From: Aquisalinus luteolus
GTDB taxonomy: Bacteria; Pseudomonadota; Alphaproteobacteria; Caulobacterales; Parvularculaceae
Assembly (NCBI RefSeq): GCF_009712425.2
Contig: NZ_VCJR02000002.1
Span: 806,001-870,000 of the forward strand
Length of the DNA: 64,000 nucleotides
Reading direction: 5' to 3'
Under the pieces are notes generated by a model that did no database searches, had not been told where the DNA came from, and saw only the letters and a list, made by a program, of their open reading frames with translations. The position numbers were made by a program, and so were the translations under genes. Of the stretch, positions 1 through 64,000 are shown piece after piece; the stretch's first letter is position 1, and every line of letters starts with the position of its first letter.

Positions 1-519
1 AACATGGCTGCCGCAACCGGCGTCATCACCGTCGTCCTTCTCTGCATCCTGCTGAAAGGCAAGGTCGATGTAGGTATGGCGCTGAACGGTGCTATCGGCG
101 GTCTGGTTGTCATTACGGCCGAGCCGCTCGCACCGACCATTCCGATGGCGGCCCTGTGGGGCGTTATTGGTGGCGTTGCGATCTTCTTCGTTACCCCGCT
201 GCTTGAAGCCATGCGTATCGACGACGTCGTCGGTGCCATCCCGGCTCACCTTGCCTGCGGCATCATCGGCACGATGGTCGTTCCGTTCTCCTATCTTGGT
301 GTAGAAGACGGCCCGACCTTCCTCGGCCAGGCAGTCGGTGTCGGCTCGAATGCGATCTTCGTCTTCGGTACGTCGATCGTGCTGTGGTACCTCCTGCGCT
401 TCACCATCGGCATCCGCGCCGGTGCGAAGGAAGAGGACGAAGGCCTCGATGCGTCCGAAACCGGCGGTTCCGCCTATCCGGATTTCGTGCCGAAAGAAGT
501 ACCGGCGCTCGGCGAATAA
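1..519 (+). CDS. amt: Ammonium transporter, C-terminal part (5' end outside window)
   Basis: Amt/MEP/Rh-family channel moving ammonium across the inner membrane. Only the last 173 codons are present; the frame is open to base 1, so the true start lies upstream. Visible are several hydrophobic segments, the family-typical stretch DDVVGAIPAHLACGIIGT (normally just before the last membrane helices), and a short charged cytoplasmic tail ending in ALGE that would normally contact a PII protein. A clear rho-independent terminator follows about 70 bases after the stop, so this gene ends its transcript. glnK, the usual partner, is not visible and would have to be upstream. Confidence 0.93.
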   Translation, partial: NMAAATGVITVVLLCILLKGKVDVGMALNGAIGGLVVITAEPLAPTIPMAALWGVIGGVAIFFVTPLLEAMRIDDVVGAIPAHLACGIIGTMVVPFSYLGVEDGPTFLGQAVGVGSNAIFVFGTSIVLWYLLRFTIGIRAGAKEEDEGLDASETGGSAYPDFVPKEVPALGE

Positions 520-590
520 GCTGACGCCAAGCATACGGCAGCACTGCCTGAGCCACTTCGGTGAGGGGGGAGAGAGTGCTCCGCAAACAG

Positions 591-617
591 ACGGCCCGCT
601 TATGCGGGCCGTTTTTT
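591..617 (+). terminator. Rho-independent terminator after amt
   Basis: Perfect 9-bp stem ACGGCCCGC / GCGGGCCGT (591-599 and 604-612) with a 4-base loop, running directly into a T tract. Orientation and position fit the end of the ammonium transporter transcript. Confidence 0.9.
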
Positions 618-619
618 GT

Positions 620-982
620 TGTGTCGGTGGCCGGGGGTAATGCAGTTATCCCCGCCTGTCAGGCATCGGCTATCTTGACCCAGGCGTCCCGCCCGTAAGA
701 GAACCGCCATGGCCGCCGGAGCCATGGCGGGGCGGCGGGACCGGCGCAGCATGGCCCCCGTCCGTGGCACCCGGAGCGCACGGGCAGGGCGGCGAGTGAA
801 TGGTTGGCACGCGGAGCCTTTGCTTCGTGCCATTCCCGAGCCCTTGATGCCTGTAAGCCGCCGCGTGCGGGGCAACAGCCCTACATTTGCCTATAAGAGA
901 TATCTCGTGCCCCGCACGGTTTCTCTCCCCGCTATCCCTCCGGACCGTCAGGTTGCGGAGCTTGTCGTGCTGGCCAATAAAA
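620..982. other. Intergenic region with several strong inverted repeats, no gene recognised
   Basis: About 360 bases without a convincing coding frame; the reading frames that cross it are Arg/Pro-rich and run into the smc terminator. It holds three foldable elements. One is a compound hairpin at 686-741 (inner 10-bp arms 704-713 and 721-730, outer 8-bp arms GTCCCGCC and GGCGGGAC). The second is an imperfect hairpin near 798-836 (GGCACG with CGTGCC). The third is a perfect 11-bp inverted repeat, 864-874 with 908-918, with a 33-base loop containing GAGATATCTC. It may be an uncharacterised structured RNA or palindromic repeats; I recognise no known RNA family in it. Confidence 0.4.
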
Positions 983-1005
983 AAGCCCGGCAGTTCGCCG
1001 GGCTT
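983..1005 (-). terminator. Rho-independent terminator after smc
   Basis: Read on the minus strand, AAGCCCGG and CCGGGCTT arms (998-1005 pairing with 983-990) are followed by a run of T (the A-rich stretch 976-984 on the plus strand). It lies about 25 bases past the smc stop. Confidence 0.85.
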
Positions 1006-1027
1006 CTGAGTGGAATTGTTTCTTGCC

Positions 1028-4000
1028 TTACTCCGCCGCGACCATTTCCTCGGCGCGGTTGAGATCCACCGAGACGAGCTGGGACACGCCGCGCTCGATC
1101 ATCGTCACCCCATAGAGCCGGTCCATGCGCGACATGGTCAGGGCGTGGTGGGTGATGATGATGAACTTGGTCTCCGTGTCTTTTGCCATCTGGTCCAGCA
1201 TCGCGCAGAAGCGGTCGACATTGGCGTCGTCGAGGGGCGCATCGACCTCGTCGAGGACGCAGACCGGCGCCGGGTTCGACATGAACACGGCAAAGATCAG
1301 CGCGGTCGCCGTCAGGGCCTGTTCTCCGCCCGACATCAGCGACATGGAGGACAGTTTCTTGCCCGGCGGCGAGGCGAATATCTCAAGGCCGGCTTCCAGC
1401 GGATCGTCTGAATCCACCAGGCGCAGTTCGGCGCTGCCGCCACCGAAGAGGCGTACAAAGAGCGTCTGGAAGTGCTCGTTGACGGTATTGAAGGCATCGA
1501 GCAGGCGCTGGCGGCCTTCCTTGTTCAGGTTGCCGATGGCGGAGCGCAGCTTGCGGATCGCCTGTTCGCAATCCTCGCGCTCGACTGTCATGTCCTTAAG
1601 GCGCTGGTCGATCTCTTCCATCTCGACATCGGCGCGCAGGTTCACGCCGCCGAGATTCTCGCGCTCGCGCTTGTAGCGTTCAAGCTTGCGGTCGATCTCC
1701 TCGCGGGAGGGCAGGTCGGTGCCGTCCTTGTGTTCGGCAATCTCCAGCAGCTTTTCGGGTTCTGCCTCGCAGTTCTCCCGGGCAAGCTCTGTGGCGGAGC
1801 CGACACGCTCACGCGCCGCTTCCAGCTTGGCTTCCCGGCGGGCGCGTTCCTCGCGGGCGTTGACGGCTTCTGCTTCTGCTTCCTTCAGTGTACGGTCGGC
1901 GGTCCCGGCGGCTGACTGTGCTTCGGCAAAGGCATCGGCGGCATTGCGGCGGCGGGATTCGGCCGCTTCCAGTTCGGTGAACAGGCTCTTGCGCTTTTCT
2001 TCCACCGCTTCCGGAGCGCCCTGGGCGGCTTCCTGCGCGGCGATGGTTTCCGTCAGGCGGGTTTCGAGATCGCCGATACGTCCACCGGCGGTCTCCGCCC
2101 GGCTCGCCCAGACGCCCCGCTCGCGGGAGATTTCCTCAAGGCGCCTGGCGCGGATCTCCGCATCGCGGGCAAGGTCATTATAGGCAGCACGCGTCTCGCT
2201 TGCGGCATTGCGGCGCTCGGCCAGCAGCTCGCGGGCCGTTGCGACGGCATCGCGCAGGGCGCTCAGGTCCGGCAGGCGTGACAGGGCGTCCTCTCCCTCG
2301 CGCACGCTTGTCTCTGCCTCGGACTTGTCTTCGGACAGGCGCTCCAGCGATTCCGTCAGCGCAGAGAGCCGGGCGGAGGCCTGCTCGTATTTCTTCTCCA
2401 TCGTGGTGAGGGAGGAGAGCGCATCGCGGGCGATGCGGCGGGCATCTTTCAGCGATTGCTCCGTAGACGACACGGCACTGTCTGCCTCGCGCACGGCGGC
2501 GGCGGCAATGTCGTGGTCGCCGGAAATCGCGATCAGGCGTTCCTCGGCCTCATCGATGTCGGCGTTGAGGACTTCCAGCCGGTTGCGATGCTCGAGGCGG
2601 ATCGCGGCGGCGGTCTTGGCCTCGGCGCGTTGCACGAAGCCGTCCCAGCGCCACAGATCCCCGGCGCGGGAGACAAGCCGCTGGCCGGGCTGGAGTTTCG
2701 CAACCGCTTCCGGCGCGTCGGCAGCGTCGATGACACCGATCGCCTTCAGGCGGCGGGTCAGTGCGGGCGGCGCGGTGACGAGCGCAGCGAGGGCTTCTGC
2801 CTCCGGCGGCAGCGGCGCGGAGGAAAGCGGTTCTGCCCCGGCTTTCGACCAATGGCTCGCGGCCTCCTCATCGAGAGCGGCGTTCAGATCGTCGCCAAGC
2901 GCTGCGGCAAGCGCGTTTTCATACCCCGAGGCAACGCTGACGGATTCCAGCAGCGCCTCGAAACCATCATCCTCGCCGGCGGCGATGACGCGGCGAATGG
3001 CGTCTGCCTCTGCCTGCAATTCGACGAGATTGCGGTTCGCCTGGCTCTTCGGACCGCGCAGGGCTTCCTCGCGCTCGCGGGCCATGGAGCGGGCCTCGGC
3101 GGCACGCTGGGCCCGGGTCTCGCAACTCGTGACCTTTTCGTCGGATTCAGTGACCAGGCGGCGGGCTTCGGCGAGGGCCTGTTCTTCCGTGTCCGACAGT
3201 TTCAGCCCGGCGCGCTCCTCTTCCATGCGCGCGATCTGGCCGGTCAGGCGCTCGTAACGGCGGCGGGCCTCGTCGAGGCTTTGCGTCAGGGCGCGGCGTT
3301 CAGCTTCCTGCTCTGCAGCATCGGCATTCTTGCGCTCGTAATCGCTTTCAGCGTCGGACAGTTCCGCGGCTGCCGTATCACGGGCAGTGGCGGCGGCTTC
3401 CACGCGTCCGGCTTCGGCTTCCTGGCGCTCGCGCAGCTGGCCTTCCTCGGCCTCCAGCTGTTCCAGCGCCTGATCGGCATCGCCGCTCAGTTCCTTTTCG
3501 CGGGTGATGTCGCGCTCGATCTGGTCACGTTCCGACTGCAGACGATTTGCCTCGGCCTTTGCGCGGGCCAGCTCTGCATCGAGGCCTTCCATGGCGACAT
3601 TCAGCCGGTGCAGGGCGGCGGAGGCTTCGGCCTCCTTCATGCGCAGCGGCTCGACCGCTTCATGGGTCTTCAGCTGGGCGGCGGAGGCGGTGGCGGCGAC
3701 GCGGGCCGTTTCCTCGGTCAGCCCGTTGATCTCTGCCATCGCCGCTTCGGCGGCGGCGAGCGCCTCGGTTGCCTCGGCCCAGCGCAGATAGTTCGACATC
3801 GCCTCGGTACGGCGAATATCGCCCGACAAATTGCGATAACGGGTCGCCTGGCGGGCCTGGCGGGCAAGCGTTGCCCGCTGGGTTTCCAGTTCGCCGGTTA
3901 CATCATCGAGGCGTTCCAGGTTGGTCTCGGCAGCGCGCAAGCGCAGCTCGGCCTCATGACGTCGGGTATAAAGCCCGGTAATGCCCGCCGCTTCTTCCAG

Positions 4001-4498
4001 CAGTTTGCGGCGGTTGGCGGGCTTGGCGTTGATCAGCTCGGAAATCTGGCCCTGGCGGACGAGGGCCGGGGAGTTCGCGCCGGTCGAGGCATCGGCGAAC
4101 AGCAGCTGGATGTCGCGGGCGCGGGCTTCCTTGCCATTGACCTTGTAGATCGACTGCGAGCCTTCTTCCTTCTTCACGATGCGGCGGGAAATCTCCAGCA
4201 GATCGAGATCGTTGAACTCGACCGGCAGGTCCTTGCGGTCGTTCTGCACGGTCATGGTGACTTCGGCCCATTGCCGCGCGGGGCGCTGGGATGTGCCCGA
4301 GAAGATCATGTCTTCCATGCCGGACGAGCGCAGCGCCTTGGCGGAAGTGGCGCCCATGACCCAGCGAAGCGATTCCAGCAGGTTCGACTTGCCGCAGCCG
4401 TTCGGGCCGACAATGCCGGTCAGGCCCGGCCTGATCTCGAAATCGGTCGGCTCGACGAAGGATTTGAAGCCGACGAGGCGCAGCTTGTCGATTTTCAT
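1028..4498 (-). CDS. smc: Chromosome segregation protein SMC
   Basis: Condensin ATPase that, with ScpA/ScpB, compacts and segregates the chromosome. The 1,156-residue product has the full SMC plan: N-terminal ATPase half with Walker A GPNGCGKS (residues 31-38), a long Glu/Ala/Arg-rich coiled coil interrupted by a hinge, a second coil, then the C-terminal half with signature LMSGGEQ (about residue 1050) and Walker B VCVLDEVDAPLDD. I placed the start at MKIDKLRL (4498), where SMC homology begins, not at the longer frame at 4543. It lies downstream of two thiol-oxidoreductase genes and dciA on the same strand, but a 187-base gap and a CtrA-type box upstream suggest its own promoter. Confidence 0.97.
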   Translation of the reverse strand: MKIDKLRLVGFKSFVEPTDFEIRPGLTGIVGPNGCGKSNLLESLRWVMGATSAKALRSSGMEDMIFSGTSQRPARQWAEVTMTVQNDRKDLPVEFNDLDLLEISRRIVKKEEGSQSIYKVNGKEARARDIQLLFADASTGANSPALVRQGQISELINAKPANRRKLLEEAAGITGLYTRRHEAELRLRAAETNLERLDDVTGELETQRATLARQARQATRYRNLSGDIRRTEAMSNYLRWAEATEALAAAEAAMAEINGLTEETARVAATASAAQLKTHEAVEPLRMKEAEASAALHRLNVAMEGLDAELARAKAEANRLQSERDQIERDITREKELSGDADQALEQLEAEEGQLRERQEAEAGRVEAAATARDTAAAELSDAESDYERKNADAAEQEAERRALTQSLDEARRRYERLTGQIARMEEERAGLKLSDTEEQALAEARRLVTESDEKVTSCETRAQRAAEARSMAREREEALRGPKSQANRNLVELQAEADAIRRVIAAGEDDGFEALLESVSVASGYENALAAALGDDLNAALDEEAASHWSKAGAEPLSSAPLPPEAEALAALVTAPPALTRRLKAIGVIDAADAPEAVAKLQPGQRLVSRAGDLWRWDGFVQRAEAKTAAAIRLEHRNRLEVLNADIDEAEERLIAISGDHDIAAAAVREADSAVSSTEQSLKDARRIARDALSSLTTMEKKYEQASARLSALTESLERLSEDKSEAETSVREGEDALSRLPDLSALRDAVATARELLAERRNAASETRAAYNDLARDAEIRARRLEEISRERGVWASRAETAGGRIGDLETRLTETIAAQEAAQGAPEAVEEKRKSLFTELEAAESRRRNAADAFAEAQSAAGTADRTLKEAEAEAVNAREERARREAKLEAARERVGSATELARENCEAEPEKLLEIAEHKDGTDLPSREEIDRKLERYKRERENLGGVNLRADVEMEEIDQRLKDMTVEREDCEQAIRKLRSAIGNLNKEGRQRLLDAFNTVNEHFQTLFVRLFGGGSAELRLVDSDDPLEAGLEIFASPPGKKLSSMSLMSGGEQALTATALIFAVFMSNPAPVCVLDEVDAPLDDANVDRFCAMLDQMAKDTETKFIIITHHALTMSRMDRLYGVTMIERGVSQLVSVDLNRAEEMVAAE

Positions 4499-4604
4499 GC
4501 GCTTTTCTTTCCACTGGGCGCAAGGGCAGAACCCCGACACCACTATTCTAACCCCTTAATTTCCAACAGTTCCAGCCGCGCGATCGCTCCGATGGCTGAT
4601 ACCG

Positions 4605-4619
4605 TTAAGAAAGGGTTAA
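4605..4619 (-). promoter_or_regulatory. CtrA-type binding site upstream of smc
   Basis: On the minus strand the site reads TTAA-CCCTTTC-TTAAC, an exact TTAA-N7-TTAAC match to the CtrA consensus of alphaproteobacteria. It is about 105 bases upstream of the smc start in the gap after the thiol-oxidoreductase gene. Binding is inferred from sequence only. Confidence 0.55.
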
Positions 4620-4685
4620 ACTGGCCCGATTCTGTGCCCAAGCCACTGCCCGGGTCCATTCTGTGGAAAATGGGCCTGCCGGCAG

Positions 4686-5477
4686 CTAGTGATTGTGGTC
4701 GTGCGCGTGCGCCATGGTGATTTCCGGCAGCGCGGGCAGGTCGGCAGGCGGCGTTGCGCCGGCATCCGTCAGGGCGGCATCAATCAACTCGAAATAGCCC
4801 TCATAAGTGGCGGAATTGTAGCCCTCCAGCTTGCTGTCACTGATCACGAAGGAGGGGGTGCCGCCGATCTGGTGCTTTTCCATGCCCATGCGAACATTTT
4901 CATTGATCGCATCGAAAACGGCATCGCTGTTGATGCATTCCAGCAATTCAGGTTCCGTCAGATCGGCTTCCACGACATAGCTGCTCAGATGGGCTTCATA
5001 TTCCGGGCTGACCCAGTCGACCTGATGCTCGAACAGGGTGTCGACCATGGAGAAATAGGCATCGCTGCCTTTCTGGGCTGCCGCACAGCGGGCGATGGAA
5101 GCGCCCAGATAGGAGAGCTGCGGCGGGGCCGTGGGGAAGTCCCGGAATTCGAACCGGACGAGGCCGGGCTCGATGTAATGTTCCTGCAGAATTGGAAAGA
5201 CATATTCGTGATACGCCGCGCAGTGCGGGCAGGTGACGGACGCATATTCGATCAGGGTGATCGGTGCTTCTGCCTCGCCAAGGACCATCGCTTCGGTCCC
5301 CGGAACAGGGGGCGTATCATCTTCAACGATGATTTCTGCGTCCGACCCGTTCCCGGCAGCGGCTGACTGGCCGTCCTCTGCGACCGGATCAACCGGCTCA
5401 TTGTCAGCTTCGCTCTGGTCGCAGGCAACCATGACGAGGGCAGCCGAGACGGCCACAAAGAACCTTGTTGCGTTCAT
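4686..5477 (-). CDS. DsbA-like thiol oxidoreductase lipoprotein with CPHC active site
   Basis: Predicted periplasmic disulfide oxidoreductase, membrane-tethered as a lipoprotein. From the ATG at 5477 (GGAG about 11 bases upstream) it is 263 residues: a hydrophobic signal ending in a lipobox-like VMVAC (Cys19), an acidic linker, then a DsbA/thioredoxin domain with active-site C83-P-H-C86 in the context YASVTCPHCAAYH. A cis-Pro loop candidate is GGTPSFVIS. The C-terminus is His-rich (AHAHDHNH), which could bind metal. It follows a paralogue by 22 bases and is part of the mutY-dciA-dsbA-smc arrangement common in alphaproteobacteria. The longer frame to 5567 would bury the signal peptide. Confidence 0.88.
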   Translation of the reverse strand: MNATRFFVAVSAALVMVACDQSEADNEPVDPVAEDGQSAAAGNGSDAEIIVEDDTPPVPGTEAMVLGEAEAPITLIEYASVTCPHCAAYHEYVFPILQEHYIEPGLVRFEFRDFPTAPPQLSYLGASIARCAAAQKGSDAYFSMVDTLFEHQVDWVSPEYEAHLSSYVVEADLTEPELLECINSDAVFDAINENVRMGMEKHQIGGTPSFVISDSKLEGYNSATYEGYFELIDAALTDAGATPPADLPALPEITMAHAHDHNH

Positions 5478-5499
5478 CACCTGCGAGCTCCGTTTCTTC

Positions 5500-6369
5500 T
5501 TACTCGGTCTCTTCGTCAGAAGGCGTTTCTGCCGGAGCCTCTGCCGGTGTTTCGGAAGGGGCAGCACCCTCGGTCGGTGTCACTGCTTCCTGTTCTACGG
5601 CAGAATCCTGTGCAGGCGCATCAGCGGGCGGTTCGACACCGGCCTCGACCAGTTTCTCATCCAGCATGTCGAAGAAATCGGCATAGGTGCGGTACCCGCT
5701 CAGCTCGTCGCCATCAACGAGGAAGGTTGGTGTGGAATCAACGCCATATTCGTCGCGGCCGATGCGGACATTGTCGTTGATCGCGCCGATGATCTCGTCA
5801 CGGCCGACACAGGCGCGGAAGGCTTCTTCGGACAGGCCGGCCTGGGCGGCATAGGACAGGATCTCAGACTGGAAATTCGTCTGGTTCACCCATTTCTGCT
5901 GGTTATTGAACAGCGTGCCGACCATGGCGAAATAGGCCTGCGAACCCTTGCTGTCAGCGGCGCAGCGGGCAAGGGCCGAGCCGAGATAGGACAGCTGGGC
6001 CGGAGCGGTCGGGAATTCCCGGTACTCCAGCTTCACCTTGCCGGTGTCGATATATTTCTCCTTCAGCTCGGGATAGGCATTGACGTGAAATGCCGCGCAG
6101 GCTCCGCAGGTGACGGAGGCGTATTCGACCAGCAGGACCGGCGCGTCCGGATCGCCGAGGATCATCGCCTGCGTGCCAGGCGAATTCGGGTTGCCGACAT
6201 CGGTGCCAGCCGCCGCATTATTGTCGGTCGAAACCTCTGTGCCGCTCGTGGTCGTCCCGCCAGTGTTTGTCGTGTCACCATTATCGTCATTGCCGCAGGC
6301 GATCAGCGCGAGAGAAGCGCCAAGCGCGGCGATGAGGGATAAGGGCTTCGAAGTGATAAGAGCGGTCAT
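5500..6369 (-). CDS. DsbA-like thiol oxidoreductase lipoprotein with CGAC active site
   Basis: A paralogue of the next gene downstream: 289 residues with lipoprotein signal ending LALIAC (Cys25), a Thr/Asn-rich linker, then a DsbA/thioredoxin domain with C88-G-A-C91 in YASVTCGACAAFH and a cis-Pro loop DSTPTFLVD. The dipeptide between the cysteines differs from its neighbour (GA versus PH), implying a different redox potential or substrate set. A Pro/Glu/Ala-rich acidic tail of about 45 residues follows the fold. The 22-base spacing to the downstream gene suggests one transcript. Confidence 0.88.
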   Translation of the reverse strand: MTALITSKPLSLIAALGASLALIACGNDDNGDTTNTGGTTTSGTEVSTDNNAAAGTDVGNPNSPGTQAMILGDPDAPVLLVEYASVTCGACAAFHVNAYPELKEKYIDTGKVKLEYREFPTAPAQLSYLGSALARCAADSKGSQAYFAMVGTLFNNQQKWVNQTNFQSEILSYAAQAGLSEEAFRACVGRDEIIGAINDNVRIGRDEYGVDSTPTFLVDGDELSGYRTYADFFDMLDEKLVEAGVEPPADAPAQDSAVEQEAVTPTEGAAPSETPAEAPAETPSDEETE

Positions 6370-6502
6370 TGCTCGATCCTTTGTCTGGTGCCACCGGGCA
6401 GCCGGATGGCCTGTCGTTCAAAACATCTCGCAACCTCGCCGATTGCGCGGATCAGTGCAAGGCCCTGCTACGTTAACTGGCGGTATCTTGAAGCACGGAT
6501 AC

Positions 6503-7018
6503 TCAGTGCTTGCCCTGCCCGGTATCCTGGTCCGGATCGTTCTGCCGCGCCTCTATCAGCCCGCGCATCCGCAACAGGGCATCCTGCAACCCTTGCGATG
6601 GCGGGGCTAGGGGCACCGTCTTGTCTTGTGGGGGCATGACCGGGCGGGAATAGGACGGGCCTTTTTGCGCCTTTGCGCCTGCAGCACCGGTCTGGCGGAT
6701 GAGCAGGCGCGTGACAGTACCCTTGCCCAGCACGCGATTGACCCTGTCGATCAGCTCCGCCTGGCGGTATTGCAGCTGCATTGCCGCAGCGCCATTGGCG
6801 ACGGCAACTTCCAGCGAGCGGGCGCGACCGGCGGCTTTGAGACGTACCGGGCGGCACAGCCGCGCAATCTCGCTGCCCGCGATCTCGTGCCAGTCAGCGG
6901 CGAGACGCGGGTCCATCGCGCCGGATTTGGAGGCTAACGCGGCCAGCAGCTTTCCCATCTCGCGGGAGAGATGCGGTGGCGGCGAGCGGCGCGGCTTGGT
7001 CTGAAAGGGTTGGGCCAT
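6503..7018 (-). CDS. dciA: DciA/DUF721 family protein (replicative helicase loader candidate)
   Basis: 171 residues with the DUF721 core WHEIAGSEIARLCRPVRL...LEVAVANGAAAMQLQYRQAELIDRVN. DciA proteins load the DnaB helicase in bacteria lacking DnaC/DnaI; in alphaproteobacteria the gene typically sits between mutY and dsbA/smc, as here. A basic N-terminus (QTKPRRSPPPHLSR) precedes the KH-like domain, and the tail is disordered and polar. The start at 7018 is the first ATG of the frame. The family assignment is firm; the loader function is inherited from homologues. Confidence 0.85.
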   Translation of the reverse strand: MAQPFQTKPRRSPPPHLSREMGKLLAALASKSGAMDPRLAADWHEIAGSEIARLCRPVRLKAAGRARSLEVAVANGAAAMQLQYRQAELIDRVNRVLGKGTVTRLLIRQTGAAGAKAQKGPSYSRPVMPPQDKTVPLAPPSQGLQDALLRMRGLIEARQNDPDQDTGQGKH

Positions 7019-7095
7019 GCCAGCGAGTATAGACTATGGCGGGCCATGGGGGACAGGCCAAATGGCATGATCTGGAAAACGTTTCAGTCAAAGAA

Positions 7096-7119
7096 AAGGC
7101 GCCCGGTGAGGGGCGCCTT
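7096..7119 (-). terminator. Rho-independent terminator
   Basis: A 9-bp perfect stem (7096-7104 with 7111-7119, core GGCGCC) and six-base loop. On the minus strand it is followed by TTTTCTTT, so it fits the end of the small acidic membrane protein gene. Confidence 0.75.
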
Positions 7120-7142
7120 GTGAAATAAAGTCTGACTGGCGA

Positions 7143-7412
7143 CTATCGTTTTTCCGGCTCGCCTGCATCGTCGTCATTGGGAATGTTGACGCCATCATCA
7201 TCGACGACTTCGTCTTCCTCACCATTGGCGTCGTCATCCGGTGCGTCGACGTCATAGGTCGGTATATCGACGGAAAGCTCCTGCGTGCCGGTACGCGTCA
7301 CTTCAGGTCCGACAAAGGCGATTTCGCCATTCTCGATATCGGTATCTGTGAAATACATCCAGGCCCCGGCGACAATCACCACGACTAGGATTACAGCAAA
7401 CAATCGTCCCAT
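7143..7412 (-). CDS. Small anchored acidic protein, function unknown
   Basis: 89 residues: one hydrophobic N-terminal helix (LFAVILVVVIVAGAWMYF) followed by an extracytoplasmic domain whose last third is almost all Asp/Glu (DDDANGEEDEVVDDDG). I chose the ATG at 7412 because GGAGG lies six bases upstream; the in-frame ATG at 7424 would overlap that ribosome site. The ribosome site sits in the loop of a 7-bp inverted repeat. It has its own terminator, so it is probably monocistronic. I do not recognise a family. Confidence 0.7.
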   Translation of the reverse strand: MGRLFAVILVVVIVAGAWMYFTDTDIENGEIAFVGPEVTRTGTQELSVDIPTYDVDAPDDDANGEEDEVVDDDGVNIPNDDDAGEPEKR

Positions 7413-7430
7413 TTGAACCTCCATTCAAAT
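7411..7430 (-). promoter_or_regulatory. Inverted repeat enclosing the ribosome-binding site
   Basis: ATTTGAA (7411-7417) and TTCAAAT (7424-7430) form perfect 7-bp arms with a 6-base loop, TGGAGG on the minus strand, which is the ribosome-binding site of the small acidic protein. The arm nearest the gene includes the first bases of the start codon. Such a hairpin could damp translation, or the palindrome could be a protein-binding site. Confidence 0.4.
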
Positions 7431-7571
7431 CAATGCCTGCCTAACCCCGAACAGGGTAAATTGTTCCCTGCGATGATTTGCGAGAACAGGCACACAGAGC
7501 GGTTTACGCTGGAACTTGCCTTGTCTATCAATGCTTTCCCTGAAAACGCCTGCATCCCGAAAGTGCCCCGA

Positions 7572-8621
7572 ATGATCGATGCTGCCTTGCTGGACTGGTA
7601 TGACCGTCATGCCCGGGTCTTGCCCTGGAGGACTGGCCCGGCGGCGCGCAAGCGGGGCGAGCGGCCCGATCCATACCGGGTCTGGCTGTCCGAAGTGATG
7701 CTGCAGCAGACGACGGTTGCGACCGTGACGCCGCGCTATGCCCGCTTCCTCGAGCTTTTCCCGACGGTCGAGGCGCTGGCTGCAGCACCGGTGGAGGACG
7801 TGCTCGCCGAATGGGCGGGGCTTGGCTATTATGCCCGCGCCCGCAACCTGCATAAATGCGCACAGGTCGTGGCCGGGGAGCATGGTGGAGTATTTCCGCA
7901 GACGGAAGAAGGCCTGCTGGCCCTGCCGGGCATCGGCGCCTATACCGCCGCAGCAATCGCGGCCATTGCCTTCGATGAGCCCGCCGTGGTGATGGACGGC
8001 AATATCGAGCGTGTCATGGCGCGTCTGTTCGCAGTCGAGACACCCTTGCCGGATGCCAAGCCGGTGCTGCGCGACCATGCTGCCAGCCTGACGCCAGACA
8101 AGAGACCGGGCGATTATGCACAGGCGCTGATGGATCTGGGGGCGACGATCTGTACACCCCGCAACCCGGCCTGTGCCCTGTGCCCGCTGCGGGAGAAATG
8201 CATCGCGCAAAAGAACGCCATTCAGGCCGACCTGCCGCGCAAGAAGAAGAAGGCAGCCAAGCCGACCCGCTTCGGCACGGCATTTCATATCACCCGCAAG
8301 GGTGATGGTGCCGTGCTGCTGGTACGCCGGCCCGACAAGGGACTGCTTGGCGGCATGCTTGCTTTTCCCGCAACAGAATGGGGAGAGCGGGCGGACGCCG
8401 AACCGCCCATCAAGGCCGCCTGGTTGAAGGCCGATGAGCCGGTGCGCCACACCTTCACCCATTTCCATCTGGAAATGGATGTCTGGATGGTGACCGTGTC
8501 GGACGCCGCTGCGCGCAAGGCACAAAAGGCACTGCAAGGGGAGTGGCATCCCGACCCGGCCATGGCGGGCCTGCCCACCGTTTTTCGCAAGGTTCTGGAT
8601 GTGACAAACCGCGATAAATGA
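7572..8621 (+). CDS. mutY: A/G-specific adenine glycosylase MutY
   Basis: Removes adenine mispaired with 8-oxoguanine (GO base-excision repair). 349 residues from the ATG at 7572. Visible are catalytic Glu41 in SEVMLQQT, the helix-hairpin-helix LPGIGAYTA (118-126), catalytic Asp142 in VVMDGN, and the [4Fe-4S] ligands C194-x6-C201-x2-C204-x5-C210. A C-terminal NUDIX-like 8-oxoG recognition domain follows (GDGAVLLVRRPDKGLLGGML, then HTFTHFHLEM). The upstream frame extension to 7413 lacks homology and overlaps the divergent small gene. It is divergent from the dciA-dsbA-smc group, as often found in alphaproteobacteria. Confidence 0.96.
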   Translation: MIDAALLDWYDRHARVLPWRTGPAARKRGERPDPYRVWLSEVMLQQTTVATVTPRYARFLELFPTVEALAAAPVEDVLAEWAGLGYYARARNLHKCAQVVAGEHGGVFPQTEEGLLALPGIGAYTAAAIAAIAFDEPAVVMDGNIERVMARLFAVETPLPDAKPVLRDHAASLTPDKRPGDYAQALMDLGATICTPRNPACALCPLREKCIAQKNAIQADLPRKKKKAAKPTRFGTAFHITRKGDGAVLLVRRPDKGLLGGMLAFPATEWGERADAEPPIKAAWLKADEPVRHTFTHFHLEMDVWMVTVSDAAARKAQKALQGEWHPDPAMAGLPTVFRKVLDVTNRDK

Positions 8622-8674
8622 TCAGGTTACGGCATTGAATGTGCCCTATCATAGGCCGGGAAATCATGCAGACG

Positions 8675-8718
8675 ATTGCAATGAAATTGATTGCAACCCG
8701 GCATTGCAATTGATTGCA
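8675..8718. repeat. Four copies of ATTGCA upstream of the GH43 gene
   Basis: ATTGCA occurs at 8675, 8690, 8703 and 8713 (spacings 15, 13 and 10), within two degenerate longer copies of ATTGCAAT-TGATTGCA. The cluster lies 70-115 bases before the arabinanase-like gene and reads like an operator array for an unidentified regulator. Confidence 0.4.
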
Positions 8719-8756
8719 GCCCATTGAGTCCATTTGCATACGGAGCTTACGCTAGT

Positions 8757-8779
8757 CCCATATAATATTATAATATGGG
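8757..8779. promoter_or_regulatory. AT-rich inverted repeat with two TATAAT matches before GH43
   Basis: CCCATAT (8757-8763) and ATATGGG (8773-8779) form perfect arms around an AT-only centre. TATAAT occurs at 8761-8766 and again at 8769-8774, so the palindrome probably overlaps the -10 region; no good -35 is visible. The right arm also overlaps the GGGAG ribosome-binding site. Confidence 0.45.
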
Positions 8780-8788
8780 AGATAAGAG

Positions 8789-9952
8789 ATGCCTGGTAAG
8801 CGTACCCCGTGGCTCGCCCTTCTTGCCGCGACAGCTGTCGGCCTTGCCGCCTGTGGCGGTGGTGGCGACAGTGGCAGTAGTGGAGGCTCTGGCAGCGGGT
8901 CGGGCACGCCCCCGCCCCCGCCGCCACCGCCTGATCCCGTGGCGGAAGATACTGCCCTCGATACCGTCGTCACCGGCGCGCCTGTCAATTTCGTCCACGA
9001 CCCGACAATCGTGAAAATCGGCAACCGCTATCACCTGTTCCATACCTCCAACGATGTCGACAGTGCCGGCTATATCTACTGGCGCTATTCCGATGACATG
9101 GTGAACTGGTCCTTCGCCGGGGCGATCTTCGATGAAATCCCGCCCTATGCGGTGGCGGAAGTGACCGAGACCGATGCCAATGACCCGCCGGAAGGCGTGT
9201 GGGCGCCCCATGCCATGGTCGTCGGTGACGAGCTATGGGTCTATTACTCCGTATTCGCCTATCATGAATCCAATACCGACCGGGAATCCCTGAGTGGCCT
9301 CGTGACCATCCCCATCGACCAGATCGATGTGAATGACTCCATGGCCGGCTGGACTGATCAGGGTCTGGTCATCAATGCAGAACCGCAGGACCGCTGGAGC
9401 GCCATCGACCCGCATGTGCTGGTCGATCCCAATGACGGCACCTGGTACATGACCTTCGGCAGCTACTGGTCGGGGATCGAGCTCATTGAAATTGATCCGT
9501 CCACGGGAAAACCGCCAGCAACCGCCGTGCCGGTCAACATCGCCGACAGGGGCGCACCGCCCAACGCCATCGAAGCGCCGGTGATGGTCTATCGCGACGG
9601 CTATTACTATCTGTTCGTATCCAAGGACGCCTGCTGCCAGGGCTATGACAGCACCTATAATGTCGTCGTCGGTCGATCGACCAGTCCGTATGTTGACTTT
9701 GTCGACCGCGACGGAAACCTGATGACGCAGGATGGCGGCACGACGGTCCTCGACAACAGCTCCGACCCGACCGACACCTATCGCGGCCCGGGCCATAACG
9801 ACATCTATCAGGAGGGCGATGACTGGTATATCGTCTACCATGCTTACCGTCAGGACGGCCTGCCGGAGCTGCGCATCCACACCCTGCTGTGGGACAATGA
9901 TGGCTGGCCCTATATCGATCTCGACAACGAGACGCAGCCGCCCTCGCAATAG
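8789..9952 (+). CDS. Glycoside hydrolase family 43, arabinanase-like lipoprotein
   Basis: Predicted surface or periplasmic endo-arabinanase-type enzyme cleaving alpha-1,5-arabinan. 387 residues: lipoprotein signal ending VGLAAC (Cys22), Gly/Ser then polyproline linker, then a five-bladed propeller domain from about residue 60. The three GH43 acidic residues are visible: base Asp71 in VHDPT, pKa modulator Asp207 in SAIDPHV, and acid Glu262 in NAIEAPV. The segment YYYLFVSKDACCQGYDSTYNV strongly resembles GH43 arabinanases. A terminator follows directly, so it appears monocistronic; no sugar transporter or TonB receptor is adjacent. Confidence 0.92.
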   Translation: MPGKRTPWLALLAATAVGLAACGGGGDSGSSGGSGSGSGTPPPPPPPPDPVAEDTALDTVVTGAPVNFVHDPTIVKIGNRYHLFHTSNDVDSAGYIYWRYSDDMVNWSFAGAIFDEIPPYAVAEVTETDANDPPEGVWAPHAMVVGDELWVYYSVFAYHESNTDRESLSGLVTIPIDQIDVNDSMAGWTDQGLVINAEPQDRWSAIDPHVLVDPNDGTWYMTFGSYWSGIELIEIDPSTGKPPATAVPVNIADRGAPPNAIEAPVMVYRDGYYYLFVSKDACCQGYDSTYNVVVGRSTSPYVDFVDRDGNLMTQDGGTTVLDNSSDPTDTYRGPGHNDIYQEGDDWYIVYHAYRQDGLPELRIHTLLWDNDGWPYIDLDNETQPPSQ

Positions 9953-9974
9953 GACCGACTACAGGTCCAGCCAG

Positions 9975-10003
9975 CGCCCCGCCCTGAACCGGCGGGGCGT
10001 TTC
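9975..10003 (+). terminator. Rho-independent terminator after GH43
   Basis: 9-bp perfect stem CGCCCCGCC / GGCGGGGCG (9975-9983 and 9991-9999) with a seven-base loop, followed by a short T-rich stretch (TTTCGTGTTT). Confidence 0.8.
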
Positions 10004-10077
10004 GTGTTTGAACGGGCATTTTGCCGAGCCACAAAACTTTGCTTGCCCATCAGGGTAACCCGTCGCTATCTGGCGCG

Positions 10078-11346
10078 ATGGAAGATACTCAGAACCAGAA
10101 CCAGCCAGATGACCAGGCGGAGAAGCCGGTATCGCACCAGTTCATTGCGTTCCGCTATCCGGCCTTTGTGCTGTACTGGGCGGCGCGGTTCCTGGCCAGT
10201 TTCGCGGTACAGATCCTGTCTGTCTCCGTCGCATGGCAGGTCTATGACCTGACGCGAAATCCGGCCGATCTCGGCATCATCGGCCTCGTGCAATTCCTGC
10301 CGCTACTCTTGCTGGTCTTCATCACCGGTGCAGTGGCGGACACTGTCGGGCGGCGCAAGGTGATGGGCGCGTCCATCGCGCTGGAGCTTCTCTGCGCCGG
10401 GGCCATCCTCTATTTTTCCGTAACCGGACTGTCCGGCCCTGTGCCGATCTTCGTTGCGCTGACCGGCATCGGCATCGCGCGGGCGTTCTTTGGGCCGGCG
10501 GCCCAGTCGCTGGTCGTCAACCTCGTGCCGAAATCCGTCTTCCCCAATGCGGTCGCGTGGAACTCCTCCTCCTGGCAGGTCGCCAGCATTGGCGGGCCGG
10601 TCGGCGGTGGGCTGCTATACGGGGTCGGCGCGCCGGTTGCCTATGGCGTCGCTGTGGGGATGCTGGCCGTCGCATTCATGCTTGTGCTGATGATCCCCAA
10701 GCCGCCCGCCCGCGAGACGGGAAAGAAGGTCACGATTTCCTCGCTCTTTGACGGGCTGCGGTTCATCCGCAAGGAGCGGGTCGTGCTGGGCGCGATCACG
10801 CTCGACCTGTTCGCCGTGCTGCTTGGCGGCGCGGTGGCGCTGCTGCCCGTCTATGCGCGGGACATCTTGCATATGGGGCCGTGGGGCCTCGGCCTGTTGC
10901 GGGCAGCCCCCGGCATCGGCGCTGTCATTGTCGCGGCGTTCCTCGCGGCAAAGCCTGTGCGCGACCATGCGGGCAAGTGGCTGCTCTTTTACGTTGCCCT
11001 GTTCGGTGTCTTCACTGTCCTGTTTGGCCTGTCGACCATCACCTGGCTGTCCATCGTCGCGCTGGCGCTGATCGGCGGGGCGGACATGGTGTCGGTCTAT
11101 ATCCGCGAGACGCTGCTGCAGCTATGGACCCCGGACGAGGTGAGGGGCCGCGTCAACGCCGTCAACATGGTCTTCCTCGGCGCGTCGAACGAGCTCGGTG
11201 AATTCCGCGCCGGGTTCATGGCGGCGTGGATCGGCGCCGTGCCCGCCGTCATCTTCGGCGGTGTCGGCGCGGTCGCGGTCGCCGGGCTGGCATGGGTCGT
11301 GTTCCCGGAGCTGAGGGATGCGAAATCGCTGGTGAAGACGGAGTAG
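10078..11346 (+). CDS. MFS transporter, EntS-like exporter family
   Basis: Integral inner-membrane major facilitator, 422 residues with about 12 hydrophobic segments and a soluble N-terminal tail rich in Gln/Asp. The loop 2-3 signature is visible as GAVADTVGRRKVMG, and the N-terminal half (YWAARFLASFAVQILSVSVAWQVYDLT) resembles the EntS/MFS_3 group of siderophore and drug exporters. I start at the ATG at 10078; an in-frame TTG at 10021 lies closer to the previous terminator. The substrate cannot be inferred; the Fur-controlled gene 0.9 kb downstream is only weak contextual support for iron. Confidence 0.87.
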   Translation: MEDTQNQNQPDDQAEKPVSHQFIAFRYPAFVLYWAARFLASFAVQILSVSVAWQVYDLTRNPADLGIIGLVQFLPLLLLVFITGAVADTVGRRKVMGASIALELLCAGAILYFSVTGLSGPVPIFVALTGIGIARAFFGPAAQSLVVNLVPKSVFPNAVAWNSSSWQVASIGGPVGGGLLYGVGAPVAYGVAVGMLAVAFMLVLMIPKPPARETGKKVTISSLFDGLRFIRKERVVLGAITLDLFAVLLGGAVALLPVYARDILHMGPWGLGLLRAAPGIGAVIVAAFLAAKPVRDHAGKWLLFYVALFGVFTVLFGLSTITWLSIVALALIGGADMVSVYIRETLLQLWTPDEVRGRVNAVNMVFLGASNELGEFRAGFMAAWIGAVPAVIFGGVGAVAVAGLAWVVFPELRDAKSLVKTE

Positions 11347-11412
11347 GGGCGGTTTGTAATTATGGCCGTGGACTGCTCTTATCATACCACTCTTTTTCTC
11401 GGCGAGCAGCGT

Positions 11413-11494
11413 TGCCTCAAGTCCTTAAGCCGTCAAGGCCGGCTTCGCCGCCGCGTAGCGGGTATGCGCCTTGACGGCTTAAGGACTTGAGGCA
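11413..11494. repeat. Large perfect inverted repeat, 27-bp arms
   Basis: Arms at 11413-11439 and 11468-11494 are perfectly complementary over 27 bases and contain CTTAAG. The 28-base centre carries a small nested hairpin, CGGC-TTC-GCCG. It begins about 65 bases after the MFS stop. There is no T tract after either arm, so it is not an ordinary terminator. It could be a REP/palindromic mobile repeat or a long RNA hairpin protecting the 3' end of the MFS transcript. Confidence 0.85.
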
Positions 11495-11596
11495 CAATCG
11501 CAGCCGAAAGATGAATGGAGCGGTTTCACCGTTCACGGTGCAACTTGGCACGGCCCCGCCATTGCCACAATTCTGCACAATCACCATTTAATAATT

Positions 11597-11920
11597 ATGT
11601 GGGTGACGATTTCAATTTCGCTATTCGCAGCTTTTTGGCTGTACGGGCTGATCTCGTCTGTCCTGACGGGATTGTTCTGGCTTTTCTTCCCCAAGCGTCA
11701 CGCTCTTGCCCATAGCCGCATGCATTGGATCGGCATTGGATGGCGGACCGATCGTGGGGAAGGATTTTCGTCATTGCCGGCCAGTGTCAGGGCCTACGTC
11801 CAGACAATACACTGGGTACAATTATTCTGGGCAGTTGTGTGGGCGGTGTTCTTTATTGCTGCAACCTGTACGTTTCTAACAACGGGTACCGCTGAGCTCT
11901 TTACTTCACGTTCCGCCTGA
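11597..11920 (+). CDS. Small membrane protein, function unknown
   Basis: 107 residues with a hydrophobic N-terminal segment (about residues 3-30, FAAFWLYGLISSVLTGLFWLFF) and a second near 72-95 (VQLFWAVVWAVFFIAATCTFL), with a charged loop between them: a two-helix membrane protein. No good ribosome-binding site is visible before the ATG at 11597, and I recognise no family, so it may be spurious. It ends 16 bases before the convergent DUF2218 gene. Confidence 0.45.
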   Translation: MWVTISISLFAAFWLYGLISSVLTGLFWLFFPKRHALAHSRMHWIGIGWRTDRGEGFSSLPASVRAYVQTIHWVQLFWAVVWAVFFIAATCTFLTTGTAELFTSRSA

Positions 11921-11936
11921 TCCGTAAGCGGAACTC

Positions 11937-12227
11937 TTATTCCAGGTTCTGGTCCCAGACATACACAAGACCGCCTTCCCGTGCGGCGAAGCGGTCGATG
12001 TGCTGGACGACGACGTCTTTCAATTTGTCGGCGCTGTCGTCATTTTCAGGCTCAAGCGAGATGTATAACGCCGCGTCCCCGGCCTGAAGAAAGACCTCGC
12101 CGATCGGGAGTTTTATCGTCGATTGTTCCGGCGTGAAGTCGACATGGAACTTATGGCCCCAGTGTTTGCTAAGCTGCTGCAGATAGCGGCTTGCTTTGTC
12201 AGTCTGTGCGGTCGCTTTCAGGGTCAT
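11937..12227 (-). CDS. DUF2218 family protein, Fur-controlled
   Basis: 96-residue soluble protein matching the DUF2218 pattern (ASRYLQQLSKHWGHKFHVDF at the start, LKDVVVQHIDRFAAREG near the end). The start is the ATG at 12227 preceded by GAAGGA; the frame could be extended only to a TTG two codons upstream. DUF2218 genes often sit beside siderophore or iron-uptake genes, and here a near-perfect Fur box lies 43-61 bases upstream. The biochemical function is unknown. Iron-responsive expression is the best-supported statement. Confidence 0.85.
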   Translation of the reverse strand: MTLKATAQTDKASRYLQQLSKHWGHKFHVDFTPEQSTIKLPIGEVFLQAGDAALYISLEPENDDSADKLKDVVVQHIDRFAAREGGLVYVWDQNLE

Positions 12228-12262
12228 GGTCAAATCCTTCTATGTTGCAGGACTCGATATAA

Positions 12263-12295
12263 ACAATCTGATAATGATTTGCATTATCAGATTGT
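12263..12295 (-). promoter_or_regulatory. Fur box
   Basis: 14-bp perfect inverted arms (12263-12276 with 12282-12295) separated by five bases. The core GATAATGATTTGCATTATC (12270-12288) matches the classical 19-bp Fur consensus at 16 of 19 positions; only the three central bases differ. It sits just upstream of the DUF2218 gene. Confidence 0.85.
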
Positions 12296-12360
12296 GGTTT
12301 TTTCGGCAACAGTGTTTTGCAGGCCGCATCTAACTGAAAGAACTCAGTGGAAGCAGCCCT

Positions 12361-13527
<1,167 letters not shown>

Positions 13528-13549
13528 TCACAAGCCGGGAGGGCATAGT

Positions 13550-13602
13550 GAGTCCCCGGGAGTCCCCGGTCAAGAGGTGATCTGAAATTAATGAGCAGAG
13601 TC
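13550..13602 (-). promoter_or_regulatory. Cluster of three GANTC sites upstream of ccrM
   Basis: GAGTC occurs at 13550-13554, 13560-13564 (inside a tandem 10-bp repeat GAGTCCCCGG) and 13598-13602, about 26-78 bases upstream of the ccrM start. A further element, GGTTAAC repeated with a 3-base gap, lies at 13608-13624. In Caulobacter, GANTC sites in the ccrM leader mediate methylation-dependent control. Confidence 0.55.
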
Positions 13603-13637
13603 AATGCGTTAACCAAGGTTAACCGGGCTCTAAGCCC

Positions 13638-14306
13638 TTATTTCACCGGGACAAAATCGTATAATTCGATGGTATATCGCTGCGAAAAATTTTTGAACAT
13701 CATGCTGCCGGTTGTATCATTATGAAAGCGGTTGATCACCGCCGGACCGTCATCAAGGACGGTGTAGGCCTGTTCCAGCACCATTGTATCGATCCGGGCG
13801 ACAGGAACGGGCTTGAAAGGTTTGTCGGCCTTCATGGAGAAGCGAGAGATCTTGCCGGTCTCGCTGTCGAGGACAAGCGTCGGGTTTACGGCATCCTGCA
13901 TCTTCTCCCCCATTTCACCATCCTCGTTAACGAGGGTGACCGCATAGACAAGCTCGCTTCCCGTGTCCTCTGTCAGCACCGCAGAGGAAATCTTTCCGGC
14001 CATTTCATGATAGGTGATCTTGCCCGGCGCGGACAGTCTTGCCTGCATGTCTTCGATGACGGTGCGCCCGGATTTATCAAGGTCGGCCAGATCGCCTTCC
14101 ATGATAATCCAGTCTTCATTCTGTGCGTCATATCGCATCACAAGCACGCCCTCGTCAGAGGTTGCGCGCATGGAGAAGGAGGCACGGAAGTCCGCATACT
14201 GAGCGGCCTCGTCAAACGCCGCTGTCAGCGGCGCGGGCAGGTCAGCCGCCCGGGCGGAAGACAACAAAACGGTCAGGGTTATTAGGGCCGTCAAGATACG
14301 CGACAT
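13638..14306 (-). CDS. Secreted protein of unknown function
   Basis: 222 residues with a cleavable signal peptide (SRILTALITLTVLLSSARA-A) and a mature domain of alternating beta-like segments (GVLVMRYDAQNEDWIIMEGD, GKITYHEMAGKISSAVL). The ATG at 14306 has GAGGA nine bases upstream. The plan of a periplasmic beta-sheet protein that reports a per-residue load is loosely LolA-like, but I see no diagnostic motif and do not assign a family. It sits between ccrM and rnhB, which are usually adjacent in alphaproteobacteria, so it may be a lineage-specific insertion. Confidence 0.75.
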   Translation of the reverse strand: MSRILTALITLTVLLSSARAADLPAPLTAAFDEAAQYADFRASFSMRATSDEGVLVMRYDAQNEDWIIMEGDLADLDKSGRTVIEDMQARLSAPGKITYHEMAGKISSAVLTEDTGSELVYAVTLVNEDGEMGEKMQDAVNPTLVLDSETGKISRFSMKADKPFKPVPVARIDTMVLEQAYTVLDDGPAVINRFHNDTTGSMMFKNFSQRYTIELYDFVPVK

Positions 14307-14374
14307 GGCAGTTTTTCCTCGATCCACGCTGGAGGCTAGAGGATAAATGCCGGAGTGGAACAGTTAAAAGCCGG

Positions 14375-15034
14375 TCAGGCAGCGGGCTGCAGGCTGAGCG
14401 GCAGGGCAAACTCGCTGCGCTCCTCAAGGCAGGCTCGCACGGGCGCGAAGGAGCGGCGGTGATGAGGGGTGACGCCGTGGCGTTCCAGCCCGGCGCGGTG
14501 GACCGGCGCGCAATAGCCCTTGTTCGATTCCCAGCCATACCACGGCCAGGCGCGGGCAAGCTCCAGCATCATCCGGTCGCGGGTGACCTTGGCGATGATC
14601 GAGGCGGCGGCGATGGACAAAGATTTCGCGTCGCCCTTGATCACAGTATAAGCCGGGCAAGCGAGCTTCGGCTTCATGTTGCCGTCGACGATGGCCGTGG
14701 TCGGCGGCACGGGCAGTGTTGCGGCGGCGCGGGCCATGGCCAGCATGGTCGCCTGAGCGATGTTGATCCGGTCGATCTCTTCTACAGTGGCGATGCCGAC
14801 GCCGATGCGGGCTGTCTTCCACAGCGCGTGGGCCAGCTCCGTTCGGCGGGTGGGGCTGAGCATCTTGGAATCGCAGATGCCGGCGGGGGTGCAATCCGGG
14901 TTCAGGATCACGGCGGCGGCAACCACCGGCCCGGCCCACGGGCCGCGGCCTGCCTCGTCGATGCCGCAGACGAGACCGGGCAGTTTTCGCTCGATATCGA
15001 AGGTCGGCCTGATTTTCGGCGCGCGTTCAGCCAC
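14375..15034 (-). CDS. rnhB: Ribonuclease HII
   Basis: Cleaves the RNA strand of RNA-DNA hybrids and single ribonucleotides in DNA. 219 residues; the acidic active site begins with Asp26-Glu27 in GIDEAGRGPWAGPVVAAAV. Further motifs are DSKMLS, AIVDGN, and GDAKSLSIAAASIIAKVTRDR. The start appears to be a GTG at 15034, with AAGGGG upstream. Pairing with ccrM on the same strand is a conserved alphaproteobacterial arrangement. Confidence 0.95.
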   Translation of the reverse strand: MAERAPKIRPTFDIERKLPGLVCGIDEAGRGPWAGPVVAAAVILNPDCTPAGICDSKMLSPTRRTELAHALWKTARIGVGIATVEEIDRINIAQATMLAMARAAATLPVPPTTAIVDGNMKPKLACPAYTVIKGDAKSLSIAAASIIAKVTRDRMMLELARAWPWYGWESNKGYCAPVHRAGLERHGVTPHHRRSFAPVRACLEERSEFALPLSLQPAA

Positions 15035-15058
15035 TCCGGTGCCCCTTGAAGAATATGG

Positions 15059-15073
15059 TTAACGAAAGATTAC
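15059..15073 (-). promoter_or_regulatory. Near-consensus CtrA-type site before rnhB
   Basis: On the minus strand the site reads GTAA-TCTTTCG-TTAAC followed by CAT, one mismatch from TTAA-N7-TTAAC, and it contains the half-site TTAACCAT. It is 25-39 bases before the rnhB start, so it could drive the rnhB-ccrM region. Confidence 0.35.
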
Positions 15074-15181
15074 CAGCCCGATTCTGGCCTGAAAGCAAAA
15101 GAACAGGAAGCTGACAGGGTGTCGCTGTGGAAAAGTTGCTGCGTTGACGCTGACAGCACGAAGCGGGAATAACTGGATTTA

Positions 15182-15226
15182 TGTCAGGTAGTCTTGACAT
15201 TACCGTTTGTCAGGTATATATGACAT
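15182..15226 (+). promoter_or_regulatory. Sigma-70-like promoter overlapped by two operator repeats
   Basis: TTGACA (15194-15199), a 17-base spacer, then TATATG (15217-15222) form a good housekeeping promoter for the hydrolase-membrane protein-XRE operon. Two near-identical 19-base elements overlap it: TGTCAGGTAGTCTTGACAT (15182-15200) and TGTCAGGTATATATGACAT (15208-15226). Each is a TGTCA-N8-TGACA palindrome, and they start 26 bases apart. One covers the -35, the other the -10, as expected for repression by the operon's XRE protein. Confidence 0.75.
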
Positions 15227-15258
15227 ACTGTCGATAGAACAGGACAGGAGATTTTGTC

Positions 15259-16158
15259 ATGAAATGGTGCGGGAAAATGAATGCGGGCGTGGTCATCGCC
15301 CTGGTCGTGGCGATCGTCACGGCCTTGCACTCCGCTGGCGTATGGGCAGCGGAGCCGGAGGCGAAGCGCGTCAGCATCGAGACGGCGGGTGAAGGCGAGG
15401 TTGTGTATTTCCTGCCGGGGCTGATGTCGTCCCCGGATGTTTTCGATGAGGCCGTCGCGACTGTTGGAGACATAGCGGCCAAAAAGGTCAGATTTGCCGG
15501 GATGGCTGGCACGCCGCCGGTTGCCGAGCCATCGCCTTATATCGCCCCGGCGGTCGAGGCGCTGGCTGGCGAGATCGCGGCGCGGGATGCCGGGCAGGTG
15601 AGGCTTGTCGGTCATTCCATGGGCGGTCTGGTCGCGCTATTGCTGGCGGCGGAGCATCCGGAGCTTGTCCACAGCGTGCTGGTAGTCGATTCCGTGCCCT
15701 TCCTGCCGGCGCTGTTCCAGCCCGGGATCAGTGCGGACGCTGCCGCCCAGCAGGGCGCCGTGATGGCGATGCAGATGAAGAATGCGACGCCAGAGCAATT
15801 TGCGGGGTTTGTCGCTTCCGGATTGAACAGGCAGGCGTCGGGTGAGGCTGATCGTCAGATGATCCTCGAGGCGGCAAAGGCTTCCGATCAGGCAAGTGCT
15901 GCGGCCGTGACCGGCGAGATGCTGTCGACCGATTACAGCGCAGAGCTGGCGGGGCTTGCCGTGCCGGTGACAGTGCTGGTGCCCCATCATGCCGGCATCG
16001 GCGTCAGCGAGGAAGCGCTGCTCGGTGTCTATCAAGGGCAGTATGCGGGGCTGGAAAACGTGACGTTCATCGTCGTTCCCGACTCGCGCCACTTTATCAT
16101 GCTTGATCAGCCGGACGCGTTTGCCGAGGCGCTGCAGGACTTTATCGAAGGGGAATGA
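15259..16158 (+). CDS. Secreted alpha/beta hydrolase
   Basis: 299 residues with an N-terminal hydrophobic segment and a likely cleavage site near VWAAEPEA, then an alpha/beta-hydrolase fold. The nucleophile elbow is GHS120MGG, and a catalytic His candidate lies in PDSRHFIMLD near residue 280. The substrate cannot be told from sequence. AGGAG lies eight bases before the ATG at 15259. It is the first gene of a three-gene operon: the next gene starts two bases after this stop and the regulator follows, so all three respond to the same operator. Confidence 0.85.
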   Translation: MKWCGKMNAGVVIALVVAIVTALHSAGVWAAEPEAKRVSIETAGEGEVVYFLPGLMSSPDVFDEAVATVGDIAAKKVRFAGMAGTPPVAEPSPYIAPAVEALAGEIAARDAGQVRLVGHSMGGLVALLLAAEHPELVHSVLVVDSVPFLPALFQPGISADAAAQQGAVMAMQMKNATPEQFAGFVASGLNRQASGEADRQMILEAAKASDQASAAAVTGEMLSTDYSAELAGLAVPVTVLVPHHAGIGVSEEALLGVYQGQYAGLENVTFIVVPDSRHFIMLDQPDAFAEALQDFIEGE

Positions 16159-16159
16159 G

Positions 16160-16543
16160 ATGAAAAAGGAAGCCACGAAATATTCCATCCGTATGCTGGC
16201 GATCTTCGCTTTCTACACGGTCTCGGTTTTCGGCATCAATTTGCTGCCAGCCGAGGAGATGGCGCCATGGATGCGGATTGCCGTGTCGATGATCCCGGTC
16301 ATCCCCGCCATCGTGATGATCTTCGTCATCCTCGATTTTGTGCGGTCGATGGACGAGGTGCAGCAGCGCATCATCAATGAAAGCTGCCTCGTATCGCTCG
16401 TTCTCGTCGGGCTTGCCAGCTTTTCCTATGGCTTCCTTGAGGGGGCGATCGACGTGCCGCCAATCTCCATGATCTGGGTGTTTCCGGCCCTGATCGGCAC
16501 AGCCGGCATCGCGCAGATTTTCGTGCGCATGCGGTATATGTGA
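16160..16543 (+). CDS. Multi-spanning membrane protein paired with XRE regulator
   Basis: 127 residues with about four hydrophobic segments (MLAIFAFYTVSVFGINLL; MIPVIPAIVMIFVILDFV; LVSLVLVGLASFSYGFL; ISMIWVFPALIGTAGIAQIFV) and a conserved-looking cytoplasmic loop RSMDEVQQRIINES. The ATG at 16160 almost touches the hydrolase stop, indicating translational coupling. Small membrane proteins of this shape are often encoded next to short XRE regulators in proteobacteria; the function is unknown. Confidence 0.8.
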   Translation: MKKEATKYSIRMLAIFAFYTVSVFGINLLPAEEMAPWMRIAVSMIPVIPAIVMIFVILDFVRSMDEVQQRIINESCLVSLVLVGLASFSYGFLEGAIDVPPISMIWVFPALIGTAGIAQIFVRMRYM

Positions 16544-16553
16544 GGGCGGGCCG

Positions 16554-16769
16554 ATGGAAAACCGAATGCGCGTGATGCGCGCCGAGAGACGATGGAGCCA
16601 GGAAGCGCTGGGCGAGCGGGTCGGCGTTTCCCGCCAGGCGATCAACGCGGTGGAAACAGGCAAGCACGACCCGTCCCTGATGCTGGCGTTCAAGATCGCC
16701 ATGGCCTTTGGCTGCCGTATCGAGGAAGTGTTCGATCCGCAGCTGGGGGAAGAGAAAGCGGCAGAGTAA
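16554..16769 (+). CDS. Short XRE-family transcriptional regulator
   Basis: 71 residues made almost entirely of one helix-turn-helix domain: MRVMRAERRWSQEALGERVG then SRQAINAVETGKHDPSLMLAFKIA, with the recognition helix around VSRQAINAVE. There is no ligand domain. It ends the hydrolase-membrane protein operon, 10 bases after the previous stop, and is followed at once by a strong terminator. The paired palindromes over the operon promoter are the obvious candidates for its binding sites, making it an autorepressor. Confidence 0.92.
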   Translation: MENRMRVMRAERRWSQEALGERVGVSRQAINAVETGKHDPSLMLAFKIAMAFGCRIEEVFDPQLGEEKAAE

Positions 16770-16774
16770 ATGGC

Positions 16775-16811
16775 GGGCGTGCAAGGCCTGAAGTTCCTTG
16801 CACGCCCTTTT
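16775..16811 (+). terminator. Rho-independent terminator of the XRE operon
   Basis: 12-bp perfect stem GGGCGTGCAAGG / CCTTGCACGCCC (16775-16786 and 16796-16807), nine-base loop, then TTTT. It starts five bases after the regulator stop. Confidence 0.92.
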
Positions 16812-16878
16812 AGACAGGCTGGCTAAACCTTTCGCTCGAACAAGAAGGTCAAGTTGCTGTCATAATCTCTCATCACAC

Positions 16879-18018
16879 CTACCCGAACAGATCCCCCTGA
16901 CCCGTCACGCTGGCGGGCACGCGGAACCTTGTCGTGTCGAGTGGCACGCGGTCGCGACCATTGGCAAGGCCGGTGCGCTCCAGCACCTTGCGGTAGCGCG
17001 TCATCATCAGCTTGGCGAAGACGCCTTTCACCTCTGCCCCGCGTGACCAGTGCGGGTCGTAATCGCGCCCGCCATTCATCTCCCGGATATGGCGCATGAT
17101 GCGGGTGGCGCGGGTCGGCGCGAAGGTCTCCAGCCATTCCTGGAACAGGGGCGAGACCTCCAGCGGCAGGCGCAGGATCGTGTAGGCAGAATAGGTCGCG
17201 CCGGCTTCGGCCGCCTTTTCGATAATCTCTTCCATCTCCGAATCATTCAGTCCGGGGATCATCGGCCCGGTCATGATGCCGGTGGTGATGCCGGCATCGA
17301 CGAGGCGTTTCAGCGCATCGAAGCGGCGGGCGGGCGTCGGCGCACGGGGCTCCATCGCCCGGGCAAGCTTGCGGTCTTCCGTCGTGATCGAGATCATGCA
17401 GCGGGTCAGGTTCTTTTCCCCCATGGGCGCGAGGATATCGAGATCGCGGATGATCAGGTCCGACTTGGTCAGGATCGAGACCGGGTGATTGAAGTTGGAC
17501 AGCACACCGAGGATCTTGCGCATGACCAGATACTGCCGCTCGATCGGCTGGTAGGCATCGGTGTTGGTGCCGATGGCGATGGGGCGCAGCTTGTAGTTCG
17601 GGTTCGAAAGCTCCTTGACCAGCAGCTTGTCGGCATCCGGCTTGGCGAACAGCTTCGTCTCGAAATCGAGACCTGGCGACAGGCCCATATAGGCGTGGGT
17701 CGGCCGCGCGAAACAATAGATGCAGCCATGCTCGCAGCCGCGATAGGGATTGATCGAGCGGTCGAAGCCCACATAGGGCGAGTTGTTGAAAGTGACGATC
17801 TTGCGCGGCGTCTCGTGGGTGATGTGGGTCTTTACCGGTTCTGGCAGGCCCTCCTCCCCATCGGCGCTCCAGCCATCGTCGAACTCCTCCCGTTTCTCGC
17901 TCTCATAGCGACCGGAAGAATTAGACCGCGCGCCACGCCCCTTCTCCCGAAGCGGCGGCGTCCCCCCTTGGGCGGGTGTGGTCGGGGGGCGGAAGGTGAG
18001 GGGCGTAGCGCGGGCCAT
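16879..18018 (-). CDS. Radical SAM protein, PA0069 family (SplB-related), SOS-type promoter
   Basis: 379 residues. The radical-SAM cluster motif CEHGCIYCFARPTH (CxxxCxxC) is at about residues 95-102, after the family-typical NPYRGCEHGC lead-in. Conserved segments follow (IAIGTNTDAYQP, VSILTKSDLI, ISITTEDRKLARAMEPRAPTPARR), ending in GQGDLFG. The PA0069 family is related to spore photoproduct lyase, but its reaction is not established as far as I know. A perfect GTTC-N7-GTTC LexA-type box lies 24-38 bases before the ATG at 18018, which argues for a DNA-damage role. The N-terminal 60 residues are charged and probably disordered. Confidence 0.88.
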   Translation of the reverse strand: MARATPLTFRPPTTPAQGGTPPLREKGRGARSNSSGRYESEKREEFDDGWSADGEEGLPEPVKTHITHETPRKIVTFNNSPYVGFDRSINPYRGCEHGCIYCFARPTHAYMGLSPGLDFETKLFAKPDADKLLVKELSNPNYKLRPIAIGTNTDAYQPIERQYLVMRKILGVLSNFNHPVSILTKSDLIIRDLDILAPMGEKNLTRCMISITTEDRKLARAMEPRAPTPARRFDALKRLVDAGITTGIMTGPMIPGLNDSEMEEIIEKAAEAGATYSAYTILRLPLEVSPLFQEWLETFAPTRATRIMRHIREMNGGRDYDPHWSRGAEVKGVFAKLMMTRYRKVLERTGLANGRDRVPLDTTRFRVPASVTGQGDLFG

Positions 18019-18041
18019 GACCAGACGATATCATCCAAAAA

Positions 18042-18056
18042 GAACAAATCAAGAAC
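18042..18056 (-). promoter_or_regulatory. LexA (SOS) box, alphaproteobacterial type
   Basis: On the minus strand it reads GTTC-TTGATTT-GTTC, a perfect match to the alphaproteobacterial LexA consensus GTTC-N7-GTTC, immediately upstream of the radical SAM gene. A second GTTC-N7-TTTC near-match (18071-18085, plus strand) and an inverted GAACAAA/TTTGTTC pair (18053-18059, 18068-18074) adjoin it. Confidence 0.75.
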
Positions 18057-18146
18057 AAAATTTATGCTTTGTTCTCGCGGTTTTCCACAGCCTGTGTGCT
18101 TGCGCATCCCCTTGCACGGCGCGCCGCAACCCGGCAGGAAGAAGGG

Positions 18147-18827
18147 ATGATCACCGTCACCATCCCCACGCTCAATGCCGCCGCAACGCTGCCGGCCTGC
18201 CTCGCGGCGCTGCTGCCAGCAACGGTCGATGGGCTGGTGCGGCAGGTGATTATCGCCGATGGCGGCTCGAGCGACGAGACGGTCGTGATTGCCGAGGAGG
18301 CAGGCGCGGATATCGTTTCCGGGCAGAAGGGGCGCGGGCCGCAGCTCGCCGCCGGGGCGGGGCAGGCGCGGGCAGACTGGCTGTTGTTCCTGCATGCCGA
18401 CACGGTGCTGCAGCCGGGCTGGGAACAGGCGGCGGAGACTTTCATGAGCCGGGCTGGCGTTAAGCGGGCTGGCTATTTCCGCTTCAAGCTCGATGATCGG
18501 GAAGTAGGTGCGCGGCTGGTGGAGGCGGGGGTCGCCCTGCGATGCCGCGTGTTGCGGCTGCCCTATGGCGATCAGGGCCTGCTGATCCCGCGCGTCTTCT
18601 ATCAGGCGCTGGGCGGGTTCCGGCCGATGCCGCTGATGGAGGATGTCGATCTCGTCGACCGGATCAAGAAAGAGGGCACGCTGACGGCGATCCCGGCGCA
18701 GGCTGTGACGTCGGCCGCGAGATACCGGACCGACGGATACTTTGCCCGTGTGCTGAAGAATGCCCGATGCATCGCCGCCTACAAGCGCGGTGTGCCGGTG
18801 GAGCGGATCGTGGAGATGTACCGGTGA
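18147..18827 (+). CDS. Glycosyltransferase family 2, TIGR04283-like
   Basis: 226 residues of a single GT-A domain: N-terminal VTIPTLNAAATLPACL, nucleotide-binding IIADGGSSDET, DXD-like motif LFLHADT, then PYGDQGLLIPRVFYQALGGFRPMPLMEDVDLVDR, the acceptor and catalytic segment typical of TIGR04283 enzymes. These are annotated as arsenosugar-biosynthesis glycosyltransferases by association with TIGR04282, which is the next gene. The ATG at 18147 follows GAAGG. It overlaps the next gene by four bases (GTGA), so the two are translationally coupled. Confidence 0.9.
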   Translation: MITVTIPTLNAAATLPACLAALLPATVDGLVRQVIIADGGSSDETVVIAEEAGADIVSGQKGRGPQLAAGAGQARADWLLFLHADTVLQPGWEQAAETFMSRAGVKRAGYFRFKLDDREVGARLVEAGVALRCRVLRLPYGDQGLLIPRVFYQALGGFRPMPLMEDVDLVDRIKKEGTLTAIPAQAVTSAARYRTDGYFARVLKNARCIAAYKRGVPVERIVEMYR

Positions 18828-19435
18828 AGCCGACGCTGGTGATTTTTCTGAAGGCGCCGATGGCCGGGCGGGCGAAGACGCGCCTTGCCGCCGGGATCGG
18901 CCTGGCGCGAGCGGTCAGTTTCTATCGTCAGTCAACGAATATACTGGTCAAGCGGCTGGGGAGCGATCCGCGCTGGCGCACGGTGCTGGCAGTCGATCCA
19001 CCCACTGCCGTTGGCCGGGGCTGGTGGCATGCGTGGCCGCCGCATTTGGAGCGCGTTGGTCAAGTAAGAGGCGATCTCGGCCAGCGTCTGCGCCATGTGC
19101 TGGACGCTGTGCCGCCTGGGCCGGTCGTGATTATCGGTTCCGACGCGCCGCAGGTCAGTCGCAATCACATCGCCCGGGCCTTTCATCTGCTCAGGCATCT
19201 TGATGCCGTGGCCGGGCCGGCGGAGGATGGCGGTTACTGGCTGATCGGGTTGAAGCGGCTCAAGGCAGCGCCAGAGGTGTTCCTGAATGTGCGCTGGTCC
19301 GGCGAGCATGCGCTGTCCGACACGCTGGCGAGCCTGCCAAAAGATTTCTCCATCGCGCGGCTGCCCGTTTTGCAGGATGTGGATGAGGCTGCTGACCTTG
19401 ATTATAAAATCCTGCTACGGAGCATCAGGCAGTAG
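18824..19435 (+). CDS. TIGR04282/DUF2064 nucleotidyltransferase-like glycosyltransferase
   Basis: 203 residues beginning with a GTG at 18824 that overlaps the previous stop as GTGA. Motifs are LVIFLKAPMAGRAKTRLA (nucleotide-binding loop), VIIGSDAPQVSRNHI, and AGPAEDGGYWLIGLK, the DUF2064/TIGR04282 hallmarks of a GT-A-fold transferase. It is nearly always coupled with a TIGR04283 partner, as here. The family label refers to arsenosugar biosynthesis, but no arsenic methyltransferase is visible, so the product is uncertain. Its last 11 bases overlap the convergent MATE gene. Confidence 0.9.
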   Translation: MKPTLVIFLKAPMAGRAKTRLAAGIGLARAVSFYRQSTNILVKRLGSDPRWRTVLAVDPPTAVGRGWWHAWPPHLERVGQVRGDLGQRLRHVLDAVPPGPVVIIGSDAPQVSRNHIARAFHLLRHLDAVAGPAEDGGYWLIGLKRLKAAPEVFLNVRWSGEHALSDTLASLPKDFSIARLPVLQDVDEAADLDYKILLRSIRQ

Positions 19436-20888
19436 CTTTTGTCTTCGCCTTCTCACCATGCGGCAGCCTCGAATTGATCAGCCATGCGGCGAGGGTGCCT
19501 GCGATCAGCCATGACAGGGGGGCTGCGATGAACACGCCGGTCGGCCCGTCAATGCCCGGGATCAGGCCGCGTGACAGAAGATACGCTGCGCCGATATAGA
19601 CGATGAGAAAGCGAACGGCGCTCATCATCGCGGCGAGGTTCGGATGGCCGAGCGGGTTGAGCACGCCAAGCCCGGCATAGAACAGCCCGGCGAAGACGAA
19701 GCCGATGCCGGTCAGCATCAGGAACTGGTCCGTCCGTGCAATGATCTCCTCATGGTCGGAAAAGAAATGCCCGATATCGCCGCCGAAACAGGCGAGCACC
19801 ACCATGGAAATGACGCCCCAGAATACCGCAAAGCGCCAGATCCAGCGTTCGGCCTGTTCCAGCCGCTCCGGCTTTTTCGCGCCGACATTCTGGCCGATGA
19901 ACGGGCCGACGCCCTGTTGCAGGGCAAAGAACGGGATCAGCATCAGCGTCTCGATGCGGGAGCCGACGGTGAAGCCGGCGACCGCGTCCTGTCCGTATTC
20001 TGCCAGCATCCGCACGATGGCAGCGGTGGCGAGCGGGGAGACCAGCTGGGCGATTGTGGCGGGTACGGAGAACCGCAATATCGAGCCGACATGGCGCGGC
20101 AGGGCCTGCACCGAGCGCCAGGACACCTCCATCACCTTTTCATGGAAGCCAAGATACCATACGGCGGCAACGACGATGGTGAAGCGTGCGGCGATGGTCG
20201 CCCAGGCAGCCCCGGCCATGCCCAGTTCCGGAAAGCCGAGCCAGCCGAAGACCAGCACCGGCGAGATCACCGCGTTGATAAAGGCGGCGACGACCATCAT
20301 GATCGAGGGGATCAGCGCCTCGCCATTGGCGCGGATCAGCGAGTTGGCAACGATCGGCGAGACGAGGAAGATCAGCCCCATATACCAGACGTCCATATAC
20401 TGATTGACGTAGGGCATGAGGTTTTCTGGCGTGCCGAGCAGGCGGAAGATCGGGTCCGAGATCAGCTGCATCAGCACGGTCATGAAGATCGAATAGCCGA
20501 TGACGAGGGTCATGGTGTTCGCCGTCAGGCGCCTTGCGCGGGGCATGTTGCCTTCGCCGATGGCGCGGGAGACGACGGACTGCGCCCCGAAGCCGAGGCC
20601 GATGGCGAACGCGCCCATGAAGAAGATCACCGGGAAGCAGAAGCCGATGGCGGCGAGCGGGTCGGACCCGAGCATGCCGATGTAAAACGTATCGACGATG
20701 TTGAAGGCGATGATAGAGAACAGCCCCATCGTCATCGGCCAGGACAGGCGCCACAGCGTCCAGCCGACCGGGCCCCTTGTGAGCCGCGCCTGCATATGCT
20801 CGGCCCCCCTGGTCGAAGGCGGAGGGGGTGAGGAAGAGGGTGGCGGCGTGTCGTTGCTGGAGGAAGTGGCTGGTGGCTGGCGGGTCAT
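19425..20888 (-). CDS. MATE family efflux transporter
   Basis: Inner-membrane cation-coupled multidrug exporter of about 12 helices. From the ATG at 20888 it is 487 residues, with a 30-residue Pro/Ser-rich N-terminal tail before the first helix; an ATG at 20795 (MQARLTRGPVGWTLWRL) would give the usual MATE length and is the main alternative. Typical segments are SWPMTMGLFSIIAFNIVDTFYIGMLG and FALQQGVGPFIGQNVGAKKPERL. The 3' end overlaps TIGR04282 by 11 bases in convergent orientation. Substrate unknown. Confidence 0.9.
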   Translation of the reverse strand: MTRQPPATSSSNDTPPPSSSPPPPSTRGAEHMQARLTRGPVGWTLWRLSWPMTMGLFSIIAFNIVDTFYIGMLGSDPLAAIGFCFPVIFFMGAFAIGLGFGAQSVVSRAIGEGNMPRARRLTANTMTLVIGYSIFMTVLMQLISDPIFRLLGTPENLMPYVNQYMDVWYMGLIFLVSPIVANSLIRANGEALIPSIMMVVAAFINAVISPVLVFGWLGFPELGMAGAAWATIAARFTIVVAAVWYLGFHEKVMEVSWRSVQALPRHVGSILRFSVPATIAQLVSPLATAAIVRMLAEYGQDAVAGFTVGSRIETLMLIPFFALQQGVGPFIGQNVGAKKPERLEQAERWIWRFAVFWGVISMVVLACFGGDIGHFFSDHEEIIARTDQFLMLTGIGFVFAGLFYAGLGVLNPLGHPNLAAMMSAVRFLIVYIGAAYLLSRGLIPGIDGPTGVFIAAPLSWLIAGTLAAWLINSRLPHGEKAKTKATA

Positions 20889-21021
20889 TGGGTGCCATAT
20901 ACGCCCCGCCGACCGCTTTAGCCACAGCGCGATCACACAAACGCGCGATCTGCCAAAGCCGCTTGCCGGGAGGGCTGCTGACGCCACATCCTGTTCTGAA
21001 ACCAAGCAGGAGGGATTTCTA

Positions 21022-22032
21022 ATGACCACGATCAATGCATGGGCCGCGAAGGAAGCAGGCGGCAAACTGGAACCGTTCAGCTATGACGCGGGCGAGCTCG
21101 ATGCCGACGAGGTGGAGGTCGATGTCACCAGCTGCGGCATCTGTCATTCCGACCTGTCGATGCTGAACAATGAATGGGGCATGGCGAAATATCCGTTCGT
21201 GCCGGGCCATGAGGTGATCGGCAAGGTCGCCAAGATCGGCAGCGCGGTAAAAGGGCTGAAGGAAGGCCAGACCGTCGGTGTCGGCTGGATGGCCCATTCC
21301 TGCCTGCACTGCCACCAGTGCCTGTCGGGCGAGCAGCATCACTGCCCGGAATCGGTCGGTACAATCGTCGGACGCCATGGGGGCTTCGCCGACAAGGTTC
21401 GCGCGCAGGCCGCCTGGACCATTCCGCTGCCGGATGGCATCACGCCGGAAGAGGCAGGCCCGCTGTTCTGCGGCGGCGTCACCGTTTTCTCGCCCATCGT
21501 CGACTATGGCGTGAAGCCGACTGACCGGGTCGGTGTTGTCGGGATTGGCGGGCTCGGCCACATGGCGCTGAAATTCCTCAATGCGTGGGGTTGCGAAGTC
21601 TGGGCCTTTACCACCAGCCCCGACAAGGAAGAGGAAGCCAAGCGCCTCGGCGCCCACAAGGTTGCCAATACGCGCGATAAAGACACGCTGCAGAAGCTCG
21701 CCGGGAAGTTCGATTTCATCCTGTCGACGGTGAACGTGCCGTTACCCTATGGCGATTATCTCGGCGCGCTCGCCCCGCGTGGCCGCTTCGTGACGGTCGG
21801 CGCGATGGTGTCCGAGCCGATGGCCGTGCCTGCATTCTCCCTGATCGCCGGCTCGAAACTGGTCGGTGGGTCGGATATCGGTTCGCCTGCCCGCATCGCG
21901 ACCATGCTGGAATTCTGCGCCCGCCACGGCATCGCGCCGCAGACGGAGACCTATCCCATGGACAAGGTCAACGAGGCGATGGCCCATCTGGAAGAGGGCA
22001 AGGCACGCTACAGAATTGTTTTGACGCGATAG
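21022..22032 (+). CDS. NAD(P)-dependent zinc alcohol dehydrogenase (YahK/CAD-like)
   Basis: 336 residues, medium-chain dehydrogenase of the cinnamyl-alcohol/aldehyde-reductase group. Catalytic zinc ligands are Cys38 (SCGICHSD) and His63-Glu64 (PGHEVIG). The structural-zinc cysteine cluster is SCLHCHQCLSGEQHHC, and the Rossmann motif is VGIGGLGHMALKFL. AGGAGG precedes the ATG at 21022 (12 bases). It probably reduces aldehydes with NADPH in the cytoplasm. It is divergent from the MATE gene, with a 133-base shared upstream region. Confidence 0.93.
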   Translation: MTTINAWAAKEAGGKLEPFSYDAGELDADEVEVDVTSCGICHSDLSMLNNEWGMAKYPFVPGHEVIGKVAKIGSAVKGLKEGQTVGVGWMAHSCLHCHQCLSGEQHHCPESVGTIVGRHGGFADKVRAQAAWTIPLPDGITPEEAGPLFCGGVTVFSPIVDYGVKPTDRVGVVGIGGLGHMALKFLNAWGCEVWAFTTSPDKEEEAKRLGAHKVANTRDKDTLQKLAGKFDFILSTVNVPLPYGDYLGALAPRGRFVTVGAMVSEPMAVPAFSLIAGSKLVGGSDIGSPARIATMLEFCARHGIAPQTETYPMDKVNEAMAHLEEGKARYRIVLTR

Positions 22033-22058
22033 GGAACTTTGTCCTGGCAGGCCTGTTC
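22033..22058 (+). promoter_or_regulatory. EcfG-like general stress promoter before entericidin
   Basis: GGAAC (22033-22037), 16 bases, then TGTTC (22054-22058). The alphaproteobacterial EcfG consensus is GGAAC-N16/17-CGTT. The -10 has one mismatch. The start codon is 31 bases downstream. Small lipoproteins of the entericidin type are commonly stress-regulated. Confidence 0.4.
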
Positions 22059-22088
22059 ATTACGGGTCCATTAGAAGGAGAACGGGCT

Positions 22089-22232
22089 ATGTCTATTTTT
22101 TCAAACAAACTGTCCCTGCTAGCCGCCTTGTTCCTGGTGTTCGGCGCGACCGCCTGCAACACCATCGAAGGTATGGGTGAAGATGCAGAAGCTGTCGGCG
22201 ACGCAGCTGAAGATGCGACAGACGGCGAATAA
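22089..22232 (+). CDS. Entericidin-like small lipoprotein
   Basis: 47 residues starting MSIFSNKLSLLAALFLVF, with lipobox FGATAC (Cys near residue 21) and mature part NTIEGMGEDAEAVGDAAED, the entericidin A/B pattern. The mature peptide is short, acidic and amphipathic. AAGGAG precedes the ATG at 22089. In enterobacteria entericidins are a bacteriolytic toxin-antidote pair; a single copy is usual in alphaproteobacteria, where the role is unclear. A strong terminator follows 28 bases after the stop. Confidence 0.9.
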   Translation: MSIFSNKLSLLAALFLVFGATACNTIEGMGEDAEAVGDAAEDATDGE

Positions 22233-22259
22233 CGCCTGACCGAATGAGAGAGAGAAGAA

Positions 22260-22292
22260 GCGGCATCGGGTCTCCCGGTGCCGCTTTTTTTA
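22260..22292 (+). terminator. Rho-independent terminator after entericidin
   Basis: 11-bp stem GCGGCATCGGG / CCCGGTGCCGC (22260-22270 and 22274-22284, one G-T pair), three-base loop, followed by an eight-base T run. Confidence 0.92.
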
Positions 22293-22390
22293 TAGCAGAT
22301 CGGAACTGTAGGTACTATCAAATACAAACGAGAATAAATTAGAAATCTCGTCAGTCTTCTCCCATAATCTGGAAAAGGGAGAAAGCAAAT

Positions 22391-23302
22391 ATGCCTAGCG
22401 AATATAGGCCAGCCACATCAGTCGAGACGTTTCTGCGGAGAATTAACCAAGTTTTGCAATCAAACAAGAAGGGTCAGCTATATTATCGTGGGCATGAATG
22501 GAAGTCTTTTGATGCCGTGCCATCTGTTTCTCGTCTAGAGGCACATGAGTACAACGAAGACTCGATGATAAAGCAGTTGCTTACTGATCATCCATTCGAA
22601 TTCGAGCAAGACAGAACAACCTTTGAAAAACTGGTCAGGGCGCAACACTATGGATTGCCAACACGCCTACTCGACGTAACAAAAAATCCATTGATAGCTC
22701 TATATTTTGCCTGTCAAGGACCCTCAGAAGAGAAAGATAAAGATGGAGAGGTTATTGTTTTCGCACCTGGTGCGGAGCGCATAAAGTTTTTTGATAGCGA
22801 TACGCTATCCTGCATTGCAAATTTAAGTATGCTCACATTTAATCAAAAAGAATACTTAAAAAAACATTTTGAAGATTGTAGAGATCTTGTAAAAAGTGTT
22901 TATCCTGAGGACAGGGGAAAGTATATTCAGGCATTAGTTGAGAACTTCAATGCGGTTGAGGATGTTGAAAGGTTAGTGCACTATGTAAGGATGGAGAAAC
23001 CGGGATTCCGGGCTCGCATAAACCCAATTGACTTAGTGAACATTGTAGCTGTAAGTCCGCGAAAATTGCATAAAAGACTTATCGCGCAAAATGGAGCTTT
23101 CTTGGCGTTTGGCCTATACTGGGAAAACCCTGAAAAACCTTTCTTTCCTATGGATGATTTTGAAATAACTGAAATATACATAAAGAGGCAAAGTAAGAAG
23201 AAAATTCTGAAAGAGCTTAATAGTTTAGGTATTAATACGGAAACCCTATTTCCTGAAATCGATAAATCGGCAAAGGTTATATCTGATATCTATAAGGGAT
23301 GA
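22391..23302 (+). CDS. FRG-domain protein in an AT-rich insert
   Basis: 303 residues. The FRG domain is recognised by YYRGHEWKSFDAVPS (Tyr32-Arg33-Gly34-His35) and by RAQHYGLPTRLLDVTKNPLIALYFAC (residues 83-108), both highly characteristic. There is no signal or membrane segment. GGGAG lies about 11 bases before the ATG at 22391. Base composition is very unlike the surroundings (17 of 60 G+C in the line 22801-22860), so it was probably acquired. FRG proteins recur in variable and defence-rich loci, but I know of no proven biochemical activity. It stands alone between the entericidin terminator and a dipeptidase gene. Confidence 0.88.
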   Translation: MPSEYRPATSVETFLRRINQVLQSNKKGQLYYRGHEWKSFDAVPSVSRLEAHEYNEDSMIKQLLTDHPFEFEQDRTTFEKLVRAQHYGLPTRLLDVTKNPLIALYFACQGPSEEKDKDGEVIVFAPGAERIKFFDSDTLSCIANLSMLTFNQKEYLKKHFEDCRDLVKSVYPEDRGKYIQALVENFNAVEDVERLVHYVRMEKPGFRARINPIDLVNIVAVSPRKLHKRLIAQNGAFLAFGLYWENPEKPFFPMDDFEITEIYIKRQSKKKILKELNSLGINTETLFPEIDKSAKVISDIYKG

Positions 23303-23357
23303 TCTCCATGCTGAAAACTATCATGTATGCTTTTTTTAGAAGTATGATATCATTCAT

Positions 23358-24539
23358 ATGAAACTCCTGCTCAAACTTCTTGGCGGGCTTGCCGTCGTTC
23401 TGATCCTTATAGCGCTGGTCGTCTACTGGTTCGTGCTGCCTGTCGTTGCGACCAATGCCGACCGGGACATGAACCCGGTCGTGGCGCACGAACCCTATGA
23501 CATTGCTCCCGAAGCGGCGGCGCTGCATGAGACGCTCAACGTCGCCGACCTGCATGCCGATACGCTGTTGTGGATGCGCGACCCGGCCCAGCGACATGAC
23601 TATGGCCAGACCGACCTGCCGCGCCTGCGCGAGGGCGAGGTGGCGCTGCAGGTTTTCTCGACCGTTACGAAAAGCCCGAGCGGGCTGAATTACGAGACCA
23701 ATGAGGCAAGCTCGGATGACATCACCATCCTCGCGATCGGCCAGCACTGGCCGATGCGGACCTGGGGGTCGATCTATGAGCGTGCCGCCTATCAGGCGCA
23801 CCGGCTGCAGGAGGTCGAGCGCGAAGATGAAAATTTTCTGATCATCCGCACACGATCTGACCTTGCGGCAATGCTAGCGGCAAGGCAGGACAACAAGGCC
23901 GTAATGGGTGGGCTGCTCGCCATGGAGGGGGCGCATCCGCTGGAGGGAGAGCTGGCCAATGTCGACCGGCTGTTCGACGAGGGCTTCCGCATGATGGGCC
24001 TGCAGCATTTCTTCGATAACGAGCTAGGCGGTTCGCTGCATGGCATTTCCAATGATGGGCTGACTGAGTTCGGCCAGGCCGCTGTTGCCCGCGCCCTTGA
24101 GCTGGGCATGGTCATCGATGTTGCCCATTCATCGCCTGCGGTGGTGGAGGATGTGCTGGCGATGACGGATGCGCCGCTGGTCGTCTCCCATACCGGTATA
24201 AAGTCGTATTGCGAGACGAAGCGCAACATTCCCGACGAGCTGATGGCGCGGATCGCCGAGGGCGGTGGGCTGATCGGCATCGGTTACTGGGAAGATGTCA
24301 CCTGTGATGCCTCGCCGCTCGGCATCGCCAATGTCATCTTCTACGCCGCTGAAAAATTCGGTGTCGACCATGTCGCGCTGGGGTCTGATTTCGACGGCAC
24401 GGTCACGACCGAACTCGACACGTCCGAACTGGCGGCGATCACGGACCGGCTTCTCTATCTTGGCATGAGCACGGACGATATCCGCAAGGTGATGGGCGAA
24501 AATGTCTTGCGATACCTGTCCGAAAATCTGCCAGAATAA
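23358..24539 (+). CDS. Membrane-anchored dipeptidase, peptidase family M19
   Basis: 393 residues with an N-terminal membrane anchor (LLGGLAVVLILIALVVYWFVL) and an extracytoplasmic renal-dipeptidase-type TIM barrel. Zinc-ligand motifs are ADLHADT (His66, Asp68), the bridging Glu in LLAMEGAHPL, and His in IDVAHSS and VVSHTG; GSDFDGT closes the site. It likely cleaves dipeptides, possibly including D-amino-acid or peptidoglycan-derived ones. The ATG at 23358 is immediately right of the AT-rich FRG segment, so its original promoter may have been displaced. Confidence 0.92.
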   Translation: MKLLLKLLGGLAVVLILIALVVYWFVLPVVATNADRDMNPVVAHEPYDIAPEAAALHETLNVADLHADTLLWMRDPAQRHDYGQTDLPRLREGEVALQVFSTVTKSPSGLNYETNEASSDDITILAIGQHWPMRTWGSIYERAAYQAHRLQEVEREDENFLIIRTRSDLAAMLAARQDNKAVMGGLLAMEGAHPLEGELANVDRLFDEGFRMMGLQHFFDNELGGSLHGISNDGLTEFGQAAVARALELGMVIDVAHSSPAVVEDVLAMTDAPLVVSHTGIKSYCETKRNIPDELMARIAEGGGLIGIGYWEDVTCDASPLGIANVIFYAAEKFGVDHVALGSDFDGTVTTELDTSELAAITDRLLYLGMSTDDIRKVMGENVLRYLSENLPE

Positions 24540-24551
24540 CAGGCTTGTCTA

Positions 24552-25007
24552 CTATTCCATAGCGACGGGCACGAAAACATCCGTGCCCGTCAACTGGTGC
24601 GACCAGTCATAGTCTGCATGGGACCGGGTCAGGTGCCAGATCGTCTCGATCGTCGGTACTCCATCGAGCGCCCGGCACGTGCCTGACCAGGCCGAGACAC
24701 TGCCATAGGGCGTGAAGCGGACTGAGAAGGTCAGGGCTGGGACAACATCCTCGGCCCTATCATCCTTACTTGTCACAACCCAGCCGGTAAGGGCGAAGGC
24801 TTCGCCCGCCGTGCCGGAGGGGGACGTGAATTGCCCGCGCAGGTGGCCGGAGATTTCCTCCACCTCTGTAATGACCAGCGTCGGTGCGCCATCTTCGGCA
24901 TTGGTCCATTCGCCGGCAAGGTTTTCGCAATCGGCAGCCATGGCGGGCATAGTGATTCCACCCGCCAGGGCCACGATTGCAGCAAGGCTGCATGCAGTCT
25001 TTGTCAT
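24552..25007 (-). CDS. Secreted avidin-family biotin-binding protein
   Basis: 151 residues: signal peptide (MTKTACSLAAIVALAGGI...AMAA) and one avidin/streptavidin beta-barrel. By hand alignment to streptavidin, the following biotin contacts are kept: Asn36 (N23), Ser62 (S45), Ser103 (S88), Ser105 (T90), Trp107 (W92), Trp124 (W108), Leu126 (L110), Trp135 (W120, from the neighbouring subunit) and Asp143 (D128). Tyr43 and Trp79 are replaced by Phe60 and Phe98. Cys27 and Cys111 sit where chicken avidin has its Cys4-Cys83 disulfide. Likely a periplasmic or secreted biotin binder; its stop is 12 bases from the convergent dipeptidase stop. Confidence 0.88.
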   Translation of the reverse strand: MTKTACSLAAIVALAGGITMPAMAADCENLAGEWTNAEDGAPTLVITEVEEISGHLRGQFTSPSGTAGEAFALTGWVVTSKDDRAEDVVPALTFSVRFTPYGSVSAWSGTCRALDGVPTIETIWHLTRSHADYDWSHQLTGTDVFVPVAME

Positions 25008-25076
25008 GGAACACTCTCAATCACTCAAATCGAGGTCGAGTGTCCAGGGATATCGGGCATCGGTCAAGTTGTGGGG

Positions 25077-25487
25077 CTATTCCCAATAGGCGCCGCAATA
25101 GGTGACTTCGATCTCGCCAAGTTCCTCGGCGGCGGCCATGAAGTCGATAATCTTTTCTTCGTCAAAACCACGCGCGAGAAGGGCATTCACGAAGCTGTCG
25201 AATTGTTCGTCCGTACTGAGGTCGCCGTGCTTGAGCAGTTCCTGCAACAGCACCAGGTAGCTGATGAAGTCGGCCTCGTTGAAATAGCCACCCGACATGC
25301 CGAGCGAACAGGCGCAGCTTGTCTCGGCCTGCGCATAGCTGTCGAAATACTGCGTCTGGTCTGCCATGCAGACCCTGGTGAATTCGACAATCGCCTCATC
25401 CAGATTGGCGGGCGTCTGCTGTGCCGAGACAGTCGCAGCCGGGAGCATGCAGGCTGCCAGAAAGCCCGTCAGAATTCTCTTGATCAT
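25077..25487 (-). CDS. Small secreted cysteine-containing protein, function unknown
   Basis: 136 residues with signal peptide (KRILTGFLAACMLPAATVSAQQ) and a helical mature part with four cysteines (RVCMADQ, TSCACSLG, VTYCGAYWE). A very strong GAGGAGG precedes the ATG at 25487. It ends 69 bases upstream of the avidin gene on the same strand, so the two could be co-transcribed. No family recognised; the cysteine pattern suggests disulfides in the periplasm. Confidence 0.8.
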   Translation of the reverse strand: MIKRILTGFLAACMLPAATVSAQQTPANLDEAIVEFTRVCMADQTQYFDSYAQAETSCACSLGMSGGYFNEADFISYLVLLQELLKHGDLSTDEQFDSFVNALLARGFDEEKIIDFMAAAEELGEIEVTYCGAYWE

Positions 25488-25660
25488 TGAAATACCTCCT
25501 CGTTTCCTGCCTGTCATTGTCTTCCGGCACGCAGTGCGCCGCAAGCGGAATAATTCGTTCAGTCAGGTTTTTCCGGTTGCCTTTTGGCGGCGCTCCTGTA
25601 TTCAGGCCGGCTGGCCGGACGAGAGGTGATGCCAGCGATACGCAAGAACAGGCTGACATC

Positions 25661-27103
25661 ATGGATTATCAGGGGAAAGAACAGGACAGCAGATCTGACG
25701 ACGCTGGTGCGAGCGAGAGCCGCCGGCTGCCCCTGTTCAGGCTGGCCCCGGGCAGCGACTGGCTGGTCGAACTGGGCGCGACACTGCGTCTGGCATGGCC
25801 GCTGATCATCGCGCAGCTGGCGCAGATGGCGATCTTTACGACCGACACCCTCATGATGGGCTGGCTCGGACCGGAGTTTCTGGCAACCGGCACGCTCGCC
25901 GTCGCCTACCTGCATCCTTTGTTTGTGTTCGGCTTCGGCCTGTTGTTCGCGCTGTCGCCGATGATGGCACAGGCGCTGGGCGCACGGCAGTTCCGCAATG
26001 TCCGCCGCACGGCGCGTCAGGGCTTCTGGGCGGCGCTGGTGATGAGTGCCGTCATCATCCCCGTGCTTTGGCAGGTACGCCCGCTGCTCGGACTGACCGG
26101 CCAGACGGAGCAGACACTGGCGATGGCGGAAACCTACGTGCACACGGCCGTCTTCTCAATCGTCCCCATGCTGTTCTTCGCTGTCCTGCGCACGCTTGTT
26201 TCCGTGCACGGAGAGACGCGCATCGTGCTGATCATCACGATCGCCGGCATTGCCGTGAACGCCCTCGGTAATTACACGCTGATGTTCGGCAATTTCGGTG
26301 CGCCGCGGCTGGAGTTGCTCGGTGCCGCGATTTCCACCGTCACGGTCAACACGGTGATGCTGCTGATGCTGCTTGCCTATGTGCAGCTGCGCCGGCGGTT
26401 CCGGCGCTATCATATCTTTGCCCGCTTCTGGCGACCGGACTGGCAGCGTTTCCGCCAGATATTCACCCTCGGCCTGCCCATCGGGCTTCAGTCCATGGCC
26501 GAGGTCGGCCTGTTCGCTGCAGCGGCCATGATGATGGGGCGTATCGGTACGGACGAACTCGCCGCCCACGCCATCGCCCTGCAACTGGCGGCGCTTGCCT
26601 TCATGATCCCGTTCGGCCTCAGCCAGGCGACGACGATCCGCGTGGGGCTCGCCTTTGGCGAGGGGCGCCGCGCCGGGATCGGCATTGCCGGCTGGGCGTC
26701 CTACATAGTCGCGATGTCGGTGATGAGCGTGACGGCACTGATCTTCTGGCAGATGCCGGAGCCGTTGATCCACTTGTTCCTCAACCCGGCAGCGCCTGAA
26801 AACGCGGTGCCGATCGCGCTTGCCGCTGGCTATCTGGGCATCGCGGCGCTGTTCCAGCTGGTCGATGGGGCGCAGGTCGTGGCGGGCGCTGCGCTGCGGG
26901 GCCTCAGCGATACGACCGTGCCCATGGTGATCGCTCTGGTCGGTTACTGGCTGGTCGGCATGCCGCTGTCGTTCTGGCTCGGTTTCCATACGCCGCTGGA
27001 AGGGATGGGCGTCTGGTATGGCCTTGCAGCGGGGCTTGCTTTCGTTGCGGTCGTGCTGACCGGCCGCTTCATCCTGCGCGATCGGTTCGGGCTGGTCAGT
27101 TGA
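25661..27103 (+). CDS. MATE family efflux transporter (NorM-like)
   Basis: 480 residues, about 12 transmembrane helices, NorM branch by AWPLIIAQLAQMAIFTTDTLMMGWLGPEFLATGTLA and FGLSQATTIRVGLAFGEGRRAG. It begins at the ATG at 25661 with a polar tail; a longer frame back to 25487 overlaps the divergent gene's ribosome site and is unlikely. It exports organic cations in exchange for Na+ or H+. The last eight bases overlap the convergent transglycosylase gene. It is only distantly similar to the other MATE gene of the window. Confidence 0.92.
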   Translation: MDYQGKEQDSRSDDAGASESRRLPLFRLAPGSDWLVELGATLRLAWPLIIAQLAQMAIFTTDTLMMGWLGPEFLATGTLAVAYLHPLFVFGFGLLFALSPMMAQALGARQFRNVRRTARQGFWAALVMSAVIIPVLWQVRPLLGLTGQTEQTLAMAETYVHTAVFSIVPMLFFAVLRTLVSVHGETRIVLIITIAGIAVNALGNYTLMFGNFGAPRLELLGAAISTVTVNTVMLLMLLAYVQLRRRFRRYHIFARFWRPDWQRFRQIFTLGLPIGLQSMAEVGLFAAAAMMMGRIGTDELAAHAIALQLAALAFMIPFGLSQATTIRVGLAFGEGRRAGIGIAGWASYIVAMSVMSVTALIFWQMPEPLIHLFLNPAAPENAVPIALAAGYLGIAALFQLVDGAQVVAGAALRGLSDTTVPMVIALVGYWLVGMPLSFWLGFHTPLEGMGVWYGLAAGLAFVAVVLTGRFILRDRFGLVS

Positions 27104-28898
27104 TCGAGACGAGGTCGCCAGCGCCGCCCATTGGTGAGCCAAGCTGCGACGTGCGGGCGTTTTTCGTGTCGACCGGCACATAGATCGCCTTGCCGCCGGC
27201 GGCGAGGGAGTCGCGGCTGGGGGCCGGCTGGCCGAGGCGGGCGCGATAGACCCACATGTTTGTCAGGACATATTCGACGAAATCGCGCGCTTCCGGATTG
27301 GGTATGCTCTCGATCATCAGCAATTCGTCCGTCATCGGATTGGCGGCTTTCCAGCGTGACAGATTCCCCGGCCCCCAGTTATAGGCGATGGCCATTTCCA
27401 GCAGGTCGCCATCGGTATAGCGGGTCAACAGCTGGTCGATATAGGACTGGCCGAGCTGCATGTTGTAGCCCGGCTCGTACAGCTTGTCGCTGGCCTTGCC
27501 GTTCTGCATCAGCGAGCTGTCATTGGCGACGTAGCTTGCTGTGCGCGGCATCAGCTGCATCAGGCCGGCGGCACCAACGCGGGACAGGGCCTCGGTCTTG
27601 AACTTGCTCTCCTGGCGGATCATGCCGAACAGGATCGCCCGGTCGATCTTGAATCCGTCATTGGGGGCGTAGTCCGGCACGGGATATAGCCCGGCGGCGG
27701 TGAACGGCGTTGCATCGGGCAGATGCGCGGCAGACGCAATCGCCATGTCGATCTGGGCGGCCCAGAGTTTCGTGTCGAAGGCGACGGCCATCAGGGCCGC
27801 GTCATCGGCATCTTCCAGTTCGCCATGGGCCCAGCGCATTTCCGTGTGGGCCAGCGTCTCCATGCCGACCTGGGCAAGGGCCGCAGCACGGCGCACACGG
27901 ACGGATTTTGCGCTGATCTCGTTCCACTGGGCTTCGGTCAGGCGCGGGGCCGACCAGTCGACGCCGCTTTCCTGGCCCAGCTGGCCGAGGGCGAGCTGGC
28001 CGTAGAAAGTGAAGGGAAATTGGGCGGCGATATGCAGATAGGGGATGACCTTGTCATGGCGACCGGTGGCGAGGTTGGCGCGGGCGGCCCAGAAACCGGC
28101 GGCGGCGCGGAATGACGCTTCCTGGTATTTCACGTCAGCCATGCGGGTGAAATAGTCGGCAGCGGCCTGATACTCGCCCTTGCGCCATGAGGTCAGTCCC
28201 GCGACCCAGTAGGCGAGCACCGCAGTGTCGCCATTGCGGGCGGAAACTTCCCTTGCCAGGCGCGAGGCCTCGGCAAGGTTTTCGTTGTAGTAATAGGATG
28301 CAGCGATCCACGACAGGACGCGGTCATATTGCGCATCTGTGAACTCGGCCCGCCAGCGAGGCGTCCTGATATAATTCAGCGCCTGCGTCGGGCGGTCATC
28401 GGCATTGAGATAGCGGATATAGCCCTCGATGCGGGCGACCTCGGCCGGGTTGCGGTTGTTCTTGTAGTCTTCCTTGAGGGCTGGCGGCAGCCAGTCCTCT
28501 TCCTTGGTGCGCCAGCGGCGGGTCTGGTAATTGTCCGGCGCGATCGCCCCGCGCGGGCGGCGCTTGGAGGCAAGGGCGTAGACAACGTCCGCATTCGGAT
28601 GGTCGGCATACTTGTCGAGCCATGACGACAGCTCTTCATAGCTGGAGCGCCACGCCGTCGGGTGCATGTAGCGCTGGTGCAGGACGTGACCCATCAGGAT
28701 CGGGTCTTCCAGCTTGGCGATGATCGCGTCGGCGGTTTTCATGTCGCCTTCTTCCTGTTCCTGGAAGATCGCGCGATAGCGGGCAGCATCGGCCTCGCTC
28801 AAGGGTGTTGCCACCTGTGCTGCGGCATTTACGGCCAGCGCCGAGCCTGCGACGAAAATCACACTTATCCAAAGCGCCGGAAGCACCCGCTGCAGCAT
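27096..28898 (-). CDS. Soluble lytic murein transglycosylase (SLT family 1)
   Basis: 600 residues: signal peptide (LPALWISVIFVAGSALAVNAAAQ), a long alpha-superhelical U/L region of tandem helical hairpins, and a C-terminal SLT domain with catalytic Glu430 in GMIRQESKFKTEALSRVGAAGLMQLMP. AYNWGPGNLSRW completes the fold. It cleaves glycan strands to 1,6-anhydromuramyl products in the periplasm during growth and division. The ATG at 28898 has AAAGGG upstream. A perfect CtrA-type site about 100 bases upstream hints at cell-cycle-timed expression. Confidence 0.95.
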   Translation of the reverse strand: MLQRVLPALWISVIFVAGSALAVNAAAQVATPLSEADAARYRAIFQEQEEGDMKTADAIIAKLEDPILMGHVLHQRYMHPTAWRSSYEELSSWLDKYADHPNADVVYALASKRRPRGAIAPDNYQTRRWRTKEEDWLPPALKEDYKNNRNPAEVARIEGYIRYLNADDRPTQALNYIRTPRWRAEFTDAQYDRVLSWIAASYYYNENLAEASRLAREVSARNGDTAVLAYWVAGLTSWRKGEYQAAADYFTRMADVKYQEASFRAAAGFWAARANLATGRHDKVIPYLHIAAQFPFTFYGQLALGQLGQESGVDWSAPRLTEAQWNEISAKSVRVRRAAALAQVGMETLAHTEMRWAHGELEDADDAALMAVAFDTKLWAAQIDMAIASAAHLPDATPFTAAGLYPVPDYAPNDGFKIDRAILFGMIRQESKFKTEALSRVGAAGLMQLMPRTASYVANDSSLMQNGKASDKLYEPGYNMQLGQSYIDQLLTRYTDGDLLEMAIAYNWGPGNLSRWKAANPMTDELLMIESIPNPEARDFVEYVLTNMWVYRARLGQPAPSRDSLAAGGKAIYVPVDTKNARTSQLGSPMGGAGDLVSIN

Positions 28899-28998
28899 CG
28901 TGATATACCCTTTCTGACAGGTCTGGTCTTTCAAACTACCAGCGCCCGGGCCCGATGGAAACAGGCGGGCGGCAACCCGCCACATTTGTAATGCAGGG

Positions 28999-29014
28999 TT
29001 AAGGGATGGTTAAC
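28999..29014 (-). promoter_or_regulatory. CtrA-type binding site upstream of the lytic transglycosylase
   Basis: TTAA-GGGATGG-TTAAC on the plus strand, an exact TTAA-N7-TTAAC match, 101-116 bases upstream of the transglycosylase ATG and just past the stop of the uracil-DNA glycosylase gene. A GGCGGG/CCCGCC hairpin (28964-28981) lies between the site and the gene. Confidence 0.5.
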
Positions 29015-29046
29015 CGGATCGCCGGGTGTCCGGGCACGCCGGGTGT

Positions 29047-29913
29047 TCAGGACTGAAGCCGCTTGCGGATCTCGATCAGGTCTGCCCAGGCGAGACGCTT
29101 CTGGGCCGGCTGGCGCAACAGGAAGGCCGGGTGGAAGGTTGGCAGGACGGGGATGACTGCACCGCCCGCCGTTGCATGGTCCCGCCATGTGCCGCGCGAG
29201 CGGGTGATGCCGGGGGCATCCTCGAACAGGGTCTGTGTCGGTGTATTGCCGAGGGTAATGATCACCTTCGGCGCATTCAGTTCGATCAGCCGCTCGACGA
29301 AAGGAAAGCAGATGGCAATCTCGGCTTTAGTCGGCGCGCGGTTGCCGGGCGGACGCCAGAAAATGGCGTTGGAGATATAGGCGGGGGCAAGCTCGCCTTC
29401 CTGCCGGGAATGGCCGATGGCCGCGAGCATGCGGTCCAGCAATTGCCCGGCGCGGCCGACGAAAGGCTTGCCGATCCGGTCCTCGTCGCGGCCCGGTGCC
29501 TCGCCCAGCAGCATCAGTGGCGCGCCTGCGATGCCATCATCGATCACCGTGTTGCGCGCGCCCGGTTTCAGCGGGCAGCCATCGAAGGCCATGATCGCTT
29601 CGCGCAGGCTCTCGATGTCGGTTGCGGCGGCGGCGGCAGCCTTCGCCGCGGCGATTGCTTCGTCGGCGGGGACAGGCGCATCGCCGGGGATGATTGGAGC
29701 AGGTGCGGGCTTCGGTTGGGGACTAGCTGCGCGGGGCGCTTGCTGCGCGGGCTGGGGAACCTGAGGCATCTTTTTCGCCGGGCCGGTCCATTCCGAAAAG
29801 TCTGACGGCACCTCGCCGGTGATGTCGTCGATCCCCATTTCCGCATACCAGGTCAGCAGCGCACGCAGGGCGACGGCATCCATGGGCGGGGTTTCGGGGG
29901 AGGTGTCGGACAT
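29047..29913 (-). CDS. Uracil-DNA glycosylase family 4-like protein lacking most Fe-S cysteines
   Basis: 288 residues: a Pro/Ala-rich linker to about residue 95, then a UDG-superfamily domain with motif A GEAPGRDED (137-145) and motif B HPAFLL near the C-terminus, plus RPPGNRAPT. Family 4 enzymes normally hold a [4Fe-4S] cluster with four cysteines; this protein has only two (Cys113 in DGCPLK and Cys202 in AICFPF), and the cluster position in KCRPP is Trp186. So it is either a cluster-free branch or a diverged enzyme. It removes uracil from DNA if active. The ATG at 29913 is the first of the frame. Confidence 0.85.
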   Translation of the reverse strand: MSDTSPETPPMDAVALRALLTWYAEMGIDDITGEVPSDFSEWTGPAKKMPQVPQPAQQAPRAASPQPKPAPAPIIPGDAPVPADEAIAAAKAAAAAATDIESLREAIMAFDGCPLKPGARNTVIDDGIAGAPLMLLGEAPGRDEDRIGKPFVGRAGQLLDRMLAAIGHSRQEGELAPAYISNAIFWRPPGNRAPTKAEIAICFPFVERLIELNAPKVIITLGNTPTQTLFEDAPGITRSRGTWRDHATAGGAVIPVLPTFHPAFLLRQPAQKRLAWADLIEIRKRLQS

Positions 29914-30016
29914 GGGCCTACACTAGGCGCGGGCCCGAGATGGGGCAAGGTTTTCGAAGATTGGCATATGTTCCTTGCTGAGGCAGGATGGTTCACAAAG
30001 GGAGGCGTGAATTTTC

Positions 30017-31675
30017 ATGGAAACCATACGGGCTGGATGGATTACGGTGGGCGCTGGGTTCGCGCTGATGGCGGCCGGCATTTCGAATGCATGGTCATGT
30101 TCTCCCGGTCCGGATTTCTTCCGTCCCAGCAATTATGAGCTTGTCGCCCTCTCCGATGTCATCGTTATCGTCACTGCCACCGAAACCGAGGACTTGGAAA
30201 CAACATGGGGAGACGATTTCAGCAAGACGGTCGTCTTTTCAGTCGACAAGGTCTTGAAGGGAGATGTCGAGGAAGGTGACATGGTCCGCAGGGGACGCCC
30301 GGGCGAGCCAGTGCCGAGCGATCCTGGCATCATCACTCGGGTCAATTCCGAGGCCATGGCGGGAATGTGCAGCCGCTACACCTTCCGGATCGGCGATCAG
30401 TATGTGTTCCTGATGGATCGAAATGACGATGGTTCTTATAGCGCTGAATATGCGTTCTCGAGGGATGCGGAAGATTATTCCGGTGAGGAGTCGCTCTGGA
30501 TCGAGGCTATCGAATACTATCTCTCCGTTCAGGCGACCTATGAACCGGTGGATGCCCTCTCGGTGCTCCATGAAAGAAATCTGGCGTTGCGGGCCGAGGG
30601 TGCATCCGCGCGAGATCTCGAACTCGCCAATGATATCCGTATCCATCTTGCCTCGATTACACCGTTAAAGCCGACTGCCTATCTGCGCCAGCTCTATGAG
30701 TTTTCCCTGGGCGCGGCTGAAGCACCCTTCCCGGATATCTGGCCGCCAGATTTTGATCATGATGAGGAGAGGCTGGCGTTAGTGCGTGACCGGATTCTGC
30801 TGGCCTTCATTGTCGGCGCCCATGAGGGTGTCGGATCATATTTCGAGGCGGCCGTTGCATCACCACTACCCGAGACAGGCGCGTTGATACAGGCGATACG
30901 GTATTTCATTGAAGACGGCCAGATCAGGAAGGCTGTCGACCTCTTCCAGACCAATGCATTTCGTATCGTGACCCTTGAGGATGCTTACAGGATTCGGGAT
31001 TTCTTCGGCTCGGTGAAGGGGCTTTACCAAGAGAGTGAGGACGGGCAGCGCCTGTGGATGACTGACGATTATGTCCGTCAGGTCTGGCCAGAACTGGAAC
31101 TTGCCTATGTGCAGATATTTGATACCCATGACTGGTTTCTGGGCAAACTGACGGAGGAAGTCGCAGCGTCGTTGCGGCCAGATAACTTCAGGGATCGTCC
31201 GACTGTTACACTGAAGCTTGCCCTCGCCCGTGATGAAGAAGTCTTGCAGTGGGCCGAGGCGGAGCTAACCAGACTGATCAATAGCGATGAGCCCGCCTAC
31301 AGTCATGAATTCGCCTTGCCGGTTCGATCTATTCTGCTTGCGTATACGCACGAGAATAACAGCCAATTGAACGATCTCGTCTGCAATCGGGAAATTGGCC
31401 TCGAACTCGCCGCAAAATATCTCGGCGTTGCGAATACTCCCTATCAGGACGACCTAGTCTATCAGCTGGCAGCCAGATATACCACCGAAAAGGAGCGCGA
31501 AGCCCTCCTCAAAACCGTTGTCGCCATTATGGGCCCGGATCAGCGCAATTACCTTGAGCAGGGGAGCGGCGGGCCCGATGTCGTCCGGTACAGGCCCTTA
31601 CTGGAAGCTCTTGTGGCGAAGCAAGCCGTAGAGCCGGACGATTATCACGGCAGTTTGGTTTGCCCCGCTGGTTGA
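30017..31675 (+). CDS. Large secreted protein of unknown function, N-terminal NTR/TIMP-like region
   Basis: 552 residues with a signal peptide (WITVGAGFALMAAGISNAWSC) whose mature end starts with a Cys. The first 130 mature residues (ELVALSDVIVIVTATETE, VVFSVDKVLKGDVEEGDMV, CSRYTFRIGDQYVFLMDR) have the layout of bacterial NTR/TIMP-like beta-barrels. The remaining 380 residues are helical, with no motif I recognise. GGAGG precedes the ATG at 30017. It is convergent with the DEAD helicase, with a 14-base gap. The domain call is by eye and tentative. Confidence 0.75.
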   Translation: METIRAGWITVGAGFALMAAGISNAWSCSPGPDFFRPSNYELVALSDVIVIVTATETEDLETTWGDDFSKTVVFSVDKVLKGDVEEGDMVRRGRPGEPVPSDPGIITRVNSEAMAGMCSRYTFRIGDQYVFLMDRNDDGSYSAEYAFSRDAEDYSGEESLWIEAIEYYLSVQATYEPVDALSVLHERNLALRAEGASARDLELANDIRIHLASITPLKPTAYLRQLYEFSLGAAEAPFPDIWPPDFDHDEERLALVRDRILLAFIVGAHEGVGSYFEAAVASPLPETGALIQAIRYFIEDGQIRKAVDLFQTNAFRIVTLEDAYRIRDFFGSVKGLYQESEDGQRLWMTDDYVRQVWPELELAYVQIFDTHDWFLGKLTEEVAASLRPDNFRDRPTVTLKLALARDEEVLQWAEAELTRLINSDEPAYSHEFALPVRSILLAYTHENNSQLNDLVCNREIGLELAAKYLGVANTPYQDDLVYQLAARYTTEKEREALLKTVVAIMGPDQRNYLEQGSGGPDVVRYRPLLEALVAKQAVEPDDYHGSLVCPAG

Positions 31676-31689
31676 TGCAGGCCCAACCC

Positions 31690-33180
31690 TCACGCGTCTT
31701 CGCGGCGGCGCTGGCCTGACTTGGCGCGGCGTTTCTGCGAGTTGCGCGGGCGCGGTTTCTGGTAGTGATTGTCCGTGTCGTTGGCACCTGCACCGACGGT
31801 TTCGTTGCGGCGGTCATCGCGGCGGCTATTGCTGCGGGACAAATTTGCCTTGCGCGGTTGCTGGCTGCGGCCCTCGCCGCGCTGGGCGTTGTCATTACCA
31901 CCGGCATTGCCACCACCAGCACCAGAGCCTGCGCGCTTGCGGTTGCGCGAACGGTTGTTCTTGCCGCGGCCGGAGCGGGGCTGTTGCTGTTGCTTCTGCT
32001 CTTCCTTGGCAACCGGCGGCAGGGCGTTGATCTCGGCAACCGAGCGGTTGAAGCCTTCCGGCAGCTCGGCGAGCGGCACCTTCTGTTTCGTTACCTTTTC
32101 GATGTCACGCATATAGGGGCGCTCGTCAGAGGCGACGAAAGACAGGGCGATGCCGTCGCGTCCGGCGCGGGCCGTGCGGCCGATGCGGTGGACATATTGT
32201 TCGGGTACGTTGGGAATCTCGAAATTGATCACGTGAGATACGCCATCTATGTCGATACCACGCGCGGCAATATCGGTCGCAACGAGGATCTTCAGGCTGC
32301 CATCGCGGAACGCGCCGAGGGTGCGCTCGCGCTGCGGCTGGGACTTGTTGCCATGGATGGCAGCAGCAGTGATACCGGCCCGGGCGAGATGCTTGACCAC
32401 GCGGTCGGCACCATGCTTCGTCCGGGTAAAGACGAGGGCGCGGTCGATGCTTTCATCCTGCAGGGTCAGGGTCAGTAGCGCCTGTTTCTCGTTCTGGTTC
32501 ACATGCACGGCGACCTGGTCGACGCGTTCGGCTGTCGTTGCCGCCGGGGCGACGGAGACCTTTACCGGGTTCTTGATGAATTGTGCGGCAAGCTCTGCGA
32601 TTGCCTTCGGCATGGTCGCGGAGAAGAACAGCGTGTGGCGCTGTTTGGGCACCATCGGGACGATCTTGCGCAGGGAATGGATGAAGCCCATGTCGAGCAT
32701 CTGGTCCGCCTCGTCGAGGACCAGCACCTCGACATTCGACAGCGTCAGCGCCTTTTGCTGGACAAGGTCAATCAGGCGGCCGGGTGTGGCGACCAGCACG
32801 TCGACGCCGCGCTGCATTTCACGAATCTGGCGGTTTATGGGAATGCCACCGAAAACCGTCGCCACACTGACTTTCATGTGCTGGCCATAGGTGCGGAAGG
32901 AGACGGCGATCTGGCTTGCCAGTTCGCGCGTCGGCGCGAGGATCAGCACGCGGGTGGATTTGGCTTTCAGCTGTGCCGGGTTGGCGGCGAGGTGGTTGAG
33001 GATCGGCAGGGCGAAGGCGGCGGTCTTGCCGGTACCTGTCTGGGCGATGCCGAGAATGTCGCGGCCTTCCAGCGCCGGCGGGATCGCCTGCGACTGGATC
33101 GGGGTCGGCTTGGTGTAGCCCTCGGCGGCGAGCGCCTTCAGGATCGGCTCGGCGAGGTTCAGGGAATTAAAGTCAGTCAT
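31690..33180 (-). CDS. DEAD-box RNA helicase (RhlE-like)
   Basis: 496 residues. Helicase motifs in order: Q motif (KPTPIQSQAIP), Walker A AQTGTGKT, PTRELASQ, VLDEADQMLD, FFSATMPK, VATDIAARGIDIDGV, HRIGRTARAGRDG. A long basic Arg/Gly/Asn-rich tail of about 120 residues (GRGKNNRSRNRKR) follows, as in RhlE proteins acting in ribosome assembly and RNA decay. I chose the ATG at 33180 (MTDFNSLNLAEPIL); an in-frame ATG at 33195 and longer frames lack support. The roughly 300-base untranslated upstream region fits a cold- or RNA-structure-regulated helicase. Confidence 0.93.
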   Translation of the reverse strand: MTDFNSLNLAEPILKALAAEGYTKPTPIQSQAIPPALEGRDILGIAQTGTGKTAAFALPILNHLAANPAQLKAKSTRVLILAPTRELASQIAVSFRTYGQHMKVSVATVFGGIPINRQIREMQRGVDVLVATPGRLIDLVQQKALTLSNVEVLVLDEADQMLDMGFIHSLRKIVPMVPKQRHTLFFSATMPKAIAELAAQFIKNPVKVSVAPAATTAERVDQVAVHVNQNEKQALLTLTLQDESIDRALVFTRTKHGADRVVKHLARAGITAAAIHGNKSQPQRERTLGAFRDGSLKILVATDIAARGIDIDGVSHVINFEIPNVPEQYVHRIGRTARAGRDGIALSFVASDERPYMRDIEKVTKQKVPLAELPEGFNRSVAEINALPPVAKEEQKQQQQPRSGRGKNNRSRNRKRAGSGAGGGNAGGNDNAQRGEGRSQQPRKANLSRSNSRRDDRRNETVGAGANDTDNHYQKPRPRNSQKRRAKSGQRRREDA

Positions 33181-33507
33181 CGAATAATCTTTCATCTTGG
33201 CGCGCGCGGGAACGCGCAGCGCTCGTATCTGGAATCTGGTGCAGCCTGCGTTCGGGCTGATGGCCAAAACGGGCCCCAAAAAAGGGTCGGCGGTTCGTGT
33301 TGAACGACCCGCGTGAATAAGGGTGCGTAGGGGAGGTATCGTCCGAAGGGGCGGCCCGGATACCGGCTGTCTCACCGGCAGCGCTTCACGCTGGCTCACC
33401 TCATGCGCGGGGGTTCCGCGCTGACGATGGCCTGCACATGGGCGCTTGCGCGGCCAATGTCAATGACTTTCCGGTTAGGTCGGTTCAGGCCGGTACGCGG
33501 CGGCAGA
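33181..33507. other. Intergenic leader region of the helicase gene
   Basis: 327 bases without a gene. On the minus strand, TTGACA (33459-33464) is a possible -35 with only a poor -10 at 17 bases, which would give a leader of roughly 250 bases for the helicase. The region contains GGGTCG and CGACCC arms (near 33287-33313). No known riboswitch or RNA family is recognised. Confidence 0.35.
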
Positions 33508-34791
33508 CTACTGGTTAAGATTGGTGATCTTGCCGAAGCGTACCTCGCCACCGGCGCGGTCATCCTTGCGCAAACGCACATCGATTACCTCGGCGATGTA
33601 GCTGTCTCGGTCGCTATACATGTGGATGTCGGCTGTCTCGACCCGGCCACCGAAATCGAAGGTGGAATCCTGGTACATGGTGAGGTCCAGCGACCCGATG
33701 GCGCCATTGGCGATCTCTATGGTGCTGCCCTGGTTGAGGGTCACGTCGACGCTGGCGGCGGCGGTCAGCGCATCGATCTCAAGGTCGCTGCCATTGTTCA
33801 GCGTCGCTTCCAGCGAGCCGCCGACAGTGTCGACCTCCGCGCCGGCGCCATTGCTGATCTCGATGTCGAGGTCGCGGCCGATCCGGTCGAGGTCAAGGTC
33901 GCCTGAATTCATGATCCGGGCAATGACGGAACCGGCGACGGCGTCGATTTCAAGGTCGGCGGAGTTGTAGACCTTCACGGTCAGGTCGCCGCCAATGGTC
34001 GTCAGTTCCAGATCGGCCGAGTTGAAATCCTCGATGGTCGCGTTTCCGGCAACGCTTGTCAGCTCCATGTCGGAGGAGTTCATAACCTTGGCGGAAAGAT
34101 CGCCACCGATAGGGCCGTCAACCTTCAGGTCGCTTGAGTTCATGGAGTGCAGGCTGGCATTGCCAGCGATCGAGACGATGCGCAGGGACGTGGAGTTACC
34201 GGCTTTCGCGTTCAGGTCGCCATTGACCGGGGCGACATCCGCGTGCCCGCACCCGAACATGGCGACGTCACCGCCATCGGACGGGCCGACCGCCGCATCG
34301 ACGGCGCCATCGAAAGCGATGTCCAGTTGCCGGGGTACACGGATGGTCATGACGGTGCGCTCGTTCTTGCGGTCGCGCCTGCTGCACCAGTCATTGTTCC
34401 AGCCCCAGCCATTGCTGTCCTCAATACCGCCATCGACGACCAGCTTGCCGCCTATTACTTCGAACTCCGGCTTGGGCCCCTTGTGGAAGTCGATGGAGAC
34501 ATCCTGCCGATCCTGCGGCATGACGCGGACGACGGCGTTGATGTTTTCCAGCTCGACTTCATCGGTGCTGAAATCGAGCGTTTCCATGATGCGGACGCCC
34601 TGAAAGGCAGCCCTGACCCGGTCCGACTGGATCATGTCCGGTCTGACGTCCTGCACGGCCACTGGCGTTTCCATCAGCTGGGGAAATTCCTGCTCGTCCT
34701 GCTGGGCAAAGGCGGATGCGGCACTGCCAAGCATAAGCGTGGCGACAATAACTGCGACAGGGGCGGGGCGGGACGCGTGAAAATGTTTCAT
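33508..34791 (-). CDS. Secreted beta-solenoid repeat protein (GIN/DUF4097-like)
   Basis: 427 residues: signal peptide (APVAVIVATLMLGSAASAFAQQ), a beta-rich N-terminal region, then from about residue 199 to 399 roughly ten tandem repeats of 19-20 residues. The pattern is N-S-[SAG]-D-[LM]-[EK]-[LIV]-x2-[IV]-[GA]-G-[DN]-x3-[KA]-[VI]. Each repeat should form one coil of a parallel beta-solenoid. The layout resembles head GIN/DUF4097 proteins. It has no enzymatic motif and may bind a surface polymer or partner protein. The start is the ATG at 34791, placed to include the signal peptide; no strong ribosome site is visible. Confidence 0.82.
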   Translation of the reverse strand: MKHFHASRPAPVAVIVATLMLGSAASAFAQQDEQEFPQLMETPVAVQDVRPDMIQSDRVRAAFQGVRIMETLDFSTDEVELENINAVVRVMPQDRQDVSIDFHKGPKPEFEVIGGKLVVDGGIEDSNGWGWNNDWCSRRDRKNERTVMTIRVPRQLDIAFDGAVDAAVGPSDGGDVAMFGCGHADVAPVNGDLNAKAGNSTSLRIVSIAGNASLHSMNSSDLKVDGPIGGDLSAKVMNSSDMELTSVAGNATIEDFNSADLELTTIGGDLTVKVYNSADLEIDAVAGSVIARIMNSGDLDLDRIGRDLDIEISNGAGAEVDTVGGSLEATLNNGSDLEIDALTAAASVDVTLNQGSTIEIANGAIGSLDLTMYQDSTFDFGGRVETADIHMYSDRDSYIAEVIDVRLRKDDRAGGEVRFGKITNLNQ

Positions 34792-34939
34792 GCAGAGAAG
34801 CTTATCCTGGCCCGGAGAGCTGTCAACTAATTTTATCGTAGAACACCACTCCCGACACTGCACAACTTGTTGGCCTTTCGGGGTCAATTGCCCTACGTCT
34901 TAGGGAACCAAAACGCATTCAAAAGCAGGCAGTTAGATC

Positions 34940-36613
34940 ATGGCTGAAGAGACTATCGAACGCGAAAGCATGGAATTTGACGTCGTCATCGTCGGCGCCG
35001 GGCCAGCCGGCCTTTGCGCGGCGATCCGCATCAAGCAACTGGATGAGGAAAAGGGTACCGAGACGAGCGTCGTCGTCGTCGAAAAAGGCTCCGAGGTCGG
35101 GGCGCATATCCTGTCCGGTGCTGTGGTCGACCCCAAGGCACTGAACGAGTTGATCCCCGACTGGAAGGAACAGGGCTGCCCGCTGGAAACGGAAGTGACC
35201 GAGGAGAGCTTCCTCGTGATGGGCCCGGCCGGCTCGCTGCCGCTGCCGGTATTTGCCATGCCGTCCATGGTCAAGAACCATGGCTGCTACATCGCCTCCA
35301 TGGGCAATGTCTGCCGGTGGCTGGCCGAGAAGGCCGAGGGGATGGGCGTCGAGATCTATCCGATGATGGCGGCGTCAAAATATCTCAAGCGCGAGGATGG
35401 CTCGGTTTCCGGCGTCGTCGTCGGCGAGGTCGGCATCGGCAAGGATGGCGAGAAGAAAGGCTCCTATGAGCCGGGCATGGAACTGCACGGCAAATATGTG
35501 CTTCTGGGCGAGGGCGTGCGCGGTTCGCTGTCCAAGGAAATCATCGCCGAGTTCGGCCTCGACTCTGAGAGCGATCCGCAAAAATACGGCATTGGCCTGA
35601 AAGAGCTGTGGAAGGTTCCGGACGAGAATTTCAAGCCGGGCTACGTGCAACACACATTCGGCTGGCCGCTTGATAACGACACGGGTGGCGGGTCGTGGTG
35701 CTATCATTTCGGCGACAATTACGTCTCCATCGGCTTCGTCGTCCACCTGAACTACAAGAACCCCTATCTTTCTCCGTATCAGGAGTTCCAGCGCTTCAAG
35801 ACCCATCCGGATATCGCCAAGATGCTGGAAGGCGGCGAGCGCGTCGCCTATGGCTCGCGCGCGATTACCGAAGGCGGGTTCCAGTCGATCCCGAAACTGA
35901 CCTTTCCGGGCGGCGCGCTGATCGGCTGTTCCGCCGGTTTCGTCAACGTGCCGCGCATCAAGGGTAACCACAACGCCATGAAGACCGGTATGATGGCCGC
36001 CGAAGCCGCGTGGGATGCGCTGCAGGGCGGGCGCGCCGGTGACGAGCTGGAGGCGTATACGGAGAAATTCTATTCCAGCTGGGTCCATGACGAGTTGAAG
36101 AAGGTGCGCAACGCCAAGCCGCTCTGGACGAAATACGGCACGCTGCTCGGCGGTATCGCGCTGTCCGGCGCCGATCTGTGGCTGAACCAGCTCACAGGCG
36201 GCTGGTCGCCCTTCGGTACGATGCGCCACGACAAGACCGACGCTGCCGCAACCGAGCCTGCCAGCAAGCACAAGCCGATTGCGTACCCCAAGCCCGACGG
36301 CACGCTGACCTTTGATCGGCTGACCAATGTCTCCTTTTCCTTCACCAATCACGAGGAAGACCAGCCGGCCCACCTGAAGCTGCTCGATCCGTCGGTGCCG
36401 GTCGACGTCAACCTGCCGACCTATGCGGGGCCGTCCCAGCGTTATTGCCCGGCAGGGGTCTATGAATATGTCGAGGAGGGCGGTGAGACGAAATTCCAGA
36501 TCAACGCCCAGAACTGCGTCCACTGCAAGACCTGCGATATCAAGGACCCGCAGCAGAACATCAAATGGACGGTGCCAGAGGGCGGCGGCGGGCCGAACTA
36601 TCCGAATATGTAA
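34940..36613 (+). CDS. Electron transfer flavoprotein-ubiquinone oxidoreductase
   Basis: ETF-QO carries electrons from ETF (fatty acid and amino acid oxidation) to ubiquinone at the inner membrane. 557 residues, the family length. FAD dinucleotide motif VIVGAGPAGLCAAIR is at residues 17-31. The C-terminal [4Fe-4S] ligands lie in RYCPAGVYEY and NCVHCKTCDIKDP, followed by WTVPEGGGGPNYPNM as in mitochondrial ETFDH. A hairpin terminator follows, so it is monocistronic. ETF subunit genes are not in the window. Confidence 0.97.
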   Translation: MAEETIERESMEFDVVIVGAGPAGLCAAIRIKQLDEEKGTETSVVVVEKGSEVGAHILSGAVVDPKALNELIPDWKEQGCPLETEVTEESFLVMGPAGSLPLPVFAMPSMVKNHGCYIASMGNVCRWLAEKAEGMGVEIYPMMAASKYLKREDGSVSGVVVGEVGIGKDGEKKGSYEPGMELHGKYVLLGEGVRGSLSKEIIAEFGLDSESDPQKYGIGLKELWKVPDENFKPGYVQHTFGWPLDNDTGGGSWCYHFGDNYVSIGFVVHLNYKNPYLSPYQEFQRFKTHPDIAKMLEGGERVAYGSRAITEGGFQSIPKLTFPGGALIGCSAGFVNVPRIKGNHNAMKTGMMAAEAAWDALQGGRAGDELEAYTEKFYSSWVHDELKKVRNAKPLWTKYGTLLGGIALSGADLWLNQLTGGWSPFGTMRHDKTDAAATEPASKHKPIAYPKPDGTLTFDRLTNVSFSFTNHEEDQPAHLKLLDPSVPVDVNLPTYAGPSQRYCPAGVYEYVEEGGETKFQINAQNCVHCKTCDIKDPQQNIKWTVPEGGGGPNYPNM

Positions 36614-36620
36614 CGGCGTG

Positions 36621-36652
36621 TAACAGCCAACCCTTGCTGGCTGTTATTCGTT
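36621..36652 (+). terminator. Terminator after ETF-QO
   Basis: 9-bp perfect stem TAACAGCCA / TGGCTGTTA (36621-36629 and 36638-36646), eight-base loop, followed by TTCGTTT. Weak T tract but well placed. Confidence 0.7.
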
Positions 36653-36844
36653 TCGGGTTGGCCTCGTTGCCCGGCAATGATTATTTTTCTGCCATGATTT
36701 CTTCACGGCTGGCCTTTAGCGATGATCATTGGCATTGTGCCGCATCCGGCTGTGTGCGTCTTGCGCGTGGCCGGTGCCTCTGTTGTTATGTTATCGGCCC
36801 ATCCTGATCATGGTCTGGCCGGTAGCAAGGTAAGGAAGAAGCTA

Positions 36845-38782
36845 TTGATTTTCCCGCGTAAACCGATCCTTCTCCTCACAGCTACGGTGTCGCTTGTGGC
36901 CCTGGGGGCTTGCGCTTCGCCGGGCGGCTCGTCTGGTTACATCGTGCGCGACCTTCAGGAAGAAACGGTTGTCGGTGATTATCTGAAAGCCCGCTTCGCG
37001 GCGAACCAGCAACAGCTCGATATCGCAGCCGATGCCTATGCCCGCGCGTCAGAGGCCGCGCCGCAGGATGCTCTCCTGCTGCGCCATGCCTTTTTCTACG
37101 AGCTTGCCGCCGGCGATGTCGGTGCCTCGGCCACTCTGGCGCGGCAGCTGAACCAGCCGGAGTTTCGCACGCCCGAGGCGAGCGCAGAGGATGGCGGCGA
37201 GGCGATAAGGCAGGCTCTCGAGGCGGCCAGGGCACAGCAGAACCTGTCCCTGCCGGTCCTGACAGTCGCGGCCGACCAGATGGCCAGTGGCGATTATGCC
37301 GAGGCACTGGTGACGCTGGAGGCTGAAGCGGATTCTTCCTATGTCCAGTCGATCAGCTACCTGATGCGCGCCTGGGCCCTGTTCGAAACCGAGGGGGCTG
37401 ATGCGGGTCTTGCCATGCTGGACAATACGCAGGCCCAGGCTTTCACGGGTTTCACCCCGCTGCACAAGGCGCTGATGCTGGAAGCCGCCGGTCGCCGCAA
37501 CGAGGCGCGCACGGCCTATGCCGCCGCTGCGAAAGCCTATCCGGCCGAACAGACCCGTATCGCACAGGCTTATTTCCTGGAACGTACAGGCAGCAAGGAT
37601 GAGGCGCGCGCGCTTTATCGCGGCATGGTCGAGGAAGACGGCGTGCTGGTGCGTACCGGTCGTCTCGGCCTGATCCGTCTGGGTGAGCCGCTGGCTGGCG
37701 AAACGGATCTGATGATCCGTGAGGCGAAGAGATTCCGTGTGCGTCCTTTCGTGCGCTCGGGCGCGGACGGGGCCGGGCTGGCGCTGTATCATTTTGCCTG
37801 GGCAACCTACCGCCAGGCGCTGAGCGAACAGGCTGCGGCTTATCGCGCCGGCTTTACCAACCTGACGCTGCTGCTGAATACGCCACTCGCCTTTGCGCAG
37901 CTGTCGGCCCATCTCAATGAGGATTTCGACGCGGTGAACTATCTCGTCGGCGGTATCTACAATTCCTACGAGATGTATGAGGATGCAGCGCGGCTGTTCG
38001 GTGAGGTCTCGTTCAACGATTCCTTCTACGAATATGCGGTGACAGACAGGGCCAGCGCCCTCGTGCAGATGGAGAAGACCGACAAGGCCTTGTCCCTTTT
38101 GCAGGAATATGTTGCGCGCGATGCCTATGCCGTATCGACTGCCCTGCGCCTTGCCAACCTTCTGTCCGATGACGGACAATATCAAGCTGCCGAGCAGACC
38201 CTGACCAGCGCCATCGACCGGATAGAGCAGCGCCCCGAGGACGAGCGTGGTGGCGATCTGTGGCGCTATTATTTCTCCCGCGGCGTCCTGCATGCCGATA
38301 TGGACCAGTGGGTACAGGCAGAGGCCGATCTCGTCATGGCCAGGGAGCTGTCGGACGACGAGCCCTATGTACTCAACTATCTGGGCTATAGCTGGGTCGA
38401 GCGTGGCGAGAACCTCGAAGAGGCATTCGCCATGATCGAGGAAGCGCTGCGGCAGGAGCCGAATTCCGGCGCCATCACTGACAGTCTCGGCTGGGCGCAC
38501 TACCAGCTCGGCGAATACCAGGAAGCTATCGACTATCTGGAACGTGCCGTAGAGCTTGAGCCGGCTGACCCGGTGATCACCGATCATCTCGGTGATGCCT
38601 ACTGGCAGGTCAGCCGCCGGAACGAAGCGCGTTACGAGTGGCGCCGCGCCCTGAGCTATGATCCCGATGATGACCTGCGCGTGGTGATCGAGCGCAAGCT
38701 GGCAGAAGGCGAGATCATCACGGCGGATAGCTCTGCCGACAGGACAGCTGACATCGCGAGCGATCCATCGCAAACCCCTTGA
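36845..38782 (+). CDS. TPR-repeat lipoprotein
   Basis: Predicted outer-membrane or periplasmic lipoprotein with many tetratricopeptide repeats (for example ITDSLGWAHYQLGEYQEAIDYLERAVELEPADPVITDHLGDAYW). I propose a TTG start at 36845: AAGGA lies about eight bases upstream, and it gives a perfect lipoprotein signal (IFPRKPILLLTATVSLVALGAC, Cys23) and 645 residues. In-frame ATGs at 36788 and 36722 would add a non-signal-like N-terminus. It is conserved upstream of ispE in alphaproteobacteria. ispE follows 15 bases after its stop, so the two share a transcript. Confidence 0.88.
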   Translation: MIFPRKPILLLTATVSLVALGACASPGGSSGYIVRDLQEETVVGDYLKARFAANQQQLDIAADAYARASEAAPQDALLLRHAFFYELAAGDVGASATLARQLNQPEFRTPEASAEDGGEAIRQALEAARAQQNLSLPVLTVAADQMASGDYAEALVTLEAEADSSYVQSISYLMRAWALFETEGADAGLAMLDNTQAQAFTGFTPLHKALMLEAAGRRNEARTAYAAAAKAYPAEQTRIAQAYFLERTGSKDEARALYRGMVEEDGVLVRTGRLGLIRLGEPLAGETDLMIREAKRFRVRPFVRSGADGAGLALYHFAWATYRQALSEQAAAYRAGFTNLTLLLNTPLAFAQLSAHLNEDFDAVNYLVGGIYNSYEMYEDAARLFGEVSFNDSFYEYAVTDRASALVQMEKTDKALSLLQEYVARDAYAVSTALRLANLLSDDGQYQAAEQTLTSAIDRIEQRPEDERGGDLWRYYFSRGVLHADMDQWVQAEADLVMARELSDDEPYVLNYLGYSWVERGENLEEAFAMIEEALRQEPNSGAITDSLGWAHYQLGEYQEAIDYLERAVELEPADPVITDHLGDAYWQVSRRNEARYEWRRALSYDPDDDLRVVIERKLAEGEIITADSSADRTADIASDPSQTP

Positions 38783-38797
38783 AGGAGCGCCGCCACC

Positions 38798-39748
38798 ATG
38801 GCCGAGCTGCTGGCGCGCGCCAAAGTCAATCTCTGCCTGCATGTCGGGGCGACTCGCCCTGACGGCCTGCATGACATCTTCTCGCTCGCCGTTTTCCCTA
38901 TGTTGGGTGACCGGCTGGTGGCTGAGCCTTCAGATTATCTGAGCCTGACCATAGACGGCCACTTTGCCGGGGCGCTGGCAGGTCTTGCCCCTGCCAGCAA
39001 TCTCGTCTTGCGCGCCGCGCGGCTTCTGCAAGGCGAGCCGGGCGGCCAGGGCACTGTTGGCAAGGGACCTGATGGAAAGGGAAAAGGCGCGCGCCTGCGC
39101 CTGACGAAAAACCTGCCACCTGCTTCCGGTATCGGCGGTGGCACGGCGGATGCCGCTGCGGCGATGGTATTGCTGCGCGATCTCTGGGGCCTTAAGACCG
39201 GCGACCAGCGGCTGATGGCGCTGTCATTCCTGCTCGGGGCGGATGGCCCATTGTGCCTTGCCCCTCACTTGCTGGCTGGCCGGGCAGGTGCGCTTTGCAG
39301 CGCCATTGCGACCGGCGCTGGCGAGCAAGTGCGGGCCGGGCCTGTCATGGCGCCATTCTGGATGCTGCTGGTCAATCCGGGGCAGGCCGTATCGACCGCC
39401 GCTATCTTCCGCCTTTACGACGCCGACCCGCCCGCAGGCCCCGCTGACAGGGTGGCTTTCGGCTCATCATGCGCCAGCCTGCAGGACCTTGGCTCAACCC
39501 TTGCACTGACACGCAATGATCTGGCCGGCCCGGCAATCAGCCTTTGCCCGGCGATCAGGGACGTACTATCTTTCCTCGAGCGCCAGCCGGGCTGCAGTTT
39601 CTCGCGCATGTCTGGCAGTGGCGCAACCTGTTTCGGCCTGTTCTCCAGTCAACAGGCGGCCAGGAAGGCTGCCAGTGCCGCGCGCGGTCGGGGATGGTGG
39701 GCAGAATCTGCGGCAGCCGGCCCGACAGCGACCGGAAAAGTCGCTTGA
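38798..39748 (+). CDS. ispE: 4-diphosphocytidyl-2-C-methyl-D-erythritol kinase
   Basis: Phosphorylates CDP-methylerythritol in the MEP isoprenoid pathway. 316 residues, GHMP-kinase fold: N-terminal ARAKVNLCLHVG, the ATP loop NLPPASGIGGGTADAAA, and a C-terminal MSGSGATCFGLF. It is slightly long because of a Gly/Lys-rich insertion (GQGTVGKGPDGKGKG) just before the ATP loop. The usual GADVPxC is GADGPLC here. GGAG precedes the ATG at 38798. Confidence 0.94.
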   Translation: MAELLARAKVNLCLHVGATRPDGLHDIFSLAVFPMLGDRLVAEPSDYLSLTIDGHFAGALAGLAPASNLVLRAARLLQGEPGGQGTVGKGPDGKGKGARLRLTKNLPPASGIGGGTADAAAAMVLLRDLWGLKTGDQRLMALSFLLGADGPLCLAPHLLAGRAGALCSAIATGAGEQVRAGPVMAPFWMLLVNPGQAVSTAAIFRLYDADPPAGPADRVAFGSSCASLQDLGSTLALTRNDLAGPAISLCPAIRDVLSFLERQPGCSFSRMSGSGATCFGLFSSQQAARKAASAARGRGWWAESAAAGPTATGKVA

Positions 39749-39773
39749 AGACTTAAAGAGTATACAAGGCCTT

Positions 39774-40889
39774 ATGTTCAGTTCCGCCTCAATCCTCTAT
39801 CTCGTTCTGATTGGCCTCGGCCTGTCCGGATTTTTTCTGTGCACGGCGCTGTGCCGCAGTTTCATTTCCCTGTCTTTCCTGCCGAACCACGAGGATGAGC
39901 GCACCAGCCACCGCGGTACTGTTTCGCGGGCCGGCGGGGTAGCTATTCATATAACCTTCGTCGTAGCGGCCCTCCTGGGGCTCTGGCTCAGCCGCATCGG
40001 TATCGGCAGCGACTATGGTGTGCTTGTCATGCTGACCGGTGCAATCGCGGTTCTCGGGTTGATCGACGACATCGCGGCCATCTCGCCTGGCCTGAAATTC
40101 CTTGGGCAGATCATCCTGTCCATTGTTCTGGTGATGTTTGTCGGACCGATCGAGACGATGCCGCTGCCGGTTCTCGGCGATACCGATCTTGGCGTTGTCG
40201 GCTATGTCGTCGCGGTCCTGTGGGTTGCCGCTTTCGTCAACGTGTTCAACTTCATGGACGGACTCAATGGCATGGCTGCAGGATCGGCCCTCGTGGCGCT
40301 GATCGTCCTGTGCCTCGTCGGTGCGTTCGGCGGTAACCTGCCCCTGTTTCTGACGAGCCTGATGATGACGATGAGCCTCTTTGCGTTCTTCATCATCAAC
40401 TTTCCCGCAGGCAATATCTTCATGGGCGATGCGGGCTCGCTGGGGATCGGCTTTCTCATCGCCGGACTGGCCCTGCTCGCCGCACAGCCTTCACAGAGCG
40501 GTACAGGCGTGCCTGTTGCGCTGGTGCCGATGATATTCCTGCCGTTCATTCTCGATGTGTCGATCACGCTGATCCGCCGTATCGCGACCGGCCAGCGCTT
40601 CTATCAGGCCCATCGCGAACATTATTATCAGCGACTCAATCAGGCCGGCTGGTCCCATGCCAATGTCACACGGCTGTTCATGGTCGCCGCCATCTTCAGC
40701 GCCGCGGCGGGATGGGGGGTTACGCAATTGCCGTCGCCCGTTGAATGGATGGGCGTCGCGGCCCTCGCCCTGGTCCTGGTTGTCGCTGCCCGGATCATCC
40801 GGGCCCGCGCAGGCCACGACGATCAGGTCAGGCAGAAAAGCAGGCCGGACAAGAGCGAGCCGCAAGAGGCACCGGCCAACGCGGAATAG
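39774..40889 (+). CDS. WecA/MraY-family undecaprenyl-phosphate GlcNAc-1-phosphate transferase
   Basis: Polytopic membrane enzyme that starts glycan synthesis by moving a sugar-1-phosphate onto a polyprenyl carrier. 371 residues, about 10-11 helices. Motifs are GTVSRAGGVAIH (substrate loop), GLIDDIAAISPGLKFLGQ (Asp-Asp), VFNFMDGLNGMAAG, FPAGNIFMGDAGSLGIGF, and HREHYYQRLNQAGWSHANVT (His loop). It starts at the ATG at 39774, 25 bases after ispE. The genomic link to polyprenol synthesis genes (ispE, ispB) suits a carrier-lipid enzyme. Sugar specificity is not determined. Confidence 0.92.
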   Translation: MFSSASILYLVLIGLGLSGFFLCTALCRSFISLSFLPNHEDERTSHRGTVSRAGGVAIHITFVVAALLGLWLSRIGIGSDYGVLVMLTGAIAVLGLIDDIAAISPGLKFLGQIILSIVLVMFVGPIETMPLPVLGDTDLGVVGYVVAVLWVAAFVNVFNFMDGLNGMAAGSALVALIVLCLVGAFGGNLPLFLTSLMMTMSLFAFFIINFPAGNIFMGDAGSLGIGFLIAGLALLAAQPSQSGTGVPVALVPMIFLPFILDVSITLIRRIATGQRFYQAHREHYYQRLNQAGWSHANVTRLFMVAAIFSAAAGWGVTQLPSPVEWMGVAALALVLVVAARIIRARAGHDDQVRQKSRPDKSEPQEAPANAE

Positions 40890-40898
40890 GGAGAAAAC

Positions 40899-42080
40899 AT
40901 GCGGCGAGAACCTGGCATTTCGGGCGGTACGGCGCTGGGGTTTCTTATCGGGTTTGTTCTGTTCGGTACGCTTCTTCTCACAACCTCTTTTGCCGAGAGT
41001 GATGAACTATCTCGTTCTGAAGCCGACTGGTTCTATCGCTCGATCTGGCAAACTATTTTCGGGGATAGCCACCCCGTTGGCTCAGACAATTACAATCAGG
41101 CCCTTGCCTTTGTGGGGCGAGAGGATCTGGCTGGCGATGATATCCGCCCCGGCAATACAGCTTTTTGTGCAAGCGGGCTGCCGGATGGCATTGTCTGGGA
41201 TACCATTCGTGATGTCGCTGCCGGATCGAGGGTCGTAATCATCAACGAGGCCCATGACCGACCCGATCATCGTGCATTTGTCGCTGAATTGGCGCACGTG
41301 CTTGGCGATGAAGGCTTTTCTTATTACGCGGCTGAGGCATTTGAAAATCCCGGTACAGATGAAAATGCATTTACCATAATAGAAACGCCCGACATGGCGT
41401 CGGGGTGGTATGTCCGCGAACCTGTTTTCGGTCGTCTCGTCGGCGGCTTACAGGCTATCGGCTACACGTTGGCTGGTTATGATAGCGTCGCAGCCAGCGG
41501 GGCCAGAAAAGATACTGATCCATTGGCGGAAATAACGCGCCGGGAAGAAGATCAGGCAAACAGTCTCGTTACGCTGATCGAAAGCATGCCCCAGGATGAA
41601 AAGCTTCTGATCCATGTCGGATATGGCCACGGGGCAGAGGAGCCGATAGAGACCGGCGCGGACCCAATCCTCATGATGGGTGCACGCCTGAAGGCAAAGA
41701 CCGGAATCGATCCGGTTACTATTGATCAGACAATGTGTGAGGGGGCGGGCGAGGACGTGCTGCTCAAGGGGCTCCAGCCTGTCGGTTATGACATGACAAT
41801 TGCTCGAGCCCGGCTGGACTTTATATACCATCGCCCGACATGGCGATTAGCAGCCGGTGACAGGTTGGTTGCCATCCCCCAATCGATATTTCCAGATACA
41901 GGCCCGGTCATCGTTGAAGCCCGAATGGAAAACGCGCCTAATGACACGGTGCCGACTGACAGGGTTCTGGTAAGGGAAGGCGAAGACACGCGGCTCCTGC
42001 TGCCTCCCGGTCGTTATGCCGTGCGTGGATACAATCTGGAAGATGGCTTCAGCTCGTCTGAAACCATAGGCGTAGAATAG
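40899..42080 (+). CDS. Exported protein with erythromycin-esterase/ChaN-like core
   Basis: 393 residues with an N-terminal membrane or signal segment (ALGFLIGFVLFGTLLLTTSFAE). The central region IINEAHDRPDHRAFVAELAHVL, then FSYYAAEAFEN and LLIHVGYGHGAEEP, resembles the EreA/ChaN/TIKI-like superfamily, in which Glu and His residues of E-x2-H motifs line the active site. The last 90 residues form a beta-rich domain. GGGAG precedes the ATG at 40899, ten bases after the transferase gene, so it belongs to the same operon. Substrate unknown; it is not claimed to be a resistance enzyme. Confidence 0.75.
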   Translation: MRREPGISGGTALGFLIGFVLFGTLLLTTSFAESDELSRSEADWFYRSIWQTIFGDSHPVGSDNYNQALAFVGREDLAGDDIRPGNTAFCASGLPDGIVWDTIRDVAAGSRVVIINEAHDRPDHRAFVAELAHVLGDEGFSYYAAEAFENPGTDENAFTIIETPDMASGWYVREPVFGRLVGGLQAIGYTLAGYDSVAASGARKDTDPLAEITRREEDQANSLVTLIESMPQDEKLLIHVGYGHGAEEPIETGADPILMMGARLKAKTGIDPVTIDQTMCEGAGEDVLLKGLQPVGYDMTIARARLDFIYHRPTWRLAAGDRLVAIPQSIFPDTGPVIVEARMENAPNDTVPTDRVLVREGEDTRLLLPPGRYAVRGYNLEDGFSSSETIGVE

Positions 42081-42091
42081 GACAGGCTGGA

Positions 42092-43135
42092 TCAGGAATT
42101 GCGGGCGACGGACAGGTCGACGAGGTCGGCGAGGGCCGTGGTGTAGTCGGACTGCGGCAGCTTGCGCAGGCTGGCGAGGGCCTCGTCAGCAAACTCACGG
42201 GCACAATCGAGCGTACGCGGAATGATATTGTCACGCTGCATCAGCTCAAGGGCGCGGGGCAGGTCGCTGTCCTTCTGGTCGACATCGCCGATCGTGCGCT
42301 GCCAGAAGGCGCGTTCTTCATCATTGCGCGCGGCGGAGATCGCATGGACGACCGGCAGGGTCATCTTGCCCTCGCGGAAATCGTCACCGACGGACTTGCC
42401 CAGATCGCTCTGTGTGCCCGCATAATCGAGCGCGTCATCGACAAGCTGGTAGGCGATGCCGAAATTCATGCCGTAATCGAAGAAGGCCTTTTCTTCGGCC
42501 TCGCTGGCACCAGCGATAACAGCGCCGGCCTGGGTTGCGGCGGCGAACAGGGCGGCGGTCTTGGCCTTGACCACGTCGAGATACATCTCGAAGGTCGCGG
42601 CGGTGTTCTTTTGTGTTGCCAGTTGCAGCACTTCACCCTCGGCGATGGTGCAGGAGGCGGCGGAGAGGATGTCGAGAACCTTCAGCGAGCCGGTCTTCAC
42701 CATCAGCTCGAAGGAGCGCGAGAACAGGAAGTCGCCAACAAGCACGCTCTCCTTGTTGCCCCAGATGATGTTGGCCGTCTCCAGCCCGCGGCGCAGGGCG
42801 CTTTCATCGACGACATCGTCATGCAGCAGCGTTGCGCCATGGATCAGTTCGACGGCAGCAGCGAGGTTGATGTGCTGGTGCCCGTCATAGCCGAAGGCAC
42901 GGGCGGCGGCGATGGTCAGCACCGGGCGCAGGCGCTTGCCACCGGCATTGATCAGGTGTCCGGCGACTTCCGGGATCATTTTCACCGAAGACTGCATGTG
43001 GTCGAGGATCGTGCCGTTGACGGCTTCCAGATCGTCAGCCGTGAGCGCGCGCAAATCAAGAACCGCGTTCTTGAAGGTGCGTTGCCGTTCCAATGTCTTC
43101 GCCGGATTGCCCACGCGGCGCTCCTGTCTGCTCAT
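42092..43135 (-). CDS. ispB: Octaprenyl/polyprenyl diphosphate synthase
   Basis: Makes the long prenyl tail of ubiquinone. 347 residues. First Asp-rich motif LLHDDVVDESALRRG and second QLVDDALDYAG are intact, with GGKRLRPVL and KTAALFAAA between and before them. The start is the ATG at 43135; the frame extends only to a TTG three codons earlier. The stop is 12 bases from the convergent preceding gene. It is divergent from an S49 protease gene, a common alphaproteobacterial neighbour. Confidence 0.95.
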   Translation of the reverse strand: MSRQERRVGNPAKTLERQRTFKNAVLDLRALTADDLEAVNGTILDHMQSSVKMIPEVAGHLINAGGKRLRPVLTIAAARAFGYDGHQHINLAAAVELIHGATLLHDDVVDESALRRGLETANIIWGNKESVLVGDFLFSRSFELMVKTGSLKVLDILSAASCTIAEGEVLQLATQKNTAATFEMYLDVVKAKTAALFAAATQAGAVIAGASEAEEKAFFDYGMNFGIAYQLVDDALDYAGTQSDLGKSVGDDFREGKMTLPVVHAISAARNDEERAFWQRTIGDVDQKDSDLPRALELMQRDNIIPRTLDCAREFADEALASLRKLPQSDYTTALADLVDLSVARNS

Positions 43136-43291
43136 CTGTAACAAATAGTCCCCGATATCCGGCCAACAATGGTCGCGGCGTCAGTATCGGTCAAGCGTGT
43201 CATAATGGCTTCATCATCGCCATGCCAGCGATAATCGCCTGTTTTTAAGAGCTTACTTGAACAGTGCCGCAACGCCGCATACATCCTCGTG

Positions 43292-44164
43292 ATGAGCAAG
43301 TTCACCGAAATGCCGAAAAAGCTGTGGAAGGCGACGCCGTGGGGCGGACCGCCGAAACCCACCGTCACCCATCTCGACCTGACCGGCGTCATCGCCACGT
43401 CAGGCAGGACAAGCAAAAATCTCAACCTGCGCCGCCTTGAAAAGGCGCTGGATGAGGCGTTCAAACCGTCCGGGCTCAAGGCCGTGGCAATCAGCATCAA
43501 TTCGCCCGGCGGCTCGCCGGTTCAGTCGCGCCTGATCCATGACCGTATCCGGACGCTGGCAGCCGAAAAGGACGTGCCGGTGCTGACCTTTGTCGAGGAT
43601 GTCGGCGCCTCCGGCGGCTATATCCTGTCCATCGCAGGTGACGAGATCTATGCCGATCCGAGTTCGGTTGTTGGCTCCATCGGCGTTATCTCCGGCGGCT
43701 TCGGCTTCCCTGAAGCGATTTCGAAGCTTGGTGTGGAGCGCCGTATCTATACGGCCGGGTCGAACAAGAGCCAGCTTGACCCATTCAAGCCGGAAGACCC
43801 GCAGGATGTGGAGCGGCTGAAGATCCTGCTCGACGAGCTTCATGCGATCTTCATCGATCTCGTGAAAGAGCGCCGCGCAGGCAAGCTCGCCGATAGTGAC
43901 GAGATCTTCTCCGGTCAGTTCTGGGCTGCCGGCAAGGCAAAGGAGCTGGGCCTGATCGATGCGATCGGTGAGGTGCGCACCGTGCTGAAGGAAAAATTCG
44001 GCAAGGATGTGAAAATCAAGCGGATCGAGACCGACAAGAAGAGCCTCATTCAGGCAATCATGTCGCGCGGCGGCATGCCTGCGCCGTCCCTGTCGCTCCT
44101 CGACCCCGACCAGCTTGTCGATACGCTGGAAGAGAAATCCCTGTGGAGCCGCTACGGGCGGTAA
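43292..44164 (+). CDS. S49 family serine protease (SppA/SohB-like)
   Basis: 290 residues, ClpP-like fold. SINSPGGSPVQSRLIHDRI forms the oxyanion and substrate region, the nucleophile Ser is in DVGASGGYILS, and the general-base Lys is probably in GSNKSQLDPFKP. There is no clear N-terminal membrane helix, so it may be cytoplasmic or peripheral, unlike classic signal-peptide peptidase A. I use the ATG at 43292; a GTG precedes it by one codon. Confidence 0.92.
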   Translation: MSKFTEMPKKLWKATPWGGPPKPTVTHLDLTGVIATSGRTSKNLNLRRLEKALDEAFKPSGLKAVAISINSPGGSPVQSRLIHDRIRTLAAEKDVPVLTFVEDVGASGGYILSIAGDEIYADPSSVVGSIGVISGGFGFPEAISKLGVERRIYTAGSNKSQLDPFKPEDPQDVERLKILLDELHAIFIDLVKERRAGKLADSDEIFSGQFWAAGKAKELGLIDAIGEVRTVLKEKFGKDVKIKRIETDKKSLIQAIMSRGGMPAPSLSLLDPDQLVDTLEEKSLWSRYGR

Positions 44165-44248
44165 GATACGGCGATCCAGCCTTTCCATTCGTTCATTGGC
44201 GGAATGATTGCCGTCTTGTTATGTTTGGAGGGCAGGAGGAGTTAGCCC

Positions 44249-44452
44249 ATGTCCACAATCGCTACCATTCTGGCCACTGCTGCGGTTACCGCCGGTGCGG
44301 TCGCCGTTTCCAGGCGTTTCGCCAGCAAATGGAGAGAAGCCAAGGATATCTTGCGCCGGGTGCGCGAAGACCAGTCCCCCTATGCCGGGCCTGACGTCAT
44401 CGACTTCGAGAAAGATCCAGAAACAGGCACCTATCAGGCCCGCGAAATCTGA
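44249..44452 (+). CDS. Small protein with N-terminal hydrophobic helix, function unknown
   Basis: 67 residues: a short Ala/Thr/Val-rich N-terminal segment (TIATILATAAVTAGAVAV) followed by a basic helix (SRRFASKWREAKDILRRVRED) and the tail PDVIDFEKDPETGTYQAREI. GGAGGAG precedes the ATG at 44249, so it is very likely translated. No family recognised; probably a small membrane-associated protein. Confidence 0.72.
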   Translation: MSTIATILATAAVTAGAVAVSRRFASKWREAKDILRRVREDQSPYAGPDVIDFEKDPETGTYQAREI

Positions 44453-44589
44453 GTACGCTGCAACAATATGCCCCGGCCTTTTGAGTGTCCCGGGGCTGGT
44501 ATTGTCATCGATATTTCTTTTGCATGGCCGATAGGCTCACCTTAGGGTGAGTTTTTTCGACGAACTCCTTGCGGAAACCAAGAACAACA

Positions 44590-45111
44590 ATGAGCGAGCC
44601 GCGAACCGAACAGGGCAGACAGATCGCCTTTATCGATCTGGAAGCATCGGGCCTTGGGTCCAAGTCATGGCCTATCGAGATCGGCTGGGCCTTTGCCGAC
44701 TGGCCTGTCCGCTCCATGCTGATCAAGCCTGCCGACAGCTGGTCCCTGAATGCGTGGGAGAAATCCGCCGAGGAGCTGCACCGCATCACGCCGGACAAGC
44801 TGATCCGCGAGGGGACCCCGGTGCTGGAAGCCGCCCTTGTCCTGAATGCCGCCTTTGCCAATGCGCAGGTCTATTCAGACGCCCCGGATTATGATGGTTA
44901 CTGGCTTTACAGGCTCTACGAGGCCGCCGGCGTGCGGGCCAATTTCAAGCTTCATGACTTTGCCGAACTGATCAAGCCGCTGGCGAAATCGGCACCTGCA
45001 GAGCTTGTTGGTCGCGCCCAGAAGCTGGAGCCGCACACGCACCGTGCCGCCCAGGACGTGCGCCACCTGCAGACGATCTATCGCCTCGCGCTCGACGAAG
45101 CCGGCAAGTAA
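44590..45111 (+). CDS. DnaQ-like 3'-5' exonuclease
   Basis: 173 residues, DEDDh exonuclease fold: Exo I IAFIDLEASGLG with Asp and Glu, Exo II around QVYSDAPDYDGYWLYRLYEA, and Exo III HTHRAAQDVRHLQ with the His and Asp. It is a stand-alone exonuclease and could act on RNA or DNA ends. The ATG at 44590 is preferred over an in-frame TTG at 44569. The next gene starts five bases after its stop. Confidence 0.88.
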   Translation: MSEPRTEQGRQIAFIDLEASGLGSKSWPIEIGWAFADWPVRSMLIKPADSWSLNAWEKSAEELHRITPDKLIREGTPVLEAALVLNAAFANAQVYSDAPDYDGYWLYRLYEAAGVRANFKLHDFAELIKPLAKSAPAELVGRAQKLEPHTHRAAQDVRHLQTIYRLALDEAGK

Positions 45112-45115
45112 TCTC

Positions 45116-45994
45116 ATGAACAGCCAGATGGTATCCCTGCCGGAGCGAGGCGGCGACATGCATGTGCGGCGCTGGGGCGAGGGACAGCCCGCTATCGTGC
45201 TGCTGCATGCCAATGGTCTGAATGGCCTTTCCTATCGCCGGGTGATTGAGCCGCTGGCACCCTCCCATACCATCCTGACCCTTGATCACCGCGGCCACGG
45301 CCGGACCAGCCTGCCGGCCGATCCGGAAAACCTGCGGGACTGGCATATCTATGCCGGCGATGCCGGGGCGCTGCTCGCCGGACAGCCTGCGCCGGAGGCG
45401 GGATGGACCCTGGTCGGGCATTCCATGGGGGCGGTCATCTCCCTGATGGTCGCCGCCGCAGGCAAGGTACCGGTGCGCCGGATAGTCATGATCGAGCCGG
45501 TCGTCGTGCCGGTTGCCGCCCATTGGCTTGCCCGCTCGCCAATGCGCGGCTTTATCCGTGAAATCCTGCCCGTCGCAAAAAAAGCCGCAGCCAGGCGAGC
45601 CATCTTTCCCGATGCGCAATCGGTCAGGGAATCATACGGTCGCAAGCCCTTCTTTGCGGGCTGGGCGAAGGGGGTGCTGGACGACTATCTGGCCGATGGC
45701 CTTTTGCCTGATGAGGATAGTGTACGCCTTTCCTGCGATCCGGCGTGGGAGGCGGCAACCTTTGCGGCGCAGGGGCACTCCTTCTGGGATGCTCTCGACG
45801 GGGCGATGACAGCAGCAGGCGGCGATGTCAGTGCGATATACGCCGAAACCGGTTCGACTGCGTCCGGTACATCGCGCATCCGACTTGCGGGGCAGGGTGT
45901 GGACGGAACGGTATTGCCAGGGTCATCGCATCTCGCGCCCCAGGAATTTCCCGGGGAGTGCGCATCCCTCATCGCATCGCGGCTGACAGAGTGA
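45116..45994 (+). CDS. Alpha/beta hydrolase
   Basis: 292 residues without a signal peptide. Core motifs are IVLLHANGLNGLSYR (oxyanion region), LDHRGHGRT, nucleophile elbow VGHSMGAVI, and a C-terminal His in LPGSSHLAPQE. It resembles proline iminopeptidase- or haloperoxidase-like cytoplasmic hydrolases; the substrate is undetermined. The ATG at 45116 lies five bases after the exonuclease stop, so the two are probably co-transcribed. Confidence 0.88.
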   Translation: MNSQMVSLPERGGDMHVRRWGEGQPAIVLLHANGLNGLSYRRVIEPLAPSHTILTLDHRGHGRTSLPADPENLRDWHIYAGDAGALLAGQPAPEAGWTLVGHSMGAVISLMVAAAGKVPVRRIVMIEPVVVPVAAHWLARSPMRGFIREILPVAKKAAARRAIFPDAQSVRESYGRKPFFAGWAKGVLDDYLADGLLPDEDSVRLSCDPAWEAATFAAQGHSFWDALDGAMTAAGGDVSAIYAETGSTASGTSRIRLAGQGVDGTVLPGSSHLAPQEFPGECASLIASRLTE

Positions 45995-46134
45995 TCCGGC
46001 ATCAATGCGCCGATTGAGCCGCGCTTTGCCCAATAAGCGCTTGGAGAGCGGCATCCTTTTTGCTACGACCTGCCAAACCGCGCCCCGCCCGGGGTGGAAA
46101 CCATTTACCAAGAAAGTCCAGGAGACGACTGACA

Positions 46135-46941
46135 ATGAGCGACACGCCGAGCGCCGCACCGCAAGAACCGAAACTGGAAGGCAGCCTGTACATGTTCCGC
46201 GAGCCGGAACTGCTCAGCAAGGAAAAGCACTCCAAACTGGGCATTTCCCGTCCGGATAGCCCGTTCGGCTTTGCCGCCAATGTCCGCGCCGTGCCGCTGG
46301 TCGTCACGGAAATCGCTGCTGCCCAGAAGCATTACCCGATCATCTTCACCGATGAACAGAATCCGATGCCGCTCGCGGTGACCGGCCTGATCGACGACGT
46401 GAACCTGTTCGTCAACGACAAGGGCGAATGGGACCAGAACGTCTACATCCCCGGCTATATCCGCCGCTATCCATTTGCTCTCGCTGGCGACCAGTCTTCC
46501 AACCGCATGGCGATGATCGTCGACAGCGCCTATGAAGGCATCAAGAGCGATTCCGACATGCCGTTCTTCGATGGCGACCAGCTTTCTGCCGCTACGCAGC
46601 AGGCCATGGACTACTGCACCAATTACGAGCGTGACCGTCAGGTCACGGTGAATTTCGCCAAGCAGCTGGTCGAATACAATATCGTGTCGAACCAGGTTGC
46701 CCAGTTCACACCGCAAGGTGCCGACCAGCCGCAGCCATTCGCGCAATATAACGGCGTTGAAGAGAAGAAACTGGCTGACCTGTCGGAGGAGAAATTCCTT
46801 GCCCTGCGCCAGTCCAACATGCTGCCGATCCTTTATGCGCAGCTGATGTCCATGGGCAACTGGCGCCTGCTGATGGAGCGCCGCGTGCGTCGCTTCAACC
46901 TGACGGGCGAAGAAATGCTGAAGCCGGTTACCAGGCAATAG
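46135..46941 (+). CDS. SapC family protein
   Basis: 268 residues matching the SapC pattern: FGFAANVRAVPLVVTEIAAAQKHYPIIFTD, NLFVNDKGEWDQNVYIPGYIRRYPF, and MLPILYAQLMSMGNWRLLMERR. The name comes from an S-layer-associated gene of Campylobacter; function is unestablished in proteobacteria, where these are cytoplasmic proteins of similar length. AGGAG lies before the ATG at 46135, and a strong terminator follows. Confidence 0.92.
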   Translation: MSDTPSAAPQEPKLEGSLYMFREPELLSKEKHSKLGISRPDSPFGFAANVRAVPLVVTEIAAAQKHYPIIFTDEQNPMPLAVTGLIDDVNLFVNDKGEWDQNVYIPGYIRRYPFALAGDQSSNRMAMIVDSAYEGIKSDSDMPFFDGDQLSAATQQAMDYCTNYERDRQVTVNFAKQLVEYNIVSNQVAQFTPQGADQPQPFAQYNGVEEKKLADLSEEKFLALRQSNMLPILYAQLMSMGNWRLLMERRVRRFNLTGEEMLKPVTRQ

Positions 46942-46967
46942 GCCCTGGCTGCATACAAATTCAAAAA

Positions 46968-46994
46968 GCCGCCGGTGCTCCCGGCGGCTTTTTT
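46968..46994 (+). terminator. Rho-independent terminator after sapC
   Basis: 8-bp perfect stem GCCGCCGG / CCGGCGGC (46968-46975 and 46981-46988), five-base loop, followed by six T, with AAAAA before the stem. Confidence 0.93.
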
Positions 46995-47116
46995 GTTGGC
47001 CTGATGGGTGATGCTCACTGCCCATAACATTCCGGCGAGAGGGTGAGTGTTTGCGATGCAGTCCGCGCCGATTATGCTAGAGCTTGGATCGACTGAAACA
47101 CCGGACCAATAGCCTC

Positions 47117-49300
47117 ATGCGATCATCAAACCTTTTCATTGCTGCTTTCCTCGCCATCCTTGCTGCCGTCATGGCGCCACAGGCCAGGGCTCAGGCAGTC
47201 TCCCAGCCAGTGGAAACCGGCAATGCCGTCAGCCAGCTGATCGCCGAGCGGGGCGGTATCGCGCCCGGAGAGACCATCCGCATCGGCTTGTATCAGGAAC
47301 TGCGCGAAGGCTGGCACGTCTACTGGATGAACCCTGGCGATTCCGGCCTGCCGCTTGAAATCGACTGGACCCTGCCAGAGGGGTTCGAGACGGGCGAGAT
47401 CGACTATCCGCTGCCCCATCGCATTCCGCTCGGCCCGCTCGTCAATTTCGGTCATGAGGGCACGCCGCTGTTCATGATCGACCTGACGGCGCCTTCCGGT
47501 GCCGCAACGGGCCAGACGGTTACCCTGACCGCCGACGCGACATGGCTGATCTGCGCCGATATCTGCATACCGGAAAGCGCGACACTGTCGTTGAGCCTGC
47601 CTGTGGTCGCTGAACCCGCAGGGCCAGATGCCTTAGGCGCGCCGCTGTTTGAGCAAGGCGATACGCATATGCCCGAACAGGGCGGCTTCGATGCTGCCTG
47701 GTATGACCTCGATGGCAAGCCGGTGCTGGAGCTGTCCGGCGATATCGATCCGCAGGCGGAGATCTTCTTCTTCCCGGCGGCAATCAGCGTGGTCGAACCG
47801 GCAGCGGAGCAGAAAGTTGCTGCGACTGACGAAGGCGTGCGACTGTTCCTGCAGCCAGCATTCGACTACGACCCGGCTTCGCTGGATGTGCTGGACGGTG
47901 TCGTGACTATCGACGAGCGCGGGATAGAGATCGCCGCGACCCAGACCGAGGCACCGGCAGGGGTGACCGTGCCGGGGGCAGACACCGGTGCGTCAACTGA
48001 CGCCGGATCAGGTACAAGCGAGAGTTCCAGCGCGACCCCGCCAGCGGAAAGCCGCAATCTGTGGGCGATTCTCGGCCTCGCCTTCCTCGGCGGCATCATC
48101 CTCAACGTCATGCCCTGCGTCTTCCCGGTGATCTTCATCAAGGCGGCGAGCCTTGCCCATTCGGCGCAGGAGAGCCGCGCGACTATTGTGCGCCATGGCT
48201 TCATCTATACCGCCGGCATCCTTGTCGCGTTCCTCGCCATCGCAGGCCTGTTGCTGGCACTGCGGGCAGGGGGCGAGCAGATCGGCTGGGGCTTCCACCT
48301 GCAATCGCCTGTTACGGTCGCGGTCTTTGCAATCGTGATTTTCCTCGTCGGCCTGAACCTGGCCGGGCTGTTCGAAATCGGCACCAGCGTGCAAGGGGTG
48401 GGCACCGGGCTTGCCTCCAAGGGGGGCAATTCCGGTGCGTTCTTTACCGGTCTTCTGGCCGTCGCCGTCGCGGCACCATGCATCGGGCCGTTCCTCGGCG
48501 TGCCGGTCGGCTTTGCGCTGTCGGCGCAGCAGCCTGCCTTTGTCGGGCTGCTTGTGTTCGCAGTCATGGGCCTGGGCCTTGCCCTGCCTTACCTGCTGAT
48601 CTCGCTGATCCCCGGTATCGCCAAGGCGCTGCCCAAGCCCGGCGCGTGGATGGAAGTGTTCAAGCAGGTGCTCTCCTTTGCCATGTTCGCCACGCTGATC
48701 TGGTTGATCTGGACACTGACATTGCAGGCAGGCTCCGAAGGTCTCGTCCTGTTGCTGATCGCGCTGTTGCTGACCGGCTTTGCGGCGTGGGCCTTCGGCC
48801 TGTCCCAGCGCAGCCGGGGCGCGGGCGGCGTGTTTGCGCGAGTACTCGCTCTCGCGGCCATTGGCGGGTGCGTCTACGCGCTCTCCGGCATCACGCCGCA
48901 ATTGCGCACCGCGGACTATGCGCAAGCCTCCGCGCCGGGCGAGGGCGACCTGTCGAAATTGCCGACCGTCGCCTATTCCGAGGCCACGCTGGAAGAGCTG
49001 CGCGAAGCGGGCACGCCTGTTTTCATCGACTTCACCGCCGCCTGGTGCGTGACCTGCCAGGTCAACAAGCAGACGGTGCTGACGCGCCAGCAGGTCGTCA
49101 GCCAGTTCCACGAAAAAGGCGTCGTCTACATGGTCGCCGACTGGACCGTGCAAGACCCGGAAATTACCCGGGCGCTGGAGGCACAGGGCCGGTCCGGCGT
49201 GCCGCTTTATCTTTTCTACGCACCGGGTGCGCCTGAACCACAAGTCCTCCCGCAAGTGTTATCGTTCGACATCATGCGCGAGACATTCTCCGTGCTATAG
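47117..49300 (+). CDS. DsbD/ScsB-type thiol-disulfide interchange protein
   Basis: 727 residues: signal peptide (FIAAFLAILAAVMAPQARAQA); a periplasmic immunoglobulin-like alpha domain of about 270 residues with a redox Cys pair in WLICADICIPE; a Ser/Thr/Ala linker; an eight-helix membrane domain with the DsbD cysteines in NVMPCVFPV and AAPCIGPFLG; and a C-terminal periplasmic thioredoxin domain with TAAWCVTCQVNK. It passes electrons from cytoplasmic thioredoxin to periplasmic partners. The ATG at 47117 is chosen over an upstream in-frame TTG. A thioredoxin-like secreted protein follows 52 bases later and may be a client. Confidence 0.93.
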   Translation: MRSSNLFIAAFLAILAAVMAPQARAQAVSQPVETGNAVSQLIAERGGIAPGETIRIGLYQELREGWHVYWMNPGDSGLPLEIDWTLPEGFETGEIDYPLPHRIPLGPLVNFGHEGTPLFMIDLTAPSGAATGQTVTLTADATWLICADICIPESATLSLSLPVVAEPAGPDALGAPLFEQGDTHMPEQGGFDAAWYDLDGKPVLELSGDIDPQAEIFFFPAAISVVEPAAEQKVAATDEGVRLFLQPAFDYDPASLDVLDGVVTIDERGIEIAATQTEAPAGVTVPGADTGASTDAGSGTSESSSATPPAESRNLWAILGLAFLGGIILNVMPCVFPVIFIKAASLAHSAQESRATIVRHGFIYTAGILVAFLAIAGLLLALRAGGEQIGWGFHLQSPVTVAVFAIVIFLVGLNLAGLFEIGTSVQGVGTGLASKGGNSGAFFTGLLAVAVAAPCIGPFLGVPVGFALSAQQPAFVGLLVFAVMGLGLALPYLLISLIPGIAKALPKPGAWMEVFKQVLSFAMFATLIWLIWTLTLQAGSEGLVLLLIALLLTGFAAWAFGLSQRSRGAGGVFARVLALAAIGGCVYALSGITPQLRTADYAQASAPGEGDLSKLPTVAYSEATLEELREAGTPVFIDFTAAWCVTCQVNKQTVLTRQQVVSQFHEKGVVYMVADWTVQDPEITRALEAQGRSGVPLYLFYAPGAPEPQVLPQVLSFDIMRETFSVL

Positions 49301-49352
49301 TCGAGCCGTGATTTTGGCCTAAATCAGCCTTTGATCTGGAGGAGATTGATCG

Positions 49353-49952
49353 ATGAAAGTTCTTTTTGCATCCGTGGCGACGTTTGCCCTTAGCATCGGC
49401 GCTGCCTTTGCCGCCCCGGAGATTGGCGCGCCGGCCCCGGCCTTTACCGGCACGACCACATCCGGCGACACCGTTTCGCTGTCTGACCTTGCCGGTGAGA
49501 AGGTGATCCTTGAATGGACCAACCATGACTGCCCGTTCGTGAAAAAGCATTACGAGGCCGGCAACATGCAGATGACGCAGGAAGCCGCCGCCGAGGCTGG
49601 CTACACCTGGCTGACGATCATTTCGTCCGCCCCCGGCAAGCAGGGCCATGTCTCCGCAGAGATGGCTGACGAGCTGACCGAAACGCGCGATGCAAGCCCG
49701 ACCCACGTCATTCTCGATGAATCCGGCGAAATCGGCACTGCCTATGCCGCCAAGACGACCCCGCACATGTACATCATCGATGAGGAAGGCACGCTCGTTT
49801 ACGCAGGCGGCATCGACTCGATCCCGTCTGCCGACAAGGCCGACCTCGAAAAGGCAGAGAACTATGTCCTTGCCGCGATGGAAAACATCGAGGCGGGCGA
49901 GCCGGTCGCGACCCCGCAAAGCCAGCCCTATGGCTGCAGCGTGAAATACTGA
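49353..49952 (+). CDS. Secreted thioredoxin-like (AhpC/TSA-type) protein
   Basis: 199 residues with a signal peptide (VLFASVATFALSIGAAFAAPE) and a redoxin fold starting IGAPAPAFTGTTTSGDTVSLSDLAGEKVILEW. The active-site region is TNHDCPFVKKHY, with a single Cys rather than CxxC. A second Cys lies at the C-terminus (PYGCSVKY) and may act as resolving residue. GGAGGAG lies 12 bases before the ATG at 49353. The DsbD-type gene just upstream is a plausible reductant. Confidence 0.9.
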   Translation: MKVLFASVATFALSIGAAFAAPEIGAPAPAFTGTTTSGDTVSLSDLAGEKVILEWTNHDCPFVKKHYEAGNMQMTQEAAAEAGYTWLTIISSAPGKQGHVSAEMADELTETRDASPTHVILDESGEIGTAYAAKTTPHMYIIDEEGTLVYAGGIDSIPSADKADLEKAENYVLAAMENIEAGEPVATPQSQPYGCSVKY

Positions 49953-49983
49953 TCGACCGCTGCTCAGAGCAGAATACATGTAG

Positions 49984-50014
49984 AGCCTGTGCCCTTGCGG
50001 CGCAGGCTTTTTCT
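49984..50014 (+). terminator. Rho-independent terminator
   Basis: 10-bp stem AGCCTGTGCC / GGCGCAGGCT (49984-49993 and 49999-50008, one wobble), five-base loop, then TTTTTCTTT. It ends the dsbD-thioredoxin transcript. Confidence 0.88.
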
Positions 50015-50094
50015 TTGCCCCTCTTTTCGCCCCGGGGGCTGGCAAAGCGGCGCCGGTCCGCTAATTAGGGTGCGACAGACATGAGGAGTGCCCG

Positions 50095-51768
50095 ATGAGC
50101 GAGAAGACGAGTGAGAAACTGACCGATTTGGCCGAATGGAAAGCGCTGGCAGACGAGGCAAAAAGCCTGTCCGGCGTACATATGCGCGATCTGTTCGAGC
50201 GCGACGCGGCCCGGTTCGGGAAACTCTCCGGCGAGGCCGCGGGCCTGTTCGTCGATTACTCCAAGAACCTCGTGACCGACGAGACGGTGGACAAGCTGCT
50301 CGCCCTCGCCACAGCACGCGGCCTCGAAGGGAAGCGCGCGGCGATGTTCGCCGGCGAAAAGATCAACGAAACCGAGGACCGCGCCGTGCTCCACGTCGCC
50401 CTGCGCGATACCGCCCATGGCAAATACAGGGTCGGTGGCGAGGACGTCATGCCGCTGATCGAGGCAGAGCTGTCGCGCATGGACCAGTTCTGCGCCGCGA
50501 TCCATTCCGGCGGCCACACGGGCTATACCGGCAAGAAACTGACCACCATCGTCAATATCGGCATTGGCGGATCTGACCTTGGCCCCGTTATGGTGACCGA
50601 GGCGCTGAAGCCTTACTGGATCGACGGGCGCGACTGCCATTTCGTCTCCAACGTGGACGGCACGCACCTTGCCGAGACGCTTGCCGCCGTCGATCCGGAG
50701 ACGACGCTGTTCATCATCGCATCGAAGACCTTCACGACGCAGGAGACGATGACCAATGCCATGTCGGCCCGTGACTGGTTCCTGAAACAGGGCGCGAGCG
50801 AAGCCGATGTCGCGAAACACTTCATCGCCCTGTCGACCAATGCCGATGAGGTTTCAAAATTCGGTATCGACACGGACAATATGTTCGCCTTCTGGGACTG
50901 GGTCGGCGGGCGCTATTCCCTGTGGTCGGCTATCGGTCTTTCCATCGCGCTGCAGGTCGGTTTCGACAATTTCCGCAAGCTGCTCGACGGTGCCGCGGTG
51001 ATGGACCGCCATTTCGAAGAGGCACCGCTGACCGAAAACCTCCCGGCACTGCTGGCCCTGATCGGCGTGTGGAACCGCAATTTCCTCGATATCGGCACCC
51101 ATGCCGTGCTGCCCTATGACCAGTACCTGCATCGCCTTGCTGCCTATCTTCAGCAGGCGGACATGGAATCGAATGGCAAGGGTGTGGTCATGGATGGCTC
51201 GCCCGCCAGTGCCTCGACCGGCCCGGTCATCTTCGGCGAGCCCGGCACCAACGGCCAGCATGCCTTCTACCAACTGATCCATCAGGGGACGGACAAGATA
51301 TCTGCCGATTTCATCGCCCCGGCCTTGAGCCATAATCCGCTGGGCGACCATCACGTCAAGCTGCTGGCGAATTTCCTCGCCCAGCCGGAAGCACTGATGC
51401 GCGGCAAGACGACGGAAGAAGTGAAGGCGGAGCTTGGCGACAGCGTGCCCGCCGACAAGCTGGAGACGCTGGCCAAACACAAGACCTTCACCGGCAATCG
51501 CCCGACCAATTCGATCCTGATGGAGAAGCTGACGCCGGAAACCCTCGGCGCGCTGATCGCACTCTATGAGCACAAGATTTTCTGCCAGGGCGTGATCTGG
51601 GGCATCAACTCCTTCGACCAGTGGGGCGTGGAGCTGGGCAAGGTACTGGCCAAGGCGATCCTGCCGGAACTCGCCGAACGCGGTCAGGACAAGCCAGCCG
51701 CAACGGCCCATGACGCGTCAACAAATGGCCTCATTGACCGGATAAACAAGATCCGCAAATCAAGCTGA
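50095..51768 (+). CDS. pgi: Glucose-6-phosphate isomerase
   Basis: Interconverts glucose-6-phosphate and fructose-6-phosphate. 557 residues, family length. Motifs are [54 protein letters not shown], the C-terminal signature [19 protein letters not shown], and [14 protein letters not shown] with the catalytic Lys. The ATG at 50095 follows GAGGAG. A cyclophilin gene starts 15 bases after the stop. Confidence 0.97.
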
Positions 51769-51783
51769 CCTGTTGGAGTATCC

Positions 51784-52407
51784 ATGTTGCGCACCGCGCT
51801 GATCGCCGCCCTGTCTTTGCTTGCTCTCGCCCTGCCAGCGAACGCGCAGAGCGTGCCGGAGGGCTGGGAAGGCGACGATATCGTTTATGCTCGCATCCAG
51901 ACCTCCATGGGCGATATCGATCTGGTGCTGAACCGGACGAAGGCGCCGATCACGGTCGAGAATTTCTTCGCCTACGCCACAAAAGGCTCATACGACCGCA
52001 CGATCTTTCACCGTGTCGTTGCCGGGCGCCTGATCCAGGGTGGTGGTTATTCCCGTACGCTGATAGAGCGCCCGGCGATGGACCCGATCCAGAACGAGGC
52101 GACCAACGGCCTGAATAACGAGCGCGGCACCATCGCCATGGCGCGCTATACGGAGCCGAATTCGGCAACGAACCAGTGGTACATCAACCTCAGGCATAAC
52201 GAGGAACTCGACCATGAAGGCGAAGAGCTGATGCTCGACTGGGGTTATGCCGTATTCGGCAAGGTCGTCGCCGGCATGGAGGTGGTCGACGCCATCGGCA
52301 TGGTCGAGACAGGCGCACAGGGCCAGTTTGACAAGGACGTGCCCGTAGAGCCGGTCATCATCGAGCGTGTGGACGAGATAGAGCCCGAAGAAGTTTCTTC
52401 GGAATAG
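51784..52407 (+). CDS. Periplasmic cyclophilin-type peptidyl-prolyl isomerase
   Basis: 207 residues with a signal peptide (TALIAALSLLALALPANAQS) and one cyclophilin domain: IQTSMGDIDLVLN, NFFAYATKGSYDRTIFHRVVAGRLIQGG (active-site Phe-His-Arg), RGTIAMARYTEPNSATNQWYIN, and GYAVFGKVVAGMEVVD. It assists folding of exported proteins. Its stop abuts the convergent cfa stop with no gap. Confidence 0.94.
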   Translation: MLRTALIAALSLLALALPANAQSVPEGWEGDDIVYARIQTSMGDIDLVLNRTKAPITVENFFAYATKGSYDRTIFHRVVAGRLIQGGGYSRTLIERPAMDPIQNEATNGLNNERGTIAMARYTEPNSATNQWYINLRHNEELDHEGEELMLDWGYAVFGKVVAGMEVVDAIGMVETGAQGQFDKDVPVEPVIIERVDEIEPEEVSSE

Positions 52408-53688
52408 CTATTGCGCCGCCAGCGGATGAACCACGCCGGTGCCATCTTGCCTGAGAAAATCTGGCCCGCCATCCTTTTCCGCCAGCTCTGCTTTCTTCTG
52501 CGCGATATAGTCACGCGTCATCGGCACCGCCGTCTGGTCATGGGCGATCTGGATCTGGAAATTGCACATGATCTGTGCCCGGAACGCCATTTCCGATGAG
52601 GCGAGATAGAAATCCCACATTCGGCAGAAACGCTCGTCATAGAGCGCCTTCGCCTCGTCCCAGCGGGCCGTGAACCGTTCGCGCCAATGGCGGATCGTCT
52701 CGGCGTAATGCAGGCGGAGATATTCGATATCGGTGACGACGAGACCCGTTTCCTCGATCACCGAGACGACTTCCGACAGGGCGGGGATGTAACCACCGGG
52801 GAAGATATATTTGGCGATGAACGGATTGGTGATGCCGGGCGGGCCGAAGCGGCCGATCGTGTGGATCAGGCCAACGCCGCCGGGCTTCAGCATTTCTGCA
52901 CATTTCTCGAAATAGTTCCTGTAATGATTGACGCCGACATGCTCGAACATGCCGACCGAGACAATGCGGTCGAATTTTTTGTCCAGCGTGCGATAGTCCT
53001 GCAGCCTGAATGTCGCCCGGTCGGACAGCCCGGACTCGACCGAGCGGCGGATGGCGACGCTGAGCTGGTCGTGGGACAGGGTGACCCCGGTGACGTTCAC
53101 GCCGCAATTCTGGGTGAGGTACAGCCCCATGCCGCCCCAGCCGCAGCCGATGTCGAGCACGTCCTCGCCCGGCTGCGCCAGCACCTTGGCGGCTATGTGG
53201 CGTTTCTTCAAGAGCTGCGCCTCGTCCAGCGACGTCTCCGGTGTCGGAAAATAGGCGCAGGAATATTGCATGTCCTGATCGAGGAACAGGTGATAGAGGT
53301 CGTCGCCAAGATCGTAGTGGTGCTGCACATTCTTCGACGAGCGCGACAGGGTGTTGAGCTGGTCAAGGCGGCGGCGGGCAAAGCGCAGCCATTGCATGAC
53401 TTTCATCCATGGGGATGTAGCCGCAACCGGGCCTGAGTTCTGATAGATCAGGTCCAGCAGGTCATAGACACTGCCCTTGGCCATCACCAGCTCGCCCTCC
53501 ATATAGGCTTCGCCGAGCTTCAGGGTCGGGTCCATGGCAATCTTGCGCGGCGTGTCTGCGCCGGTCAGTTCAACGCTGATGCAGGGGCCGGTGCCATCAC
53601 CATAGGTCTGTTCGTGACCATCATGGGTGGTGACGACAAGACATCCTTTCCTGATCATGCCGTCCAGAACGCGATGCAGTATGGTCAT
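52408..53688 (-). CDS. cfa: Cyclopropane-fatty-acyl-phospholipid synthase
   Basis: Adds a methylene from S-adenosylmethionine across double bonds of membrane phospholipid acyl chains. 426 residues: N-terminal lipid-binding region with LGEAYMEGELVM; VQHHYDLGDDLYHLFLDQDMQYSCAYF; AdoMet motif VLDIGCGWGGMGLYL; VSVGMFEHVGVNHY with the catalytic Glu; and GGYIPALSEV. The ATG is at 53688. It is divergent from ppk2 across a 131-base region, a pairing that would suit stationary-phase or stress control. Confidence 0.96.
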   Translation of the reverse strand: MTILHRVLDGMIRKGCLVVTTHDGHEQTYGDGTGPCISVELTGADTPRKIAMDPTLKLGEAYMEGELVMAKGSVYDLLDLIYQNSGPVAATSPWMKVMQWLRFARRRLDQLNTLSRSSKNVQHHYDLGDDLYHLFLDQDMQYSCAYFPTPETSLDEAQLLKKRHIAAKVLAQPGEDVLDIGCGWGGMGLYLTQNCGVNVTGVTLSHDQLSVAIRRSVESGLSDRATFRLQDYRTLDKKFDRIVSVGMFEHVGVNHYRNYFEKCAEMLKPGGVGLIHTIGRFGPPGITNPFIAKYIFPGGYIPALSEVVSVIEETGLVVTDIEYLRLHYAETIRHWRERFTARWDEAKALYDERFCRMWDFYLASSEMAFRAQIMCNFQIQIAHDQTAVPMTRDYIAQKKAELAEKDGGPDFLRQDGTGVVHPLAAQ

Positions 53689-53819
53689 ATCGCTCTCCTC
53701 GTTCTGTTCCCTAGTATAGGACGATTAACCCCGTCCGGCCAGCCCGCTGGCGCGAGGGGCCGTGTTCGTGCAGGATGGACGCCAGAATAGACCGACAAGT
53801 TCCTCGAGAAAGACGCGCT

Positions 53820-54713
53820 ATGAACATCATGAGAATGGATATCGCCCCGCCCGTGACCCTGACGATCAGGGGCAAGGAGCGCGCGTTCGACATCGATAGT
53901 CCCGACCTCCCGGACTGGGTCGAGGACGGCGCCATGGCCTGTGGTGGCTATCCCTATGAGAAGAAACTCGACCGGAAAGACTATGAGGACCAGCTGGAAG
54001 CGCTGCAGCTGGAACTGGTGAAAATGCAGTACTGGATGCAGGACACGGGCGAGCGGGTGGTCCTGCTTTTCGAGGGGCGCGATTCCGCTGGCAAGGGCGG
54101 GACGATCAAGCGGTTCACGGAATATATGAACCCGCGCATCGCCCATGTCGTCGCCCTGCCCAAGCCGACGGATCGCGAGCGGGGCGAGTGGTATTACCAG
54201 CGCTATGTGCGGCATTTCCCCTCGACCGGCGAGATGCGCCTGTTCGACCGGTCCTGGTATAATCGCGCCGGGGTCGAACCGGTGATGGGGTTCTGTACGG
54301 AGCAGCAATGCAAGCATTTCCTCGAGGAGACACCGGCCTTTGAGAAGATGATCACCAATGACGGCATGCATTTCTTCAAGTTCTGGCTGAATATCGGCCA
54401 GGAGATGCAGCTGAAGCGGTTTCACGATCGCCGCCACGACCCGTTGAAGATCTGGAAGCTGTCACCGATGGATGTCGAGGCACTGACCAAGTGGGATGAC
54501 TATACGAAGGCGCGCAATCGCATGCTGGAGGCGACGCATACGGACCATGCGCCATGGACGGTGATCAAGGCTAATGACAAGCGCCGCGCAAGGCTCAACG
54601 CCATCCGCCGCGTGCTTCTGGCGCTCGACTATGACGGCAAGGACGCGAAAGCCATCGGCAAGATCGATGACAAGGTCATGATGCCCGCCGATGACTTCCT
54701 GAAGTCGCTCTGA
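53820..54713 (+). CDS. ppk2: Polyphosphate kinase 2
   Basis: Transfers phosphate between polyphosphate and nucleotides. 297 residues from the ATG at 53820; an in-frame ATG at 53775 would add 15 residues. Single PPK2 domain: Walker [14 protein letters not shown], Walker B/lid [22 protein letters not shown], then [32 protein letters not shown] and [12 protein letters not shown]. The length and lid type resemble class I (ADP/GDP-phosphorylating) enzymes. The stop abuts the convergent CocE-type hydrolase. Confidence 0.94.
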
Positions 54714-56630
54714 TTATTCCCCGGCCAGCGGCAGGATGATGCGCGACGGCGTCGCGCCGCCATGATGGACCGTGTTAGTCGCGACAGCGAATTCCGTCGA
54801 CGTGTACGGATCGGCAGCGGTGTTCAGGCTGCGGGCATAGGACGGGAAATTGCTGGAGGATATCTCGACCCGCACCCGGTGACCCTTCTGGAACGTATTG
54901 GCGACCAGCATGGGCGGCGGGGAAATCTCGTAAACCTCGCCATCTTCCATGAACACCGGTGTCTCCAGCCCGTCGCGATAGCGCATGCGCAGGATCGTGT
55001 CGGCGATGTTCCATGCCGTGCCATCCGGTGCGACATCGACGATCTTGACCGTGAAGTCCGTGTCCGGTGCATCGGAGGAGACAAAAAGCTGCGCATGGGC
55101 AAAGCCGAAGACAGGCAGGTCCTCGGTCAGTACTTCGGAGGTATAGACCAGCACGTCCTCCCGCGCCTCGATCTCGCGCTGGTCGAAGCTGCCGTCCTCC
55201 TGGTCGGTGCCCATGCCGGAAATCTCGCCGCCATGGCTGATCACCGGGTTAGTCGGGTCGTAGACGAAGCTGTCACTGTCGCCTTGCGCTGCCTCGACGG
55301 CCAGTACGCCATCGCCGTCCAGCGTATTGGCGCTACCGCCACTCGTCAGGGTAAAGACGAGGGCGTCATCACCGGCCGGCACGACGGATGGATCGGGCAG
55401 GGTATCGAACGCCTGCCATTCATTCTCACCAGCCATATAGGCCTGGACAGGGGCAAACTCCGGTGCTGGCCCTGAGCCTTTCAGGTAATGGTCGAAAAAC
55501 GCGATGGACTGGGCGTCATAGTCGAGCCGGGCATCGCCGAGGGGCCGGTCGCCTATCGTGGTCTCGGCTTCCTCGCGCCCGAACCCGCAATGGGGTCCAT
55601 TGGTCAGGATGATATACTGGTTGTCGACACCAGCGGCCCTGTTGGCCTCGCTTGCGGTCTGGAACGCAGCGGCGGTGGCGCGGGCGGAAATATCGTACAG
55701 CGCTTCGGCCCAGAAGCCTGGCACGCGGATCGCCGCGGCGTCTTCATCGGTCAGGCGGTTATCGTCCCAGTCCGGATGAACCGGCCCACGGGCGATGTAT
55801 TCTTCGAAGTCGGTGACCGCGCCATCGCCCGCAACGGCCATGTCCGCCATCGGCAGGTACATGCGGATGCCGTCATAGAAGTCCTGCTCGCGGGCGTCGC
55901 CGTCATTGTCGACGCTGAAGGAGGCGGCGGCCCGTTGCCATGCAACATCGTCGAGGTCTGCTGGCAGTTTCGGCCAGGGCTGCTGCATTTCCTCGTAGAA
56001 ATAGTTGAACCAGCCCTGCTGCCAGACGCCGCCGCGCCAGAAATTGCCCTGTTCGCTGAACGGGCCGGCCTCGGCAACGCCTACCCCGGCGGAGCGGGCG
56101 ATCATCGCCTTGTGCGCCGGATGATTGCGGCTCGCCAGTTTGAGCTGGTTTTCAGCCGATGACGAACAGCCATAGGTACCGATCGCGCCGTTGGACCAAG
56201 GCTGCGCGGTAATCCAGTCGAACGTGTCGAGACCATCCTCGACCGGGTTGGGGATCATGGTGAATTCGCCTTCGGAGAAATAGCGCCCCCGCTCATGCTG
56301 CTCGACGACAGCATAGCCTGCCTCGATCAGCTGTGCCTTGAAGCCCTCGCTGCCGCGACCCATCTCGCTGGAATAGGGTGTGCGGATCAGCACCGTCGGT
56401 ACCGGCGTCTCACCGCCAGGGGGCAGGTAAATATCCGTATCGAGACGGATACCGTCGCGCATACGCACCGGGATGTGTTCCTCGACCAGCGTACCCTCCG
56501 GCGGGATGAAGTCCGTCGGCCTTTCCCGTGGCGCCTCGGCTTCAGTACAGGCGGCCAGCATCAGCACTGTTGCAATAGCTGACAGAGACAGGCGGCTGCT
56601 TGCCTGTGCGGCGGCTTTGTAAAGACTCAT
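54714..56630 (-). CDS. CocE/NonD family hydrolase, lipoprotein
   Basis: 638 residues: lipoprotein signal ending LMLAAC (Cys28), then an alpha/beta-hydrolase domain of the CocE/X-Pro dipeptidyl-peptidase group (VRMRDGIRLDTDIYLPPGGETPVPTVLIRTPYS). The nucleophile Ser is in IGTYGCSSSAENQL, and a His candidate is in LTNGPHCGFG. The C-terminal beta-jellyroll domain is typical of the family (EISGMGTDQEDGSFDQREIEAREDVLVYTSEVL). It likely hydrolyses esters or peptide bonds outside the cytoplasm. The ATG at 56630 has AAGGGG upstream. Confidence 0.92.
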   Translation of the reverse strand: MSLYKAAAQASSRLSLSAIATVLMLAACTEAEAPRERPTDFIPPEGTLVEEHIPVRMRDGIRLDTDIYLPPGGETPVPTVLIRTPYSSEMGRGSEGFKAQLIEAGYAVVEQHERGRYFSEGEFTMIPNPVEDGLDTFDWITAQPWSNGAIGTYGCSSSAENQLKLASRNHPAHKAMIARSAGVGVAEAGPFSEQGNFWRGGVWQQGWFNYFYEEMQQPWPKLPADLDDVAWQRAAASFSVDNDGDAREQDFYDGIRMYLPMADMAVAGDGAVTDFEEYIARGPVHPDWDDNRLTDEDAAAIRVPGFWAEALYDISARATAAAFQTASEANRAAGVDNQYIILTNGPHCGFGREEAETTIGDRPLGDARLDYDAQSIAFFDHYLKGSGPAPEFAPVQAYMAGENEWQAFDTLPDPSVVPAGDDALVFTLTSGGSANTLDGDGVLAVEAAQGDSDSFVYDPTNPVISHGGEISGMGTDQEDGSFDQREIEAREDVLVYTSEVLTEDLPVFGFAHAQLFVSSDAPDTDFTVKIVDVAPDGTAWNIADTILRMRYRDGLETPVFMEDGEVYEISPPPMLVANTFQKGHRVRVEISSSNFPSYARSLNTAADPYTSTEFAVATNTVHHGGATPSRIILPLAGE

Positions 56631-56747
56631 CGAGATATCCCCTTGCTGAAGGCTCAGACTGGCACAAAGCGGCGTACCATTCTACAGGCTTCTGGCGCGA
56701 CGCGGCGGGCGGCGTTAGGTTGGCGCTGAACAGGAAAGGGCCTCCCC

Positions 56748-57878
56748 ATGAACGGGAAAACCATGAAACCGGAAACCATCGCCATTCACACGCCGGGCAT
56801 CGGCAGGGACGGGGCCGTCGCGGCATCGATCCAGCTGTCGACGACATGGCAGCACGGGCCTGCCTATGAGAACCTGCACGGGTTCACCTATGTGCGCGAT
56901 ACCAACCCGAATGTCGCTGACCTTGAGGCTCGGCTCGCGGCGATGGAGGGCGGGGCGGTCGCAGCAGCCTTTGCTTCCGGCATGGCGGCGGGCGCGGCCC
57001 TGCTGGCGGGCCTGCCGGAAGGGTGCCGGGTCATCTTCCATCATGACCTCTATCACGATTTCCGCAATCTCGCCGCAGCGACCTTCCCGGTACGGAAGAT
57101 AGAGGCAGTATTTATCGACATGACGGACCTTGAGGCGCTCGGTGACGCGCTGACGGACAACACCGCCCTCGTCTGGTTCGAGACGCCGTCCAACCCGAAG
57201 CTCGACATCATCGATATCGCGGCGGTCAGCCGTTTGGCTCATGAGGCGGGTACGCAGGTCGCGGTCGATGGCACGTTTGCGACGCCTGTGCTGCAGCGGC
57301 CACTCGATCTGGGCGCGGATTATGTCATCCATTCCCTGACAAAGTATATGGGCGGGCACAGTGACATTCAGGGCGGGGCAGTGATTGCCAGAGAAGATAA
57401 CGATGCCGCTCGCGCCCTGTTCGCCACGCGCAAGGTCACCGGCGGCGTGCTGTCGCCCTTCAACGCCTGGCTCGTTTCGCGCGGCCTGCAGACGCTGCAC
57501 TGCCGGATGGAGGCCCATTGCCGCAACGCGGGGGTGCTCGCTGAATTTCTCAGCGCACATGACCGGGTGGAGACGGTGCATTACCCGTTCCTGTCGGGCC
57601 GGGCGGGAGAGGATATCGCGCGGGCGCAGATGAAAGCCGGCGGCGGCATGCTGTCGGTGGAGATTGTCGGTGGGCGTGATGGGGCGCTTGCTGTTGCCTC
57701 GCGGGTAAAGCTGATCCTCAATGCGACAAGCCTTGGCGGTGTGGAGAGCCTGATCGAGCATCGTGCCTCGGTCGAGGGGCCGACGCCGCGCTCGCCGCAG
57801 GGGCTGCTGCGCCTCTCTGTCGGGCTGGAGAACGCTGACGACCTGATCGAGGATCTCGATCAGGCGCTGGATTTCTGA
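56748..57878 (+). CDS. Cys/Met metabolism PLP-dependent enzyme (cystathionine gamma-synthase/lyase type)
   Basis: 376 residues, fold-type I PLP enzyme. Markers are FTYVRDTNPNVADLEARLAAMEGG, ALVWFETPSNPKLDIIDI, VDGTFATPVLQRPLDLGADYVIHSLTKYMGGHSD with the PLP Lys near residue 196, and the C-terminal SLGGVESLIEHRASVEG and LRLSVGLENADDLIEDLDQAL. It could be cystathionine gamma-synthase, gamma-lyase or methionine gamma-lyase; sequence alone does not separate them. It is divergent from the CocE-type gene. Confidence 0.92.
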   Translation: MNGKTMKPETIAIHTPGIGRDGAVAASIQLSTTWQHGPAYENLHGFTYVRDTNPNVADLEARLAAMEGGAVAAAFASGMAAGAALLAGLPEGCRVIFHHDLYHDFRNLAAATFPVRKIEAVFIDMTDLEALGDALTDNTALVWFETPSNPKLDIIDIAAVSRLAHEAGTQVAVDGTFATPVLQRPLDLGADYVIHSLTKYMGGHSDIQGGAVIAREDNDAARALFATRKVTGGVLSPFNAWLVSRGLQTLHCRMEAHCRNAGVLAEFLSAHDRVETVHYPFLSGRAGEDIARAQMKAGGGMLSVEIVGGRDGALAVASRVKLILNATSLGGVESLIEHRASVEGPTPRSPQGLLRLSVGLENADDLIEDLDQALDF

Positions 57879-57903
57879 TTGTCAGGAGCGCACGGAATGC
57901 TGA

Positions 57904-58623
57904 TCAGGGCTGGGACATGAAGAGGGCGCGTTCGCGCTCGCGCCGTTCCATCAGGCTCGGCATCTGGGTCAGCTCGCCGCCGACATTGGCAATCGTGTGC
58001 TCGCTCAGCGCTTCTGCAGCTTCGTCGCGTTTGCCGTTCTGCAGGCTGCGATAGACATCGGTCTGGCCGAAATTCTCGATGCCGACCGACTCCGCGAAGG
58101 AGACGAGGGCGGCATATTCGTTCTCGTTCAGGGGCACGGTTACCATGCGGCGAACGCCGTCCTGTACCGGCTGGAGGTCTGCCAGCAGCAGTTCTTCAGC
58201 CTGCGGTACGGTCAGGGACATGCCCTCCGTCGCGGTCGCCGTGTGGGCATAGCCGACATGCCAGTCACCATCTTCCATGGTGGCCGACAGGGTCAGGCCG
58301 CGGGATGTCTTGATGATCTCCAGCCCGTCGCCGTTCAGGCTCATGGCGCTGTTGTCCGCTGTCGGCATGTTGCGGGCGGCATCTGCTGTCGTGCTGGAGG
58401 AGAGGGCAGCCGTTGCCGCCGGTGCGTGGGCCATGTCCGCCGCAGGCTCTTCCGCCGCAGCAGCGAAGGCGGCGGGTGGCCTTTCGGTGCCCGCAATAAA
58501 CCCTTCGATCTTGTCGAAACCCTTGTCGGTCAAGCCCGTCACGGTGCCCGGAAGCCCGTACCGTTCGGCGACAAGCGCCCCGACAGCGAATAGAAACAGT
58601 CCAAAAAGGAAAGCTAACCGCAT
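57904..58623 (-). CDS. Membrane-anchored lysozyme-like (GH24) protein with lost catalytic Glu
   Basis: 239 residues from the ATG at 58623 (AGGTGG upstream): an N-terminal helix (LAFLFGLFLFAVGALVAE), an Ala/Pro-rich linker to about residue 100, then a GH24-like domain (GLEIIKTSRGLTLSATMEDGDWHVGYAHTA; TVPQAEELLLADLQPVQDGV; VPLNENEYAALVSFAESVG). The position of the catalytic Glu in the usual IxxFEGL is Arg108 here (IIKTSRGL), and the GYGHT motif reads GYAHT. It is therefore probably a non-catalytic peptidoglycan-binding pseudoenzyme. A longer reading frame to 59442 is antisense to the CDF gene and is not used. Confidence 0.8.
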   Translation of the reverse strand: MRLAFLFGLFLFAVGALVAERYGLPGTVTGLTDKGFDKIEGFIAGTERPPAAFAAAAEEPAADMAHAPAATAALSSSTTADAARNMPTADNSAMSLNGDGLEIIKTSRGLTLSATMEDGDWHVGYAHTATATEGMSLTVPQAEELLLADLQPVQDGVRRMVTVPLNENEYAALVSFAESVGIENFGQTDVYRSLQNGKRDEAAEALSEHTIANVGGELTQMPSLMERRERERALFMSQP

Positions 58624-58806
58624 TTCACCACCTACCCAGTTATTGTGATAATATCCAATAGAAATTCTGATGCAAGTGAATGTACGGTTACATTGCAGTC
58701 GCGAAGGGCGATATCTGCTTAAGTGGCTGAAAACTTTAGTGAAAATGATTTGCAGTCTGACATTTGATCTTTGACAGTCTGCAATGGCGCGCCTATTTCG
58801 GTGGTC

Positions 58807-59778
58807 ATGCACGGAAGTTTCCAACAGGTCGAGAAAGACAGGAGCCGCTGGGCCATGGCGGCGGCCGGCCTGTCGGTCGCTGTCGCGCTGACGCTGATCG
58901 TGGCAAAGCTCGTCGCCTGGATCATGTCTGGATCGACCGCGGTGCTCGGGTCTTTGGCCGACTCCTCGCTCGACCTCATCGGCTCGCTTGTCGCGTTCGT
59001 TGGTGTTCGCTGGGCCTCTGAACCCCCCGATGCAGAGCATCGCTTCGGCCATGGCAAGGCGGAGGCGGTATCCTCGCTGACGCAGATCGTGCTGATCTCC
59101 GGCTCGGCACTCTTCGTTGCCTATGAAAGCGTAAAGCGGCTGATCGACCCCGAGCCCCTCCAGAACGGCGGTGTCGCCATGGGCGTGATGGCACTGTCGC
59201 TGACGCTGTCCATCGGCCTTGTCGCGTTCCAGTCGCTGGCGATCCGCAAGTCCGGCTCTCTCGCCGTGGAGGGTGACCAGGCCCATTATACCGGCGATAT
59301 CATCGCCAATGGCGGCACGCTGGTGGCTGTCTTCCTCGCCGTACAGTTCGGCTGGTTGCGGGCCGATGCGATCGCCGGTCTCGCCGCCGCGCTGTTCCTT
59401 GCCCATGCCGCCTGGTCGATCGGGCGCCGCGCCCTGCCGCAATTGATGGATGAGGAATTACCGAAATCGCAACGCGCGCGCATCGCCGAGATCGTCCATG
59501 CCGATGAAGGGGTGATCGATTTTCACGCCCTGCGCACGCGCCGGGCCGGGCAGCGCAAATATATCCAGATGCATCTGGACCTCGATCCCGACCTGACCTT
59601 GCGCGATGCCCATGCCATCACCGACCGCGTTGAACTGGCCCTGCACGAAGCCTTTCCCGGGGCGGACATCATCCTGCACATGGACCCGCATGGCGAAAGC
59701 GAGCCCCATGACAAGTTCGGGGCACGGACGGATATAGACCACCCGGAATACGGGGAAGGGAGCGCTAACACACCCTGA
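58807..59778 (+). CDS. Cation diffusion facilitator (FieF/ZitB-like)
   Basis: Exports divalent metal ions (Zn2+, Fe2+, Cd2+ or similar) in exchange for protons. 323 residues, six membrane helices plus a cytoplasmic domain. Metal-site motifs are LADSSLDLIGS in helix 2 and HYTGDIIANG in helix 5, with the connecting HRFGHGKAEAVSSL. The C-terminal CTD includes HALRTRRAGQRKYIQMHLDLDPDLTLRDAHAI. The start is the ATG at 58807; an upstream TTG is less likely. Confidence 0.94.
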   Translation: MHGSFQQVEKDRSRWAMAAAGLSVAVALTLIVAKLVAWIMSGSTAVLGSLADSSLDLIGSLVAFVGVRWASEPPDAEHRFGHGKAEAVSSLTQIVLISGSALFVAYESVKRLIDPEPLQNGGVAMGVMALSLTLSIGLVAFQSLAIRKSGSLAVEGDQAHYTGDIIANGGTLVAVFLAVQFGWLRADAIAGLAAALFLAHAAWSIGRRALPQLMDEELPKSQRARIAEIVHADEGVIDFHALRTRRAGQRKYIQMHLDLDPDLTLRDAHAITDRVELALHEAFPGADIILHMDPHGESEPHDKFGARTDIDHPEYGEGSANTP

Positions 59779-59894
59779 GGGTTGCATGAAACCCAGTGCT
59801 GTGGCCGATTTCAGGTCAATTCCGGCATTTATGGTAAAACTCCTGTTAAGCATTTTCAGTTAGGAATAGCGGCAACAAACTAGAGGGTTTTGTC

Positions 59895-60632
59895 ATGTCG
59901 CTTTCGCGTTTTATCATCTCTGCCGGTGCTGCTGTTGCCGCTGGCCTCGTCTTTACAGGTAATGCCAGCGCTCAAGTCTCGGACGTGCCGTGGGCGGATA
60001 ATAATATCCTGAAACTCGGTGTCGTTCACTTCGCCATGAATGACGAGACGAGCGATCTCGCCGGGCCAAACACACCGCCGGGCATCACCGCAGAGGTGGA
60101 AAGCCCGACGGCGCCGACCTTTACCTACACCCGCCATATCGGCGAGCATTTCGGTGTCGAGCTGCTGGCCGGTATCCCCTTCGGTGTCGACCTGAAAGGT
60201 TCCGGTACGATCGAGGGCGTTGGCCAGGTTGCCGAGGCGACCGTCGCGACCGCGACCCTGTCAGGCGTCTACTATTTTACGCCGCGTACGGCACAATGGC
60301 GCCCCTATGTCAGCGTTGGCTACAATTACACGACCTTTTATGATGGCGAGGCAAGCCCGGTGCTGGAAGGCGCGCTGTCAGGCCAGACCGATGTGTCGCT
60401 GACCGACTCCACGGGCCCGGGCATTTATGCCGGCGTCAACTATGCCGCTGGCGAGAACTGGGTGCTGTCTGGCATCATCGGCTACAACAAGGCCGAGACC
60501 GACGCGACCCTGCGCACCGACACCGTCGTCGACATGGGCGCCGGCCCGGTCAATGTCGGCATCGTCGAGCGCGAGATGGAAATCGAGCTGAACCCGGTCA
60601 TCGCCTTCCTGACTGTGGGCTACAGGTTTTAG
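59895..60632 (+). CDS. ompW: OmpW family outer membrane protein
   Basis: 245 residues: signal peptide (FIISAGAAVAAGLVFTGNASAQ) then an eight-stranded barrel. OmpW-like landmarks are NILKLGVVHFAMND, PTFTYTRHIGEHFGVELLAGIPF, TATLSGVYYFTPRTAQWRPYVSVGYNYT, and a C-terminal VIAFLTVGYRF ending in Phe for BAM recognition. It probably passes small hydrophobic molecules. GAGGG precedes the ATG at 59895, and a terminator follows. Confidence 0.92.
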   Translation: MSLSRFIISAGAAVAAGLVFTGNASAQVSDVPWADNNILKLGVVHFAMNDETSDLAGPNTPPGITAEVESPTAPTFTYTRHIGEHFGVELLAGIPFGVDLKGSGTIEGVGQVAEATVATATLSGVYYFTPRTAQWRPYVSVGYNYTTFYDGEASPVLEGALSGQTDVSLTDSTGPGIYAGVNYAAGENWVLSGIIGYNKAETDATLRTDTVVDMGAGPVNVGIVEREMEIELNPVIAFLTVGYRF

Positions 60633-60700
60633 GGCGGCTACCGGTTCTAGGGCTGCTACGGGGCTTATCCCGCAGGGGATATGTGGAGAGAGTGCTTAAG

Positions 60701-60727
60701 CGGGACGGGTCACACCGTCCCGTTTTT
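60701..60727 (+). terminator. Rho-independent terminator after ompW
   Basis: 8-bp perfect stem CGGGACGG / CCGTCCCG (60701-60708 and 60715-60722), six-base loop, then TTTTT. The convergent msrA ends three bases beyond. Confidence 0.88.
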
Positions 60728-60729
60728 CG

Positions 60730-61491
60730 TTATTTGATCCACGCTTCATCGCCCCAAAGGCTTCTGAGGCGCGCATCGCGGCCGCAGCCACGGCGGTAGA
60801 GATTATACCGTACGCTGCTCTTCTTGTAGTAATCCTGGTGATACTCCTCAGCCTCGTAGAAGTCGCGGGCGTCGAGAATGGGCGTGACGATCTCGCGGTC
60901 GAGCGCGTCCTCGGCCTCCATCTTGGCGGCCTCGGCGGCGGCGCGCTGCTCGTCATCCGTCACATAGATTGCGGTGGTATAGCCAAAGCCGCGGTCGCAG
61001 AACTGGCCGCCATCATCGGTCGGGTCGACCGTGCGGAAGAAGCGGTCGGCGAGGGTGCGATAGGTGATCGCTGACGGGTCGTAATAGATCTTGGCAACCT
61101 CGCGGTGGCCGCCCTGCTCATAGGTCTTGTAGGTCGGGTCCTCGCTCGTGCCGCCGGAATAGCCCGACACGACGGCGTCGACGCCCTCCATCTTCTCGAA
61201 GTCCGCCTCGACGCACCAGAAGCAGCCGCCGGCGAAGATCGCGTAATCATCCAGCGGATTATCGGAAGCCGCCTCGTCCATGCTGTCGCCGATACGTTCC
61301 GGCACGCGCGTGTCGGACAGGATCTCGTCGGCCTCCGGCGGCGCTTCCTCATAGCCTTCGGGCTGCACCGGCGTCGGATCGCGCTCGACCTGGCCGCCGG
61401 CATCGCAGGCAACGGCCAGCGTCAACAGGCCGGCCAGCAGGCCCGAAAAGGCAATCTTCGGGGCAAGATGGGGGGCAATTTTCCGAATCAT
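60730..61491 (-). CDS. msrA: Peptide-methionine (S)-S-oxide reductase MsrA, lipoprotein form
   Basis: Repairs oxidised methionine. From the ATG at 61491 (GGAG nine bases upstream) it is 253 residues: lipoprotein signal ending LAVAC (Cys29), an acidic Pro/Glu linker to about residue 80, then the MsrA domain with catalytic Cys90 in FAGGCFWCVEADFEKMEGV. Next come GYSGGTSEDPTYKTYEQGGHREVAKIYYDP and a C-terminal YNLYRRGCGRD that may supply the resolving Cys. A lipoprotein location implies repair in the periplasm, which would need electrons from a DsbD-like protein such as the one encoded at 47,117. Confidence 0.93.
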   Translation of the reverse strand: MIRKIAPHLAPKIAFSGLLAGLLTLAVACDAGGQVERDPTPVQPEGYEEAPPEADEILSDTRVPERIGDSMDEAASDNPLDDYAIFAGGCFWCVEADFEKMEGVDAVVSGYSGGTSEDPTYKTYEQGGHREVAKIYYDPSAITYRTLADRFFRTVDPTDDGGQFCDRGFGYTTAIYVTDDEQRAAAEAAKMEAEDALDREIVTPILDARDFYEAEEYHQDYYKKSSVRYNLYRRGCGRDARLRSLWGDEAWIK

Positions 61492-61773
61492 ATCCGCGTC
61501 TCCATTACTGCTGCGGACCTTACGAACACGCGTGAGCCCAGCCAATTCACGCCTTCTCACATTCGCGGCACGGGGCGTGGTCTTATCGCCACAGGCGGGG
61601 CAGGGGCGCGACAGGCTGGCCGTTTCGCAGGCGGCACAAACTATGGGGCAAAATGTCTATATGTTGGGGAAAATAGCCTATTGCGGAAGAGGCGATACCA
61701 GATATTGTAATTTCACAGGCAGGCGATTCACAGCCGCGCCACACCAAGCCAAGATAATCTGAGGGTCCGCACC

Positions 61774-62826
61774 ATGTCCATCATCACCCCGAACAAGCCC
61801 GGCCTGCTCACGCCATCCAAAAGCTACAAGCCGTTCCGCTATCCCTGGGCGTATGATTTCTGGAAGATCCAGCAGCAGGTCCACTGGCTGCCGGAGGAAG
61901 TGCCCCTCGGCGAGGATTGCAAGGACTGGTCGAACAAGCTGTCCGACGGCGAGCGCAACCTGCTGACGCAGATTTTCCGCTTCTTCACCCAGTCGGATAT
62001 CGAGGTCGGCGGCAATTACATGGAAAACTACATGCCGCTGTTCAAGCCGGTCGAGGTACGCATGATGCTCGCCGCCTTCTCCAACATGGAGACGGTGCAC
62101 ATCGCCGCCTACGCCCTGCTGCTGGAAACCATCGGCATGCCCGACAGCGAGTTCGGCGCCTTCATGGAATATGAGGAGATGGCCGCCAAGCACGACTATC
62201 TCGGCAAGTTCGGCGTCGAGACCGAGCGCGACATCCTCACCTCCATGGCCGTCTTCGGCGGCTTTACCGAGGGGCTGCAGCTGTTCGCGTCGTTTGCCAT
62301 GCTGATGAACTTCCCGCGCTTCAACAAGATGAAGGGCATGGGCCAGATCGTGTCTTGGTCGGTGCGCGATGAAAGCCTGCACTGCGAAGGCATGATGAAG
62401 CTGTTCCACGCCTTTGCGAAGGAAACCGATGCGCTGACCCCGGCGGTCAAGGACGACATTGCCGATTGCTGCAAGACGGTGGTTGCGCTGGAAGACAAGT
62501 TCATCGACCTCGCCTTCGAGGCCGGCGAGGTCGAAGGGATGACCCCGGACGATATCAAGCAGTATATCCGCTACATCGCCGACTGGCGCATGGGCCAGCT
62601 GGAGCTGCCGAAAATCTACGGCATCGAAAAGCACCCGCTGCCCTGGCTGACGGAAATCCTCAACGGCGTCGAGCACGCCAACTTCTTCGAGGCCCGCGCC
62701 ACGGAATATTCCAAGGCCGCCACGAAAGGCGACTGGCACGGCGACGACGGCGTCTGGGCGCAATTCGATCAGTACAAGGCGAAGCGGGACCTGGTCTACG
62801 GCGCGGGAGTTGGCTCAGCGGAGTAG
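61774..62826 (+). CDS. nrdB: Class Ia ribonucleotide reductase, small subunit
   Basis: Provides the diiron-tyrosyl radical for reduction of ribonucleoside diphosphates. 350 residues. Metal ligands and radical Tyr are in place: Asp75 (QSDIEVGGNY), Glu106 and His109 with Tyr113 in METVHIAAYALLLET, a Glu in GGFTEGLQLF, and Glu/His in VRDESLHCEG. nrdA is not adjacent. The 282-base upstream region is shared with divergent msrA. An AT-rich TIR gene begins three bases after the nrdB stop, so an nrdB transcript would read into it. Confidence 0.97.
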   Translation: MSIITPNKPGLLTPSKSYKPFRYPWAYDFWKIQQQVHWLPEEVPLGEDCKDWSNKLSDGERNLLTQIFRFFTQSDIEVGGNYMENYMPLFKPVEVRMMLAAFSNMETVHIAAYALLLETIGMPDSEFGAFMEYEEMAAKHDYLGKFGVETERDILTSMAVFGGFTEGLQLFASFAMLMNFPRFNKMKGMGQIVSWSVRDESLHCEGMMKLFHAFAKETDALTPAVKDDIADCCKTVVALEDKFIDLAFEAGEVEGMTPDDIKQYIRYIADWRMGQLELPKIYGIEKHPLPWLTEILNGVEHANFFEARATEYSKAATKGDWHGDDGVWAQFDQYKAKRDLVYGAGVGSAE

Positions 62827-62829
62827 GGG

Positions 62830-63948
62830 ATGAGAGCTGATCGTGAATTACTGAGCATTGCGGATCACCTCAGTCATGAATACAATCTTCTTTTTGAATC
62901 TGGCCTCTTTGAGCCAGCTGAAAAGCTGCAAAAAGCTGCGGAACAGGTTAGCGAGGCTTTCTCTGGCTCATGGTTAGGATATCATTCCTATGTATACTAC
63001 GCCGAGTTTACTAGCCCTCCAGCTGGTGCGTACTTTTCACCAGTATGGGGGTTGTGCTTCACGTTTTCCTCTAATGATACGGAAGGTGATTGGAGAGAGT
63101 ACTCTAGTAAGGAAGTGAAAAATGAAGTCTATCGCCTAGCGGGCTTTCCCATATTGGAGCGCTTAAGGGAAGAAGAGGCGCAGTTTAAAGATTACTTTCA
63201 ACAATATAAAGGTGATATTACATCAATACTATATTCATTTATAGGTCATAGTGGAGATGATTATCTACGTTCTTTGTTGGAGCAGGTCGAAGAAGCCAAC
63301 ATTGTAGTTAGTAACGACGTTTTGGATCAGTTTCGGCCGCCGTTCAATAATAATTGTAATGATGAAAAAGCTTTGCGAAAAGGTCGTGTTACGCCTCCTC
63401 ATATGGAGATTTGGGCTGATGTTACGGCCATAGGGCATAACGTAGGGTCAATTAGAAAATTAAGCGATCTGGCGCGTAAAGCGGGTTCACACATATTTAG
63501 GCTCTTGGAGCACCAAAGACCCTTACCAGTTATAGGGACCAATGTATTTATAGGGCACGGGCGAGCACCAGCTTGGAGAGAGCTAAAGGATTTTATTGAA
63601 GACCGACTCAGCTTGCCATGGGATGAGTTTAATCGCGTGCCTATCGCAGGTGTGACTAATATCTCACGCCTCTTGGAAATGCTTGATTCAGCATCAATAG
63701 CTTTCATTGTTTTAACAGCTGAAGATGAAACTGTGGATGGCAAAATGCATGCGCGAATGAATGCCATTCATGAGGCAGGATTATTTCAAGGCAGGCTAGG
63801 GTTTAACAAAGCTATCTTACTTCTAGAAGAGGGCTGCGAAGAGTTTAGTAATGTGCAAGGCTTGGGCCAGGTAAGATTCCCTTCAGGTAATATCTCCGCC
63901 TGCTTCGAAGAGGTCCGGAGGGTATTGGAAAGAGAGGGAGTTTTGTGA
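62830..63948 (+). CDS. TIR-domain protein (CAP12/Pycsar-effector type) with unknown N-terminal domain
   Basis: 372 residues. Residues 238-372 form a TIR-like nucleotide-binding domain of the PF10137 type: VFIGHGRAPAWRELKDFIE, SIAFIVLTAEDE, ARMNAIHEAGLFQGRLGFNKAILLLEEG, then VRFPSGN and a final helix. Glu315 in HEAGLFQ aligns with the catalytic Glu of NAD-cleaving TIR domains. Residues 1-235 match nothing I recognise and may sense infection or a ligand. The ATG at 62830 uses GGAG/GGGG overlapping the nrdB stop. Base composition drops sharply at the boundary (26 of 60 G+C in 63241-63300 versus 36 of 60 in 62521-62580). Probably an acquired anti-phage effector. Confidence 0.85.
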   Translation: MRADRELLSIADHLSHEYNLLFESGLFEPAEKLQKAAEQVSEAFSGSWLGYHSYVYYAEFTSPPAGAYFSPVWGLCFTFSSNDTEGDWREYSSKEVKNEVYRLAGFPILERLREEEAQFKDYFQQYKGDITSILYSFIGHSGDDYLRSLLEQVEEANIVVSNDVLDQFRPPFNNNCNDEKALRKGRVTPPHMEIWADVTAIGHNVGSIRKLSDLARKAGSHIFRLLEHQRPLPVIGTNVFIGHGRAPAWRELKDFIEDRLSLPWDEFNRVPIAGVTNISRLLEMLDSASIAFIVLTAEDETVDGKMHARMNAIHEAGLFQGRLGFNKAILLLEEGCEEFSNVQGLGQVRFPSGNISACFEEVRRVLEREGVL

Positions 63949-64000
63949 GGTGTATTGTCTTAATAAAGACCAATCGCTGTTTCACCGGATCGGGTTTGTC

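Follow-up and report, generated by a model that had tools for sequence, protein, structure and literature searches.

Genes and features of the avidin locus

The window analysed here, a stretch of 64,000 nucleotides from contig NZ_VCJR02000002.1 of Aquisalinus luteolus, carries on its reverse strand an ORF that encodes a genuine avidin-family protein (Table 1). The position of this ORF and its reading as a bacterial avidin with a putative export signal, both given in a preliminary description made from the sequence letters, were confirmed: it scored 76.2 bits with the Pfam Avidin model PF01382 (curated cut-off of 24; E 3.6e-21) and was the only ORF of the genome to match that model; the nearest solved structures in a sequence search of the PDB were zebavidin (9.1e-6) and bradavidin (9.9e-4); and the signal-like first 24 residues, ending in AMA-AD, make export past the inner membrane probable. 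With 24 bits at a cut-off of 300, the protein lies outside the streptavidin equivalog (NCBIfam NF047623).

Table 1. Features of the avidin locus (window coordinates; residues numbered from the start of the precursor)
Feature	Position	Strand	Basis
Avidin-family protein, 151 aa	24552..25007	(-)	ORF, PF01382 match, predicted fold
Probable Sec signal peptide, residues 1-24; mature chain from Ala25	24936..25007	(-)	read from sequence (AMA-AD)
Cys27 codon, likely paired with Cys111 (24675-24677)	24927..24929	(-)	alignment
Asn36 codon (streptavidin Asn23), only ureido-oxygen donor kept	24900..24902	(-)	alignment
Rebuilt L1,2 loop Ala37-Pro42 (AEDGAP), Ser27 equivalent lost	24882..24899	(-)	alignment, model strand limits
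Phe60 codon (streptavidin Tyr43)	24828..24830	(-)	alignment
Phe98 codon (streptavidin Trp79)	24714..24716	(-)	alignment
Asp143 codon (streptavidin Asp128)	24579..24581	(-)	alignment
Small protein with signal-like N-terminus and conserved cysteines	25077..25487	(-)	upstream of avidin, same strand, also in A. flavus
FRG-domain gene	22391..23302	(+)	Pfam 2.8e-19, PADLOC PDC-S15 2.6e-101

The genes for M19, avidin, small protein, MatE and SLT occur in the same order in Aquisalinus flavus. The avidin gene is under purifying selection between the two species: dN/dS of the mature protein was 0.094, at values of 0.057 (M19), 0.092 (MatE), 0.098 (SLT) and 0.174 (small protein) for its neighbours; ADH, read in a wrong frame, was left out of this comparison. 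No Pfam or NCBIfam family was found for the small protein. Of 62 genomes searched, the same two had strong hits for both avidin and small protein, with two further weak hits elsewhere (2.5e-4 and 6.8e-4); because the two genomes with strong hits are close kin (MatE identity 91%, the best hits in the remaining four members of the genus reaching 35-38%), the co-occurrence shows little, and a two-gene module was rejected. The GC content of the avidin gene (0.612) is close to that of its surroundings (0.608), and a scan for promoters and terminators at the locus found none, 0.5 and 1.0 being expected in shuffled sequences. The absence of a nearby biotin gene, as described earlier, agrees with the Pfam results for 15 proteins of the neighbourhood (15.3-36.6 kb of the window). 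The FRG-domain gene, whose GC content is 0.396 in a window of 0.608 and for which the corresponding site in A. flavus leaves no space, is a candidate defence islet.

Predicted fold and biotin pocket

The eight-stranded avidin barrel was found in a predicted model, not a solved structure: the AlphaFold2 model of the mature chain comprises eight strands (mean pLDDT 78.8, pTM 0.72), at an alignment depth of five sequences and with loop and rim blocks averaging pLDDT 69-80. The best PDB matches listed were avidins and streptavidins (Foldseek best E 4.8e-7); Z values to these proteins, among the matches listed, were 15.1-15.5 over 104-116 residues (15.2 for streptavidin 1mk5_A). The control model, that of the canonical avidin L058, was weaker (mean pLDDT 72.3, residues 114-121 below 50), and the models give no side-chain positions.

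Cys27 and Cys111 are the only cysteines of the mature chain. Their earlier assignment as an avidin-type pair holds for Cys111, which shares an alignment column with the second cysteine of chicken avidin, but less exactly for Cys27, which lies one column off the first; an avidin-type disulfide is likely, with a pairing that is inexact by column. Because the disulfide between loops L3,4 and L5,6 of the rhizavidin-type dimeric avidins, described in similar form for bradavidin (PMC3344845), is absent and Trp135 is kept in the alignment column of streptavidin W120, where it hints at an inter-subunit contact, a dimeric state appears weakly disfavoured.

For the pocket comparison 51 avidins were aligned and 50 counted, i.e. 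those of the window and of A. flavus and 48 others (44 loci and four typed references). L016 was dropped from the counts and from the tree, as the wrong domain had been cropped; L047 (no ORF by pattern), L056 (no avidin core) and the near-duplicates L001, L002, L005, L014, L029, L032, L033 and L034 were left out of the table. The counts do not represent independent events, 19 of the 48 other rows being from one family of the order (f238) and 16 of these from one clade. Sixteen avidins of f238 (L038 to L046 and L048 to L054) represent a further natural variant of the pocket, in which W79 is replaced by Phe and D128 by Ser or Ala.

Nine of the 14 tabulated pocket positions are identical to those of streptavidin (N23, S45, G48, S88, W92, W108, L110, W120 and D128), T90 is represented by Ser, and L25, S27, Y43 and W79 differ; the nine kept contacts with one Ser for Thr that had been counted previously come close to this, and Phe60 at Y43 and Phe98 at W79 were borne out by the alignment. 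The weight formerly given to the replacement of W79 was misplaced: Phe occupies this position in 22 of the 48 others, including the biotin-binding bradavidin, and the exchange was ruled out as the key anomaly. Since Phe is also found at Y43 in nine of the 48, neither exchange is special by itself.

The term near-complete biotin pocket, in contrast, had to be given up, the Ser27 hydroxyl being gone as well as that of Tyr43 in an L1,2 loop whose rebuilding had passed unmentioned. From Asn23 to the second strand the six residues AEDGAP stand for QLGS of streptavidin, i.e. two more, with no Ser, Thr or Tyr among them, whereas all 48 other avidins counted possess a four-residue loop ending in Ser27. 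Strand 2 occupies model residues 19-25 in both the window avidin and the L058 control, and as it begins at residue 19 in both models, Pro42, or Ala41 before it, would stand at the Ser27 position. The loop of A. flavus (AINGSP) likewise has six residues, with a Ser that the profile of the 48 other avidins places on Ser27 (NAINGSP); the loss of the hydroxyl is therefore certain for the window species and unsure for A. flavus. Three of the six loop positions differ between the two species, out of 18 differences in the core, so the loop sequence is not tightly kept.

The ureido oxygen of biotin is held by Asn, Ser and Tyr (PMC5398887). Within the corresponding triad N23/S27/Y43 Asn36 is kept, Ser27 is lost and Tyr43 is Phe60; as read from the alignment, Asn36 is the sole remaining donor of the three. 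The ureido NH contacts Ser62 and Asp143, Ser103 and the walls formed by Trp107, Trp124 and Trp135 are kept. It is Ser27 with its loop, and not W79, that sets the window avidin apart.

Relatives, mobile carriers and spread

In the tree, the avidins of the window and A. flavus fall into a clade of nine rows (support 96/96; inner order partly open) together with one Xanthomonas and one Burkholderia glumae plasmid avidin, three avidins from IMG/VR and a pair (L036 and L037) that comes from a different family of the same order. Ser27, Tyr43 and Trp79 are all present in the five rows from plasmids and IMG/VR; L036 and L037 keep Ser27 and Trp79 and carry Phe at Y43 and W120. The two other avidins of the host's own family (L003 and L004) belong to the sister clade (nine rows, 98/89), both clades lying within an 18-row group (98/91).

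Plasmid records with avidin relatives numbered 85 (Xanthomonas 47, Burkholderia 37, Rhizobium 1). The avidin gene of the B. glumae plasmid (L030, 5001..5462) is flanked by those of a type I polyketide synthase and an MFS transporter, a neighbourhood reminiscent of streptavidin beside antimetabolite clusters as reported in PMC13336041. Two of the three IMG/VR loci of the clade were covered by a scan for phage genes: a terminase, a primase and a Q-like antiterminator surround the avidin gene of L057 (5001..5444), and an integrase, a BstA-like gene and an endolysin that of L058 (5001..5447). Avidin may thus possibly travel as phage cargo, in one case near a BstA-like abortive-infection gene. The window avidin had no match among phage GenBank records, and scanning IMG/VR with the window avidin, streptavidin and L011 as single queries found no relative. 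In the library of papers searched, no paper named Aquisalinus together with avidin, and none contained three of the four terms chosen for prophage-borne avidins.

With the Pfam Avidin model, matches were obtained in four of the 62 genomes of the family and two of the six of the genus. Because of this patchy spread and the mobile carriers, horizontal transfer of the window avidin, in whichever direction, is suggested, although the GC content of the gene resembles that of its surroundings; vertical descent within the family may account for the gene as well. A profile search of the order with the clade returned 23 of 299 genomes, including L056 (2.8e-4), which has no avidin core, and L047, which has no ORF by pattern. 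Profile alignment A1, which missed a genome that Pfam finds (G044), returned none of 369 genomes of a gammaproteobacterial sample that had no known positive, so that this null result carries no weight. The earlier statement that bacterial avidins are rare is correct for the samples taken (six among 385 genomes from the class, 16 among 398 from the phylum, both including the window's own genome) but not for the family at large, which is widespread in print: a published survey gives 118 species in 11 clades (PMC8033661).

Expected binding, host biotin genes and known avidins

The best explanation, with a probability of about 0.6, is an exported avidin whose rebuilt pocket confers weakened and possibly releasable binding of biotin or desthiobiotin. 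The window gene would give rise to an exported barrel protein of a clade that includes avidins of plasmids and prophage-like contigs, and its pocket would have been rebuilt in the lineage that A. flavus shares with the window genome: the L1,2 loop, longer by two residues, would remove the Ser27 hydroxyl and Phe60 that of Tyr43, so that a single hydrogen bond to the ureido oxygen, out of three, would be left, while the NH contacts, Ser103 and the Trp walls would stay. Biotin and desthiobiotin would most likely still be bound, orders of magnitude more weakly than by streptavidin, and the vitamers would be held in the periplasm or outside the cell. By analogy with streptavidin, in which S27A is reported to shift the Kd from 1e-14 to 1e-12 M (PMC3712923, citing Klumb 1998) and S27A with G48T to give reversible binding of biotinylated MBP at 1.15e-8 M (PMC3712923), we infer a much weaker but real biotin affinity; the effects of streptavidin mutations need not add up in the same way in a different avidin. 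A complete loss of biotin binding is less likely because Ser62, Asp143, Ser103 and the Trp residues are kept.

That the protein is instead an ordinary high-affinity avidin, in which the loop or water replaces the two hydroxyls and a near-irreversible hold starves competitors, is unlikely, given that loss of Ser27 alone is reported to cost about 100-fold in streptavidin (PMC3712923) and that Ser27 is kept in all 48 other rows. Such an avidin would nonetheless agree with the nine identical pocket positions and Ser at T90, with the nine other rows that carry Phe at Y43 and with the existence of a crystal structure of streptavidin Y43F with biotin (1ndj). It would also agree with bradavidin, which has Phe66 in place of Trp79 (PMC3344845) and is described as binding biotin, whose ureido oxygen is contacted by Asn9, Ser13 and Tyr31 (PMC5398887), so that Phe at W79 is compatible with binding.

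It is rather improbable that the pocket no longer serves biotin, having passed to another ligand without a ureido carbonyl or to a structural role only, as in the fibropellins, described as binding no biotin (PMC8033661). Changes of S27, Y43 and W79 in one lineage under purifying selection would suit this alternative, as would the report that streptavidin binds acidomycin in the same pocket (PMC13336041); the biotin contacts Asn36, Ser62, Asp143 and the Trp walls are kept, however, and the Pfam scan of 15 neighbours revealed no recognisable antimetabolite genes.

As to the host, bioB scored over the cut-off in both the window genome (392 bits; on another contig, L080 7148..8134) and A. flavus, and no other bio gene was recognised beside it by reading neighbouring ORFs. 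A bioD gene was found in neither of the two avidin-bearing genomes by a search that was positive in nine of 14 controls; each has one bioA-like hit below the cut-off, and that of the window genome scores over the cut-off of the GABA transaminase model. With bioD not found and the bioA-like hit so scored, the host as a biotin prototroph was dropped; if the absences are real, the criterion of PMC9561691, according to which bacteria with bioB only can live on desthiobiotin, would class it as a desthiobiotin auxotroph.

Either salvage or sequestration may be the role of the window avidin; that of streptavidin itself is now tied to biotin antimetabolites (PMC13336041). The host genes and the reversible S27A and G48T streptavidin would fit a releasable scavenger, i.e. 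a naturally loosened avidin of plasmid- or phage-borne stock that picks up biotin or desthiobiotin beyond the inner membrane and returns it to an importer, serving to store or carry the vitamin rather than to act as an antibiotic-like sink. This extension of the weakened-binding reading is doubtful: the search for bio genes covered only bioA, bioB, bioD and BioY, BioY, the only importer sought, was found in neither genome, and three of the four other genomes of the genus, all without an avidin match, have bioB over the cut-off, which counts against a simple link between avidin and bioB. If reversible binding did feed a bioB-only host, avidins could serve salvage as well as the starving of rivals. 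Reusable affinity matrices, of which one was engineered by changing Ser27 and Gly48 (PMC3712923), could also be developed from an avidin that is reversible by nature.

The window avidin is a real member of a known family, and what is new is its pocket variant. Its closest counterpart, the A. flavus avidin (79% identity, 86% for the mature chain), matches it in loop length, in Phe at both Y43 and W79 and in gene neighbours, and differs in the Ser kept in its loop. The plasmid avidins of Xanthomonas (WP_022557741.1, L028; 46% identity) and B. glumae (WP_012732748.1, L030; 40% identity) share with it the SPSGT L3,4 loop, the two Cys positions and the clade, but retain NQLGS, Tyr43 and Trp79; L030 also differs from streptavidin at S88 and L110. 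L036 and L037 resemble it in clade and in Phe at Y43, and are distinguished by a four-residue loop with Ser27, by Trp79 and by Phe at W120. With streptavidin it has the fold and the nine identical pocket residues in common, the S27 and Y43 hydroxyls and W79 being lost. Bradavidin agrees in Phe66 for Trp79 but retains Ser13 and Tyr31 and possesses a loop disulfide, Cys39-Cys69, with no counterpart in the window avidin. The engineered SAVSBPM18 (S27A, G48T; PMC3712923) likewise lacks the Ser27 hydroxyl; in contrast to that designed protein, in which Gly48 was changed, the window avidin keeps this residue as Gly65.
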